Assembly (NCBI GenBank): GCA_023301465.1
Contig: JALZUQ010000004.1
Span: forward strand, 1 to 43,673
Direction of reading: 5' to 3'
Origin: Oligoflexales bacterium
GTDB taxonomy: Bacteria; Bdellovibrionota_B; Oligoflexia; Oligoflexales; JALZUQ01
DNA length: 43,673 nt
Below, one piece after another: positions 1-43,673 of the stretch; within the stretch, counting starts at the first letter, position 1; the number at the start of each line of letters is the position of its first letter. A model generated the notes under the pieces. The model worked only from the letters and a program-made list of their open reading frames with translations. It was not told the origin of the DNA and made no database searches. The translations under genes were made by a program, and so were the position numbers.

Positions 1-48
1 TCAGTCGTCGTATCAGTCGTCGTATCAGTCGTCGTATCAGTCGTTGGA
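1..48. repeat. 12-bp in-frame tandem repeat coding TTTD
   Basis: The unit tcagtcgtcgta occurs three times head to tail from base 1, followed by a diverged fourth copy. On the minus strand it reads Asp-Thr-Thr-Thr. The array is cut by the window edge, so its true copy number is unknown. Confidence 0.9.
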
Positions 49-476
49 GTATCATCAAGTGCAAAACCAGGAATGATACCTTGAATGAAAGGTTCTACTT
101 GATCTATATTTGCATGTGGAACAGTAGTTGTTTCAACATCATTGATAAATATTGTGCAATCTCCACCTATAATACAAGAAGCTCTATAACTTAAGTTTTC
201 GCCAGATGCTTGGACTGCTTCAATAGCTGATTGAATCGCCGCAAACTCTATACTTGCTGTACTGGTGTTAGTAGGATCTTCTAATATGCTATCAATTTCA
301 GGTTCATCGACTGTTAAATCCTCTGAGTTTATGCCGTTGTCAGGTCCATCATTTAATGTGTCTTCTGTTTCATCCGGTAAGTTTGCTGGAATCGTTTGAG
401 AAGATGCCGGTACTTCCTCGTCTTTACAAGCAACAGAAGTAAGTAATGCAATTAATGTAATAATAAGAAATTTCAT
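1..476 (-). CDS. Lipoprotein with C-terminal TTTD repeat (partial, 3' end outside window)
   Basis: No stop codon is reached before the window edge, so the C-terminus is missing. The ATG at 474-476 is preceded on the minus strand by AAGGGA. The protein starts with Lys, a hydrophobic stretch (FLIITLIALL) and the lipobox-like TSVAC, with the lipid-accepting Cys at residue 17. An acidic, Asp/Glu-rich linker follows, then a short region with two Cys (SCIIGGDC) that could form a disulphide, and finally a run of TTTD units read from the 12-bp repeat at the edge. I recognise no enzymatic domain. Known signal-peptidase II logic predicts membrane anchoring. The Thr/Asp tail is probably a flexible surface spacer (inference). 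Confidence 0.75.
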   Translation of the reverse strand, partial: MKFLIITLIALLTSVACKDEEVPASSQTIPANLPDETEDTLNDGPDNGINSEDLTVDEPEIDSILEDPTNTSTASIEFAAIQSAIEAVQASGENLSYRASCIIGGDCTIFINDVETTTVPHANIDQVEPFIQGIIPGFALDDTPTTDTTTDTTTDTTT

Positions 477-581
477 AGATCGTTTCCCTTAGTGACCGTT
501 CGTTAAGGTGCTGATCGGCCCGGTGAGTGGAGAACTAAAATAAAAATAAAATCATCAGTTAAATCATAGTCTTAGGTCAAC

Positions 582-638
582 TAAAAATAAAGGTGATTTA
601 CCCATAAAGCCAGTATGCTTTGTGAATAAATCACCTTT
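582..638 (-). terminator. Rho-independent terminator of the 672-residue protein gene
   Basis: A 12-bp stem (aaaggtgattta pairing with taaatcaccttt) encloses a 2x2 internal loop and a second 8-bp stem (cataaagc/gctttgtg, one G-U) with a six-base loop. Read on the minus strand it is followed by ATTTTTAG. It lies 26 bases after the stop codon of the gene at 664-2682. Confidence 0.85.
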
Positions 639-663
639 TATGTTTTAGTGATGAGTCTTGGTT

Positions 664-2682
664 TTACTCTCTATACTCATCCACATCAAGATCATCAATA
701 TTGATACCGTCAATAATTCCGTCAAGGTCACCGGGAGAAACTCCTAGTCCGTCATTCCCTAAACTAGAAAACCAGTTGTTTATCATATCTAGAACTTGCT
801 GAGCTCCACCTTGGAGGTAGTCAATTCCTAGTGAGTCAATTAGGTTTGGAAGGAAAGACAGGTCATCTGGATTTCCAATAAAAGTTGTTAAACTACCAGT
901 GGCATAAACAAATGTAGCTGCTAGAGAAATGGCTAATGCAGCATTTCGTTTCATACTAGAGAAGAAACCCGGAGGTGTAGAGGGTTTGCTGTCACCCAAC
1001 ATTAAATAAGACTCTTTGGCTCTCATTAATTTTTTCAAAAAGAGTTCATATTGTACGCTCAGTTTATCACTGCTTTCAATCTCAGTGATCATATCAAAAA
1101 CCATTCCTCGTAACTCAGTCTTTCGCCATATTGATACAAGGTATTCTTTATCTTTCAATGCAAGTTTTGAGAGGACATCAATTTTATTGGCGATCGTGGT
1201 GCCATCATTTTTAAGGGTAAATAAATCACCAAGGTGCATGTCTTGGCCGCGATCAGATTGATGGCCTCGATATAAATACTTTATGCCCGGGATAGAAACT
1301 TGTCCTAGTAGTGGGACACGAATCGCACCTAATCGAACTCCAAGTTTACTCAGCGTAAATTCAATGATATCTGTGGCAACTGCTCCCGTAAAAACCCATT
1401 TCCATAGTTTCTTTTTTTGGCGACTAATTTGAAAATCAAGCTGTCTTAATTGACTTTCAGGATTATTGGCAAAACGATCAATTTCTTTGTGAAAGTCCAC
1501 GCTAGACTCACCAACTGCACGAAGCAGTTTTGTGTAGTCTTTATCAAATGCTTCTACAGGTACAAAACTGTCAAACTCACTGACTAAGTCAGCTTGTATT
1601 GTTTCTAAGGTGGTAGCTTTTGGAAGCTTATAAGCATCTAGTTGAGATACAAAAGTAAGAGCTGCAGATTTACACTGAATACCACATTGAGTGCTTGTGA
1701 TAATCATATTTAAGTGTGTCATGAGCCCTTGGTACAAAGGGTAGGCCTTTAAAAGGGTTTTTGTCTCTTGTTTTAATAAGAATTTCAAATCATCTGACCT
1801 AGCTCGTGCAGTAGCAATTTCTTTATTGCCAAGAACAGGGAGCTCTTTAGTAGAAAACCCTGACTCTATTGCATTGTCGTCAGATTGACCTAAAGTTGCC
1901 ATGATATCTGAGTTTAATACGCTTTCTAAGAAAACTATTTTTGCTGAAATACTTTTGATGGCCATCATGGATAGTTCAACATGACTAAAAACACTATTTA
2001 GCTCGTCTGTTAGCTTGTCTTTTTCGAGAAGAGTTTGCATGGCTGATCCAAACTCTTGCAGCTTGATCTTTTCTTCTAGCATAGAAATAAAGCGTGAAAC
2101 GGCTTGTTCATCGATGTTTTTTGTTTTAACAGTTAATCTTTTGTATAAATTTATCCACCATTCTTTTCTTTTGATTTCTTTTGTGTGTTGTGCCAAAGCC
2201 TCTTCGGTTTTAAAAGGTATTACAGAATTCTCATGAAATAGAGGTATAAATACTTTGTTGTTACCGACAGCCGGTTTTTGGTTTACGGCATCATCAAAAA
2301 TGACAGCTTCAGTCGTTTGGCGGCTGTCTTTGGAGTTTGCTTGAGTGATGAAATCTCTCACTTGACTAATATTTTTAGCAGTAAGGATATTTCTTACAGC
2401 TTGCAGTTCAGGTTTATGCTCAATGTCTTCTGGGAGTATGCCAGTTCTCACAACAACTTCTATAAATTTTGCAATACTTGCTTCTAGGGTATCAAGGCCT
2501 TGTTGGTCTAGTTCATTGATAACGCTTTTTAGTTCGTCGCTAGACTGAGAAGAGGAACTATCGAAGGCTTGGTAACAGCGAGCAGTAAGTGGGCCAATAT
2601 TGGTGAGATCTTTTTCTCCATAAGCCACAACTGGGCTCATTAGATAAAGAAGCAATGCAATCGAAGGAAGCAATTTCATCAT
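664..2682 (-). CDS. Exported 672-residue protein of unknown function
   Basis: The protein begins MMKLLPSIALLLYLMSPVVA, a classical signal peptide with a likely cleavage after VVA. The rest is mostly helical and charged, with a pair CGIQC near residue 335. Two further hydrophobic stretches are seen: around residue 430 (WKWVFTGAVATDIIEF) and around residue 590 (AALAISLAATFVYATG). The tail after about residue 645 is strongly acidic (DGIIDGINIDDLDVDEYRE). Two adjacent ATG codons (2680-2682 and 2677-2679) could start it, with AAGGA upstream. I recognise no family. The later hydrophobic segments suggest attachment to the inner membrane facing the periplasm, but this is inference. It is a single-gene unit with its own terminator. 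Confidence 0.8.
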   Translation of the reverse strand: MMKLLPSIALLLYLMSPVVAYGEKDLTNIGPLTARCYQAFDSSSSQSSDELKSVINELDQQGLDTLEASIAKFIEVVVRTGILPEDIEHKPELQAVRNILTAKNISQVRDFITQANSKDSRQTTEAVIFDDAVNQKPAVGNNKVFIPLFHENSVIPFKTEEALAQHTKEIKRKEWWINLYKRLTVKTKNIDEQAVSRFISMLEEKIKLQEFGSAMQTLLEKDKLTDELNSVFSHVELSMMAIKSISAKIVFLESVLNSDIMATLGQSDDNAIESGFSTKELPVLGNKEIATARARSDDLKFLLKQETKTLLKAYPLYQGLMTHLNMIITSTQCGIQCKSAALTFVSQLDAYKLPKATTLETIQADLVSEFDSFVPVEAFDKDYTKLLRAVGESSVDFHKEIDRFANNPESQLRQLDFQISRQKKKLWKWVFTGAVATDIIEFTLSKLGVRLGAIRVPLLGQVSIPGIKYLYRGHQSDRGQDMHLGDLFTLKNDGTTIANKIDVLSKLALKDKEYLVSIWRKTELRGMVFDMITEIESSDKLSVQYELFLKKLMRAKESYLMLGDSKPSTPPGFFSSMKRNAALAISLAATFVYATGSLTTFIGNPDDLSFLPNLIDSLGIDYLQGGAQQVLDMINNWFSSLGNDGLGVSPGDLDGIIDGINIDDLDVDEYRE

Positions 2683-2901
2683 GGTGGGGGTCCTTTGTAT
2701 GAGTTAAGCTTTTTGTTTAAACTTTGTTATGGTTTAAATATAAAAATGTATTATTAACCCTATGTAATAATTGTAATTTTAGTCTTTGTCAAAAACAATT
2801 TGTGGTTCTATAAACAGTTGTGCTGAAAGAGTTGTAAAAGCTTTAGAAAAGAACACCTGTTTTTTTTATGGTCAGTATTCGTATCTAGCAATGTCATTCG
2901 A

Positions 2902-2936
2902 TGAAACATTGAAACATCGTTTAAAATCGTTAAACT
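2902..2936 (+). promoter_or_regulatory. Candidate promoter with 8-bp tandem repeat
   Basis: TTGAAA (2909-2914) and TAAACT (2931-2936) are separated by 16 bases, a moderate sigma-70-type match. The -35 overlaps an exact tandem repeat tgaaacat-tgaaacat (2902-2917). The expected start point falls at about 2943, on the start codon of the next gene. Confidence 0.4.
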
Positions 2937-2942
2937 AAATTT

Positions 2943-3368
2943 ATGGATGAAAAAGACAAAATCTCAAAAGCAGCTCTACGAAAGCAAAAGGCAAAAGAGT
3001 ACCGCAAGAAAATGTACCAAGAAGCTAAAAAGCGTCTTCAAGAAAGCCCAGCTTACATCAAACGCAAAGAAGAGATGAAGCAACGTCGTAAAGAGCAGTA
3101 TCAAAAACAAAAAGAAAGACGTAAGCAGCAGCTCTTAGAAGCAAAACAAAAGTCAAAATCCTCAAAACCAAAGCTCCCTCCTATCCTTCGAGGAAACGAC
3201 GAAAGATTAAACTCTAAACCTGAAGGTGAGAAAGCAACACCTAAGTTGGTGCCTAGAAAAGAAACTATAAAACCAGAAAATGAACCACTTGAGTTAGAGG
3301 ATATTCGCCCACTTCTTAAGCTTGTGAAGCTTAAATCGAGTAAAAAACATCCAAAAAACGAAAAGTAG
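2943..3368 (+). CDS. Small, very basic coiled-coil protein
   Basis: 141 residues with an extreme excess of Lys, Arg and Gln. The first 70 residues are uninterrupted heptad-like KxRRKEQYxKQKERRKQQ-type sequence, expected to form one long basic helix. A Pro/Lys-rich linker follows, then a short hydrophobic helix (LEDIRPLLKLVKL) near the C-terminus. No signal peptide is seen, so it is probably cytoplasmic. Basic helices of this kind often bind nucleic acid, but no family is recognised and that role is a guess. There is no Shine-Dalgarno sequence in front of the ATG, and a candidate -10 sits seven bases upstream, so the mRNA may be leaderless. Confidence 0.6.
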   Translation: MDEKDKISKAALRKQKAKEYRKKMYQEAKKRLQESPAYIKRKEEMKQRRKEQYQKQKERRKQQLLEAKQKSKSSKPKLPPILRGNDERLNSKPEGEKATPKLVPRKETIKPENEPLELEDIRPLLKLVKLKSSKKHPKNEK

Positions 3369-3422
3369 CACAAATAACAGTCTAATATGAGTCCGCTTTC
3401 AGCAATTTTTCTATGGGTAGTG

Positions 3423-3446
3423 TATAATGCATCAATGTAAATACAT
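3423..3446 (+). promoter_or_regulatory. Candidate -10 box and small palindrome ahead of yidB-kbp
   Basis: A consensus TATAAT lies at 3423-3428, but no convincing -35 is seen 16-18 bases upstream. Just downstream, aatgt-aaat-acatt (from 3434) is a 5-4-5 palindrome where a repressor could sit. The start codon is about 40 bases after the -10. Confidence 0.4.
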
Positions 3447-3465
3447 TTGATAAAGGAACTTAATT

Positions 3466-3882
3466 ATGGACATTATGAAAATCGGTGCAGAATTACTTGC
3501 AAATAAAATGGGATCTGGGATCCAACAGAACTTAATACAATCAGCTTTAGGTAACTTATTAGGTCAAAGCTCAGGCGGCGGCTTAAACATTGCGGGACTT
3601 GTAGGTAAACTGCAAGGTGGTGACCTAGGAGATGTAGTTGGTTCTTGGCTAGGAACTGGCGACAACAAAGAAATCTCTGAGCAACAAGTAGAAGGCATTT
3701 TTGGTGCTGATAAAATCAAAGAAACTGCAGAAAGCATGGGAACTGATAGCAGCTCACTTCTATCTGGACTAAAATCGGCTCTTCCTCAGATGGTTGATAA
3801 ATCAAGTCCTGACGGAAATATCTTAGACTCTATTGGTGGTGTTTCTGGAGCACTGAACATGGCTAAGAACTTATTAAGCTAA
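3466..3882 (+). CDS. yidB: YidB-like DUF937 protein
   Basis: 138 residues with no signal peptide. The Gly-rich N-terminal half contains LLGQSSGGG and LQGGDLGDVVGSWLG, followed by GTGDNKEIS at about 63-71, the signature stretch of the DUF937/YidB family. The C-terminal half carries the usual amphipathic helices (LLSGLKSALPQMVDKSSPDG). Length agrees with the family. The ATG is preceded by AAAGGAACTTAATT. The molecular role of the family is not settled. The gene ends 15 bases before a kbp-like gene and shares its terminator, so the two form an operon. Whether the pair works together, for example in an envelope or osmotic response, is inference. Confidence 0.85.
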   Translation: MDIMKIGAELLANKMGSGIQQNLIQSALGNLLGQSSGGGLNIAGLVGKLQGGDLGDVVGSWLGTGDNKEISEQQVEGIFGADKIKETAESMGTDSSSLLSGLKSALPQMVDKSSPDGNILDSIGGVSGALNMAKNLLS

Positions 3883-3897
3883 GAGAAAGGAGTGAAC

Positions 3898-4335
3898 ATG
3901 GGTTTACTTTCATTCGTTAAAGATGCGGGCGAAAAACTGTTTAATTGGGGCGACGATTCTGATGTTGCTAGCAAATTAACAGAAGTGACTGCAAGTATGG
4001 GAATCAATGCAGCTGATGTAAAAGCGGCATATCTTGATGGAACTGCTACATTAACCGGAAGTATGAACGACCACACACAAAAAGAAAAACTTGTATTGTT
4101 GGTTGGAAATACAAACGGCATAGAAAAAGTAGAAGACCAAATTCAGGTAGCTTCTACAGAAGCAGCCTCGGATTTCTATACCGTTAAATCTGGAGACAGT
4201 CTTTCTAAGATTGCGAAGGAAGTTTATGGTGATGCAATGAAGTACCCAGTACTTTTTGAAGCAAATAAGCCAATGCTTGCTCATCCCGATAAAATCTTTC
4301 CAGGACAGGTTTTAAGAGTTCCAGCAATTAGCTAA
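3898..4335 (+). CDS. kbp: Kbp/YgaU-like BON-LysM protein
   Basis: 145 residues from the ATG at 3898. An in-frame GTG at 3892 was rejected because it overlaps the Shine-Dalgarno AAAGGAG, and because the N-terminus MGLLSFVKDAGEKLF matches how E. coli Kbp begins. A BON domain spans about 24-85 (LDGTATLTGSMND...GIEKVEDQI) and a LysM domain about 93-142 (YTVKSGDSLSKIAKEVYG...FPGQVLRVP). E. coli Kbp (YgaU) is a cytoplasmic potassium-binding protein, and the architecture, length and lack of a signal peptide all agree. It is the second gene after yidB, and a strong terminator follows. Potassium binding here is inferred by homology. Confidence 0.9.
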   Translation: MGLLSFVKDAGEKLFNWGDDSDVASKLTEVTASMGINAADVKAAYLDGTATLTGSMNDHTQKEKLVLLVGNTNGIEKVEDQIQVASTEAASDFYTVKSGDSLSKIAKEVYGDAMKYPVLFEANKPMLAHPDKIFPGQVLRVPAIS

Positions 4336-4358
4336 AACTCTTCATCAGAAAAAAGCAG

Positions 4359-4394
4359 AAACCCTCTTTGCCTTATTGGTAAAGGGGGTTTTTT
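4359..4394 (+). terminator. Rho-independent terminator after kbp
   Basis: A 14-bp stem, aaaccctctttgcc paired with ggtaaagggggttt (two G-U pairs), has a five-base loop ttatt and is followed by TTT. It starts 23 bases after the kbp stop codon. Confidence 0.9.
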
Positions 4395-4514
4395 AACGAC
4401 CGCTTCTCTCTTGTATCTCATTGTCTTCATTGGTTTAAGTTGTAAAATTTGCGGATTTCTCAAGAAGTGGTTTCAAGGTCCGATTAGTCACATGACGTAC
4501 TAGAGGAATCAAGC

Positions 4515-5840
4515 GTGAAAAATTTAAGTATTATTATCGTATCAAGTTTATTCTTGGTCTATTGCGGTAGATCTCCTGCCCAATTCGGGAAGTTTGAAGT
4601 TGAAAACCGCGAACAAACAGAATTATCAGAAGATCAAACTATAGAAGTTCCAAAAACGGATTTAGGTGATGAACATGAAGAGTCTCAAGATATCCCGCAA
4701 ATAGAAATTGATCTTAGTCGCACCGGAAGATACTCCGTCGAAACACACGTTAATCTTTGTGATAACAATTGGATTGATGCCAGCCAACTTCAAATAGGGC
4801 CAGAAAAGCCAACAGATCTTTCTGGTGATACTTTTGCAGCATACGGTCTTTTTACCATGGAAAGAAAAAACCTAAACTCGAAATATGTTTTTAAAATAAG
4901 AGGTAAAATGCCAGAAGCTAGGTTTGTTAGCTTTGAGACTTACCACAAATATACTCAAAACAAGGTGGATCAAATCTATGATTATGAAATCATGAATGCT
5001 GATCGAATGGAAAGTATGGAAAATTACGCCGGGATTCCTTATGAAGTTTTCATTACAGATGACGGGGTTGACCCTGTTCCCGGTGCACATAATATTAAGT
5101 TCCCAAAAGCAGGATTACTTTTAGGTAAACAAAACATGTCTATGTTTTATAGGGTATATGCTCCTACTGATGGAGAAGACATCCAAAGAAAAGACTTACC
5201 TAGAGTTTACGCTTACGATGCCGAAACTGGTGAAGCTGCAGAATGCCCAGAACCTTATCAATCTGAATCATTTATTTTAAATCAAAAACATGTAGACTTA
5301 GTAAAAGGGTCTCAACATAAAACAGACTATCCATTTGTGAGGGCACCAAGTTGGTTTGATAGGTTTGGTTTTGGTGGAAATTCTGCTGTGCCTTGGTATG
5401 TCTTAGAGTTTAATAAATTATTTGATGATTCTGTTTCTATCATTAAATTTAAGGCTCCATCTTATAGTGGACAAAGCTATGTGGATTCACCTCAAGTAAG
5501 GTATTGGTCTTTATGTGCTCAAGATATTGCAAATAATATCACGATGGGGTGCGTTCCTGATCAGTTTGCAAAACCAGACACCGACGGATTCGTCACGATT
5601 GTTTATTCAAAGGCAAACGATGCGTTACAAAGAAAAGTGAGTGATTTAGGCTATAAATTTTTGCCTGATATTAGAAATGAAGATCAAAACACCATCGGAT
5701 TTAACTATAGAAATTTATTTCCAAACAATGGTTTTGAATCGGATATGATGTATCAAAGAGATTACTTACCAAAAGTCAGGACATGTAGTGTCTCTGAGTT
5801 TTTAAACGATAGTTTGTCTCAGCAGCGGTGCGGTATTTAA
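4515..5840 (+). CDS. Large lipoprotein of unknown function
   Basis: 441 residues starting at GTG, with AGAGGAA six bases upstream. The N-terminus KNLSIIIVSSLFLVYCGRS is a lipoprotein signal with Cys at 17; Tyr at -1 is unusual for a lipobox, where Gly, Ala or Ser is expected. A short acidic linker (residues 25-65) leads into a mainly beta globular part with segments such as FVSFETYHKYTQN, FYRVYAPTDGEDIQRKD and VRYWSLCAQD. This pattern recalls proteins in which a flow of short beta strands ends in a jelly-roll-like core, but I cannot name the family. Several Cys (CDNNW, CPEP, LCAQD, MGCVPD, RTCSV, QRCGI) suggest disulphides. It is monocistronic. Confidence 0.75.
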   Translation: MKNLSIIIVSSLFLVYCGRSPAQFGKFEVENREQTELSEDQTIEVPKTDLGDEHEESQDIPQIEIDLSRTGRYSVETHVNLCDNNWIDASQLQIGPEKPTDLSGDTFAAYGLFTMERKNLNSKYVFKIRGKMPEARFVSFETYHKYTQNKVDQIYDYEIMNADRMESMENYAGIPYEVFITDDGVDPVPGAHNIKFPKAGLLLGKQNMSMFYRVYAPTDGEDIQRKDLPRVYAYDAETGEAAECPEPYQSESFILNQKHVDLVKGSQHKTDYPFVRAPSWFDRFGFGGNSAVPWYVLEFNKLFDDSVSIIKFKAPSYSGQSYVDSPQVRYWSLCAQDIANNITMGCVPDQFAKPDTDGFVTIVYSKANDALQRKVSDLGYKFLPDIRNEDQNTIGFNYRNLFPNNGFESDMMYQRDYLPKVRTCSVSEFLNDSLSQQRCGI

Positions 5841-5887
5841 TCAACCCACATCATATTTAAGAAAACTTTAGAAATCACGACATAACG

Positions 5888-5919
5888 GCATCAAGCGTTG
5901 CAGCTTACTATCTTGATGC
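5888..5919. repeat. 8-bp inverted repeat
   Basis: gcatcaag and cttgatgc are exact inverted copies 16 bases apart, in the gap after the 441-residue lipoprotein gene. No T-run follows, so it is not a clear terminator. It may be a weak stem that stabilises the 3' end or a protein-binding site. Confidence 0.4.
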
Positions 5920-6041
5920 TGAGTGGTTATAGGTGTTTAAGCTTGTTTTTAGTGAATGCTATATTATTCTCCATTGTGGCTCCTTATAAAATCGAATAAA
6001 AGATTATAACAATTAATTTTTTATTATATTTTGGGGGGAGT

Positions 6042-7115
6042 ATGCTGAAGTATACGTTTATTCTTATTTCGGGGTTTATGCTTAGTTTCATTGGCAACGC
6101 AGCTGTTAAAAGTAAGCTAGTGACAAAGTTAAGTAGTTTTGAGGCTTTCGAAGGGCAGGAGTTCCATAATGGTCTACTCTTTGTTGGTAAAAGGGCGATG
6201 AAGAATGCACCGCATCGCGTGGATGTATATTCAAAAAACGGAACAAAAAAATTAACAACCATTACTTTAAATCACAATATTGCTCATATGGTGTCATACG
6301 GAAAGAAGGGTGTTTTGATTAGTGGGGTTCGTTTCAATAAGCGTTATAGCTCTCACCTAACAACTTTAGAGCTTGCCGGTAATCAAATCAAAAAACGATC
6401 TGTGCAGTTAAGCTCTCAGTTGCTTGTGAATTACCCTGCTGTTAATGGTCGTGAAGTATTTGTAACGAATATAGGTGAGCGTAAAGTTCACTCATCAAAA
6501 AACGGAATCCGCCGAAGTTTAAAAACATTAGCAAAGGGTATCTCGTTTCCGGGGCCTTCAGTCTATCAAGATGGATACTTGTGGATTATTGAAAAACGTG
6601 GTCCAGAACTAGGTAACGAGAGTATTGTAAAAGTATACCCTCGTACTGGAAAAGTTGTTAGAATCACTGGAAAAGTTGGGTTGTTAGGAGCAGAGCAAAT
6701 CACAGCAATGCCAAAACAAAACCTCATTGCAGTGACTGAGCGAGGGGGAGAGCAGATTTCTTTTTATTCGACAAAAACGGATAAACTAGTTTCTATTGTT
6801 AGTGTCTCGTCTGTTGTTCAGGGGATTGACCGATACGGACATTGTGCAGTTGCTGTAGATCCATGGAATAAGCAAATGGTCTTTGTTGCCACTGAAGGCC
6901 CAAACGCGTTTGAAATGGTAGATTTGTGGGATCTTAGTATTGCAGGAGAAGACGAGCATTATCCACGTGCGGTTACCGTGGATGAACTTACTTCAACTTT
7001 TTATACAAGAAGCTTCTTTCCTTGTGGAGTCATTGGAAAATGCACAAAACATAATGCTGTTTACTCCTATAACGACGCACAAAGTAAAGCGAAATCACTT
7101 TGTTTTGATAAGTAA
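6042..7115 (+). CDS. Secreted beta-propeller-like protein
   Basis: 357 residues with the signal peptide LKYTFILISGFMLSFIGNAA, cleavage likely near residue 21. The body is a series of short strand-rich units of about 40-50 residues (HNIAHMVSYGKKGVLISG, VNGREVFVTNIGERKVHS, SVYQDGYLWIIEKRG, AMPKQNLIAVTERGGEQI, DPWNKQMVFVATEGPNAF), the pattern of NHL/SMP-30-type or PQQ-like propellers. No catalytic residues are evident. Two Cys near the C-terminus (FFPCGVIGKCTKHN) may form a disulphide. The ATG follows GGGGGGAG. A periplasmic or secreted binding role is inference. The gene converges on the ABC importer operon with a shared terminator. Confidence 0.75.
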   Translation: MLKYTFILISGFMLSFIGNAAVKSKLVTKLSSFEAFEGQEFHNGLLFVGKRAMKNAPHRVDVYSKNGTKKLTTITLNHNIAHMVSYGKKGVLISGVRFNKRYSSHLTTLELAGNQIKKRSVQLSSQLLVNYPAVNGREVFVTNIGERKVHSSKNGIRRSLKTLAKGISFPGPSVYQDGYLWIIEKRGPELGNESIVKVYPRTGKVVRITGKVGLLGAEQITAMPKQNLIAVTERGGEQISFYSTKTDKLVSIVSVSSVVQGIDRYGHCAVAVDPWNKQMVFVATEGPNAFEMVDLWDLSIAGEDEHYPRAVTVDELTSTFYTRSFFPCGVIGKCTKHNAVYSYNDAQSKAKSLCFDK

Positions 7116-7130
7116 AGTGGTGTGAAAATA

Positions 7131-7168
7131 AAAAAAACGAGGGTGCAAAAAAGTACCCTCGTTTTTTT
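7131..7168. terminator. Bidirectional terminator between convergent genes
   Basis: aaaaaaacgagggtgc and gtaccctcgttttttt pair over 16 bp (one G-U) around a six-A loop. A-tract before and T-tract after make it work in both directions, ending the propeller gene on the plus strand and the importer operon on the minus strand. Confidence 0.92.
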
Positions 7169-7181
7169 TATGAAAATAAGC

Positions 7182-8915
7182 TCAAGATCGAAAAAGCTCA
7201 CCCATCTTTTTGCCGAGAATAATAGAAGCTCCTAAGATACAAGACGTTAAGATCAACATGGCAATCATTCCCAAAGCACTTGCGACATAAGTTCCACTCC
7301 CTTGTTCTAAAAACAGGGCGTAAATAGCTTTTGTGAGAGGGTAGAATTGATCTTTCATGGCTAAGATCAAACTATCGGAGACGTCAAGCATTGCGTATGC
7401 AAAACACAGCAATGAACCAGCGATCAGGTTTGCAAATACTAGTGGTACAGTGATTTTACGAAGGGTGTAAAATTGGGATGCTCCAAATGTAGAGGAAGCT
7501 TCTTCAAGAGACTTACTAATTTGTTCTAGCCCTGAGCTTGCAGAGCGAACCATGTATGGCAGCCTTCTAATCGCATATGCCATGACAAGTAAGAATACTG
7601 GGTTGGTTAATGGGTCAATAGCCGTATCCGTGTAAGCAACAACATAACCAAACGCTAGCACAATTCCCGGTAGTGCAAGAGGCACCATCACAAGACTGTC
7701 TAAGACATTATGAAAAGGCACAAGTTTTCGAACTACAACATAAGCAACTAAGAGCCCAAGAATTAAGTCTACAATAGTAGATAGTCCGGCAAAGAAAAGG
7801 CTGTTTTTGATTCCGATCACAGATAGTTCTTCGTTAAAAACCATCTTGTAGTGTTCCATGGTGTAGCTATCAGGAAGTGCTGTCATAAACCATTTGTCTG
7901 CAAAGCTTGTGAGGATCACCGACAAATGTGGGATGAGGGCAATCACAACGGTTCCTAGTACAAGAGCGTAGATAGCAGCAGTTCCCCAAAAACCTGACTT
8001 GGGTTGGGAGCTTGTGACATGTCCTTTTGCCATCATTTCATATTTGTTTTTACCAAAGAGGTATTTTGATGATAAAAAGATCGCAACTGTCATGACGATT
8101 ACAACAAAAACGAGGGCAAATCCAACGGGGTTTTGGTTGACGTCTGTCACGAGGTTAAAAATTCTAACAGGCATAGTTTCATGGAAGCCTACAAGAAGTG
8201 GGGTACCAAGATCTGTAAGTGCCCAAATAAAAACAATGATAGATCCAGCAAAATAGCCAGGGCGTGCAAGGGGCCAAGTAATGTCTTTTAGTTGACGCCA
8301 TTTTTTGACTCCAAAAATCGAAGCCATTTCTTCTAGGGTAGGGTCAATGTTTGCAATTGCTGCTGTTAAGTTTAAGTACATAATGGGATAGAGGTGAAGG
8401 ACTTCAAGGATTACAACCGCCCAAAACATATTGCTTCCGCCTAGCCAATCAATGGGTGCTTCAATGATTCCGCTTTCCATAAGCCATATATTTACAGAGC
8501 CATATTTTGCAAAAAACTTTTGGATTCCAATGGCTCCTACAAAAGGAGGCATAACCATTGGGACTAAGAGCAAGCCAGATAAAATGGTTTTTCCACGGTA
8601 TTCATACTTCGCGTTAATGATAGCGAGTGGAAGGGAGATGATAGTCGTTAGAATCGTTGTAGCAATTCCGATCCAAAGGGAATTGACAATGGCACTGGTG
8701 TAGAGTTCATTATCTAGCATGAGGCCAAAATACTGAAGGGTAAAACCTCCAGTTGTAGTGTCAATAAAAGCACTTTTAACAATAATCCAAACTGGCCAAA
8801 CCAAAAAGAAGAAAAGCATCACAAGAGTCATAAGGACAGTGCCATAACCCACAGTGTTAGAAATCATGCGTTTTAGTTTAGAGCTACTTTCGACGGCGTT
8901 AGATTTATTTGACAT
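7182..8915 (-). CDS. ABC transporter permease, fused two-domain FbpB type
   Basis: 577 residues with about 12 membrane helices: two BPD_transp_1 permease domains in one chain, as in FbpB/SfuB/AfuB-type permeases. Each half has its EAA-type loop for the ATPase: LEEMASIFGVKKWRQLKD and LEEASSTFGASQFYTLRK, each followed by a conserved Pro-containing turn (ITWPLARPG, ITVPLVFAN). The inner-membrane protein forms the substrate channel. The start ATG (8913-8915) lies three bases after the ATPase stop codon with no good Shine-Dalgarno of its own, so translation is probably coupled. It is the last gene of the operon. The ferric-iron type is assigned by family resemblance; the substrate is not proven. 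Confidence 0.9.
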   Translation of the reverse strand: MSNKSNAVESSSKLKRMISNTVGYGTVLMTLVMLFFFLVWPVWIIVKSAFIDTTTGGFTLQYFGLMLDNELYTSAIVNSLWIGIATTILTTIISLPLAIINAKYEYRGKTILSGLLLVPMVMPPFVGAIGIQKFFAKYGSVNIWLMESGIIEAPIDWLGGSNMFWAVVILEVLHLYPIMYLNLTAAIANIDPTLEEMASIFGVKKWRQLKDITWPLARPGYFAGSIIVFIWALTDLGTPLLVGFHETMPVRIFNLVTDVNQNPVGFALVFVVIVMTVAIFLSSKYLFGKNKYEMMAKGHVTSSQPKSGFWGTAAIYALVLGTVVIALIPHLSVILTSFADKWFMTALPDSYTMEHYKMVFNEELSVIGIKNSLFFAGLSTIVDLILGLLVAYVVVRKLVPFHNVLDSLVMVPLALPGIVLAFGYVVAYTDTAIDPLTNPVFLLVMAYAIRRLPYMVRSASSGLEQISKSLEEASSTFGASQFYTLRKITVPLVFANLIAGSLLCFAYAMLDVSDSLILAMKDQFYPLTKAIYALFLEQGSGTYVASALGMIAMLILTSCILGASIILGKKMGELFRS

Positions 8916-8918
8916 AGT

Positions 8919-10019
8919 TTAGGTGCCAGCTCCTAAATTTTCATCTGGTTTAAGAATAATCATATCGCTTGGTTTTGCACTACAAAGAATCGTATCGCCT
9001 TCTTTGTAGGAGTGTTCAGGAGAATGAAAGACGTTAGATTTTAGAGAAACCCCTTCATGATCCATCATGAACTGCTCAGATTCACCAAGATAAATAATAT
9101 CACTGAGTACAGACTCAAAGGTGTTTGCGTATTTTTTGTCGTTTCCATCAAAATGAAGTTTGAGGGCTTCTGGTCTTAATGAAACCGTGACAGGGTCGCC
9201 TTCTTTAATATTTGGTTCACAATGCCCGCATTGGAGCTCACCGAATTTTTCAGACATCACAATATGTCTCTTATTGTCTGCAACGCCTTTATAAACACCT
9301 GTCATAAAATTCGTTTCACCAATAAAATTTGCAATAAACGGTGTGGCTGGTCGGTGGTATAGGCCTTTTGGAGTCGATGTTTGTATCAAGCTCCCAGAGT
9401 GCATGACAGAAATATGGGTTCCCATAGATAGAGATTCTTTTTGGTCGTGGGTTACATAAAGAGTAGTAATGCCGGTTTTTTTGTGGATGCGAACAATGTT
9501 TTCTCGCATCTCAAGTCTAAGCTTGGCATCTAAATTAGAAAGCGGCTCATCAAGAAGTAGCATGCTTGGTCTGATGGCAAGAGCTCTAGCAAGGGCAACA
9601 CGTTGTTGTTGACCGCCAGAGAGTTGCCCCGGAAGTCTGTCCACAAAACGTGTTAACTGTGTAAAGTCTAAAACTTCGTCAATACGATTTTTAATTTCGT
9701 CTTTTGAGAGTTTTCTTAGTTTGAGTCCGTATTCAATGTTTTTATAGACAGTCATATGTGGCCACAAAGCATAGTTTTGAAAAACCATTCCAATTCCACG
9801 TTCCGTAGCAGCAAGATTTGTTACATCTTTGTCTCCAAAGAAAATCTTACCTTTGGTAACGGTTTCAAGCCCCGCCAACATACGTAATGAAGTTGTTTTT
9901 CCGCAGCCTGAAGGCCCTAGCAAGAAATGAAGAGCACCACTTTTAATAGTGAGATCTAAGTTTTTAACAGCATTGAAGTCACCGTAACTTTTAGTGACGT
10001 TTTCAAAACGAACCTGCAT
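8919..10019 (-). CDS. ABC transporter ATPase, FbpC/PotA-type
   Basis: 366 residues. Walker A GPSGCGKTT at 35-43, Q-loop VFQNYALWP near 79-87, signature LSGGQ at 133-137, Walker B LLLDEP at 154-159, D-loop SNLDAKLR and H-loop YVTHDQKE are all intact. The last 120 residues form a TOBE-type regulatory domain (VSLRPEALKL). This is the CUT1/FbpC class of importer ATPase, which hydrolyses ATP to power uptake. It sits between the binding protein (17-base gap) and the permease (three-base gap). AAGGA precedes the ATG. Pairs such as CGHCEP near residue 228 are not part of the classical fold and could be a metal-sensing site (inference). Confidence 0.93.
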   Translation of the reverse strand: MQVRFENVTKSYGDFNAVKNLDLTIKSGALHFLLGPSGCGKTTSLRMLAGLETVTKGKIFFGDKDVTNLAATERGIGMVFQNYALWPHMTVYKNIEYGLKLRKLSKDEIKNRIDEVLDFTQLTRFVDRLPGQLSGGQQQRVALARALAIRPSMLLLDEPLSNLDAKLRLEMRENIVRIHKKTGITTLYVTHDQKESLSMGTHISVMHSGSLIQTSTPKGLYHRPATPFIANFIGETNFMTGVYKGVADNKRHIVMSEKFGELQCGHCEPNIKEGDPVTVSLRPEALKLHFDGNDKKYANTFESVLSDIIYLGESEQFMMDHEGVSLKSNVFHSPEHSYKEGDTILCSAKPSDMIILKPDENLGAGT

Positions 10020-10036
10020 AAAGTGAATTCCTTACA

Positions 10037-11338
10037 TTAACCTTTAGAAAGAGATTGGTACTTTGCTTTTGCCTGCTTTGTCCATGTATTTATGGTTTTA
10101 TTTCGAAAAACTTCGTCGTTCCATTTTTTAGAGAATTCATAGAGTTGTTTTTTGGTGATTGGTGGAGCGGCCAGTTTTTGAATGATGGAAGTATGTTTTC
10201 CTTTTTTGACTTGATATGCCCAAGCTTTTTGTAGTTCTTTGTGAGTATCGACTAACACAGCACCAAGAAGGTCACTGAAAATAGTTTGAATACTCGAAAC
10301 CTTTTCCATGTCAATTTTTAAGAAAGCCTTCATTTTGAATGGATTGCTATCAGATAAGCGTTTACCTTCGGTTTGAAGATAAGTGTTCTTGCTAACGGAC
10401 ATTCTACCTAGAACAGCATTTTTTGGGCCTTCTTTGTTGCCTTTTGGAAGGACGAGGAGTTTTTGAGCTTTAGGGCTTAGGACAAAGTTCACGAAACGTT
10501 CTGCTACCAGTCTATTGGGAGCACCTTTGAGGATCGCGATTGGGTCTGGGTCAATCACGGTTTGCCCTTGAGGGAGGGTGAAACCAACGTTTTGTTTGCC
10601 AAGCTTGTCGATAATAGCTGTCGCATAAAAATCAATGGCCATAGCTGCAACAGCATCTCCGCTTTCTACGGCTTTGATGGGGTCGGAGCTTGAATGAGTG
10701 AAGGTTCTTGTATTTCCAGCAATTGCGGTGAGAAGTTCCCAGCCTTTTTGCCATCCCATGCCTTCAAGGATAATAATGTTCATGGTTTTAGCAGAGCCGG
10801 ATCTTCTTGGGTCCGTTAAGGTTACTTGGTTCATAAATTTTGGGTTCGCAAGGTCGGACCAAGTTTTTGGTTCTGGTAGTTTTGTGAGTTTTAAAAGTCT
10901 TTTGTTAAAGAAGACACCAAATGAACTCATTGCAGCACCATGCCATGTGTTATTCTTGCTTCTTAGAGAAATTCCTGCTGCAGATGCTGGAATATCTTTT
11001 GCGATGGTGTCAGGTAATTTATAAGGGGACAACACACCGAGGCCATCAAGTTCGGTAAAGCTAGCAAGGCCACCGCCCCAAAAAATATCTATTCCAGAGG
11101 TTTTTGAATTGCCTTTATATTTTGCTTTTACAAAGCGGATATCATCATTGGTTCCACCTTGATCTAGCCATTCAACCACAACATCTTTTTTGTAGGTTGC
11201 TTTGTAGTGTTTTTTAAACATTGGAATGAATTCACGTTGAATTGACTTCCTATGAGGGGAGATGATCACCACTTTATCTTGTGCAACTAGGTTCATAGAG
11301 AAAGAAAGAAGGAATAAAATAGAAACAATCTTAAACAT
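10037..11338 (-). CDS. Periplasmic substrate-binding protein, FbpA-like
   Basis: 433 residues from the ATG at 11336-11338. A longer in-frame start at 11449 was rejected: the shorter start gives a proper signal peptide (MFKIVSILFLLSFSMNLVAQ) and has GAGAGG upstream. The mature part has the family 1 solute-binding pattern (VVIISPHRKSIQREFIPMF, DIFWGGGLASFTELDGLG, GVFFNKRLLKLTKLPEPKTW, LTDPRRSGSAKTMN). In FbpA proteins two adjacent Tyr bind iron; here only one Tyr is seen in the comparable stretch (AMAIDFYATAII), so the ligand may differ (iron by a different set, or another anion or cation). At 433 residues it is longer than the usual 310-350, with a helical C-terminal extension. First gene of the importer operon. 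Confidence 0.88.
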   Translation of the reverse strand: MFKIVSILFLLSFSMNLVAQDKVVIISPHRKSIQREFIPMFKKHYKATYKKDVVVEWLDQGGTNDDIRFVKAKYKGNSKTSGIDIFWGGGLASFTELDGLGVLSPYKLPDTIAKDIPASAAGISLRSKNNTWHGAAMSSFGVFFNKRLLKLTKLPEPKTWSDLANPKFMNQVTLTDPRRSGSAKTMNIIILEGMGWQKGWELLTAIAGNTRTFTHSSSDPIKAVESGDAVAAMAIDFYATAIIDKLGKQNVGFTLPQGQTVIDPDPIAILKGAPNRLVAERFVNFVLSPKAQKLLVLPKGNKEGPKNAVLGRMSVSKNTYLQTEGKRLSDSNPFKMKAFLKIDMEKVSSIQTIFSDLLGAVLVDTHKELQKAWAYQVKKGKHTSIIQKLAAPPITKKQLYEFSKKWNDEVFRNKTINTWTKQAKAKYQSLSKG

Positions 11339-11466
11339 CGTAAGCCTCTCAAAGAGTAGAATGAAAACGACCATATTTCTGAGGTCGTCGTAGTCTACAA
11401 TAGGATTCAGTTCAGTGAAAGACATGAAAACTAGAAATTCAAACGCCACGCATTAATATAACTATC

Positions 11467-11498
11467 TAATATAATTCAATATAATTCAATATAATTTA
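11467..11498. repeat. Three phased 10-bp AT-rich direct repeats upstream of the importer operon
   Basis: taatataattcaatataattcaatataattta contains atataatt three times at an exact 10-bp period, one helical turn. It lies 130-160 bases upstream of the binding-protein start codon. On the minus strand the units read TTGAATTATA, giving TTGAAT followed 17 bases later by GATAGT as a weak promoter. It could be an operator array or an intrinsically bent promoter segment. Confidence 0.5.
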
Positions 11499-11614
11499 CT
11501 AATCGGTTTGGGTTGTCCCCAAATGGGAATATTTTTGGTGAATTATGAAACAACGAAAGCTGAAATTGATAGAGTGAGGATAGCTATTATTGGAGGCAAG
11601 GTTTCTGCGAACGG

Positions 11615-13060
11615 TTATTCTAACATTAAAGTATTTTGTTCAAACTCCCAAGCAAACTGAAGCCAACCATTTTGGATGCGTGCTACTTTTCCAAAAAAAC
11701 CATGTCCAATATTGGTTGTCTGATCTTTATATATAGGGATGATTGATGGAAGCGGTAGGGTTGGAAGAATGTTACGAACAGCTGTTCTAACGCTGATTTC
11801 CTCGGCGGTGTTTCTAAGCCCAGAAAAAACCTCTGTAAATAGATTATTAGTTTTTTCTCTTTTTTCTGCAGAAGCGGACTCTAAACTGCCAATCTCAAGT
11901 CTCCCATAGGTCTGATATTGGTGGAAAATATATGGGATTTTTAGCACCATTTCTTTTGTGTTTTCTCCATCTTTATAAAAAATACCTTGTATATAAATAT
12001 TGAGAACATTGTTTTGAACTTGAAACTCTATAGCTGGGCTCCCAGTAAAATGGATTCCGGTTTTTCCACTGATAGCATCTTTGGTTGTGTTGTTTTCGCT
12101 TTTAAATAAGTTCATAAATGGAAGTCTGGAGATGATTTGCTCTAAATCAGCATAACTATAAAACCTGTTTTGAATATGGTTGTTAACGAAGTTTTGAAAC
12201 ATAATAGGGTGTACATTGAGTTGTATAGAAGGTTTGTTGAGTCTGATTTCTTGAGGTTCTCTCACATTAAACTTATCTGTAAACATGAATATAAATTTTG
12301 AGGCTGATGTGTGAAATCTGAAGTCCTCAAAGATTTTGAGTGTGTTTTTGTCATAAAAAATTGGATGGATAATGTATTGATACCATGCGTCATTGAGGGT
12401 TTTTAGAATAGGGTCTATTTTTTTTCTAAGCTCCGTTTGATAAACGTTCCAGATCGTGTCTTGAATTTGGTTTTCTATATTCTGAGCGTTGTCGTTATAT
12501 GTTTTTTCTGTGTATTGTTTGACAACAGGTATTTGTTTACCTTGATAGTTTGTCGAAGAGTTTGAACTGATACGATTCGGTGTGTTGACAGAGAACCCGT
12601 TTTTATTGAAGTAAAAGTCTGTAACAGCACCTACGTTGGTATGGATGTCACTATTGAGAAACTTGATTTGCTGCTGGGTAAACCAAGATTTTTTGAATAC
12701 TTCTAAGGTAGTTTTATTGTTAATAACGCTAATGAGGTTAAATTCAATATTCTGAAAATTAGGTGTGGTGCTTATTTTCGAATTGACGGAAGTTGATGAA
12801 ATACCTGTTAATAGTGTTTTCATTTCTTGCATGGGTTTATTGATGTGTTCTGAAAATTCAAATGGGAAGGATCCAAATAAATCAAAAACGGATGTGCTCA
12901 TTTCAATACTAGCAAGTGGGTATAAATCAAAGCGGTAAGAGTTGTTTTTGATTTCACTTGTGCTGCGGTTTTTGCAGCTAAGGATGCCATAAAATAAAGT
13001 ACAAATGAAGGCAGCGGTGACGGCACTTTGTTTAAAAGTCATTTTTGAAAGTGCTCTCAT
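11615..13060 (-). CDS. Lipoprotein of unknown function
   Basis: 481 residues. The N-terminus is basic and hydrophobic (FKQSAVTAAFICTLFYGILSC) and ends in a lipobox (ILSC) with Cys at about residue 29. A start at the second Met (13042) would give a more usual signal length. The mature protein is rich in Asn, Phe and aromatic residues, with alternating hydrophobic positions (QIRLNKPSIQLNVHPIMF, PAIEFQVQNNVLNIYIQG), which suggests an extended beta-rich fold of the lipid-binding or bridge-like type; this is only an impression. I recognise no family. It is separated from the barrel gene upstream by about 95 bases and may share its transcript. Confidence 0.7.
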   Translation of the reverse strand: MRALSKMTFKQSAVTAAFICTLFYGILSCKNRSTSEIKNNSYRFDLYPLASIEMSTSVFDLFGSFPFEFSEHINKPMQEMKTLLTGISSTSVNSKISTTPNFQNIEFNLISVINNKTTLEVFKKSWFTQQQIKFLNSDIHTNVGAVTDFYFNKNGFSVNTPNRISSNSSTNYQGKQIPVVKQYTEKTYNDNAQNIENQIQDTIWNVYQTELRKKIDPILKTLNDAWYQYIIHPIFYDKNTLKIFEDFRFHTSASKFIFMFTDKFNVREPQEIRLNKPSIQLNVHPIMFQNFVNNHIQNRFYSYADLEQIISRLPFMNLFKSENNTTKDAISGKTGIHFTGSPAIEFQVQNNVLNIYIQGIFYKDGENTKEMVLKIPYIFHQYQTYGRLEIGSLESASAEKREKTNNLFTEVFSGLRNTAEEISVRTAVRNILPTLPLPSIIPIYKDQTTNIGHGFFGKVARIQNGWLQFAWEFEQNTLMLE

Positions 13061-13155
13061 TTATTGGGGCCCTCATGTTTGGTTCTTTTTGGAGTAGATT
13101 ACTTTATTATACACATCATAAGGCTCTGGTGGTATCGCTTGTTGGCAGTTAGGTA

Positions 13156-13857
13156 TTAAATTTTCCAGTGAATACCTATAAATGGCGTGATATTTTGGGT
13201 GCCATGAGCGATATCGCCCATGAGTTTTTTGTTATCAAGGAACTCATAGTAGCGTATGCGGTACTCAAAGCGAATGCTTAGGTCCAAAAAGTCTAGTAGA
13301 GGGGCTGTTAGCCCAGCAGATATAAACCAAGCTACACTCAGTGATGTTCTGAAGCTGCCATTTGATTCTCCATTGATATTTTTTATATCATCTCTGGCTT
13401 TGTCGTCTCTAAAACCAAGTAACCCATAGCCTAGATCAACTGCAAAGATACCACGTCGAAACCCTGCATAGGGCCCGAGCCAGGCCTCTGAGAACGCACC
13501 ACCTATGTTGTTGACTATAACGGGCTGGTTACTGGAGTCTAGGCTGTCAAACTGGCCCAACTCTCTTGTGCCTTGATCAAACCTGATGAAGAGACCTAAA
13601 CTCCAATGTTCTAATAAAGAGTATTCAAAACCAAAGTGTAAGCTGATTTCAACATCTTCAGTTAGCAGGTCGCCTTTTTCGCCTCCTACTTCACTTTTGA
13701 TTTGTTGCTCGAAGCGGTTGAAATGGAGATGAGAAAATAAAGAGAAATTGGTTGTTGGTTTTGCGGATAAAGATTGAAAGCTAGATAATAACACTACTAA
13801 GAAGATAAACTTTATAGTCGTTTTTAATTGCTGGTTTTCAGTATTGAGATATTTCAT
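13156..13857 (-). CDS. Outer-membrane beta-barrel protein
   Basis: 233 residues with a signal peptide ending at about SLSA (residue 32). The mature part has alternating polar/hydrophobic strands with aromatic girdles (LHFGFEYSLLEHWSLGLFIRF, AWLGPYAGFRRGIFAVDLGY, LSIRFEYRIRYYEFLDNK, TPFIGIHWKI), the pattern of an 8-stranded OmpA/OmpW-like or OMP_b-brl barrel. The end is a strand closing on Ile rather than the usual Phe. Its role (pore, adhesin or structural) cannot be told. The small barrel gene at 14010 is divergent from it. Confidence 0.7.
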   Translation of the reverse strand: MKYLNTENQQLKTTIKFIFLVVLLSSFQSLSAKPTTNFSLFSHLHFNRFEQQIKSEVGGEKGDLLTEDVEISLHFGFEYSLLEHWSLGLFIRFDQGTRELGQFDSLDSSNQPVIVNNIGGAFSEAWLGPYAGFRRGIFAVDLGYGLLGFRDDKARDDIKNINGESNGSFRTSLSVAWFISAGLTAPLLDFLDLSIRFEYRIRYYEFLDNKKLMGDIAHGTQNITPFIGIHWKI

Positions 13858-14009
13858 TTCATTAGTTTACTTTGACTGAAATGATTTTAAAAGCTTTGTC
13901 ATCAAACCCTTTCTCCTAGTGTGTTTGGTAGACTGTCTTTGTTTTCAGGGTTAAAAATCTTGCAAAATGATATACTGATGACTGTTCTTTTGTAGTTAGA
14001 GGTCTGTCA

Positions 14010-14555
14010 ATGCGTTTTTTACTTGTTATTTTATTATTGATGTCTAGTTCATTGTTTGCGGACTTGAAGTTTCGAGCAAGAGAACATTTTGATATTCATG
14101 ATATTGCACGTCAAGATAAAGTCCACCGGTACTTTGGTCTTAGTAATACATTGAATTTTGGAATCGAAGAAAGAAACCGTTACTACTACGCTATTTCATT
14201 AAACCCTATGTTAGGTAGTTCCAGGTTACTCAAAAGTGCAAATGCATTTTATGGTGAAGAAATCATTTTGTTTATGGTTGGAGTAGAAGCCAAAAAACAC
14301 TGGGAGCCTTATCCAGTGTATGCTCGCCTTGGTTTAGGTTGGACAAAACTATTTACAGATACTAATAATGAGCCAAATGGTGCGAGTATATATGCTGGGA
14401 TTGGTTATGAGTGGGAGTTTTACGAGGGGATTACTATGGTCCCTGAACTTGGAACAAGATTTGGTTGGCTTGAAGATAATACTACCCTGCAAACGGCAAC
14501 GTTTTCTTTAGGGTTTCACTTTTATAATTTTAGTTTTTTTAGAAGCAAAAAGTAA
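14010..14555 (+). CDS. Small outer-membrane beta-barrel protein
   Basis: 181 residues. Signal peptide RFLLVILLLMSSSLFA, cleaved before Asp-Leu. The mature part shows barrel strands (TLNFGIEERNRYYYAISLNP, VYARLGLGWTKLF, GASIYAGIGYEWEFYEGI, ATFSLGFHFYNFSFF) with Gly and aromatic residues in alternation, and ends in an aromatic-rich strand before a short basic tail (RSKK). GTTAGAGG precedes the ATG. It is divergent from the barrel at 13156-13857 and converges, with a four-base gap, on the ParB-like gene. Probably an outer-membrane or periplasm-facing barrel of the OMP_b-brl type. Confidence 0.7.
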   Translation: MRFLLVILLLMSSSLFADLKFRAREHFDIHDIARQDKVHRYFGLSNTLNFGIEERNRYYYAISLNPMLGSSRLLKSANAFYGEEIILFMVGVEAKKHWEPYPVYARLGLGWTKLFTDTNNEPNGASIYAGIGYEWEFYEGITMVPELGTRFGWLEDNTTLQTATFSLGFHFYNFSFFRSKK

Positions 14556-14559
14556 ACTT

Positions 14560-15654
14560 TTATAGATCAAAATTAGAAATATCAAAGACGTTATAAGTTT
14601 GATAGAGCTGTTGAAGTCTCAGTTCAAGGAGCTTTAAAAGTCTAAGGTTATTGCCGTCTGTCCGTTGTAAGTATTCTTTCTCGTTGCCTAAATGATCCAT
14701 ATACAGGTTAAGGTGCTGGTAACCCTTTAGTTTTGAGCCTGCAATTTTTTGCTTCAGGTTTTCATTGTTAATACACACAATGATAATCTCTTTATAACGA
14801 TTAGTGAAAGCTTTTAATTCTAATAGTTCTAGAGAAATTTCTAACTCTAGATCGGTCATATTTGTGTGTTCGTCAAAAATATAAAACGCGACTCGTTTGT
14901 GTTGGTTTTTTTTGCGTAGGCTAAACTTTGCTGCAATACCGAGTAGGGTTCTAGAGCCAGCGACATAATTACTTGCAGCTACTTTAATGGTTGGAGCTTT
15001 TTCTGAGTGATACTCGACAATACTTCCTTGGTAATTTCCTAAAACAACGCCATGTAACGGAAGTTTCGATAGCGGGTAGTTTTCTTCGGTTTTCATATAT
15101 TGAATATCAATAGCTTTTTGGTTGAGTTTTAGGACAGAATAAAGTGTGGGGGAGGATCCTATTTCTTTAAGGTAGCTATAAATGGCGTACATACGATGAT
15201 GGCCGCCTATGAGTTCTACTCTTTGGATTATCTCTGCTTTATCGAGGTAAACCATTAGTTCCATCGGCTCTTTACCGGCTAAATCTAAGGATTTATCTTT
15301 ATGCAGTAAACGGTTTTTTAGAGATATCATATATCTATAATCACGAGCTAATATGTGCCCGGGTTTAACGAGTAAATGAAAAAGAGGGAATTTTTGGATG
15401 CTTTCTTTAGGTAGGTTAAAGTCCTGAATTTTTTTTGGGTCAAAACCAAAAACTTGCTTAGAATCATCATGTTCAATCGCTTTTAAGGTTGATAGCTCAA
15501 AGCTTGGGTCTTTTGCACCGTTTTTGAATGCGAATTTTTCAAGGCAGGTGTTTGAGTTGATTGTGCTTGCATCAAGTCCATTGCTGAAAATAAAAAAAAC
15601 GGATTGGATAACTAATATAAATATGTTCGTTAACTTGGATGGTTTTACGTTCAA
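14560..15654 (-). CDS. Exported protein with ParB/sulfiredoxin-like motif
   Basis: 364 residues. The N-terminus (KLTNIFILVIQSVFFIFSNG) is a signal peptide or membrane anchor, with possible cleavage near residue 29. The middle has the order found in ParB/Srx-fold domains: a conserved entry (FHLLVKPGHILARDYRYMI), a strand (MELMVYLD) and the phosphate-binding signature VELIGGHHRMYAIYSYL with GGHHR at 150-154. The C-terminal half, with NLYMDHLG and IIIVCINNENL, is unassigned. ParB/Srx domains usually act in the cytoplasm on DNA, nucleotides or phosphorylated sulphur, so an exported copy is odd. It could be a nuclease or nucleotide-binding protein secreted to the periplasm or outside (inference). 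Confidence 0.65.
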   Translation of the reverse strand: MNVKPSKLTNIFILVIQSVFFIFSNGLDASTINSNTCLEKFAFKNGAKDPSFELSTLKAIEHDDSKQVFGFDPKKIQDFNLPKESIQKFPLFHLLVKPGHILARDYRYMISLKNRLLHKDKSLDLAGKEPMELMVYLDKAEIIQRVELIGGHHRMYAIYSYLKEIGSSPTLYSVLKLNQKAIDIQYMKTEENYPLSKLPLHGVVLGNYQGSIVEYHSEKAPTIKVAASNYVAGSRTLLGIAAKFSLRKKNQHKRVAFYIFDEHTNMTDLELEISLELLELKAFTNRYKEIIIVCINNENLKQKIAGSKLKGYQHLNLYMDHLGNEKEYLQRTDGNNLRLLKLLELRLQQLYQTYNVFDISNFDL

Positions 15655-15796
15655 ATGTGCCTCTTACTACTAGGTGATTAGGACGTGGCTATAAGCAGTT
15701 ATTGTGTTGGAAAGTTTATAACTAAAATTGGCCGATCGATCAACTCATTGTAGTTTGCTATTATTATATGATTTTGTTGAATTATTTGAATTTTTG

Positions 15797-16549
15797 CTAG
15801 TTTTTGATGCTGTACCCAATATAACCAAGTGCCAAAGAACTGTTTATTTTGAAGCCAAACTCAGGGGTCACTCGCCTTAAAAATAGACTCTTTAAAAATG
15901 CGGTATTAAACCGAGGGGAAAGCCCAAAGCATTCTTGTTGAGTCAGCGATGCATTGAATTGCATTTTTATAAGCTCTTTGGGTTTAATGAATAAGTGTAA
16001 TACATGCAAGTTCTTTGGTGTGTTTGGCACGAACCACTCCATAAACTTAATGACAATAAGCCAAGATAAGAAATTACGATTAAAAGTGTGAAAGAAAAAA
16101 ATACCACCGGGTTTAAGAATGCGGCTACATTCTGAAATGACTTTTTGCGGGTTTTCTACATGTTCAAGAAAATCCATTGCACATACAATGTCAACGCTTT
16201 GATTGCTAAATGGCAGCTGATAAGCATCACCTACTATATATTTTGCTTCGTGAGCCTTGATGGCCTCATTCTTATTTCTCGCAACATCTAAGGATGCCTG
16301 AGAAGCATCGAGTCCGGTTACGTTTTTATAGCTCATAGCAAGATAGTTGGTTAAGAAACCAGCCCCACAACCTACATCTACAATTTTTATCGTTTCATTT
16401 GAGTCGGGGAAGTGGTCTTTGATTTTTTTCTCAATCCAAGGGTTTTTAGTTTTTTGTTCAGCTCTTAATATTGCGATGGGATCATTGTCCGCTGTGTACC
16501 AAGACTCTCCGAGGTGGTTGTAATAGTCGTTGTTAATTTTTGGTTTCAT
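15797..16549 (-). CDS. UbiG-like SAM methyltransferase
   Basis: 250 residues, cytoplasmic. Class I methyltransferase: SAM-binding motif I VDVGCGAGFL (57-66), acidic strand end GLDAS (79-83), motif II region VGDAYQLPF, motif III ILKPGGIFFFHTFNRN (144-159), and the FNR...VPNTPKNLHVLHLFIKPKEL order found in UbiG-type enzymes, which O-methylate catechol-like intermediates of ubiquinone. Its place at the end of a type III polyketide synthase cluster, overlapping the upstream gene by 17 bases, suggests O-methylation of the polyketide product rather than of ubiquinone. AAGGA lies before the ATG. The ubiquinone role cannot be ruled out from this window alone. Confidence 0.85.
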   Translation of the reverse strand: MKPKINNDYYNHLGESWYTADNDPIAILRAEQKTKNPWIEKKIKDHFPDSNETIKIVDVGCGAGFLTNYLAMSYKNVTGLDASQASLDVARNKNEAIKAHEAKYIVGDAYQLPFSNQSVDIVCAMDFLEHVENPQKVISECSRILKPGGIFFFHTFNRNFLSWLIVIKFMEWFVPNTPKNLHVLHLFIKPKELIKMQFNASLTQQECFGLSPRFNTAFLKSLFLRRVTPEFGFKINSSLALGYIGYSIKN

Positions 16550-16985
16550 ATTTTTCCTTGCGATAAAAATTCCAGTAGTAAATTTGATAAGTCAAAAATA
16601 CAGTTATAACGAGAATTTGTATGTTGATGTATTGGATGTGTGCGTTTTTCCACATCCAAAATAACCCGATCAGTGACAAGGGGTGTATTTGAAACAAAAA
16701 GGCATGTATAATGTTTTCTTTTGGTGAGCATTCTTGTGTATGAATGAATTCATCTTTAACGATAATAATGCAAGATAAAGCTGCACAAAGAATAAAAGCC
16801 CACAGGTTAGAGTGAGAATATTCAAAAAAACTAGCAATAAAAAAGCAGACTAAAAAGCATAAAGTGTCTATAGGATGGCCTTTGGATTCCCATTTGCCAA
16901 GTCCTCTAAGATGATGAAAGTAGAATTCGTCTACCATCATCAAGGCTCCTTGAATGAACCAAATGCTAAAAACAATCAACGCCAT
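16533..16985 (-). CDS. Small His/Glu-rich membrane protein in polyketide cluster
   Basis: 150 residues with about four membrane helices. Two similar acidic/His motifs follow two helices: DEFYFHHLRGLGKWE (19-33) with GHP (36-38) and D40, and KDEFIH (77-82) with E86, E90, H94 and HP (101-102). This DEF-x-H duplication, with further Glu and His at the membrane face, looks like a metal site, as in membrane diiron enzymes, though I recognise no family. Start: ATG 16983-16985 keeps helix 1 but has AGGAG 13 bases away; the ATG pair at 16935-16940 has AAGGAG five bases upstream but would lose helix 1. It overlaps the polyketide synthase end by 10 bases and the methyltransferase by 17. Confidence 0.75.
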   Translation of the reverse strand: MALIVFSIWFIQGALMMVDEFYFHHLRGLGKWESKGHPIDTLCFLVCFFIASFFEYSHSNLWAFILCAALSCIIIVKDEFIHTQECSPKENIIHAFLFQIHPLSLIGLFWMWKNAHIQYINIQILVITVFLTYQIYYWNFYRKEKYETKN

Positions 16986-18019
16986 GCTTTGAATATTGCT
17001 CCTATTACAGTAAGTCCGGGTCCAAAAGCTACGCTACATACATACTCTCTAGAGTCTTGGTTTAAAATATCTTCCCAAATATGAGGTAATGTTGCAGATG
17101 ACATATTACCACGGTTTTGTAGGATGTTTTGCGAGTATTGAATCTGTGTGGTTGAAATTTTTAGTTTTTTTTGAATGAGTTCAATGATCTTTGGTCCGCC
17201 GGGGTGGATTGCAAACTGTGCCTTGTCTTTGTCTTTTTGAAAATTTAGGCCTGCTTTTATGAATAGTTTTTGTATAAACTGGTCTATGTTTTTTTCTATC
17301 GTGTTTGGAATGGAAGTAGCTAACGTCATTTTAAAACACTGAGGTGCAACGTTCCAAGTCATATCTTCACTTGTGTTAGGGATGATTTCTTCGGCAATAG
17401 TGATAACCTCTAAACCCGAGCTTTGAGATTTTTTAAATGACGATTCGTTAAGTGAGGAATATCGAATTGCCCCATCTGCAAAGAGCGTGTTCACAACAAT
17501 TTGCTCTGGTGAGCTGTTATTTCTGTCTAAGTGAAAACTACATAACTCACTATGAACAATATCTACAGCATCAGAATTTAGTGCGTTAAGTCCTCTAGCG
17601 TGGTGTATTGCAGGAAAAGCAGCATAGCAACCCATGTGATACAAATGCCTTACACTTGTTTGGGAATGCCATTTTTTATCTACAACGAGCTCTTGTGCAG
17701 CAGAAGGTGAGCGGTAGTGAGTACAACTAACATGAAGTAAGTGAGCCGGCGTGGGGTGAGTGCGTTCTTCATAAAGTTCTTTAAAAATCAAGTTTATGGT
17801 TTTTTGGGCGACTTCACCTCTCGAGTTTATCGTGGGGTTTGTGTTGTTATAGAGCGAGTAAATATTTTCAGGTTTGTGAGTGCTTGAGCCAACACCTGTT
17901 AAATCATAAAATTTTCGTTTTTGTATAAACTTAGGTGAGACTGAGAAGCGTTTTACATATTTGCTTCTAGATTCAGGGTAGTATTTTGTTAGCCAATCAA
18001 TGATATCTTGTTGATCCAT
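16976..18019 (-). CDS. Type III polyketide synthase (chalcone/stilbene synthase-like)
   Basis: 347 residues, normal for the family. The catalytic triad is visible: Cys131 in YHMGCYAAFPAIHHARG, His272 in AIHPGGPKII and Asn305 in QNRGNMSSATLP. The GPG loop near the C-terminus (AFGPGLTVIGAI) is intact. Such enzymes load an acyl-CoA, extend it with malonyl-CoA and cyclise it to alkylpyrones, resorcinols or similar. The starter cannot be told from sequence. It is the first gene of a cluster with a membrane protein and a methyltransferase, all overlapping, so the likely product is a methylated, possibly membrane-associated polyketide. The start ATG at 18017-18019 has only a weak ribosome site. Confidence 0.93.
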   Translation of the reverse strand: MDQQDIIDWLTKYYPESRSKYVKRFSVSPKFIQKRKFYDLTGVGSSTHKPENIYSLYNNTNPTINSRGEVAQKTINLIFKELYEERTHPTPAHLLHVSCTHYRSPSAAQELVVDKKWHSQTSVRHLYHMGCYAAFPAIHHARGLNALNSDAVDIVHSELCSFHLDRNNSSPEQIVVNTLFADGAIRYSSLNESSFKKSQSSGLEVITIAEEIIPNTSEDMTWNVAPQCFKMTLATSIPNTIEKNIDQFIQKLFIKAGLNFQKDKDKAQFAIHPGGPKIIELIQKKLKISTTQIQYSQNILQNRGNMSSATLPHIWEDILNQDSREYVCSVAFGPGLTVIGAIFKAWR

Positions 18020-18580
18020 CTCAAGATTCGGGGCGTGTCTTTTAAATTTTGTTAAAAATTGAATGTTATCCTCACAAACTTATCTGCAGAAAATCATAGA
18101 AAGGACTGCTTGTTCTTTCATATTTACCGTTTTCTGAAACTATCATAAAATTAAAATTTTTGTAAATTTTAAAAACGGAGCGGAGTTCAAAAAGCTAATG
18201 TTCCTAAAGTTGGTCAGTAGCTATGAAACGACCCCAACGATGGATGTTTTTCGCAAAAAAAATATTAAATTAACTTGTGCATACTTTAATTCTAAGGGTG
18301 TACATTTTGCGACAATAGATGTTGAAACTTCAGACTTTAAAATGGTTAAGTAATTACTGTCTTATGTTGATATTAATAAATAAATATAGCTTAGGTATTT
18401 ACAATTGATGTTTAGTTATTTTATATTCCATTTTTTTAGAGAAAAATCGTAAATTTTTAGATACTTACAATTTCGAGTGATTTTTTGCACATACTCAAGA
18501 GAGAGCTTAGCCTGTGAAATGAAATAGTTTTTTTTTCACTTACTCTTAAGAATAGCACCACAAAGGAAATCAACTGTTCA
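18020..18580. other. Gap between polyketide synthase and giant surface protein
   Basis: About 600 bases lie between the polyketide synthase start and the next minus-strand gene. The stretch is AT-rich with A/T runs. It must hold the promoter of the polyketide cluster, but no convincing -35/-10 pair stands out. The only candidate gene is the 51-codon ORF at 18198-18353. I see no RNA gene or mobile element. Confidence 0.5.
18198..18353 (+). CDS. Possible 51-residue small protein
   Basis: A short reading frame in the otherwise empty region, beginning MFLKLVSSYETTPTM and ending TSDFKMVK. Composition is protein-like (mixed charges, Tyr, Cys, Phe, with a strand-like VHFATIDVE), and it stands alone in its frame. 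A GGAGCGGAG lies about 12-20 bases upstream, rather far. No signal peptide and no known family. It could be a remnant or a regulator of the divergent polyketide cluster, but it may be chance. Confidence 0.3.
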   Translation: MFLKLVSSYETTPTMDVFRKKNIKLTCAYFNSKGVHFATIDVETSDFKMVK

Positions 18581-18611
18581 AAAATATAGAAAACTGCCGG
18601 ATGACCGGCAG
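18581..18611 (-). terminator. Terminator after giant surface protein gene
   Basis: On the minus strand ctgccgg-tcat-ccggcag forms a perfect GC-rich 7-bp stem with a four-base loop, followed by TTTTCTATATTTTT. It lies 15 bases after the stop codon. Confidence 0.85.
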
Positions 18612-18625
18612 TCAAAATGACCTCT

Positions 18626-21600
18626 TTATCTAATCCAAATTTGATGATGTGTGTCTTTTGTAAATGTAACGGCTTGATCATCACACTCCCACCGATTACC
18701 TTGACCTTTTATACCCCAGTGTCTCTGACCTGTTCTGAAAAAAGGGAAGTTGGTCATCGCAGCATCACCTTGATTCGCAAAAGAATTGTTAATAATAGAG
18801 ATTAATAATGCTGTATGATCTGGTAGCGAATTAAAGTTATTAGTATAAGTGGTTCTGTTTATAGAGCCTGTTCCAGCTTTATAGTATGAGGCTGTGTTAG
18901 GGTCTGTTACCCAAAAATCCATCATGCGGGGATTCCCTGATGTTTGGCAAAAATACCTTGTGTCCGTAAAATTAAAATGATTCATCAGTGCGTTTCCTGC
19001 ATGGCCCCAAGAAGTTGTTGAAGCACTTTCATTTACTCCTAAAGTGGATGAGTCTGGAAGTGGCAAGTTGGTTGTTTTTACAAGTAGAGCAGGGTTTGTG
19101 CCACCATCATGAAGGTAATTGAGAACCATTGTCCAACCACCACCTGCTGTTGTCATATCGCAGTAAGCATCAAAAGCTGCTAGCGGACCAAAACCATCAG
19201 GGTCTATCTGGTAAACTCCATCTTTTAAAGTTGGATCTGCGTCTAAATAAGATTTGCAACTTTCAGGAACTATGCTCAAGACAGTTATCTCAAATAATTC
19301 ATGAGCAATTTGTAAACTGCTATCGATTGCTGAGATGTCAATGATGGTCGCTCCTTCTTTTTCTAAGGTGGTAATATCGAGTGTGTATACACCAGCTCCA
19401 ATATGAGTTGCTACTAAGTTAGCGTCAGGAACAATCGTTTGATCGCTTGAGTTTATAGAAACATTTAGAGTTCCAGCTACGTCAAGATCATCAAGTACGG
19501 TGAAGCTGATCTGTCGAGTGGTTGCTACATTAATATTTTGATTTACGATGTTTTGTGCAAAGTTGGGCTTGCCATCGGCTGCTCCACAAGGAGTGCTAAT
19601 AATATTAGCTCGTGTTGGTACTCTTACAAGATCGACTGTAAAGCCTGAAGTTGGTGTGTTTCCATTAGCCGTATCTGTTAGCATGTTTCTTAAAACAGCC
19701 TCAGAACTATTAGTGCCTATGTATGTGCCTGAAGCATCATAAATATTATTTGCATTACCTGAGTTTGCATTTGCCCTGAAGTGAGCGTTGGAGAAAGACG
19801 CAGCTGTTAAATCATTATTCATAAAGCTTGAGCAATTTCCGGTGGTGCTGTTGCCAACAAAAGCAAGTTCTGCACCCGTACCAAAGTTGCCTGTGTATGT
19901 ATTTCCATGAACTTGACAGTCAACTGTTGAACCAGAAGAAATAGGCCAACACGTTAACACTGTCCCTGATGTACCGCCTAAAGTATTTCCATTTATTCTG
20001 AGAAGGTGATTAAAAGATGATTTCATTCCGAAAACTCGAATATGGTTAGTTGTGTTTCCAGTAATGGTGTTGTTATCAATAACTACATTTCCTTCATATG
20101 TTCTGGCATAAATACCAAATGAAGTACCTACACCGGCTTGTGTAATATTATTATCAGCAATACTTATTGGGCTGTGTCCTAAGTATTCAATTCCTCTTGT
20201 TCGAGTGCCAGTTAAGGTGTTTCGAGAGATTTGTATTTCACTTTTTTCAGTGCCTGTTATTGGGGTTTCTATCAGTATCCCAACCGTATTTGTGGTTGAA
20301 ATAATATTATTATCAATAGTAATATCTGATTCAGTGTTGTTTTCATTGACGATCACATTAATAATACTAGCTGAAAAAGCATCTGCAGATCCCTCCATGG
20401 TATTATCAAAAATATTTACTGTTGATCGTGCAGCGCCTGTAGATGTTCCGTTACCCAAAGTGATGTCTATTGCTGTGTCAGAAATACTTCCAACGACAGT
20501 GTCACTGAGAACGTTGCCATATATGTGAAAATTTGCTGTGTTATCACCGGTAGTAGCTAAAGTTATTATTTCAAACAATGATCCTTCTGTGGTGTTGTTT
20601 CGAATAATAACATTCCCACTAATATTTGCTATATTAAGTACTCTATCACAAGCTTTAAATTGATTGTTTTCGATGGTGATGTTGTCAACCTCGAGAGCAC
20701 TATGAAGACAATGACCACCATTAGTATCGTCAATGGCGATTCCTCTGATTTCTAGATCATCTGCCGAAATTGCTACTGATCTTGAACCACCACCGGCAGG
20801 GCCTATGACTGGGTGGTTGCCAACTGCAACAACTGTTCTGTTTAAGAGTTTAAGTCCAGACCCTTCACCGACAACTTTTAGGCCGTCGTGTTCCAGTGCA
20901 AGCTGGTTGTTTTGATTTGTATTGCTTCCGTCACCTTCATAGATAAATATATATTCATCTTCTTTTGCTGCAGTTTCAGCGTCATCTAAATTATCAAAAG
21001 GTGCTGTAAATCTCCCATCTCCGTTTGAAGGCTCATTATTTTGAACGAACCATACCATCTCTTGGATTTGTACAGAAACAGTAGCTGATGCTTGGTTTCC
21101 TAGAGCATCTGTTATTTTATAGGTAAAAGTATCTGTGTCGTCAGTAATACCAATAGGCGGGTTGTAAGAAAAACTACCGTCAGCAGCAATATCAACGATT
21201 CCACCTAAGGAAGTTGCAACATTTGATTCAGCTATAAGAGTAACGGGTCCATTTGTGTCGGCGGATGCATCATTCTCGCTTAGCGTGTTTAAATCAATCA
21301 TTGTACTTACTAACTGTACATTGCCAATGGCTCCATTATTTCCAGTATAGCTATCATCAACAGCAGAAGGAGCTAATGTATCTAGGTCAATATCAACAGT
21401 TGCAGCAGTGCTTGAATTACCAACTGTATCAACTCCAGTAACACTAATGGTTTCGTTACTGACATCAATACCAGAGTCAAAAGTAACAGCAACCGAATAC
21501 ACACCGCCAACGCATGCAGCAACAACAGGGTCTGATGCGATGTTTGGACTTGTGATAGAGACTGATCCAGAGTTATCGCATGTACCAGTTACAGTTGTAT

Positions 21601-22600
21601 TCGAAAGGTTTGTTCCTGCTGTAGGAGCAGTGATTGTTGGTGTAGCTGGAGCTGATATATCGACATCGATCGCGACAGTTGCAGCAGGTGATTCATTGCC
21701 GGCACTATCTTCTTGAGTAACAGACAAGCTTTCCGTGTTGCCGTCTGCACCTGTAGTCCAAGTGACAGTTGTAGAGTATGTACCGCCAGTACATGTAGTT
21801 GTCGTTGGGTTTGGAGTAATATTAGAATTGGTTATTTTTACAGTGGTTCCTGTTTCGCAGGTGCCAGATACAGTAGTAGGGTTTGTGACAGTTTGTCCTA
21901 TAGTTGGACTAGTTATGCTTGGAGCAGCTGGAGTTGAAAGGTCAATATTAATGGGATTAATGATAATTGGTGTTGAGTTATTACCTAAATCATCACTTGC
22001 TACAACAGATATGCTCTGTGATGAGCTATCCGCACTGGAATTCCATGTTATTGGAACGTTTACAGCTGTTGTTGAGGTACAAGTATAAGTTGTAGGATTA
22101 GGAGTGATTTCATTATTTGTAATAGTGATAGTAGAGCCAACTTCATCACAGGTGAGATTGATGAACGCAGCATTGCCAATAGTAGATCCCGGCATAGGGG
22201 AACTGACAACGACACTAGGGGCAGTCGTATCAATGAAAGTTGTAGCCTGCTCGACTTGTTCTCCATCTATGTTGGTGTTGATGATTTGTTCTGTGTTAAC
22301 TCCACTGTTAAAAGTAATGTTTTGCTCGTAAGTACTAGATGCTGGGCATACAAATTCAGTAGGGTTTGGAGTGATCTCAGAATTTTCTAGAACAATTTGT
22401 GTGCCTGCTTGACAACTGCCGTTAATAACTAAGGTGCCTGCAAAAAAATTTTTAACTTCGGATGTAAACCCGATACTAGCTCCTTGAGTCACCTCATCAA
22501 AGCTAGGAATGCTATCGACATTAATCTCAGGAGAGTCTTGAGAGCCAATTTTCTCTGGATCACCAAGTAAATTAAAGTCTTTTCCGCAAGATTGCAGCAT
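18626..22600 (-). CDS. Giant Ig-like/beta-helix protein with fibrinogen-like C-terminus
   Basis: 1324 residues from ATG 22598-22600 (AGAAGAAG upstream); the frame is open to 22762 but that part is antisense to a LysM gene. Domains in order: four Ig-like repeats of about 93 residues (37-409), each with the same C..G..I.ITN..ITPNP...C pattern; a cadherin-like/VCBS-like unit (411-520, SYNPPIGITDDTDTFTYKI); a right-handed beta-helix (about 525-990, repeated IxxNxITxN turns); and a fibrinogen/intelectin-like C-terminal domain (last ~215 residues: CKSYLDADPTLKDGVYQI, AYCDMTTAGGGWTMV, ending with HHQIWIR). Such modules serve binding to other cells or glycans. A Cys at residue 5 (LQSCGKD) resembles the first residue of a lipoprotein, but no hydrophobic signal precedes it. 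Confidence 0.88.
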   Translation of the reverse strand: MLQSCGKDFNLLGDPEKIGSQDSPEINVDSIPSFDEVTQGASIGFTSEVKNFFAGTLVINGSCQAGTQIVLENSEITPNPTEFVCPASSTYEQNITFNSGVNTEQIINTNIDGEQVEQATTFIDTTAPSVVVSSPMPGSTIGNAAFINLTCDEVGSTITITNNEITPNPTTYTCTSTTAVNVPITWNSSADSSSQSISVVASDDLGNNSTPIIINPINIDLSTPAAPSITSPTIGQTVTNPTTVSGTCETGTTVKITNSNITPNPTTTTCTGGTYSTTVTWTTGADGNTESLSVTQEDSAGNESPAATVAIDVDISAPATPTITAPTAGTNLSNTTVTGTCDNSGSVSITSPNIASDPVVAACVGGVYSVAVTFDSGIDVSNETISVTGVDTVGNSSTAATVDIDLDTLAPSAVDDSYTGNNGAIGNVQLVSTMIDLNTLSENDASADTNGPVTLIAESNVATSLGGIVDIAADGSFSYNPPIGITDDTDTFTYKITDALGNQASATVSVQIQEMVWFVQNNEPSNGDGRFTAPFDNLDDAETAAKEDEYIFIYEGDGSNTNQNNQLALEHDGLKVVGEGSGLKLLNRTVVAVGNHPVIGPAGGGSRSVAISADDLEIRGIAIDDTNGGHCLHSALEVDNITIENNQFKACDRVLNIANISGNVIIRNNTTEGSLFEIITLATTGDNTANFHIYGNVLSDTVVGSISDTAIDITLGNGTSTGAARSTVNIFDNTMEGSADAFSASIINVIVNENNTESDITIDNNIISTTNTVGILIETPITGTEKSEIQISRNTLTGTRTRGIEYLGHSPISIADNNITQAGVGTSFGIYARTYEGNVVIDNNTITGNTTNHIRVFGMKSSFNHLLRINGNTLGGTSGTVLTCWPISSGSTVDCQVHGNTYTGNFGTGAELAFVGNSTTGNCSSFMNNDLTAASFSNAHFRANANSGNANNIYDASGTYIGTNSSEAVLRNMLTDTANGNTPTSGFTVDLVRVPTRANIISTPCGAADGKPNFAQNIVNQNINVATTRQISFTVLDDLDVAGTLNVSINSSDQTIVPDANLVATHIGAGVYTLDITTLEKEGATIIDISAIDSSLQIAHELFEITVLSIVPESCKSYLDADPTLKDGVYQIDPDGFGPLAAFDAYCDMTTAGGGWTMVLNYLHDGGTNPALLVKTTNLPLPDSSTLGVNESASTTSWGHAGNALMNHFNFTDTRYFCQTSGNPRMMDFWVTDPNTASYYKAGTGSINRTTYTNNFNSLPDHTALLISIINNSFANQGDAAMTNFPFFRTGQRHWGIKGQGNRWECDDQAVTFTKDTHHQIWIR

Positions 22601-22675
22601 GATGCTTCTTCTGTAAATATAGATTCGGAACGATCTTTTTTGCAGCATACTTATCATCCAGAGGTGATGAGTAGT

Positions 22676-23173
22676 GTGAAAAAGCCTTTTATTTTTCAAG
22701 AGAAAGTCTATGCAGAGCACGTATCTCCAAGCCAGAAGCATCAGGTAGCACAACTCGTACATAAATTAAAACGAAGAGGTGCTAAAGGAAAAATAATGAA
22801 GAAGCTTGCATTGAAACAGACAGAAATAGCTACTCATACACCAAAAATTATAAAGAGTTATTCTAATAAAATTAAAGTAATAACGAAAAAAGCCCCTAAA
22901 AAATCAAGCCAATTCATCGCTAGTAAGTTCAATAAAAAAACATTCAAAGTTGTTCGTAGTTACGCAGCTAAGAGTCCGCAGCAGTATACCGTAAAGCGTG
23001 GAGACACTCTAAAAAGTATTTCTTCAATGGTGTACGGAACAGATCTGCTATGGGAAACCATATACAAGATCAATAAAAAAACGATTGGAGATGACCCTGA
23101 TCAATTAAAAATGGGGCTTTCTATTAATACGGGGAGTAGTCTCACCAAACAAAATATGGGTCTTGCCCATTAA
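22676..23173 (+). CDS. LysM-domain protein
   Basis: 165 residues from the GTG at 22676, which has GAGGTG ten bases upstream; ATG 22667 abuts that ribosome site and an upstream TTG (22592) lies antisense in the coding part of the giant gene, so the start is uncertain. The N-terminal 100 residues are strongly basic and helix- or linker-like (LVHKLKRRGAKGKIMKKLALKQ, AKSPQQ). A LysM domain fills the C-terminal third (YTVKRGDTLKSISSMVYGTDLLWETIYKINK). LysM binds peptidoglycan or chitin-type glycans. No signal peptide is seen with any of the starts. It is divergent from the giant surface gene and ends at a bidirectional terminator shared with groL. Confidence 0.65.
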   Translation: MKKPFIFQEKVYAEHVSPSQKHQVAQLVHKLKRRGAKGKIMKKLALKQTEIATHTPKIIKSYSNKIKVITKKAPKKSSQFIASKFNKKTFKVVRSYAAKSPQQYTVKRGDTLKSISSMVYGTDLLWETIYKINKKTIGDDPDQLKMGLSINTGSSLTKQNMGLAH

Positions 23174-23220
23174 AGAATCTATTTAAGAAGCCTTGCCTCC
23201 TGCTGTGTTGAGGTAAAGAA

Positions 23221-23256
23221 AAGAACCCCAAGTGATTGATATATCACTTGGGGTTC
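23221..23256. terminator. Bidirectional terminator between LysM gene and groL
   Basis: aagaaccccaagtgat pairs exactly with atcacttggggttctt (16 bp) around a six-base loop. T-rich sequence follows on both strands (CTTTGTT on plus, TTCTTTACC on minus). It serves the LysM gene and the groES-groL operon. Confidence 0.88.
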
Positions 23257-23285
23257 TTTGTTAGGGTCCTTCGCTGTGCTCAGGA

Positions 23286-24950
<1,665 letters not shown>

Positions 24951-24998
24951 TTATTCCTCTTATCTTTAAATCGTTAAAATAAATGTTTAAGTAAAAAG

Positions 24999-25289
24999 TT
25001 ATTTTTCAATTACGCCAAGTACATCATCTTCTCTAAGAATCAAATGCTCAGTGCCTGAAATCTTTACTTCAGATCCAGCGTACTTACTGAAGATAATAGT
25101 ATCTCCTGCTTTTACGTCTGGTTTTACTAGTTTTCCGTCGTTCATGACTTTGCCATTACCGACTGAAATTACAGTGCCTTCCATTGGCTTTTCTTTTGCA
25201 TTATCAGGGATGATAATACCGCCAGCTGAACGCTCTTCACCTTCGACACGCTTTACCAAGATTCTGTCTTGTAACGGTCTAATTTTCAT
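24999..25289 (-). CDS. groES: Co-chaperonin GroES (10 kDa)
   Basis: 96 residues from ATG 25287-25289 ([19 protein letters not shown]). The frame extends to 25310 but the shorter start has the perfect GGAGGT five bases upstream and matches GroES length and N-terminus. The mobile loop lies in the Gly-rich [18 protein letters not shown] region. GroES caps GroEL. It is the first gene of the operon, with a sigma-70-like promoter about 75 bases upstream. Confidence 0.98.
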
Positions 25290-25362
25290 TTCTACCTCCA
25301 AAAGATCCAAAAAAAGTACAAGTCACAGAAAGATTCCGTCACCTGTGTATAGGTTGATTCAC

Positions 25363-25390
25363 AACATAGATTCAGCTTGAACTTTGTCAA
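25363..25390 (-). promoter_or_regulatory. groES-groL promoter
   Basis: On the minus strand TTGACA (25385-25390) and TATGTT (25363-25368) are 16 bases apart, a good sigma-70 match; the predicted start is around 25356, leaving a leader of about 67 bases. No CIRCE element (TTAGCACTC-N9-GAGTGCTAA) is seen in this region. Confidence 0.65.
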
Positions 25391-25392
25391 GG

Positions 25393-25426
25393 CTGGACGA
25401 CAAAAAAACTTTCGAGTCGCGTCCAG
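25393..25426. repeat. Inverted repeat directly upstream of the groES promoter
   Basis: ctggacg and cgtccag are exact inverted copies separated by 20 bases and begin two bases upstream of the -35 box. The T-run lies inside the loop on the minus strand rather than after the stem, so it is not a typical terminator of the neighbouring TPR gene. It could be an operator or a roadblock hairpin. Confidence 0.5.
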
Positions 25427-25497
25427 ATATACGAAATGATTAAGAAAAACTCAATTAAAAAGGAAGAGATTCAGTAAAAGATTGAGAAATGTAGGAA

Positions 25498-26292
25498 TTA
25501 GTAGCTTTGGATGTCTTTTTTAGACAGAGATAGTTCTTTAAAATCAATATCATAGCTGATTTCATGGTGTTCAGAGATATCGCGTAAAAAGTAGTTTCTG
25601 GCACGTATGGTTGCTTCGTAAGTATCCAGATTGATGTGGATTGCCTTCGACTGCTCGTCTTTTGGTATTACGATCATTCCCAGTGACTCAGATAGGTTCG
25701 GGTTTTGCACTTGGCAAAGAGTGATTTGTTTAATTTGAGACCACAGCAATTCGCGGCGTTTGAAACGAGTGGATGTCCTAAAGCTATTTTGATCCACTTC
25801 AACACTCTTTAAGGTGAATAGAAGTTGGTAGGCGAGATAAAAAATAGGCCCAAATAAACATACAATAATAGTCATCACAGCAAAAAACCAATTTTGCAAA
25901 GGAGTAAAGACACTTGCAGCACGTGCAAGAACTAAAAATAAAGTGACTCCACCAATCATATAGATAGAACTACCTAATAGACCTTTAGGGTAAGCATGAA
26001 ACCTTCGGCCACCAGTCTTTAGTTTTTCAGTAAAGTGAAAATGCTCACGGTCTTCCATTTGTCTTCTAAACAAATAATCGAGAGCTTCCTGGTCTTCGTC
26101 ATCAATTTCTAGGATACGTTGCCAAATTTTATACTCTGCATCAAAACGCCCACTAGACTCCATTAGGTAAGCCTTCATCTTGAGGGCTTCCGTGTTGGAT
26201 GGGCCAAGGGTGAGTAGGTTCTCTAGTGCATCTAAAGCACCAACTCTGTCACCAGAGTCCATTAAGCTTCGTATTTGTTTGACGTGCATCAT
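25498..26292 (-). CDS. TPR-containing membrane protein with PH-like domain
   Basis: 264 residues. Residues 1-80 are TPR-like helices (VGALDALENLLTLGPSNTEA, KIWQRILEIDDEDQEALDYL). Two membrane segments follow at about 110-125 and 135-160 (IYMIGGVTLFLVLARA, FFAVMTIIVCLFGPIFYL). The remainder is a strand-rich domain like bacterial PH domains (VEVDQNSFRTSTRFKRRELL, WSQIKQITLC). No signal peptide, so both the TPR and PH-like parts face the cytoplasm. This order, TPR then membrane then PH-like, is unusual and unassigned; it may be a scaffold at the inner membrane. No clear ribosome site precedes the tandem ATGs. Confidence 0.75.
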   Translation of the reverse strand: MMHVKQIRSLMDSGDRVGALDALENLLTLGPSNTEALKMKAYLMESSGRFDAEYKIWQRILEIDDEDQEALDYLFRRQMEDREHFHFTEKLKTGGRRFHAYPKGLLGSSIYMIGGVTLFLVLARAASVFTPLQNWFFAVMTIIVCLFGPIFYLAYQLLFTLKSVEVDQNSFRTSTRFKRRELLWSQIKQITLCQVQNPNLSESLGMIVIPKDEQSKAIHINLDTYEATIRARNYFLRDISEHHEISYDIDFKELSLSKKDIQSY

Positions 26293-26498
26293 GTATATAG
26301 GTTCGGAGGTAGGGTAGGCATCTTAAGCTCGGCAGAATCTACTGATTTTAATCGATTGAATTCATTGATTAAAATAATTAAAAACCTGAGGTTTCCGTCA
26401 GCTCAAGGCTTTCAAGTGTTTTGAGATAAATTGACTATTATTCTTTTTATTTCTGAGCAAATATAGGGGAAAGTTCAAGATGCAATGGGGGTATTCAA

Positions 26499-27656
26499 AT
26501 GGATCAAAAAGATCAATCTTATCTTTCGCACTATAACACTTCGGATCTTCGAAAAAAGTGGTGGATGTTTAAGGCGATGAGCTTTCCTGTTTTAAGTACC
26601 ATTGGCCCAGCAATATTAGAAAAGTCCATTCAGCTTGGGTTACCTGTAAAATCACTTGTCAAATCCACTTTGTTTGAACAGTTTTGCGGGGGTGAAGATC
26701 TTGAAGAATGTTTGCCTGTTGTCACAAGGCTTCAAAAAATGGGTTTGCATACGGTGCTTGATTACGGTGTGGAAAGTGATAAAGTAGCTGACCAAAAAGA
26801 TGCGGTTGTGAAAGAACTCAAGCGTGTGATTGATTTTACAGCGAAAAACTCCCATGTAGAGTTCGGAGTTTTAAAACTAAGTGCACTGGTTGACGATAAA
26901 ATGTTACATGCTGTTACAGACCAAAAAAAGCTAAATAAACCCGAACAAAAAGCTTGGGATCAATTTGAAGAAACAGCTATGGATTTGTTTCAATACGCTC
27001 ACCAAAAGAAAGTTCGAGTTTTCGTGGATGCAGAACAGTCTTGGATTCAAGGGGCCATTGATCAAATAGCTGAGCTTGGTATGAGAACCTTTAATAAAGA
27101 ACGTGCCATAGTTTATACGACGATGCAGATGTATAGGCACGATCGTTTAGAATATCTTAAAAAGATGATTCAAGAGGCTAAGAACCTAGAATACATACTT
27201 GGAGTAAAGATTGTACGTGGTGCATACCTAGAAGGGGAACGTGACCGAGCTTTTGAGCGTGGTTATCCATCTCCTATTCAAAAAGATAAAGCTTCGACAG
27301 ATAAAGACTTCGATGAAGGCTTGTTATTATGCATTGAAAATATAGACTTCGTGGCTTTTTGTTGCGGTTCTCATAATCAAAACTCTTGCGAACTGGCTGC
27401 AACAAAAATAAAAGAACTCAAGCTGGACCCTAAACATTCCCACATTGATTTTAGTCAACTTTACGGGATGTCTGATTTTTTAAGTATTTTACTGAGAGAT
27501 TTAGGTTTTCGTGTGAGTAAGTACCTGCCTTATGGGCCTGTTGAGTTTGTAGTTCCATATTTAATCAGAAGGGCTCGTGAAAACTCTTCTGTAACAGATC
27601 AAACTCAAGCAGAATTAGAAGCCATTAAACTGGAGTTAAATCGCCGAAAACCATGA
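26499..27656 (+). CDS. Proline dehydrogenase
   Basis: 385 residues, a monofunctional PRODH (no P5C dehydrogenase domain). FAD/proline-site motifs of the family: VFVDAEQ (174-180), KIVRGAYLEGERDRA (237-251), and the active-site helix YLPYGPVEFVVPYLIRRARE (342-361). It oxidises L-proline to delta-1-pyrroline-5-carboxylate and passes electrons to FAD and quinone. Start ATG after a run of GGGGG. The P5C dehydrogenase partner is not in this window. The sequence is of the PutA/PRODH type with a beta-alpha-barrel. The length is slightly above the short bacterial PRODHs (about 310). Confidence 0.92.
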   Translation: MDQKDQSYLSHYNTSDLRKKWWMFKAMSFPVLSTIGPAILEKSIQLGLPVKSLVKSTLFEQFCGGEDLEECLPVVTRLQKMGLHTVLDYGVESDKVADQKDAVVKELKRVIDFTAKNSHVEFGVLKLSALVDDKMLHAVTDQKKLNKPEQKAWDQFEETAMDLFQYAHQKKVRVFVDAEQSWIQGAIDQIAELGMRTFNKERAIVYTTMQMYRHDRLEYLKKMIQEAKNLEYILGVKIVRGAYLEGERDRAFERGYPSPIQKDKASTDKDFDEGLLLCIENIDFVAFCCGSHNQNSCELAATKIKELKLDPKHSHIDFSQLYGMSDFLSILLRDLGFRVSKYLPYGPVEFVVPYLIRRARENSSVTDQTQAELEAIKLELNRRKP

Positions 27657-27807
27657 CCACTAGTGCTTACATGGTGCAAGAGGTATCTTACTTATCGGTA
27701 AGATTGATAACATGCCTCTCAATGAAGCTATTTTTATTGAAGTTTTTTTGATTTACGCTAGTCTTATGGCAATTTCATAATTGTATTTCAATTGAAGGAG
27801 AAGACAC

Positions 27808-28221
27808 ATGAGTATGATGAAAGAATTTAAAGATTTTGCGATTAAAGGTAATGCAGTTGATATGGCTGTTGGTTTAGTCATCGGTGCTGCTTTTGGCAAG
27901 ATCATTAGTACATTGGTATCAAAAGTGATTATGCCTCCAGTGGGACTGTTAATGGGTGGCGTAGACTTTTCTAGTTTAAAGCATATTCTACAAGCTGCAG
28001 AAGGCGATGTCGCTGAAGTAGCAATCTCATATGGTGAGTTCTTTAACGTAATGATTGACTTTGTCATCATCGCTTTTAGTATCTTCATGGTTGTTAGAAT
28101 GATCAACAAACTGAAGAAGGCTCCAGCTCCAGCTGACCCAACAGAAAAAGAGTGTTCTCATTGCCTATCTAAAGTGCCAATTAAGGCGACTAAATGCATG
28201 CATTGCACTTCGTCGTTATAA
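27808..28221 (+). CDS. mscL: Large-conductance mechanosensitive channel MscL with C-terminal zinc ribbon
   Basis: 137 residues. The N-terminal signature [20 protein letters not shown] (7-26) and pore helix to about residue 44, a periplasmic loop (45-75) and the second helix ([19 protein letters not shown], 78-96) are canonical for MscL, the pore that opens when the membrane is stretched by hypo-osmotic shock. Instead of the usual cytoplasmic helix bundle, the tail has C116-x2-C119 and C130-x2-C133 ([18 protein letters not shown]), a zinc-ribbon seen in some MscL subfamilies. GAAGGAGAAGACAC lies before the ATG (the second ATG at 27817 is possible). Confidence 0.95.
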
Positions 28222-28283
28222 TACCTCTTTAATATCAATGGCTTAGAATTCTAAGGATATTTTATAGAATTCTATTAAAAAGC

Positions 28284-28312
28284 TTGACATTGAATAGAAT
28301 ATGTTATAGAAT
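28284..28312 (+). promoter_or_regulatory. Strong sigma-70-type promoter for the protease/repeat operon
   Basis: A perfect TTGACA (28284-28289) and TAGAAT (28307-28312, five of six) are separated by 17 bases. The transcription start is predicted near 28319. Two palindromes (cttagaattctaag and tagaattcta) lie just upstream. Confidence 0.88.
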
Positions 28313-28352
28313 AGGGTTAGGGCATTCATATTGCTCTGACCCTATTCCTTTT
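28310..28352 (+). terminator. Hairpin terminator overlapping the operon promoter
   Basis: aatagggttagggc (28310-28323) pairs over 14 bp with gctctgaccctatt (28333-28346), two G-U pairs, nine-base loop, followed by CCTTTTC. Complete in transcripts from mscL, its left arm starts inside the -10 box and is only half transcribed when RNA begins at the promoter (about 28319). It should stop read-through from upstream and spare the new transcript. Confidence 0.7.
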
Positions 28353-28380
28353 CTAAGCTGTTTCCGTGGAGTTCCTGTTG

Positions 28381-29340
28381 ATGTTGTGTCGTATTATCAC
28401 TATTGCTGTATTCGCTATTTTATTTCAAGCCTGTGGCGAAGGATCTCAATCTAGAGAGATCATCTACCAACCAAACCCAACTCAAATTGAAACCCCACAA
28501 CCAGACCTTCCAGTAGAACAACGTTTAGTTTCTTTAGATCAATTCAAAGTAGAATGTGAAGATTCACAAAGATGTTCGGCAGAAGTAACCGTTGGAATCT
28601 TAATCGTTCAATCTGATCTTTCTTTTTGTACGGGAACCTTGATCGATGCAAACACCGTATTAACAAATCATCATTGTATTCAAAAGCTTTATGAATCTGG
28701 AAAAAATTGCAGTTCACACATCGTTGTAAAAAATGCAAATGGTGACGAAGCATACTGTGAAGAAATCGTTGCTCCATTCTCACAAGACGAAGGATTCCAC
28801 GATAGTCCTAACAGTGCGGCTTTTGCAAGAGATGCTGCTCTTATCAAACTAAAACAACCTATTGCAACAGCGGTTAATATTAATCAAGACTTCCAATTTC
28901 AAAGCTCACAATCAGCTCACATACTTGCAGTAAACCCACCAAGAAGTGGCTCTTTGGTTGCAAAAATGCAAGTAAAAGACTGTGAAGCGACACAAAACAC
29001 AGCGTTTTTCCCTAGCTTTCAGGGTCAAAACTCTTCATTTATTCCTTTGTTCAACTGTAACAATCAACCAAGAGGCGGAAACTCTGGGTCAATGATTGTA
29101 GACTCACAAGGTGCTCCAATTGGATTATTTGCATGGGAATACGGTATTGCTCAAAAAGAAATCCCAAGTTTAGCAAACACTCAAAACTTCGCTCCAAATG
29201 AAAAAGTGAACTTTAATGTTGGTGTAAACTTAAATTGTTTTGACTTTAATGCATCAAATGATTCTTTAACTTGGGGTCAATGTAACAACCATAATCTTTC
29301 TGGGGTTCAGTTACTTAATATTTATGGAGGTAGATCATAA
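28381..29340 (+). CDS. Trypsin-like serine protease lipoprotein
   Basis: 319 residues from ATG 28381, with GTGGAG nine bases upstream. A longer frame from a GTG at 28366 was rejected because that GTG lies inside the ribosome site. Signal RIITIAVFAILFQACGE with the lipid Cys at 18. The body is a chymotrypsin-fold peptidase (S1 family): His98 in LTNHHCI, Asp151 in FARDAALIKL and Ser235 in RGGNSGSMIV. A Cys-rich loop set (CEDSQRC, SFC, HHC, NC, YCEE) suggests disulphides. A membrane-anchored protease acting in the periplasm or outside. The stop codon overlaps the start of the next gene (TAATG), so the two are coupled. Fully active triad by inspection. Confidence 0.93.
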   Translation: MLCRIITIAVFAILFQACGEGSQSREIIYQPNPTQIETPQPDLPVEQRLVSLDQFKVECEDSQRCSAEVTVGILIVQSDLSFCTGTLIDANTVLTNHHCIQKLYESGKNCSSHIVVKNANGDEAYCEEIVAPFSQDEGFHDSPNSAAFARDAALIKLKQPIATAVNINQDFQFQSSQSAHILAVNPPRSGSLVAKMQVKDCEATQNTAFFPSFQGQNSSFIPLFNCNNQPRGGNSGSMIVDSQGAPIGLFAWEYGIAQKEIPSLANTQNFAPNEKVNFNVGVNLNCFDFNASNDSLTWGQCNNHNLSGVQLLNIYGGRS

Positions 29341-29867
29341 TGAACGCAGCTTCTCTTTGGTCTCAAATAGTTATATTACTAGTAGTGGCTCTTTTTGGAA
29401 CTCAGTTAAATGCACGAGGATTTGATATTGCTTCGTCAGAGAATGAAACTCCAGAATATAAAACATTGATTAAAAAACTTATTAAATACGAAAAAATCAA
29501 ACAAAATAGTTCAGATGTTGGATATGAATTATGTGTCAAGCACACAAAACAAACAAAAAAATGCAAAAAGAACTCAACGATTGGATATGGACTTTGTGTT
29601 GAAAAAACAGGCGAAATCGAAGGCTGTAAACCGGCTTCTTCATTAGGGTATGGCTTGTGTGTTTTTGTAACAGGTCACCACAGCTTATGTCATAGTGAAA
29701 GTACAGTTGGTTATGGGTTATGTGTGTCTAAGACTGGTTCATATGCGTTTTGCAACCCGAATGCTAGTTTAGACGAAGCTATCTGCGTCGCAAATAAAAA
29801 TAACATTGAAGCATGTGGTGAAAAAATTGAAAATATATCTGAAGAAAAATCTCTAAAGAATTCTTAA
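29340..29867 (+). CDS. Secreted protein with five 21-residue two-cysteine repeats
   Basis: 175 residues. Signal peptide (SLWSQIVILLVVALFGTQLNA), then a Lys/Glu helix to about residue 57. Five repeats follow (58-78, 79-99, 100-120, 121-141, 142-162), consensus S-x-x-GYGLCV-x-x-TG-x4-C-x3, with Cys at 65/75, 86/96, 107/117, 128/138 and 149/159, exactly 21 apart. A charged tail ends the protein. I recognise no family. Ten Cys in five C-x9-C units suggest a disulphide-knotted periplasmic or secreted rod. It is translationally coupled to the trypsin-like protease upstream (1-base overlap), so it may be its partner, substrate or inhibitor (inference). Confidence 0.85.
   Translation: MNAASLWSQIVILLVVALFGTQLNARGFDIASSENETPEYKTLIKKLIKYEKIKQNSSDVGYELCVKHTKQTKKCKKNSTIGYGLCVEKTGEIEGCKPASSLGYGLCVFVTGHHSLCHSESTVGYGLCVSKTGSYAFCNPNASLDEAICVANKNNIEACGEKIENISEEKSLKNS
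29511..29825 (+). repeat. Five 63-bp coding repeats (21 residues each)
   Basis: Each unit encodes about S-x-x-GYGLCV-x-x-TG-x4-C-x3. The Gly and Leu codons differ from unit to unit (GGA/GGG/GGT and CTT/TTG/TTA), so the repeats are old and the protein pattern has been kept by selection. Confidence 0.9.
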
Positions 29868-29883
29868 TAGTTTGTAAGATAAG

Positions 29884-30405
29884 TTATCCAAAAATTTTTT
29901 TGAACAGTTTTCCAAACATAGACTCATTTAACTTACCTGCTTTATAGTTTTGTCCTTTTTCGAAGTCTCTTAAAGCTTCATTTCTGGCAGCTGTAAGAGC
30001 TTTTGTGTATTCTGCCCTGTTTTTATCAAGTGATTTTTCCCATTTTTCAGAAAATATCTGTATTTTTTCAAGTTCAACGTAATCTAACCAAACGCCGTGT
30101 CCACTTGGGCAGCGATCTAGCATAATTCCTGAGTTATAACTGAAATTGTTTTCGTGTAGTGTTGAGTCACAAGTAGGGCAAGTTCTGTTTTCTGATTTTA
30201 CTCGCGATGGTAATGAAGCATCTAGCTCTAAATCTTTGAACTCTTTTTCAATGGTGTGAATAATGTTTCGTAACTCTTCATCATCGCACCAAATTCCATG
30301 ACAGCTTTCACAAAGATCTACTACATCGTTTTCATACCTCAGCTCACGCATGATCGTACCGTCAACAGGACAAGTCTTTTGTTTTGTTTTAATTGCTGCA
30401 GTCAA
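29884..30405 (-). CDS. Protein with two TFIIB-type zinc ribbons
   Basis: 173 residues, no signal peptide. Two zf-TFIIB domains: KTCPVDGTIM...DLCESCHGIWCDDEEL (11-44) and RTCPTCDSTL...LDRCPSGHGVWLDYVEL (75-111). In the first, the second Cys of the normal CPxC is replaced by Asp (C12-x2-D15, C32-x2-C35). In the second, the last CxxC has become C99-x3-H103. Both retain the WxDxxEL turn. A basic helical tail (RAEYTKALTAARNEALRDFEKGQ) ends the protein. These zinc ribbons occur in proteins of unknown role. The gene converges on the repeat-protein gene. Confidence 0.8.
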   Translation of the reverse strand: MTAAIKTKQKTCPVDGTIMRELRYENDVVDLCESCHGIWCDDEELRNIIHTIEKEFKDLELDASLPSRVKSENRTCPTCDSTLHENNFSYNSGIMLDRCPSGHGVWLDYVELEKIQIFSEKWEKSLDKNRAEYTKALTAARNEALRDFEKGQNYKAGKLNESMFGKLFKKIFG

Positions 30406-30610
30406 TTTTGTGTCTCTTATATTGTCTTTATCATATCAAAATAACGGTTTTATTACATATACCTTGAGTAATTAATGGGGTGGATGAATGCTGTTTTTGA
30501 AGTTTTTTAAAAACGCTGATAATAAAGATCAATTAAATCAAGCATTTGTAGTGCTGATTAGCAGTGTCAGGTATGTTTATGATTTTTGGAGAGAGTGCCG
30601 ATATGAAAGT

Positions 30611-31183
30611 ATGTTTAGGTATTTTTTCATATTATTGTCTGTCATGTCTTTGTTGTTGATCATTGGGTGTAAACCAGGTGTGCAAGCAACTGAAATCGTG
30701 AATCAGAGCAATAACATTGTCACTGGAAGCGGGGTATCAACCAGTACATCTGAAACACTTAATACGGAAAATAATAATGAAGCCGAAACAACACCTCTTC
30801 CAACAGGTGAACCAATCTCTATTCCTGCAGTTGTTTCTGATGACCCTGTGGTTTCCGGTAATCCTGAGATAGTAGAACTAACTATTTCTCAAAAAGACAG
30901 CAATGAAACAACATGTAGTCCTTTAATTAACGATATAAATGATCAACATGATAGAATTCATTGCGGTGCCAAAAATGATAAATGTCATACAACTTATTTC
31001 AAGGGTACATCTGTCAACCTAACTGCCCCATTAACAGCAGTATGCACTAGCAGTAGTTTGGTTTTTCGCGGTGATTTAACTGGTTTCGAGTGTAATGGTT
31101 CTTTTCTTGAGGTAGCTCTACCAGCGAGAACGATCACCTTTCCCATTGAGGAAAATACGGAATGTGTCGCAGTTTACCAATAA
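30611..31183 (+). CDS. Small lipoprotein with Cys-rich C-terminal domain
   Basis: 190 residues from ATG 30611; the frame is open upstream to 30488 but that would put 41 residues before the signal, so the start nearer to the signal is preferred (no strong ribosome site for either). Signal FRYFFILLSVMSLLLIIGCK with Cys at about 21. A Ser/Thr/Asn/Glu-rich linker (35-90) leads to a compact C-terminal domain with seven Cys (TTCSP, IHCGAK, DKCHTT, VCTSS, FECNG, TECVA), likely disulphide-bonded. No family recognised. A terminator follows. Confidence 0.7.
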   Translation: MFRYFFILLSVMSLLLIIGCKPGVQATEIVNQSNNIVTGSGVSTSTSETLNTENNNEAETTPLPTGEPISIPAVVSDDPVVSGNPEIVELTISQKDSNETTCSPLINDINDQHDRIHCGAKNDKCHTTYFKGTSVNLTAPLTAVCTSSSLVFRGDLTGFECNGSFLEVALPARTITFPIEENTECVAVYQ

Positions 31184-31230
31184 CAATACATAAAATTCAA
31201 TTCCGTGCCTTTTCTCAGGTGCCATTTATA

Positions 31231-31274
31231 GGGTTTACCCATTCATTTAGGTATTCATAAACCCCATAATTTTT
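31231..31274 (+). terminator. Terminator after the small lipoprotein gene
   Basis: gggttta (31231-31237) pairs with taaaccc (31258-31264) with further CC/GG pairing inside the loop, followed by ATAATTTTT. It lies 48 bases after the stop codon. Confidence 0.6.
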
Positions 31275-31365
31275 AGCTAGTTATGAATTGGTGAGTTGCC
31301 TTTTTGTGATTTCACTAAAAAAAGATAACTCCACTCCGATACTTTTAATGAGTAGGAGAATTATC

Positions 31366-34300
31366 ATGCGATTTACACAGCTTACAACATTATCTTTATT
31401 TATAGCTCTGGGCTTTGGCTGCTCTGGTGGCGACAAAAGAAGTAATTCCGACGGTGGAAGCGGTTCAAGTGGAGGATCTACTGGAGGTGGAACGACAGGT
31501 GGTAGCACTGGTGGAACTTTGGAAGAACCAATCGATGATGATGAAGTTGTCACGCTTGAAACAGGGGCAACTGCATCGGAGCAGACTCTTATTTTTGAAA
31601 GTTCAGGAAATAAATCTGCTGGTAGGCAGTTAACAGAGTACTTATTAGTTGTGAGAGCGTCTGAGAGTTCTTGTGTTCGATTAAAATTTTCTTCTGACAA
31701 CACTGATGATGAAGCTTCAAAATCCGATACTGATAATATTTCTGGAGCAGATCAATCTTGTGCACCTGCTGAGCCTGCAACTGAGGCGGCTTCTGCTTTA
31801 AGTCTCACAGATTTTCAAAAAATGCCAAAAGCAGGAAATAACCTTGGTTTTAATTTAGTGAATGATTCTTTGTGTGATGCAAGGATTTTTCGTATGGAAT
31901 CAGAAAATAATTCAAATTCAATCAAAACAAAAACAGCTAGACTTGCTTTTAAACAACCGGTAACCATTGCGGGTTCAACTCAATATGTCCGTATTTGGGT
32001 AGATGAAGAGATTAAACGGATTACATGTGATGCAAACGGAATGGTGGACCATGATATACTTCCATTTGCACCTTTATGGATAAAAAGCCCACTCTATGCG
32101 AATACTTATGATCAGTTTACAAACGCACATTTATCAGCATTAGCCTCAAATGTTGCTTCTTCATATACAACATTAAGTCAAGCCTATGGAGAAGTCAGTG
32201 ATGTCGATGGTAATGATGGGGTTGATGTTTTTATTTCACCTGATGTAAATAGAACAAAGCTATTCGGTTTTAGAAATCCTAGATTTAATAATATTGAGCC
32301 ACAAAACATTTTTAAACCGGAAGACTTAGCAGCTTTTAGTTCTGAGGATAATCCAATGGGAAATGAAGGTGAAATTATTTATATGTGGGCACCTGATACT
32401 GCCGCATTATATAAAACAGAAGAGTTTATTAGTTCTAGCTCTTTGACATCAAACTACGCCAGAGGTTTTATTGGGTTTCAGTTGTCTAGTTTATATTTTG
32501 CAAAGGAACGTTATTTAAACTCAAAAGGAACGATACCAAATGGCTGGTTAAGAAATGCAGTAGGTTACTTATTTGCTGATTATGTTGGTGGTAATGACTA
32601 TGGGTTTTTTCCTAAATCATATTATTTGTCATCTCAGTCTCATAGAGTTTCTTTAACAGACTTTACTTCTAGTGCTGGTAATGATGAGTTTGATTCACTT
32701 GTATATGAACAAGAAGGTTTGCAGCTCATGTTCGGTTGGTATCTTCATACAAGGATTTGCGGGCAAACTCTTGAGCCTTGTGCACAATTATACGATTTGA
32801 TCAGTTCTGAGGGTGGGAGTGATGATATTGCAGCAATTGAAGCTTTGACTGGAAAAAGCTTTAATGAACTACTGGATAACTTTGGTGTTTCTATAGGTGC
32901 TGAACTTGCTGATGATCCTAGTATTGTAAGAGCATTTTGGGATGTTTCAGATATTTCTTCATTACCAGAAAAACCTTTTGACTTACCAAAGGCTGATTTT
33001 ATTAATGCATCTCTACCAACCAAATTTGTAGATAGTGCTTTAGATGGTAGTTCGCATCCTGTGATTGATATACAAAGTATTGCAGGGCCATTTACAAGCA
33101 GGCATATGGAGCTTTTTCAACCTGTATATCCTGATAATGAACTTGACCTAGAACTGGCAAAAAACTCAGTAACGTACATATTATTAACCGGACTTATTGA
33201 TGACCAAAATAAGTTGAAAGCCTTTCTAGGGAATGATTTAAATGTTACGATTCTCCCACTTGGCGAAAGGTCTACGGCATCGTTAAAGGCTGATGGAGCC
33301 AGAAGAACTAGGTTTGTACATAATGAAAAAGTTGGTGAAAACACGATACTTGATACAAGACCTGTAAACTTAACATCAATGAAATCTTCTTTCTTTGACA
33401 ACCCAAATATTGGTGGGAATCAAGATTTCTTCAAGTATCCTCTTGAAATTCATTATAAAGATCAAGAATACCCAGAATTAAACTCCACAAAAGGTACGGC
33501 AGTCACGGAATCTCGTGAGTTGTGGATAGTAGGAGAAATTGAAAATGGTACTGTTGAGGGAGATCATACAGTCGGTGATACAGACTCATATGTCATAGAA
33601 GTAAATCCGTGCCTAGACTCAACAGATGCAACGTGTCAGACAAAAGACCACTATTTATATATACAGTACACAGGAAGAAAGTCTGAAAAAAAACTAGATC
33701 CAATGTTCCTTGTAGGTAATACAGATATATCTACTTATAGAGGAGCTCAAATTTTTGGAGATGTGCAAACATTTGCTCCAGTGACATATGAAGCAGAAGT
33801 TGCACCCGTAGAATCAACGGCTGATTATTTTTTGCTTTGCCCGAACTCAAGCTTATTTCCTCCTTTAGCTGCTGGGAAGTGTGCGACCGGAGGTAGTGTT
33901 AAAGCTGGAGATAAAGATCAGTTTTTATATGACGCAGATAGTTATATCTTATCAAATGGCCGGTTTGGCGATACTATTGATAACTTTCTTTATTCTAGCC
34001 CAAAGGGTTTTCCATTTACAACAGCTTCAAACTTTGTCACTAATGAGAGTGAATTTAGGTCACTAAGAAGTTCGTTAAATGAATTCACTGATTATGAAGT
34101 AATGAGGCAGTTTTATAGTTTTACTTATAAACCTTTACAGCCATATGACTATAAATTTTATTTATTTGATTATGACCGTAACATTGTAGACTTACTAAGT
34201 ACTGATAGATTACCTATTGAAGTAGATAACCTAGAAGAAGCGATAGAATTGAAGTCTCAATTGACAGATTTTGTAAATGATGGAGCAAACCCGGCAGAGG

Positions 34301-35091
34301 AACCTGCGGAGTTTATTGCGTTATGTGAAGCATTTGAAGTGACGGGTTGTGAACAACCTTTTAGCAATGCTGCACAAATCCAAAATTCGATGATTTCTTT
34401 CTTTAACAACTCTTACATTGATTGTGTCTCGTCAACTTTTTGTAATATCGATACATTAAATGATGACCCACCCGGAATTATTAGTTCTTGGAATATTGCT
34501 TCAATCAATGTTTCGTCTGCATCAAGATCTTGGTCTTCATATTATAAACCCTCTTCTTCTAATAAGCAGGGTATCGGTGAGTCAGTATGTGCAGGAGGTG
34601 TTTTTGATGTGAGTGCACCTCACCCTGAATGTTTTGTTAGTGGCGATGCTCCATATGTTCAAGATGGTTCTGATGTTAGAGAGCAATTTGCTACATCTGA
34701 CTTTAAAAATGATTGTTATTTCGATAGATTTGTAAATAAATGTAATTACGAATTATCAGAATTTGAAATTGCTGGTGATGAATTTTCTTTAATGCGGAAA
34801 GTTGACAGCAATCCTTTAGATTTCAGATACAACAGACAGACTGTTACAGGTGATTTTTCTACACCTAATATTCCAATGAGAAGAATTGATAATAGAGTTG
34901 GTGAAATTTCGGATAAAATGAGCGAAATCCACTCAATGTATATTAAAATTCCAGCGTCAGGCACCCACGGTTCTGGGTCGTCATTGGTGAATTTAATCCT
35001 TGGTGGTCTCGATAACTCAGAAGGACAATATCTTTTGAGAGCAAGGGTTGTTGATTTTTCAAGGGAAGCAAGTGCTGATGATCTCTACTGA
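31366..35091 (+). CDS. Giant lipoprotein, probable inactive M30-like peptidase
   Basis: 1241 residues from ATG 31366 (TAGGAG upstream); the frame is open to 31288 but this start gives a signal MRFTQLTTLSLFIALGFGC with Cys at 19. A Gly/Ser/Thr linker (25-50) follows. The domain around residues 270-520 has the layout of peptidase family M30 (DVDGNDGVDVFISPDVN, ARGFIGFQLSSLYFAKERYL, NGWLRNAVGYLFADYVGG). In M30 the two key motifs read HEFQH and WLNEG; here they are IGFQL and WLRNA, so the zinc and general-base residues are gone. The remaining 700 residues are unassigned, beta-rich, with PPC-like segments. Likely a large envelope protein, with binding rather than cleavage (inference). Confidence 0.75.
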   Translation: MRFTQLTTLSLFIALGFGCSGGDKRSNSDGGSGSSGGSTGGGTTGGSTGGTLEEPIDDDEVVTLETGATASEQTLIFESSGNKSAGRQLTEYLLVVRASESSCVRLKFSSDNTDDEASKSDTDNISGADQSCAPAEPATEAASALSLTDFQKMPKAGNNLGFNLVNDSLCDARIFRMESENNSNSIKTKTARLAFKQPVTIAGSTQYVRIWVDEEIKRITCDANGMVDHDILPFAPLWIKSPLYANTYDQFTNAHLSALASNVASSYTTLSQAYGEVSDVDGNDGVDVFISPDVNRTKLFGFRNPRFNNIEPQNIFKPEDLAAFSSEDNPMGNEGEIIYMWAPDTAALYKTEEFISSSSLTSNYARGFIGFQLSSLYFAKERYLNSKGTIPNGWLRNAVGYLFADYVGGNDYGFFPKSYYLSSQSHRVSLTDFTSSAGNDEFDSLVYEQEGLQLMFGWYLHTRICGQTLEPCAQLYDLISSEGGSDDIAAIEALTGKSFNELLDNFGVSIGAELADDPSIVRAFWDVSDISSLPEKPFDLPKADFINASLPTKFVDSALDGSSHPVIDIQSIAGPFTSRHMELFQPVYPDNELDLELAKNSVTYILLTGLIDDQNKLKAFLGNDLNVTILPLGERSTASLKADGARRTRFVHNEKVGENTILDTRPVNLTSMKSSFFDNPNIGGNQDFFKYPLEIHYKDQEYPELNSTKGTAVTESRELWIVGEIENGTVEGDHTVGDTDSYVIEVNPCLDSTDATCQTKDHYLYIQYTGRKSEKKLDPMFLVGNTDISTYRGAQIFGDVQTFAPVTYEAEVAPVESTADYFLLCPNSSLFPPLAAGKCATGGSVKAGDKDQFLYDADSYILSNGRFGDTIDNFLYSSPKGFPFTTASNFVTNESEFRSLRSSLNEFTDYEVMRQFYSFTYKPLQPYDYKFYLFDYDRNIVDLLSTDRLPIEVDNLEEAIELKSQLTDFVNDGANPAEEPAEFIALCEAFEVTGCEQPFSNAAQIQNSMISFFNNSYIDCVSSTFCNIDTLNDDPPGIISSWNIASINVSSASRSWSSYYKPSSSNKQGIGESVCAGGVFDVSAPHPECFVSGDAPYVQDGSDVREQFATSDFKNDCYFDRFVNKCNYELSEFEIAGDEFSLMRKVDSNPLDFRYNRQTVTGDFSTPNIPMRRIDNRVGEISDKMSEIHSMYIKIPASGTHGSGSSLVNLILGGLDNSEGQYLLRARVVDFSREASADDLY

Positions 35092-35285
35092 TCATATTTT
35101 GCTTGTAGCTTCTCTATTTTATTTTTGGTTTCGCTAAGTGTTTTTTGTAGCTTTTCAATAAGCTTAAATCCACTTTCTACTTTTGATAGGACTTCATCCA
35201 TCGGTAATTTGTCGTTTTGGATAAGTCCTATGATTTCTTCAAGTTCTTCGTATTCTTTTTCATAGCTATTTTTCTTTGCGGTCAT
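35085..35285 (-). CDS. xseB: Exodeoxyribonuclease VII small subunit
   Basis: 66 residues: YEKEYEELEEIIGLIQNDKL, then LDEVLSKVESGFKLIEK-type helices (MDEVLSKVESGFKLIEKLQ) that are conserved in XseB, which binds XseA to make the exonuclease that degrades single-stranded DNA from both ends. The ATG (35283-35285) overlaps the xseA stop by four bases (ATGA). Its 3' end overlaps the convergent giant lipoprotein gene by seven bases. Normal length. Confidence 0.93.
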   Translation of the reverse strand: MTAKKNSYEKEYEELEEIIGLIQNDKLPMDEVLSKVESGFKLIEKLQKTLSETKNKIEKLQAKYDQ

Positions 35286-36943
35286 TTTTTTTCCTTTGAT
35301 ATAATTTCTAGTGTTAGTTGTCCGTCTTGCATTTGAGCTTTAATGCTTTCACCGACTTTTGCGTCGTTGATGCTTTTTATTCTGTGTGATTTAGAACCAA
35401 ATAACTGAGTCCAGCCTTTGTTGAGCCATGGTGTAGGATCTAAGCTTTTAAGGTTTCCAAGTTGGTTGATGAGCACTTTTTCTTTTTCATTTATTTTTTG
35501 TAGTATTAATTTGTTAATGGTTTCTTTTTTGTTTTGGATTTCTTGTGATTTTTTCGATAAAATTTGTTCCATATAACGATTTATTTGATGCCCAGAGTGA
35601 ATGAGTTGCTGTTGATTTTGATTGATCTTAGATGTGGCTGATTCACTCAGTTTTCGACTAAGTTCAGCATGTTTTTTTTGAGTGCGTATGATGATTTGAT
35701 CCAATGAGCTTCTAAGTGCATGAAGGCCTTGACTAATTTTTTCCAAAAACAAAGCTTGTTTTTGAATGAGGTATTCGGCAGCAGCAGTAGGGGTCTTCTC
35801 ATGTTTGAATGACACCATTTCAGCAATAGAATAATCATCATGGTGTCCGATAGCTGATATGATAGGTGTTTTTGAAAGTGCTATGGCTTGAGCTATTTCA
35901 AAGCTGTCAAACCATCTCAAATCCCCTGAGCTACCGCCACCTCTTGTGAGTACAATAGCATCGAGGTCTTTTTGTTGTAGTTGATTCAAGCACGATAAGA
36001 CTTGAGGTTTTGTTTTTTCACCCTGCATAGCACTATGTAAGACATAAATATGAATACCAACAGGGGCGTCTTTGATTTGATCTAAGAAATCAGATTCCGC
36101 TCTAGAGTTTTTTCCTGTGATTAAGCCAATTTTTAAAGGAATTGCTGGAATGTGGTGCTGTTTGTTCTTATCTATGAGTTGTAGTTTTTTGAGTTTCGCA
36201 ATAGTCTTTTCACGCTCTAGTGCTAATGCTCCCTTTGTGTGAGATGGGTCAATATCGTAAACCTCTAGGTTTACTTGTGCTCTTTGTTTATAAAAACTAA
36301 CTTGGCAGGAAACCCGGACCTTTAACCCTTCTTGCAAAACATCGTGAACTACTTTTTTTTGATGCTTTTGCTCCATGTGTAACAAAGTGTTCTTCCACAC
36401 AATCGCAGTCATCTCATGAGGTTTTTGTCTTTTGGGTGAAGACTCTTGGTCTTTATCTGCTAAAGTAATATAGCTCCCCGTAGCGGTTTTAGAAATCTGC
36501 ATGATTTCACCTTCAACCCATATCCTTGTAGAGAATTGTTTCTGAATGGTGCTTTGAATATAAGATGTCAGTTCTGATATTTTATAAGTCTTCTCGCTGG
36601 GCTCTGTCTCATGGTTTTCATGTGTGTTTTGATTGTTTTGTAGGGCACTCATGACTCGTTTGACGGATTCACTTGCGGCTTCAGGTTTAAAGTCTCCCAT
36701 AGCTCCGCCACCAGTATGAATACAAAAATCATTGACTAGCTTCAGGTTTTCTTTGGAATATTTTATTTCCCAGCATTTTTCTGAACCGTTGAATCTAGCA
36801 CCGTCTGGACTTAAGCTTTTGATTTGATCCTTTACAGGAAAAGTTTGCCCAAAGATGGCGATTGTTTTTTTGTTATGTTCGTAGTGGCAAGTCATAGGAA
36901 GGGTTATACATAGATTCTTGGGGTTTCGTAAAGATTCCTGCAT
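35282..36943 (-). CDS. xseA: Exodeoxyribonuclease VII large subunit with extra N-terminal domain
   Basis: 553 residues, about 100 longer than usual. The normal XseA begins at about residue 119 (YKISELTSYIQSTIQKQF, then RIWVEGEIMQIS, the OB-fold), followed by the catalytic core with VGLITGKNSRAESDF, VLTRGGGSSGDLRWFD, ISAIGHHDDYSIAEMVS and the TPTAAAEYL segment, and the coiled-coil tail. The extra N-terminal part (FPVKDQIKSLSPDGARFNGS...KCWEIKYSKENLKLVNDF) resembles the small SSB/HARP-like 'K-W' modules found beside helicases; the fit is loose. Start uncertain: 36943 or, at residue 17, 36895; neither has a ribosome site. XseA with XseB cuts single-stranded DNA in repair. Confidence 0.92.
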   Translation of the reverse strand: MQESLRNPKNLCITLPMTCHYEHNKKTIAIFGQTFPVKDQIKSLSPDGARFNGSEKCWEIKYSKENLKLVNDFCIHTGGGAMGDFKPEAASESVKRVMSALQNNQNTHENHETEPSEKTYKISELTSYIQSTIQKQFSTRIWVEGEIMQISKTATGSYITLADKDQESSPKRQKPHEMTAIVWKNTLLHMEQKHQKKVVHDVLQEGLKVRVSCQVSFYKQRAQVNLEVYDIDPSHTKGALALEREKTIAKLKKLQLIDKNKQHHIPAIPLKIGLITGKNSRAESDFLDQIKDAPVGIHIYVLHSAMQGEKTKPQVLSCLNQLQQKDLDAIVLTRGGGSSGDLRWFDSFEIAQAIALSKTPIISAIGHHDDYSIAEMVSFKHEKTPTAAAEYLIQKQALFLEKISQGLHALRSSLDQIIIRTQKKHAELSRKLSESATSKINQNQQQLIHSGHQINRYMEQILSKKSQEIQNKKETINKLILQKINEKEKVLINQLGNLKSLDPTPWLNKGWTQLFGSKSHRIKSINDAKVGESIKAQMQDGQLTLEIISKEKK

Positions 36944-37041
36944 TCATGTGTGATTAAAATTTAGCCGATCTAAGCTCTGAATTGCCGTGTAACTCGGTCC
37001 TAGATGATCTATACTGTAACTACCGAATAATAGGAGCTTTC

Positions 37042-38421
37042 ATGAAAAAAGGTTATGTGGAAAAGTTAAGGCAAGATCTCATTGGGCTTGTTGGAAAGAA
37101 ACTCAACCCCGTTTCAAAGAGATATGCTTATAGTGATACTGACCTTGAAGTCCACATTAAATGGAGGCCTTTGGTTCTTGTTTTAGGAAACTACTCATCA
37201 GGAAAATCAACTTTGATTAATGAGTTGGTTGGGTGTGATGTGCAAAGAACAGGGCAAGCTCCAACCGATGATTCATTTACTGTTTTAACTTACGGTGAGT
37301 CAGACCGGGAAGATACGGGTATTGTAGGAGAGCATGAAGGTAGTCATCTTTTTGCAAATGAGGAGTACCCGTTTTCAAGCCTAAAAAAATACGGCCAAAG
37401 ACTTTCATCGCATTTTGCGATCAAAAAGCTAAACTCTCCGTTTTTAAAAGACCTTGCCATCATAGATACTCCGGGAATGTTAGATAGCCTTGCAGAAAGA
37501 GACCGAGGTTATGATTACCAAGCCGTCATCGGTGAGTTAGCTTCTATGGCGGACTTAGTAATCTTAATGTTTGATCCTCACAAAGCAGGAACCATCAGAG
37601 AAACCCACGAAAGTCTCCGTAAGACACTTCCTGCAAAAACCTTTGAGGATAGGGTCGTTTTTGTTTTGAACCGAGTAGACGAGTGCGGAAGTATGATGGA
37701 TTTACTACGTGTTTACGGAACTCTTTGTTGGAACCTTTCGCAAATGACAGGCCGAAAAGATATCCCACATATATACTTAACTTATAGTCCTGAGTGTCAG
37801 TCTGAGTCTTCAAAGGTCCAAAGCTACCTCGAAGAAATTACCTCTCACCGAGATAAGCTCAAAGATGCTATTTTTGCAGCTCCAAGATTTCGTTTGGAGC
37901 ATTTAATGAGTTATGTAGAACACCATGGTGGAAGGTTAGAGATGCTAACATCCGCTTTGATGAACTATAAACATGGAAAGTTCATGACATCATTAAAATG
38001 GTGTTTTTATGGTGTTTTTGCCGCTGTAGCTGTTGCTTTAGGCTTGGTAGGTTATTTTTATTATCAAGGAAGCTTCCCGAACCGTACACTAGACTGGCTT
38101 ATGGGCCCAAAACAATGGGGTTTAGTAGGAGTAGGTGCTGGTAGTGCATATCTCTTGTGGTTAATTTTAAGCGTGCCGTTGGCAAGAATGAAGTTTCATA
38201 GAAGGGCGATGTTATCCATAGATAGCTATATTAAAATTCAGAACCAAACAGAACAAGATACTTGGGACCATATGAAGCAAATGGTCTTAGACTTTTTAAG
38301 TAAGACCAATGGTAGTTTTAGTGGGATGAAAGTTCGTAGAGATCATAGACATGTAAAAGGTGCCATCAAGAAAACCACAAAAGACTTAAGAAAAGCGGTT
38401 TCTCAGTTACAAAATGGGTAG
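37042..38421 (+). CDS. Dynamin/EHD-like membrane GTPase
   Basis: 459 residues from ATG 37042 (AGGAGCTTTC upstream); the frame is open to 36982 but has no ribosome site there. GTPase motifs: G1 GNYSSGKST (49-57), G3 DTPG (142-145), G4 NRVD (210-213). Residues 270-310 form helices (LEEITSHRDKLKDAIFAAP), followed by two membrane spans at about 318-341 and 359-380, and a basic helical tail (VRRDHRHVKGAIKKTTKDLRK). This layout is like bacterial EHD/dynamin relatives, which bind or reshape membranes using GTP. Its cellular task is not known. Its end overlaps the nuclease gene by 19 bases, convergent. Confidence 0.88.
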   Translation: MKKGYVEKLRQDLIGLVGKKLNPVSKRYAYSDTDLEVHIKWRPLVLVLGNYSSGKSTLINELVGCDVQRTGQAPTDDSFTVLTYGESDREDTGIVGEHEGSHLFANEEYPFSSLKKYGQRLSSHFAIKKLNSPFLKDLAIIDTPGMLDSLAERDRGYDYQAVIGELASMADLVILMFDPHKAGTIRETHESLRKTLPAKTFEDRVVFVLNRVDECGSMMDLLRVYGTLCWNLSQMTGRKDIPHIYLTYSPECQSESSKVQSYLEEITSHRDKLKDAIFAAPRFRLEHLMSYVEHHGGRLEMLTSALMNYKHGKFMTSLKWCFYGVFAAVAVALGLVGYFYYQGSFPNRTLDWLMGPKQWGLVGVGAGSAYLLWLILSVPLARMKFHRRAMLSIDSYIKIQNQTEQDTWDHMKQMVLDFLSKTNGSFSGMKVRRDHRHVKGAIKKTTKDLRKAVSQLQNG

Positions 38422-39035
38422 TGGCCGCTTTTGTAGCATTTTAATTTATGAAGCAGAGACTTTACGGAATCTAAAGTAAGCAACAACTCATCGGAAAAAC
38501 CTTTTTTGGTTGTTCCTTTGAAGCTGATGTAGCGTTTCTCTAGTTTGTTAAGAAAATTCTCACGCTCAAAAGTCTGGTTTTTGTCTGCGTATAAATACAG
38601 TTCGATTGATTTTGTTCCAATGTTATCCGTGAATCTCTTGAGTTGTTTCTTTGCTTTTTGGATGGCAGAAAAAACTCTCGTTTTGCACTTTACTTCACCG
38701 ATCATGATGGCTTTGTTGGTTTCATTGTTGATAATAACGACATCAAGCTCCCCAATGACGCCGCTGTTTCCTTTATACACAATCCCATTGTGTACGGTGT
38801 ATAGTTCTGGGTCATATAGCTTCTTGATATAGATCATCGCTAGTTCTTCACAAACATAACCATGATTACTCAGTCGAATATCCTTGTTTTTAAGCTTTTC
38901 AAAGGCTTCGTCAATCAATTCTTCTTGGGTTAGTAATTCATCATACAGAATCGGGTCAAGGCCAAAGCCACTAGAGGTAAGAAGCGAAAACTGAAAAAAT
39001 ACAAGTGTTAAGATTTTAATTGTATATAATCGCAT
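38403..39035 (-). CDS. Exported PD-(D/E)XK nuclease
   Basis: 210 residues from ATG 39033-39035 (GGGAGAATC upstream); a longer frame to 39053 was rejected. Signal peptide RLYTIKILTLVFFQFSLLTS, cleaved near residue 25. The middle has the restriction-endonuclease core: helix with E63/E64 (CEELAMIYIKK), a strand GVIGELDVVIINN with D98, then GEVKCK with E114-x-K116, and a helix (AIQKAKKQLKRF). This D...E-x-K order is the catalytic set of the PD-(D/E)XK fold. Most such enzymes stay in the cytoplasm; an exported one would act on DNA or RNA in the periplasm or outside. The Cys-rich tail (KCYKSGHYPFC) may form a disulphide. Confidence 0.82.
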   Translation of the reverse strand: MRLYTIKILTLVFFQFSLLTSSGFGLDPILYDELLTQEELIDEAFEKLKNKDIRLSNHGYVCEELAMIYIKKLYDPELYTVHNGIVYKGNSGVIGELDVVIINNETNKAIMIGEVKCKTRVFSAIQKAKKQLKRFTDNIGTKSIELYLYADKNQTFERENFLNKLEKRYISFKGTTKKGFSDELLLTLDSVKSLLHKLKCYKSGHYPFCN

Positions 39036-39130
39036 AAGATTCTCCCAAATCATGACATTGCTTTACTCGTTCTTGTTCAGATGGTAATCCCTTAGGATCG
39101 AAATTGCAATGAAGTTGGAGAGATTTTTTC

Positions 39131-40999
39131 GTGAGTCAAGAAATTAGAAACATTTGTATCATCGCCCACGTTGACCATGGCAAAACAACGCTAGTGGATC
39201 ACCTCTTAAAACAAGCCGGAACTTACCAGGCACATCAACAAGTTGAAGCATTGGTGATGGACTCCGAAGACCAAGAAAGAGAACGTGGAATTACAATCTC
39301 TGCCAAAAATGCTTCATTCCGTTTAGGTGATGTTAAAGTAAATATTGTTGATACACCCGGTCACGCTGACTTCGGTGGAGAAGTCGAAAGAATCATGGGG
39401 ATGGTGGATGGCACTATATTACTAGTAGATGCGGCCGAAGGCCCACTGCCACAAACACGTTTTGTATTACAAAAAGCAATTCAAAATAATTTAAAAATAA
39501 TTCTTTGCATTAACAAAGTTGACCGAAGTGAAGTAAGAAACTCAACGATGATCACTGATACTGTTGATAAAGTTTTTGATTTATTTGTCGAGCTTGGTGC
39601 CTCAGAAGAACAATGTGATTTTCCAATTGTTTATGCATGTGCAAAAGATGGCTGGGTAACGAATGAGGACTCAAAAATCGAAGCCATCTTAGATGGGACT
39701 GAAAAATCAGACATGAAAGACCTTTACGGTCAGATCATTAAGCTTCCTGCACCGGCAGTTCAAGACTCCAGTGAATTTTCAATGTTGATTTCTAATATTC
39801 AATATTCAGGCTTTGTTGGTTTCTTGGCGGTAGGTCGAGTTCTTTCAGGAAAGATTGTAAAAAACCAAAGAATCATTCGCCATGGTGTCGATTCTAATCA
39901 AGAACCTAAAAAACAGCATTTTAATGTATCTAAAATGTATGTTTTCGAGGGTATTCAACAAAAAGAAGTAACAGAGTTAAGTTCAGGTGAAATAGGTTTG
40001 ATTGCTGGCTGCGAAGACTATGAGATTGGTGATACTCTTGCGGCAGAAGACGGCAAAGTCCAAGATAGGATTGCAATTGAAAAACCAACAATGAGAATGA
40101 TTTTTTCCGTCAACACGACTCCCAACTCAGGAAAAGAAGGTAAAGCAATTCAGTCTCGTGAGTTGCACCAAAGACTTCTTCGTGAAGTCAAAAACAATGT
40201 TGCACTACAACTTGCAAACACTGATCAGAGTGATCAATACTATCTATTAGGTCGTGGTGAGTTGCAGTTTGGAATCATTATTGAAACCATGCGAAGAGAA
40301 GGTCTTGAATTCATGGTTGGTCGTCCTTCTGTTCTCATGAAAGAAACAGACTCTGGCAAAGAAGAACCAGCTGAACTTCTTACCATTGATGTACCTGAAG
40401 AGTTTTCAAGTGAAGTTACAAGCTTATACCAACAAAGAAAAGGCCAGCTGGTAAGCTATGAGAACATGGAACAACAAACTGCTGAACAACGTGTCAAGTT
40501 GACCATTAAAATTCCTACAAGGGGAGTTCTTGGGACTCAATCCATATTCAAAACACTAACAAGAGGAACAGGGATATTAAACTCTATCACTGATGGATAT
40601 ATTCCTCATTGTGGATTTATGGCTCATAGACGTACCGGTAGTTTGATTGCAGACCGAACTGGTAAGGCAACCGCTTATTCACTTTTTTCAATACAGCAAC
40701 GAGGGATGTTGTTTATTGGTGAAGGTCATCATGTTTATGAAGGAATGATTATTGGTGAAGGTGCCAAAGAAAATGATTTAAACGTAAACCCATGCAAACC
40801 AAAAAAACTAACAAATATTAGAACATCATCTTCAGATGGTATTACTGTATTGCAAGGCATCAAGAAAATGAGTCTTGAAAAATGTTTAGAGTGGATTGAC
40901 GACGATGAGTGGATCGAAATCACGCCAGATAATGTTCGCTTGCGTAAAAAAATTCTTGCAGCAAACCAAAGAAGTGTCCGTAAAGAAGACCGAGGATAA
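39131..40999 (+). CDS. typA: Ribosome-associated GTPase TypA/BipA
   Basis: 622 residues starting with GTG ([26 protein letters not shown] upstream). GTPase motifs: AHVDHGKTT (12-20), RGIT (52-55), DTPGH (74-78), NKVD (128-131). EF-G-like domains follow ([59 protein letters not shown]). The end is slightly longer than the usual 605-610. BipA works on the ribosome in growth at low temperature and in stress. Monocistronic, with a terminator after it. Confidence 0.98.
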
Positions 41000-41021
41000 C
41001 GCGACCACCCCCCACAAATTT

Positions 41022-41062
41022 AAACCAAGTTGCTCATTTTGCAGGAGTAACTTGGTTTTTTG
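41022..41062 (+). terminator. Terminator after typA
   Basis: aaaccaagttgctc pairs with gagtaacttggttt (14 bp, one G-U) around a nine-base loop and is followed by TTTTT, 23 bases after the stop codon. Confidence 0.9.
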
Positions 41063-41196
41063 TTTTTTTTTTAATCAAAACTTGCTTTTAATTGATCAAC
41101 CCCTACTATTTTAATTGTCTAACTGGCCAATTTATCATAATAATAGAGTAATATTTTCGTAAATATAAAAAACAGATAATGACTGGGGGGCAGCTT

Positions 41197-43673
41197 ATGT
41201 ATAAGAGCTTAAATGTATTGAAGTGTGTGTGCTTTATCTCTTTAATATCCATATTTGGGTGTGGTGATGGACAAAATATAGATCGCCGATCTTTTAATGA
41301 TGCAGAATCTCATCAAATTGTAAAAGCAAAACGTAATGCAACAGAGTCTTTTGAAATTCATCAATCATCTTCTTCTGAGGGTGAAAAGTATGAAGTTGGT
41401 ATTAAAAGCTCTGCACTTGATAAAGAGTTTTTACTTCAAGCATCGCTTATTAATAATTCAGGAGTCGTACCTCAGTGGAACGGTCTTAAGAGTAGGGTTG
41501 TTGCTTTTAAATTAAAAGACAACAAGGTCTTTATGCTTGAAGCAACTGCGGGTCATGAGATTAGTGGTAATATCCCAAAAAATATTATTTTAGCTTCCTT
41601 TCCTATTATCCGTGAAGAAAAAGGAACGATATTCTTTGATTTTAACCAAGGAATGAAAAAGGTCTTTGTAGAAGCTGATTGGCAAGCACAAGACTACAAA
41701 GCTGGATACCGAGCAAGTTGGAATGCAAGTGATGTTGCTGAGAGTTATTTAGAGTCTGGTCGAATTCAAAATGATAAGAATAGAATGGTACTACGTCAAA
41801 TCGCTCAGATAAAAGCTGGTTTGTCTGTTGCTCCTGTAGAAGTTAAATACTACCTGACTCCTTATGCTCCCAACAAAAACTTTAAGCCTGTTGTTTCAAG
41901 TTTATCTAATTTCGATCAGTTTGGTTTTTTTGAAGTCATGCCTCAGTTAAAGCCTGATGGGAATGAAGTCATTTATGCCACAAAATTTGATACCTCTAAG
42001 CCAATTGTTTTTGGAATATCTGCTAATGCTCCTAAAGACTATAAGCAAGCACTAAAAGACGGCGTTCTTTATTGGAATAAAATTTTAGGAAAAGAAGCCA
42101 TCAAAGTTGTAGATGCACCTAGAGGAGCGGTTACACCAGACTATGAATACAATATGGTTCAGTGGGTAAACTGGGATCAAGCTGGAATGGCTTATGCAGA
42201 TGCTCAATCTGATCCACGAACCGGTGAAATTCTTCATGCACAAGTATTCATGACGAGTGTGTTTGCTGTTTCTTCAAAAGCTAAAGCAGTAAAAGCATTG
42301 CAGTCATTAAGAGCGATAAGTCAAAAGAGTACTGCTAATCAGTTTTCTTTAGCAGGGTTTGAAAAAAACCAACTATGTGGGATGCAAGGAAATAAACTAA
42401 CTCAAGGTTTCGCAGCTGCACTTGATAAGCTTTTAGAACTTAATGCTACTGATAAAGAAATATTAAAAGTCTCTCAAGATTATGTTCGTGAAGTTGTAGC
42501 TCATGAAATAGGACACACTCTTGGGCTAAGGCATAATTTTGCGGGATCGTTAGCAACAAATATTAAATCTGCCGAAAGATCTAAAAGCTTTAATCATTAT
42601 GTTTTAAATCAAAAAGCACCTGCTGGTCTCATGGTTTCAAGCTCAGTGATGGAGTATAATGACTTTATTGAAGCTGCGATTCTTGGTGATCAACTAAAAT
42701 CTGATATTGCACCTTTCAAATACGATGAGTATGCAATCAAAACGTTGTACGAAAATAATGGTGTAGATCTATATAATGATTGGCCTCTTTTTTGTACCGA
42801 CTCACATGTTGGTGGCGGCTTTTCTTTTGGTGGTAAAAGAACTTTTACTGATTGTGAACGATTTGATTATGGTTCTAGTGTCCTAGAGCACAGGAGCGAT
42901 AAATGGAACCATGAGCTTACTATTCTTCCTAAGAAAATTCTTTGGGCCTTTGTTGAAGCTAAGTTCCCATCAGTAGGAAAAGAAAGTCGTTCATTAAGAA
43001 AAGTAGGGTTTAATGCTCAGCAAGTTGCTTCAAGCCTGCAATCTCTTCTTTCTGGATATTATGGCATGTACCGTAAAGGTAATGCGTTGTTGAGTATTGA
43101 CAGGAAATATGGATATGTCACTGATATCAATGAGGAAGTAGTCCAGGAAGATCTTGAAGACTATGTGAGAGAACAAGATAAAGCCTTAGGTGGGTTCAAG
43201 AAAGTATTTAAAAAGTTTAATTTGCATAACTACGGTTCACTTAAAAAAGAGTTCATTAGTCTCTTGTCAGACTCAAACATGACTTCTGGAGTGTCTTTGG
43301 GTGGTGAAAAGTACAAGTTTACAAATGAAGACTTAAAAATCATGAAAGCAACTGGAGAGTTGTTTTTTGATAAGATGGCCGAATACCTAATGCTATCTGA
43401 GTTAACTGTATTAAAGGGCACACCGGGTAAACTATATAGTGGTGATCATCTAGAAGATCTTGCAGAGATTATGGAAGATCGAATGCGAACTGTTTTGTTT
43501 GCTACGGATGGAGACTCAACCGAAACAATTGAGATTTTAGACACACCTGCAGCAGGTAAAAAATCTGGTAACGGTGCAGACAAGAAGGATGCAGACAAGA
43601 AGGATGCAGACAAGAAGGATGCAGACAAGAAGGATGCAGACAAGAAGGATGCAGACAAGAAGGATGCAGACAA
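41197..43673 (+). CDS. Zinc metalloprotease lipoprotein (partial, 3' end outside window)
   Basis: 825 codons with no stop before the window end. The ATG follows GGGGGGCAGCTT. Signal: YKSLNVLKCVCFISLISIFGC with the lipid Cys at about 22. The catalytic metzincin motif HEIGHTLGLRH has H436, E437, H440 and H446, with the Met-turn SSVMEYN (M485). The upstream half (IPKNIILASFPIIREE, ADWQAQDYKAGYRASWN, NAPKDYKQALKDGVLYWNKILG) and the downstream FAGS are typical of the DUF5117-type zinc metalloproteases. A C-terminal DADKK repeat runs off the edge. Surface-anchored proteolysis in the periplasm or outside (inference). Confidence 0.92.
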   Translation, partial: MYKSLNVLKCVCFISLISIFGCGDGQNIDRRSFNDAESHQIVKAKRNATESFEIHQSSSSEGEKYEVGIKSSALDKEFLLQASLINNSGVVPQWNGLKSRVVAFKLKDNKVFMLEATAGHEISGNIPKNIILASFPIIREEKGTIFFDFNQGMKKVFVEADWQAQDYKAGYRASWNASDVAESYLESGRIQNDKNRMVLRQIAQIKAGLSVAPVEVKYYLTPYAPNKNFKPVVSSLSNFDQFGFFEVMPQLKPDGNEVIYATKFDTSKPIVFGISANAPKDYKQALKDGVLYWNKILGKEAIKVVDAPRGAVTPDYEYNMVQWVNWDQAGMAYADAQSDPRTGEILHAQVFMTSVFAVSSKAKAVKALQSLRAISQKSTANQFSLAGFEKNQLCGMQGNKLTQGFAAALDKLLELNATDKEILKVSQDYVREVVAHEIGHTLGLRHNFAGSLATNIKSAERSKSFNHYVLNQKAPAGLMVSSSVMEYNDFIEAAILGDQLKSDIAPFKYDEYAIKTLYENNGVDLYNDWPLFCTDSHVGGGFSFGGKRTFTDCERFDYGSSVLEHRSDKWNHELTILPKKILWAFVEAKFPSVGKESRSLRKVGFNAQQVASSLQSLLSGYYGMYRKGNALLSIDRKYGYVTDINEEVVQEDLEDYVREQDKALGGFKKVFKKFNLHNYGSLKKEFISLLSDSNMTSGVSLGGEKYKFTNEDLKIMKATGELFFDKMAEYLMLSELTVLKGTPGKLYSGDHLEDLAEIMEDRMRTVLFATDGDSTETIEILDTPAAGKKSGNGADKKDADKKDADKKDADKKDADKKDADKKDAD
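43576..43673 (+). repeat. 15-bp in-frame tandem repeat coding DADKK
   Basis: The unit gcagacaagaaggat is repeated six times without change and then cut (eight bases) by the window end. It reads Ala-Asp-Lys-Lys-Asp in the metalloprotease frame. Near-identical units suggest recent slippage. Confidence 0.93.

Follow-up and report, generated by a model that had tools for sequence, protein, structure and literature searches.

The window analysed here, a 43,673-nucleotide stretch of DNA from an Oligoflexales bacterium, contains three minus-strand genes in overlapping frames (15797–18019). They encode a type III polyketide synthase (PKS; 16976–18019, 347 aa), a predicted five-helix membrane protein of an unnamed family, which we call MEM (16533–16985, 150 aa), and a UbiG-type SAM-dependent methyltransferase (MT; 15797–16549, 250 aa). 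The tight partnership is that between PKS and MEM, and MT is a frequent third member. We consider it a serious possibility, falling a little short of an even chance, that the three genes form an operon making an oxidised, O-methylated long-chain phenolic lipid, in which MEM would be the ring hydroxylase and carry a metal site. The first-pass annotation had described a synthase, a membrane protein and a UbiG-like methyltransferase in overlapping frames, and the coordinates bear this out, with overlaps of 10 nt between PKS and MEM and 17 nt between MEM and MT. A genome search found a single PF02797 gene and a single MEM gene in the source genome.

The surrounding genes on the same strand include a 1,378-aa surface-type protein (18626–22762) that combines bacterial Ig domains with a right-handed beta helix and has a weakly fibrinogen-C-like end, and whose listed start is probably too far upstream. 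A 364-aa protein (14560–15654) has no Pfam match and carries, after a signal-like N-terminus, the string GGHHRMYAI, which recalls ParB-type motifs. Further away lies an ABC importer operon (7182–11449; binding protein, permease and ATPase) that resembles the iron type.

The synthase and its predicted product

PKS matches PF02797 with an E-value of 5.8e-22, and the intact Cys131-His272-Asn305 triad claimed for it is present; the triad is complete in all 40 PKS rows compared. A Cys-His-Asn triad in a chalcone synthase-type protein of thiolase fold identifies the enzyme as a type III PKS. The closest solved structures are those of Azotobacter ArsC, wild type and G284W mutant (1.4e-58), and Trp222 of PKS aligns with the introduced Trp of the mutant (3vs9), which is the position of Trp281 in ArsB. 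It has been reported that Trp at the ArsB position favours resorcinol formation and Gly in ArsC favours pyrone, and that G284W shifts ArsC towards resorcinol (PMC6274091). PKS thus has the ArsB-type residue that favours aldol closure, and shares both this Trp and the triad with its nearest solved kin, the Azotobacter alkylresorcinol and alkylpyrone synthases ArsB and ArsC. Trp222 and the full triad are found in all 19 MEM-linked PKSs; most other PKSs of the compared set also have Trp at this position, which is therefore no marker of the MEM group. Together, the sequence and the ArsB-type Trp suggest that PKS is of resorcinol type and predict an alkylresorcinol product. The likeness to the Azotobacter enzymes does not extend to the gene neighbourhood of two plasmid-borne Ars-like clusters that we inspected, where the synthases lie beside a type I PKS and neither MEM nor a UbiG-type MT is annotated.

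MEM, a membrane protein that accompanies the synthase

Our survey for MEM covered 58 genomes of one phylum and one metagenome-assembled genome (MAG). MEM is found in 17 of the 58, and a further relative occurs in the MAG, which is labelled Bacteriovorax stolpii; the 18 relatives belong to Bacteriovoracia and nearby groups. A single-protein scan of genome contigs returned this one MAG, and a plasmid search returned no homologues. A type III PKS is present at all 19 MEM loci and is the direct neighbour at 18 of them, with gaps of −10 to +43 nt; at the one exception (L026) two genes lie between. MT adjoins MEM at 12 loci, overlapping it by 17–41 nt in every case, and seven loci have no adjacent MT. 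The membrane protein had been placed in a type III PKS cluster, and the neighbourhood survey supports this, tying MEM to PKS rather than to MT. The synthase itself is more widespread: proteins matching the PKS profile occur in 29 of the 58 genomes. Within the MEM clade of PKSs, some clusters have no MEM (L080 and L081, with an unknown 328-aa protein; L082 and L083, with MT only; and L084, alone), which implies that the PKS product can be used without MEM.

Two observations on these loci may be recorded here. The protein that follows the MEM-clade PKS in two of them (L080:4146–5132 and L081:6244–7191; 315–328 aa) has no Pfam match, and 11 further genomes of the phylum have weaker relatives of it. 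In the Bacteriovoracaceae (L010–L018, L021 and L022), genes for a glycosyltransferase of family 9 and a GNAT acetyltransferase often lie upstream of PKS-MEM.

By the evidence of the libraries searched, MEM is an unnamed family. None of the 19 members has a match above chance level in Pfam, NCBIfam or PHROGs, and the MEM profile has none among PDB sequences; the candidates that surfaced, SNaCT5 (0.012), FTN_0109 (0.0024, in two of 19 members), BioY and PsaK, are all chance-level matches. A Foldseek search of the MEM model against PDB and BFVD gave no significant match, the best being the iron-binding protein 6n63 (E-value 1.6). Bestrophins fill the top rows of VIA-align (Z ~10), but they share no sequence kinship with MEM and fall below the level trusted for helical bundles, and the resemblance is one of common helical arrangement. 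No recognised oxygenase signature is found in MEM. There is no PF03232 (COQ7) match in the 19 members, and the COQ7 ligand pattern E, ExxH, E, ExxH is not there: in the 19-member alignment E79-x2-H82 is the only ExxH, and the other pairs are ExxxH. The membrane fatty acid desaturase/hydroxylase superfamily is characterised by three histidine boxes, HX(3-4)H, HX(2-3)HH and HX(2-3)HH; MEM has five invariant His, none of them boxed in this way.

The invariant columns of the alignment are D19, E20, H24, R27, E33, G36, H37, D40, S71, K77, E79, H82, E90, H94, L97, F98 and H101. D, E and H account for 11 of these 17 columns and for 19 of the 150 residues, at a median pairwise identity of 34% (hypergeometric p ~5e-8, a value that ignores the generally higher conservation of D, E and H); there is one invariant Arg and one invariant Lys. 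Conservation of the DEF-x-H residues in homologues had been set beforehand as one of the points on which the proposal for this protein could fail, and the D/E/H conservation is strong. The motif itself, described as duplicated, needs some revision, as the second copy (D78–H82) is exact and the first (D19–H24) reads DEF-x2-H. Moreover, relatives have G, W, A or V in place of its F, and D78 falls just short of invariance. An internal duplication as a proven event was rejected after the profiles of the two halves were compared (hhalign P = 0.035; shuffled columns equal the score in six of 100 trials), and the likeness of the two halves appears to lie in the motifs and the order of helices.

The AlphaFold2 model built from the 19-sequence alignment (mean pLDDT 93.5, pTM 0.87) has five helices (2–27, 31–53, 58–85, 88–113 and 117–149) where four had been described for this 150-residue protein; a single-sequence model of one relative (pLDDT 64) has the same five-helix layout. 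Helix 1 ends in D-E-x3-H and helix 2 starts with E-x3-H-x2-D; helix 3 has D-E-x2-H near its end and helix 4 starts with E-x3-H-x6-H, so that each of helices 1–4 bears an E-x(2-3)-H pair. Because neighbouring helices are antiparallel, the four sets would lie at one face of the membrane, a placement deduced from the helix order of the model. The K+R count is 4.0 in the loop between helices 1 and 2, 2.3 at the C-terminus and 0.7 in each opposite loop, which suggests that the motif face is cytoplasmic. In a helix-wheel test of each helix the E, H and D residues share a face, clearly different from random only for helix 4 (p 0.02; helix 2, p 0.06). Taken together, the conserved D/E/H residues look like a metal site, and MEM may bind metal.

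Flavoenzyme clusters and alternative roles for MEM

Other type III PKS operons are known to combine a PKS, a methyltransferase and an oxidising enzyme. In Planctomycetota they comprise PKS, methyltransferase and an oxidoreductase annotated as FAD-dependent (PMC10896814), and in actinobacteria PKS-MT-oxidoreductase operons make polyketide quinones (PMC9927152). We found similar operons on Psychrobacter and Deinococcus plasmids, with a methyltransferase and an oxidoreductase annotated as FAD-dependent. The pkqABC and srsABC operons resemble the present one in joining a type III PKS and a methyltransferase that act on an alkylresorcinol (PMC9927152), but their oxidising enzyme is a flavin-type oxidoreductase or hydroxylase, whereas here there is a small D/E/H-rich membrane protein and no FAD relative. 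The hierridin and planctomycetal PKS-MT-FAD clusters likewise have the same three-function layout, with an FAD oxidoreductase where this operon has MEM (PMC10896814). MEM would thus seem to occupy the place expected of an oxidising enzyme. The argument is a positional one, and it is weakened by the fact that MEM and the FAD enzymes accompany different PKS clades.

The second PKS clade of the phylum is well separated (SH-aLRT 100). In seven clusters (L089–L095) its synthase lies beside a membrane methyltransferase of the ICMT family (PF04140), and five of these also contain an FAD monooxygenase (PF01494). No relatives of the ICMT or FAD proteins are found in the MEM clusters, and at a threshold of 1e-3 the five FAD enzymes have none in the window or at the MEM loci; the FAD oxidoreductase of Srs/Pkq-type clusters is accordingly missing from both. 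Elsewhere in the source genome, flavin monooxygenase-type genes (PF01494) give weak matches only. Since MEM and the FAD/ICMT pair accompany different PKS clades, MEM is, judging from these sequence comparisons, no simple replacement of a flavoenzyme within one orthologous cluster. Two of the clusters compared have features of their own. Short ORFs that resemble an acyl carrier protein and the beginning of an acyl-activating enzyme come after the PKS-ICMT pair in L092, and in L087 a very long ORF (7149–11999) follows the type III PKS, its start resembling, by eye, a non-ribosomal peptide synthetase condensation domain.

The conserved D/E/H residues, the link to PKS, the resorcinol-type synthase and the lack of a flavin hydroxylase in MEM clusters make a metal-dependent hydroxylase the best reading of MEM. 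In the pathway that we propose, PKS would extend a long-chain acyl thioester with malonyl-CoA and close it to an alkylresorcinol, which would lie in the membrane, its ring placed at the cytoplasmic face. There the E-x(2-3)-H pairs, one on each of helices 1–4, would form a metal site, most likely dinuclear and perhaps di-iron, with which MEM would use O2 to hydroxylate the ring, the job of the FAD monooxygenase in Srs/Pkq-type clusters. MT, as kin of the quinone O-methylase UbiG, would methylate a ring hydroxyl, and the pathway would end in an alkyl (methoxy)hydroquinone or quinone lipid. The metal, the O2 chemistry, the substrate and the product are all inferred. That MEM is an oxygenase or hydroxylase acting on the polyketide had been proposed from the outset and stands as the best reading; the accompanying proposal that it acts before O-methylation is not supported, given the seven of 19 MEM loci without adjacent MT and a genome (G025) that has PKS-MT without MEM.

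Two other roles deserve consideration, each of which we regard as improbable, at roughly one chance in five. MEM could be a metal-dependent enzyme of this pathway that works without O2, for example as a hydrolase, thioesterase, decarboxylase or isomerase, and that frees the PKS product at the membrane or alters its form. The same conserved D/E/H set and PKS linkage would fit such an enzyme, E/H/D sets are also found in zinc hydrolases, and with MT dispensable MEM could act at the step of PKS release. A type III PKS usually carries out the release and cyclisation of its product itself, however, and members of the same PKS clade are found without MEM; one mononuclear zinc site also needs fewer than four E-x(2-3)-H pairs. 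MEM could equally have no catalytic function, serving as a membrane anchor for PKS or as a flippase or carrier for the lipid, with its conserved polar residues engaged in salt bridges or making up a transport path. Membrane proteins that are small and have several helices often act as partners or transporters, and MEM stays beside PKS with or without MT. Yet 11 invariant D/E/H residues gathered at one end of the helices, in a family of such low median identity (34%), are typical of a catalytic or metal site, and Arg and Lys contribute just one invariant residue each.

Quinone genes and the place of the methyltransferase

An alternative that concerns MT alone is that it belongs to ordinary ubiquinone biosynthesis and lies beside PKS incidentally. 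The enzyme had been described as UbiG-like, and it scores 136 bits against the UbiG equivalog model TIGR01983 (cut-off 102.95), which speaks for this alternative; it is the only protein of the source genome to exceed this cut-off. The other quinone genes point elsewhere, with the proviso that the genome is a draft (96% complete) and gene absences in it are not final. In this draft we found no match to COQ7 and no MenD above cut-off. The UbiA genes resemble heme o synthase and MqnP/UbiA-like prenyltransferases, with no 4-hydroxybenzoate octaprenyltransferase above cut-off among them; the MqnP/UbiA-like gene adjoins UbiX, and there are two MqnC-like matches, both below the MqnC cut-off. These genes suggest that the organism probably makes menaquinone by the futalosine route. 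The MqnC-like and MqnP/UbiA-like genes, together with the lack of COQ7 and of MenD above cut-off, make a ubiquinone role for MT unlikely, and the overlap with MEM at all 12 MT-bearing loci also speaks against an incidental position. We therefore give the ubiquinone alternative very little credence, and the sole UbiG-type gene is likely to be dedicated to the PKS product.

Ubiquinone biosynthesis nevertheless offers a parallel for the hydroxylase reading of MEM. If MEM is a hydroxylase, the operon would resemble the COQ7/UbiG steps, where a UbiG O-methylase is likewise paired with a metal hydroxylase associated with the membrane. The two hydroxylases would differ in kind: MEM has no sequence match to COQ7, is predicted to be an integral membrane protein, and has E-x(2-3)-H on four helices as against E/ExxH/E/ExxH.

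More speculatively, and in our view rather less probable than the operon's proposed function, MEM may found a new structural class of integral-membrane oxygenases with a di-metal site. Its four-helix core, supplemented by a fifth helix, would bear four E-x(2-3)-H pairs, and in relatives of predatory bacteria it would make polyketide quinones with no flavoenzyme involved. If the proposed function is correct, it would add a compact family of membrane oxygenases that is missing from the family libraries searched, together with a way of turning alkylresorcinols into quinone-type lipids that involves no flavin. In actinobacteria, polyketide quinones have been reported to serve as alternate electron carriers when oxygen is low (PMC9927152), and the same proposal, if true, would suggest a second, lineage-specific quinone in Bacteriovoracia.

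Follow-up and report, generated by a model that had tools for sequence, protein, structure and literature searches.

A regular C-x9-C repeat protein encoded next to a lipoprotein serine protease in an Oligoflexales bacterium

In a 43,673-nucleotide stretch of the genome of an Oligoflexales bacterium (hereafter the window), the start codon of a gene for a very regular cysteine repeat protein overlaps the stop codon of a gene for a serine protease. One question then is what kind of protein carries such a repeat, and whether its position next to the protease makes the two products partners. The repeat protein, of 175 amino acids, is encoded on the plus strand at 29340-29867 and consists of a hydrophobic N-terminal segment of the export type, a short charged linker, five C-x9-C units and a tail of 15 residues.

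The cysteine lattice and its units

The ten cysteines of the repeat protein are found at residues 65/75, 86/96, 107/117, 128/138 and 149/159, with none off the lattice, and thus form five C-x9-C pairs with a period of exactly 21 residues. The corresponding units extend over residues 56-160 (29505-29819, plus strand), the cysteines being residues 10 and 20 of each unit. Within residues 26-175, 37 positions are identical to the residue 21 places further on, whereas the best self-match at any period from 10 to 59 in 5000 shuffles of the protein was 24, so that the period-21 pattern is not a product of chance. The initial annotation described five exact 21-residue C-x9-C repeats, and this exactness holds for the spacing of the cysteines but not for the unit sequences, which share between 3 and 12 of their 21 residues. 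Likewise, of the consensus S-x-x-GYGLCV-x-x-TG given there, the stretch GYGLCVxxTG is retained in units 2-4, but unit 1 reads GYELCVKHTK and lacks the TG, while unit 5 reads DEAICVANKN and lacks the GYGLCV core.

Between pairs of units 76 residues are shared, and the same codon is used at 30 of these, compared with the 28.9 predicted for units unrelated at synonymous sites, given the codons that twelve large ORFs of the window use. Since this agreement is no higher than codon usage predicts, the five units are old copies in which selection has maintained the amino acids and not the bases, in line with the earlier suggestion that the differing synonymous codons betray a pattern under selection.

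Family searches and a single relative

Searches of the repeat protein against Pfam, NCBIfam, PHROG and the sequences of the PDB returned no match of note; as had been supposed, no described family with this unit is found there, and by sequence comparison the protein is a member of an undescribed family without catalogued relatives. Profile searches relied on alignments of unit dimers and of single units, longer repeat fragments being misaligned by MAFFT. Among 58 genomes of the phylum just one other member was detected, in a genome of the same order (G024, contig 149, 9284-9922, minus strand). Like that of the window, this protein has an N-terminus of the export type and five pairs of cysteines (104/115, 128/138, 151/161, 174/184 and 197/207); it differs from the window protein in the x10 spacing of the first pair, the other four being x9, and in its x12 linkers, which give a period of 23. 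A core of the form [TS]-h-[GA]-[YWF]-[GA]-[LIY]-C is present in four of its five units. The two proteins match each other reciprocally (1.4e-4 and 1.5e-4), and in the non-cysteine columns only 1 of 20000 column permutations scores as high as the real comparison, such that the likeness extends past the cysteines. On this sequence evidence the second protein is a real family member with the same five-unit plan. As the linkers are 10 residues long in one protein and 12 in the other while the spacing inside the unit stays, the cysteine pair within each unit would appear to be the constrained structural object, a judgement of conservation made from the only two sequences known.

Other matches were discarded on inspection. 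A weak match in G014 (C32) is a frame of 34 residues with a stop, and another in G054 (C311) is a Cys/Ser/Gly-rich protein without the lattice. Two GTDB-wide scans were made with narrow peptide patterns, of which the first gave no matches and the second a sole match in Paenibacillus, to a frame antisense to a response-regulator ORF; given the narrowness of these patterns, rarity is established for the phylum only. The tblastn searches of plasmids and phages and the viral pattern scans were empty or gave matches at chance level. Pfam DUF3704 and Toxin_32 were matched by an artificial idealised consensus alone, and not by the real protein.

The motif itself invites comparison with the mitochondrial twin CX9C (CHCH) proteins, in which roughly 10 or more residues separate two C-x9-C motifs. 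These proteins share with the repeat protein the tandem arrangement of the motifs, but they are eukaryotic and contain two helical motifs each, whereas the repeat protein contains five, in Gly-alternating segments that look strand-like. A bacterial counterpart is provided by the Sel1-like proteins HcpB and HcpC of Helicobacter (PF08238), exported proteins whose tandem repeats are held together by regular disulphides; their alpha/alpha units are, however, 36-38 residues long instead of 21, and the disulphide is described as tethering one repeat to the next (PMC3851747). Similarly, the middle repeat region of the bacterial CagY protein is composed of tandem units with conserved cysteines that have been proposed to cross-link, although its motif is of 38-39 residues, Lys/Glu-rich and helical (PMC2581425). 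The common theme of tandem units and regular cysteines in an exported or oxidising compartment (PMC2581425, PMC3851747) could be taken to mean that the repeat protein is a diverged member of one of these families. We consider such an origin very unlikely, for no Pfam model of Sel1/Hcp (PF08238), the CagY repeat or CHCH matches the protein at E <= 1, neither the profile nor the idealised consensus finds a significant PDB match, and the unit length is 21-23 and not 34-39.

The gene pair and the protease as a possible partner

The gene preceding that of the repeat protein (28381-29340, plus strand) encodes a lipoprotein with the lipobox FQAC, which is an S1 (trypsin/V8-like) serine peptidase as judged from its Pfam matches (Trypsin 2.3e-11, Trypsin_2 7.5e-10) and from its intact His, Asp and Ser motifs (LTNHHC, RDAAL and GGNSGS). 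The likely start is ATG 28381, with GTG 28366 also possible, and the serine motif GNSGS is more like that of S1 enzymes of the V8/glutamyl-endopeptidase type than that of trypsin. The overlap noticed at the outset is indeed present as TAATG at 29338-29342, where stop and start share 1 nt, and the repeat gene has its Shine-Dalgarno site, GGAGGT, at 29327-29332 on the plus strand, an arrangement consistent with translational coupling of protease and repeat protein.

Upstream of the gene pair, the palindrome TAGAATTCTA occurs in two identical copies 21 nt apart (28244 and 28265, together 28244-28274), which may be an operator. They are followed on the plus strand by a sigma-70-like promoter sequence, TTGACA-17-TAGAAT (28284-28312, 11/12 matches); since promoter-like sites in the region are as numerous as in shuffles, it is only the quality of this site that argues for it. 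A strong hairpin followed by CTTTTCT (28309-28347, plus strand, -27.9 kcal/mol, z -4.1) lies upstream of the protease gene and overlaps the -10 element of this best promoter-like site; it is a candidate for either an mscL terminator or a leader attenuator. Farther upstream lies mscL itself (27808-28221), whose MscL channel product has an unusual C-terminal zinc-ribbon-like tail of 18 residues, and downstream, on the opposite strand, a gene for a double zinc-ribbon protein. Elsewhere in the window are a 1267-aa ORF (31288-35091) with no NCBIfam match and no Pfam match better than E 0.24, and an adhesin-like protein of 1378 aa (18626-22762) with Ig-like, beta-helix and fibrinogen-like GGGW domains.

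The overlap of the genes, together with the repeat protein's own strong ribosome site and the export-type N-termini of both products, could indicate that the repeat protein has a role dedicated to the upstream protease, whether as inhibitor, as propeptide-like chaperone or as substrate, with repeated P1-like sites displayed on the disulphide loops of the repeat protein. A precedent is available in protease-inhibitor operons such as sspABC, with its staphostatin (PMC4490255). The neighbourhood of the relative nevertheless speaks against a general partnership of the kind the initial annotation envisaged. In G024 the gene that comes after the repeat gene is an ORF of 353 aa that weakly matches RelA_SpoT; on the other side, the 182 bases before the repeat gene up to the contig end, which cuts the upstream flank, contain no frame of protease length, so that the sole relative has no protease beside it in the available flanks. 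A search of the G024 genome for the window protease gave no match at E <= 1e-6. Moreover, the window's own genome contains a paralogue of the protease (contig 56, 35% identity, E 5e-48) that is followed after 3 bases by a different protein, of 235 aa, with weak matches to outer-membrane barrels and no cysteine repeat. S1 peptidases are in any case common, with 16 and 24 Pfam Trypsin matches in the two genomes, and for this reason a single adjacency to a protease says little. The pairing is thus not conserved in the one relative or at the paralogue, and as far as is visible on this thin basis of one relative it looks lineage-specific and confined to this locus. With the neighbourhood check proposed in the initial annotation carried out, a role of the repeat protein as inhibitor or substrate has lost support and now seems unlikely.

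Both ends of the window's contig fall in perfect tandem arrays. The left end (1-44) lies inside an array with the 12-nt unit TCAGTCGTCGTA, and at the right end (43575-43673) the contig terminates in the same 15-nt array (coding for ADKKD) as contig 56 (9332-9430, L016), with 6.6 copies in each. It appears that the assembly has broken a single gene for a Met-zincin lipoprotein (HEIGHTLGLRH), leaving one half on each of the latter two contig ends. Should the halves join, the second S1 protease would lie a few kb past the right end of the window, making this a local cluster of exported proteases.

Export, disulphide formation and a proposed envelope scaffold

Whatever the relation to the protease, the export-type N-terminus is a property of both repeat proteins. 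In the window protein the region before the hydrophobic segment contains no Lys or Arg, which is unusual for a Sec signal, and thus the N-terminus may possibly serve as a membrane anchor. The same genome encodes five matches to Thioredoxin_4 (DsbA-like), one of which shares a 414-aa frame with a VKOR domain (G000 contig 37:361-1512). No match to DsbB was found in this genome, and oxidation would therefore rest on VKOR; the presence of the VKOR-thioredoxin-like fusion makes the formation of periplasmic disulphides by a VKOR-type oxidase plausible.

This bears on a further interpretation, suggested by the very regularity of the cysteines, in which the repeat protein would be a metallothionein- or copper-storage-like binder with all ten cysteines holding metal and forming no disulphides. 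Yet the protein has neither CxC or CxxC pairs nor a lattice of His, the x9/x10 spacing of the family is unlike that of metallothionein or Csp ligand pairs, and the genome possesses a probable periplasmic disulphide-forming fusion, all of which leaves metal binding improbable in our estimation.

A prediction by AlphaFold from the single sequence of the repeat protein reached a pLDDT of 34-35 and thus provides no fold model. In the average over nine units, columns 5-11 alternate between large hydrophobic and small residues in a strand-like manner, and the moment of columns 15-21 is helix-like; for columns 4-13 the hydrophobic moment is 0.22 at 170 degrees (strand angles) vs 0.05 at 100 degrees. 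These column averages are only a hint, and the unit may be an alpha-hairpin or a strand-turn-helix.

On balance we lean, with modest confidence, towards an exported and oxidatively folded tandem repeat of five disulphide-stapled units, acting as a binding scaffold in the cell envelope. The hydrophobic N-terminus would carry the protein over the inner membrane, and in the periplasm the cysteine at position 10 of a unit would most likely pair with the one at position 20. The five stapled modules might then stack into a short protease-resistant scaffold, in which the variable unit positions 1-3, 12-16, 18-19 and 21 could form a binding surface. At this locus the scaffold would be made together with the lipoprotein protease by virtue of the 1-nt overlap, whether it is a partner able to withstand this protease or a passenger in the operon. 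A bolder proposal is that the 21-residue unit represents a new disulphide-stapled solenoid fold unlike Sel1/TPR or CHCH, built from the strand-like GYGLCV, a turn and the second cysteine, and serving the serine proteases of the envelope as a protease-proof inhibitor or docking rod, an idea we hold to be a long shot.

If the repeat protein were a partner of the protease, it would represent a new way of controlling an envelope protease. The scaffold reading aside, bacterial repeat proteins stapled by disulphides form a small set, to which the locus contributes an undescribed cysteine repeat of great regularity, and the two sequences, with the same spacing within the unit and different linkers between units, lead to the clear prediction of one disulphide per unit.
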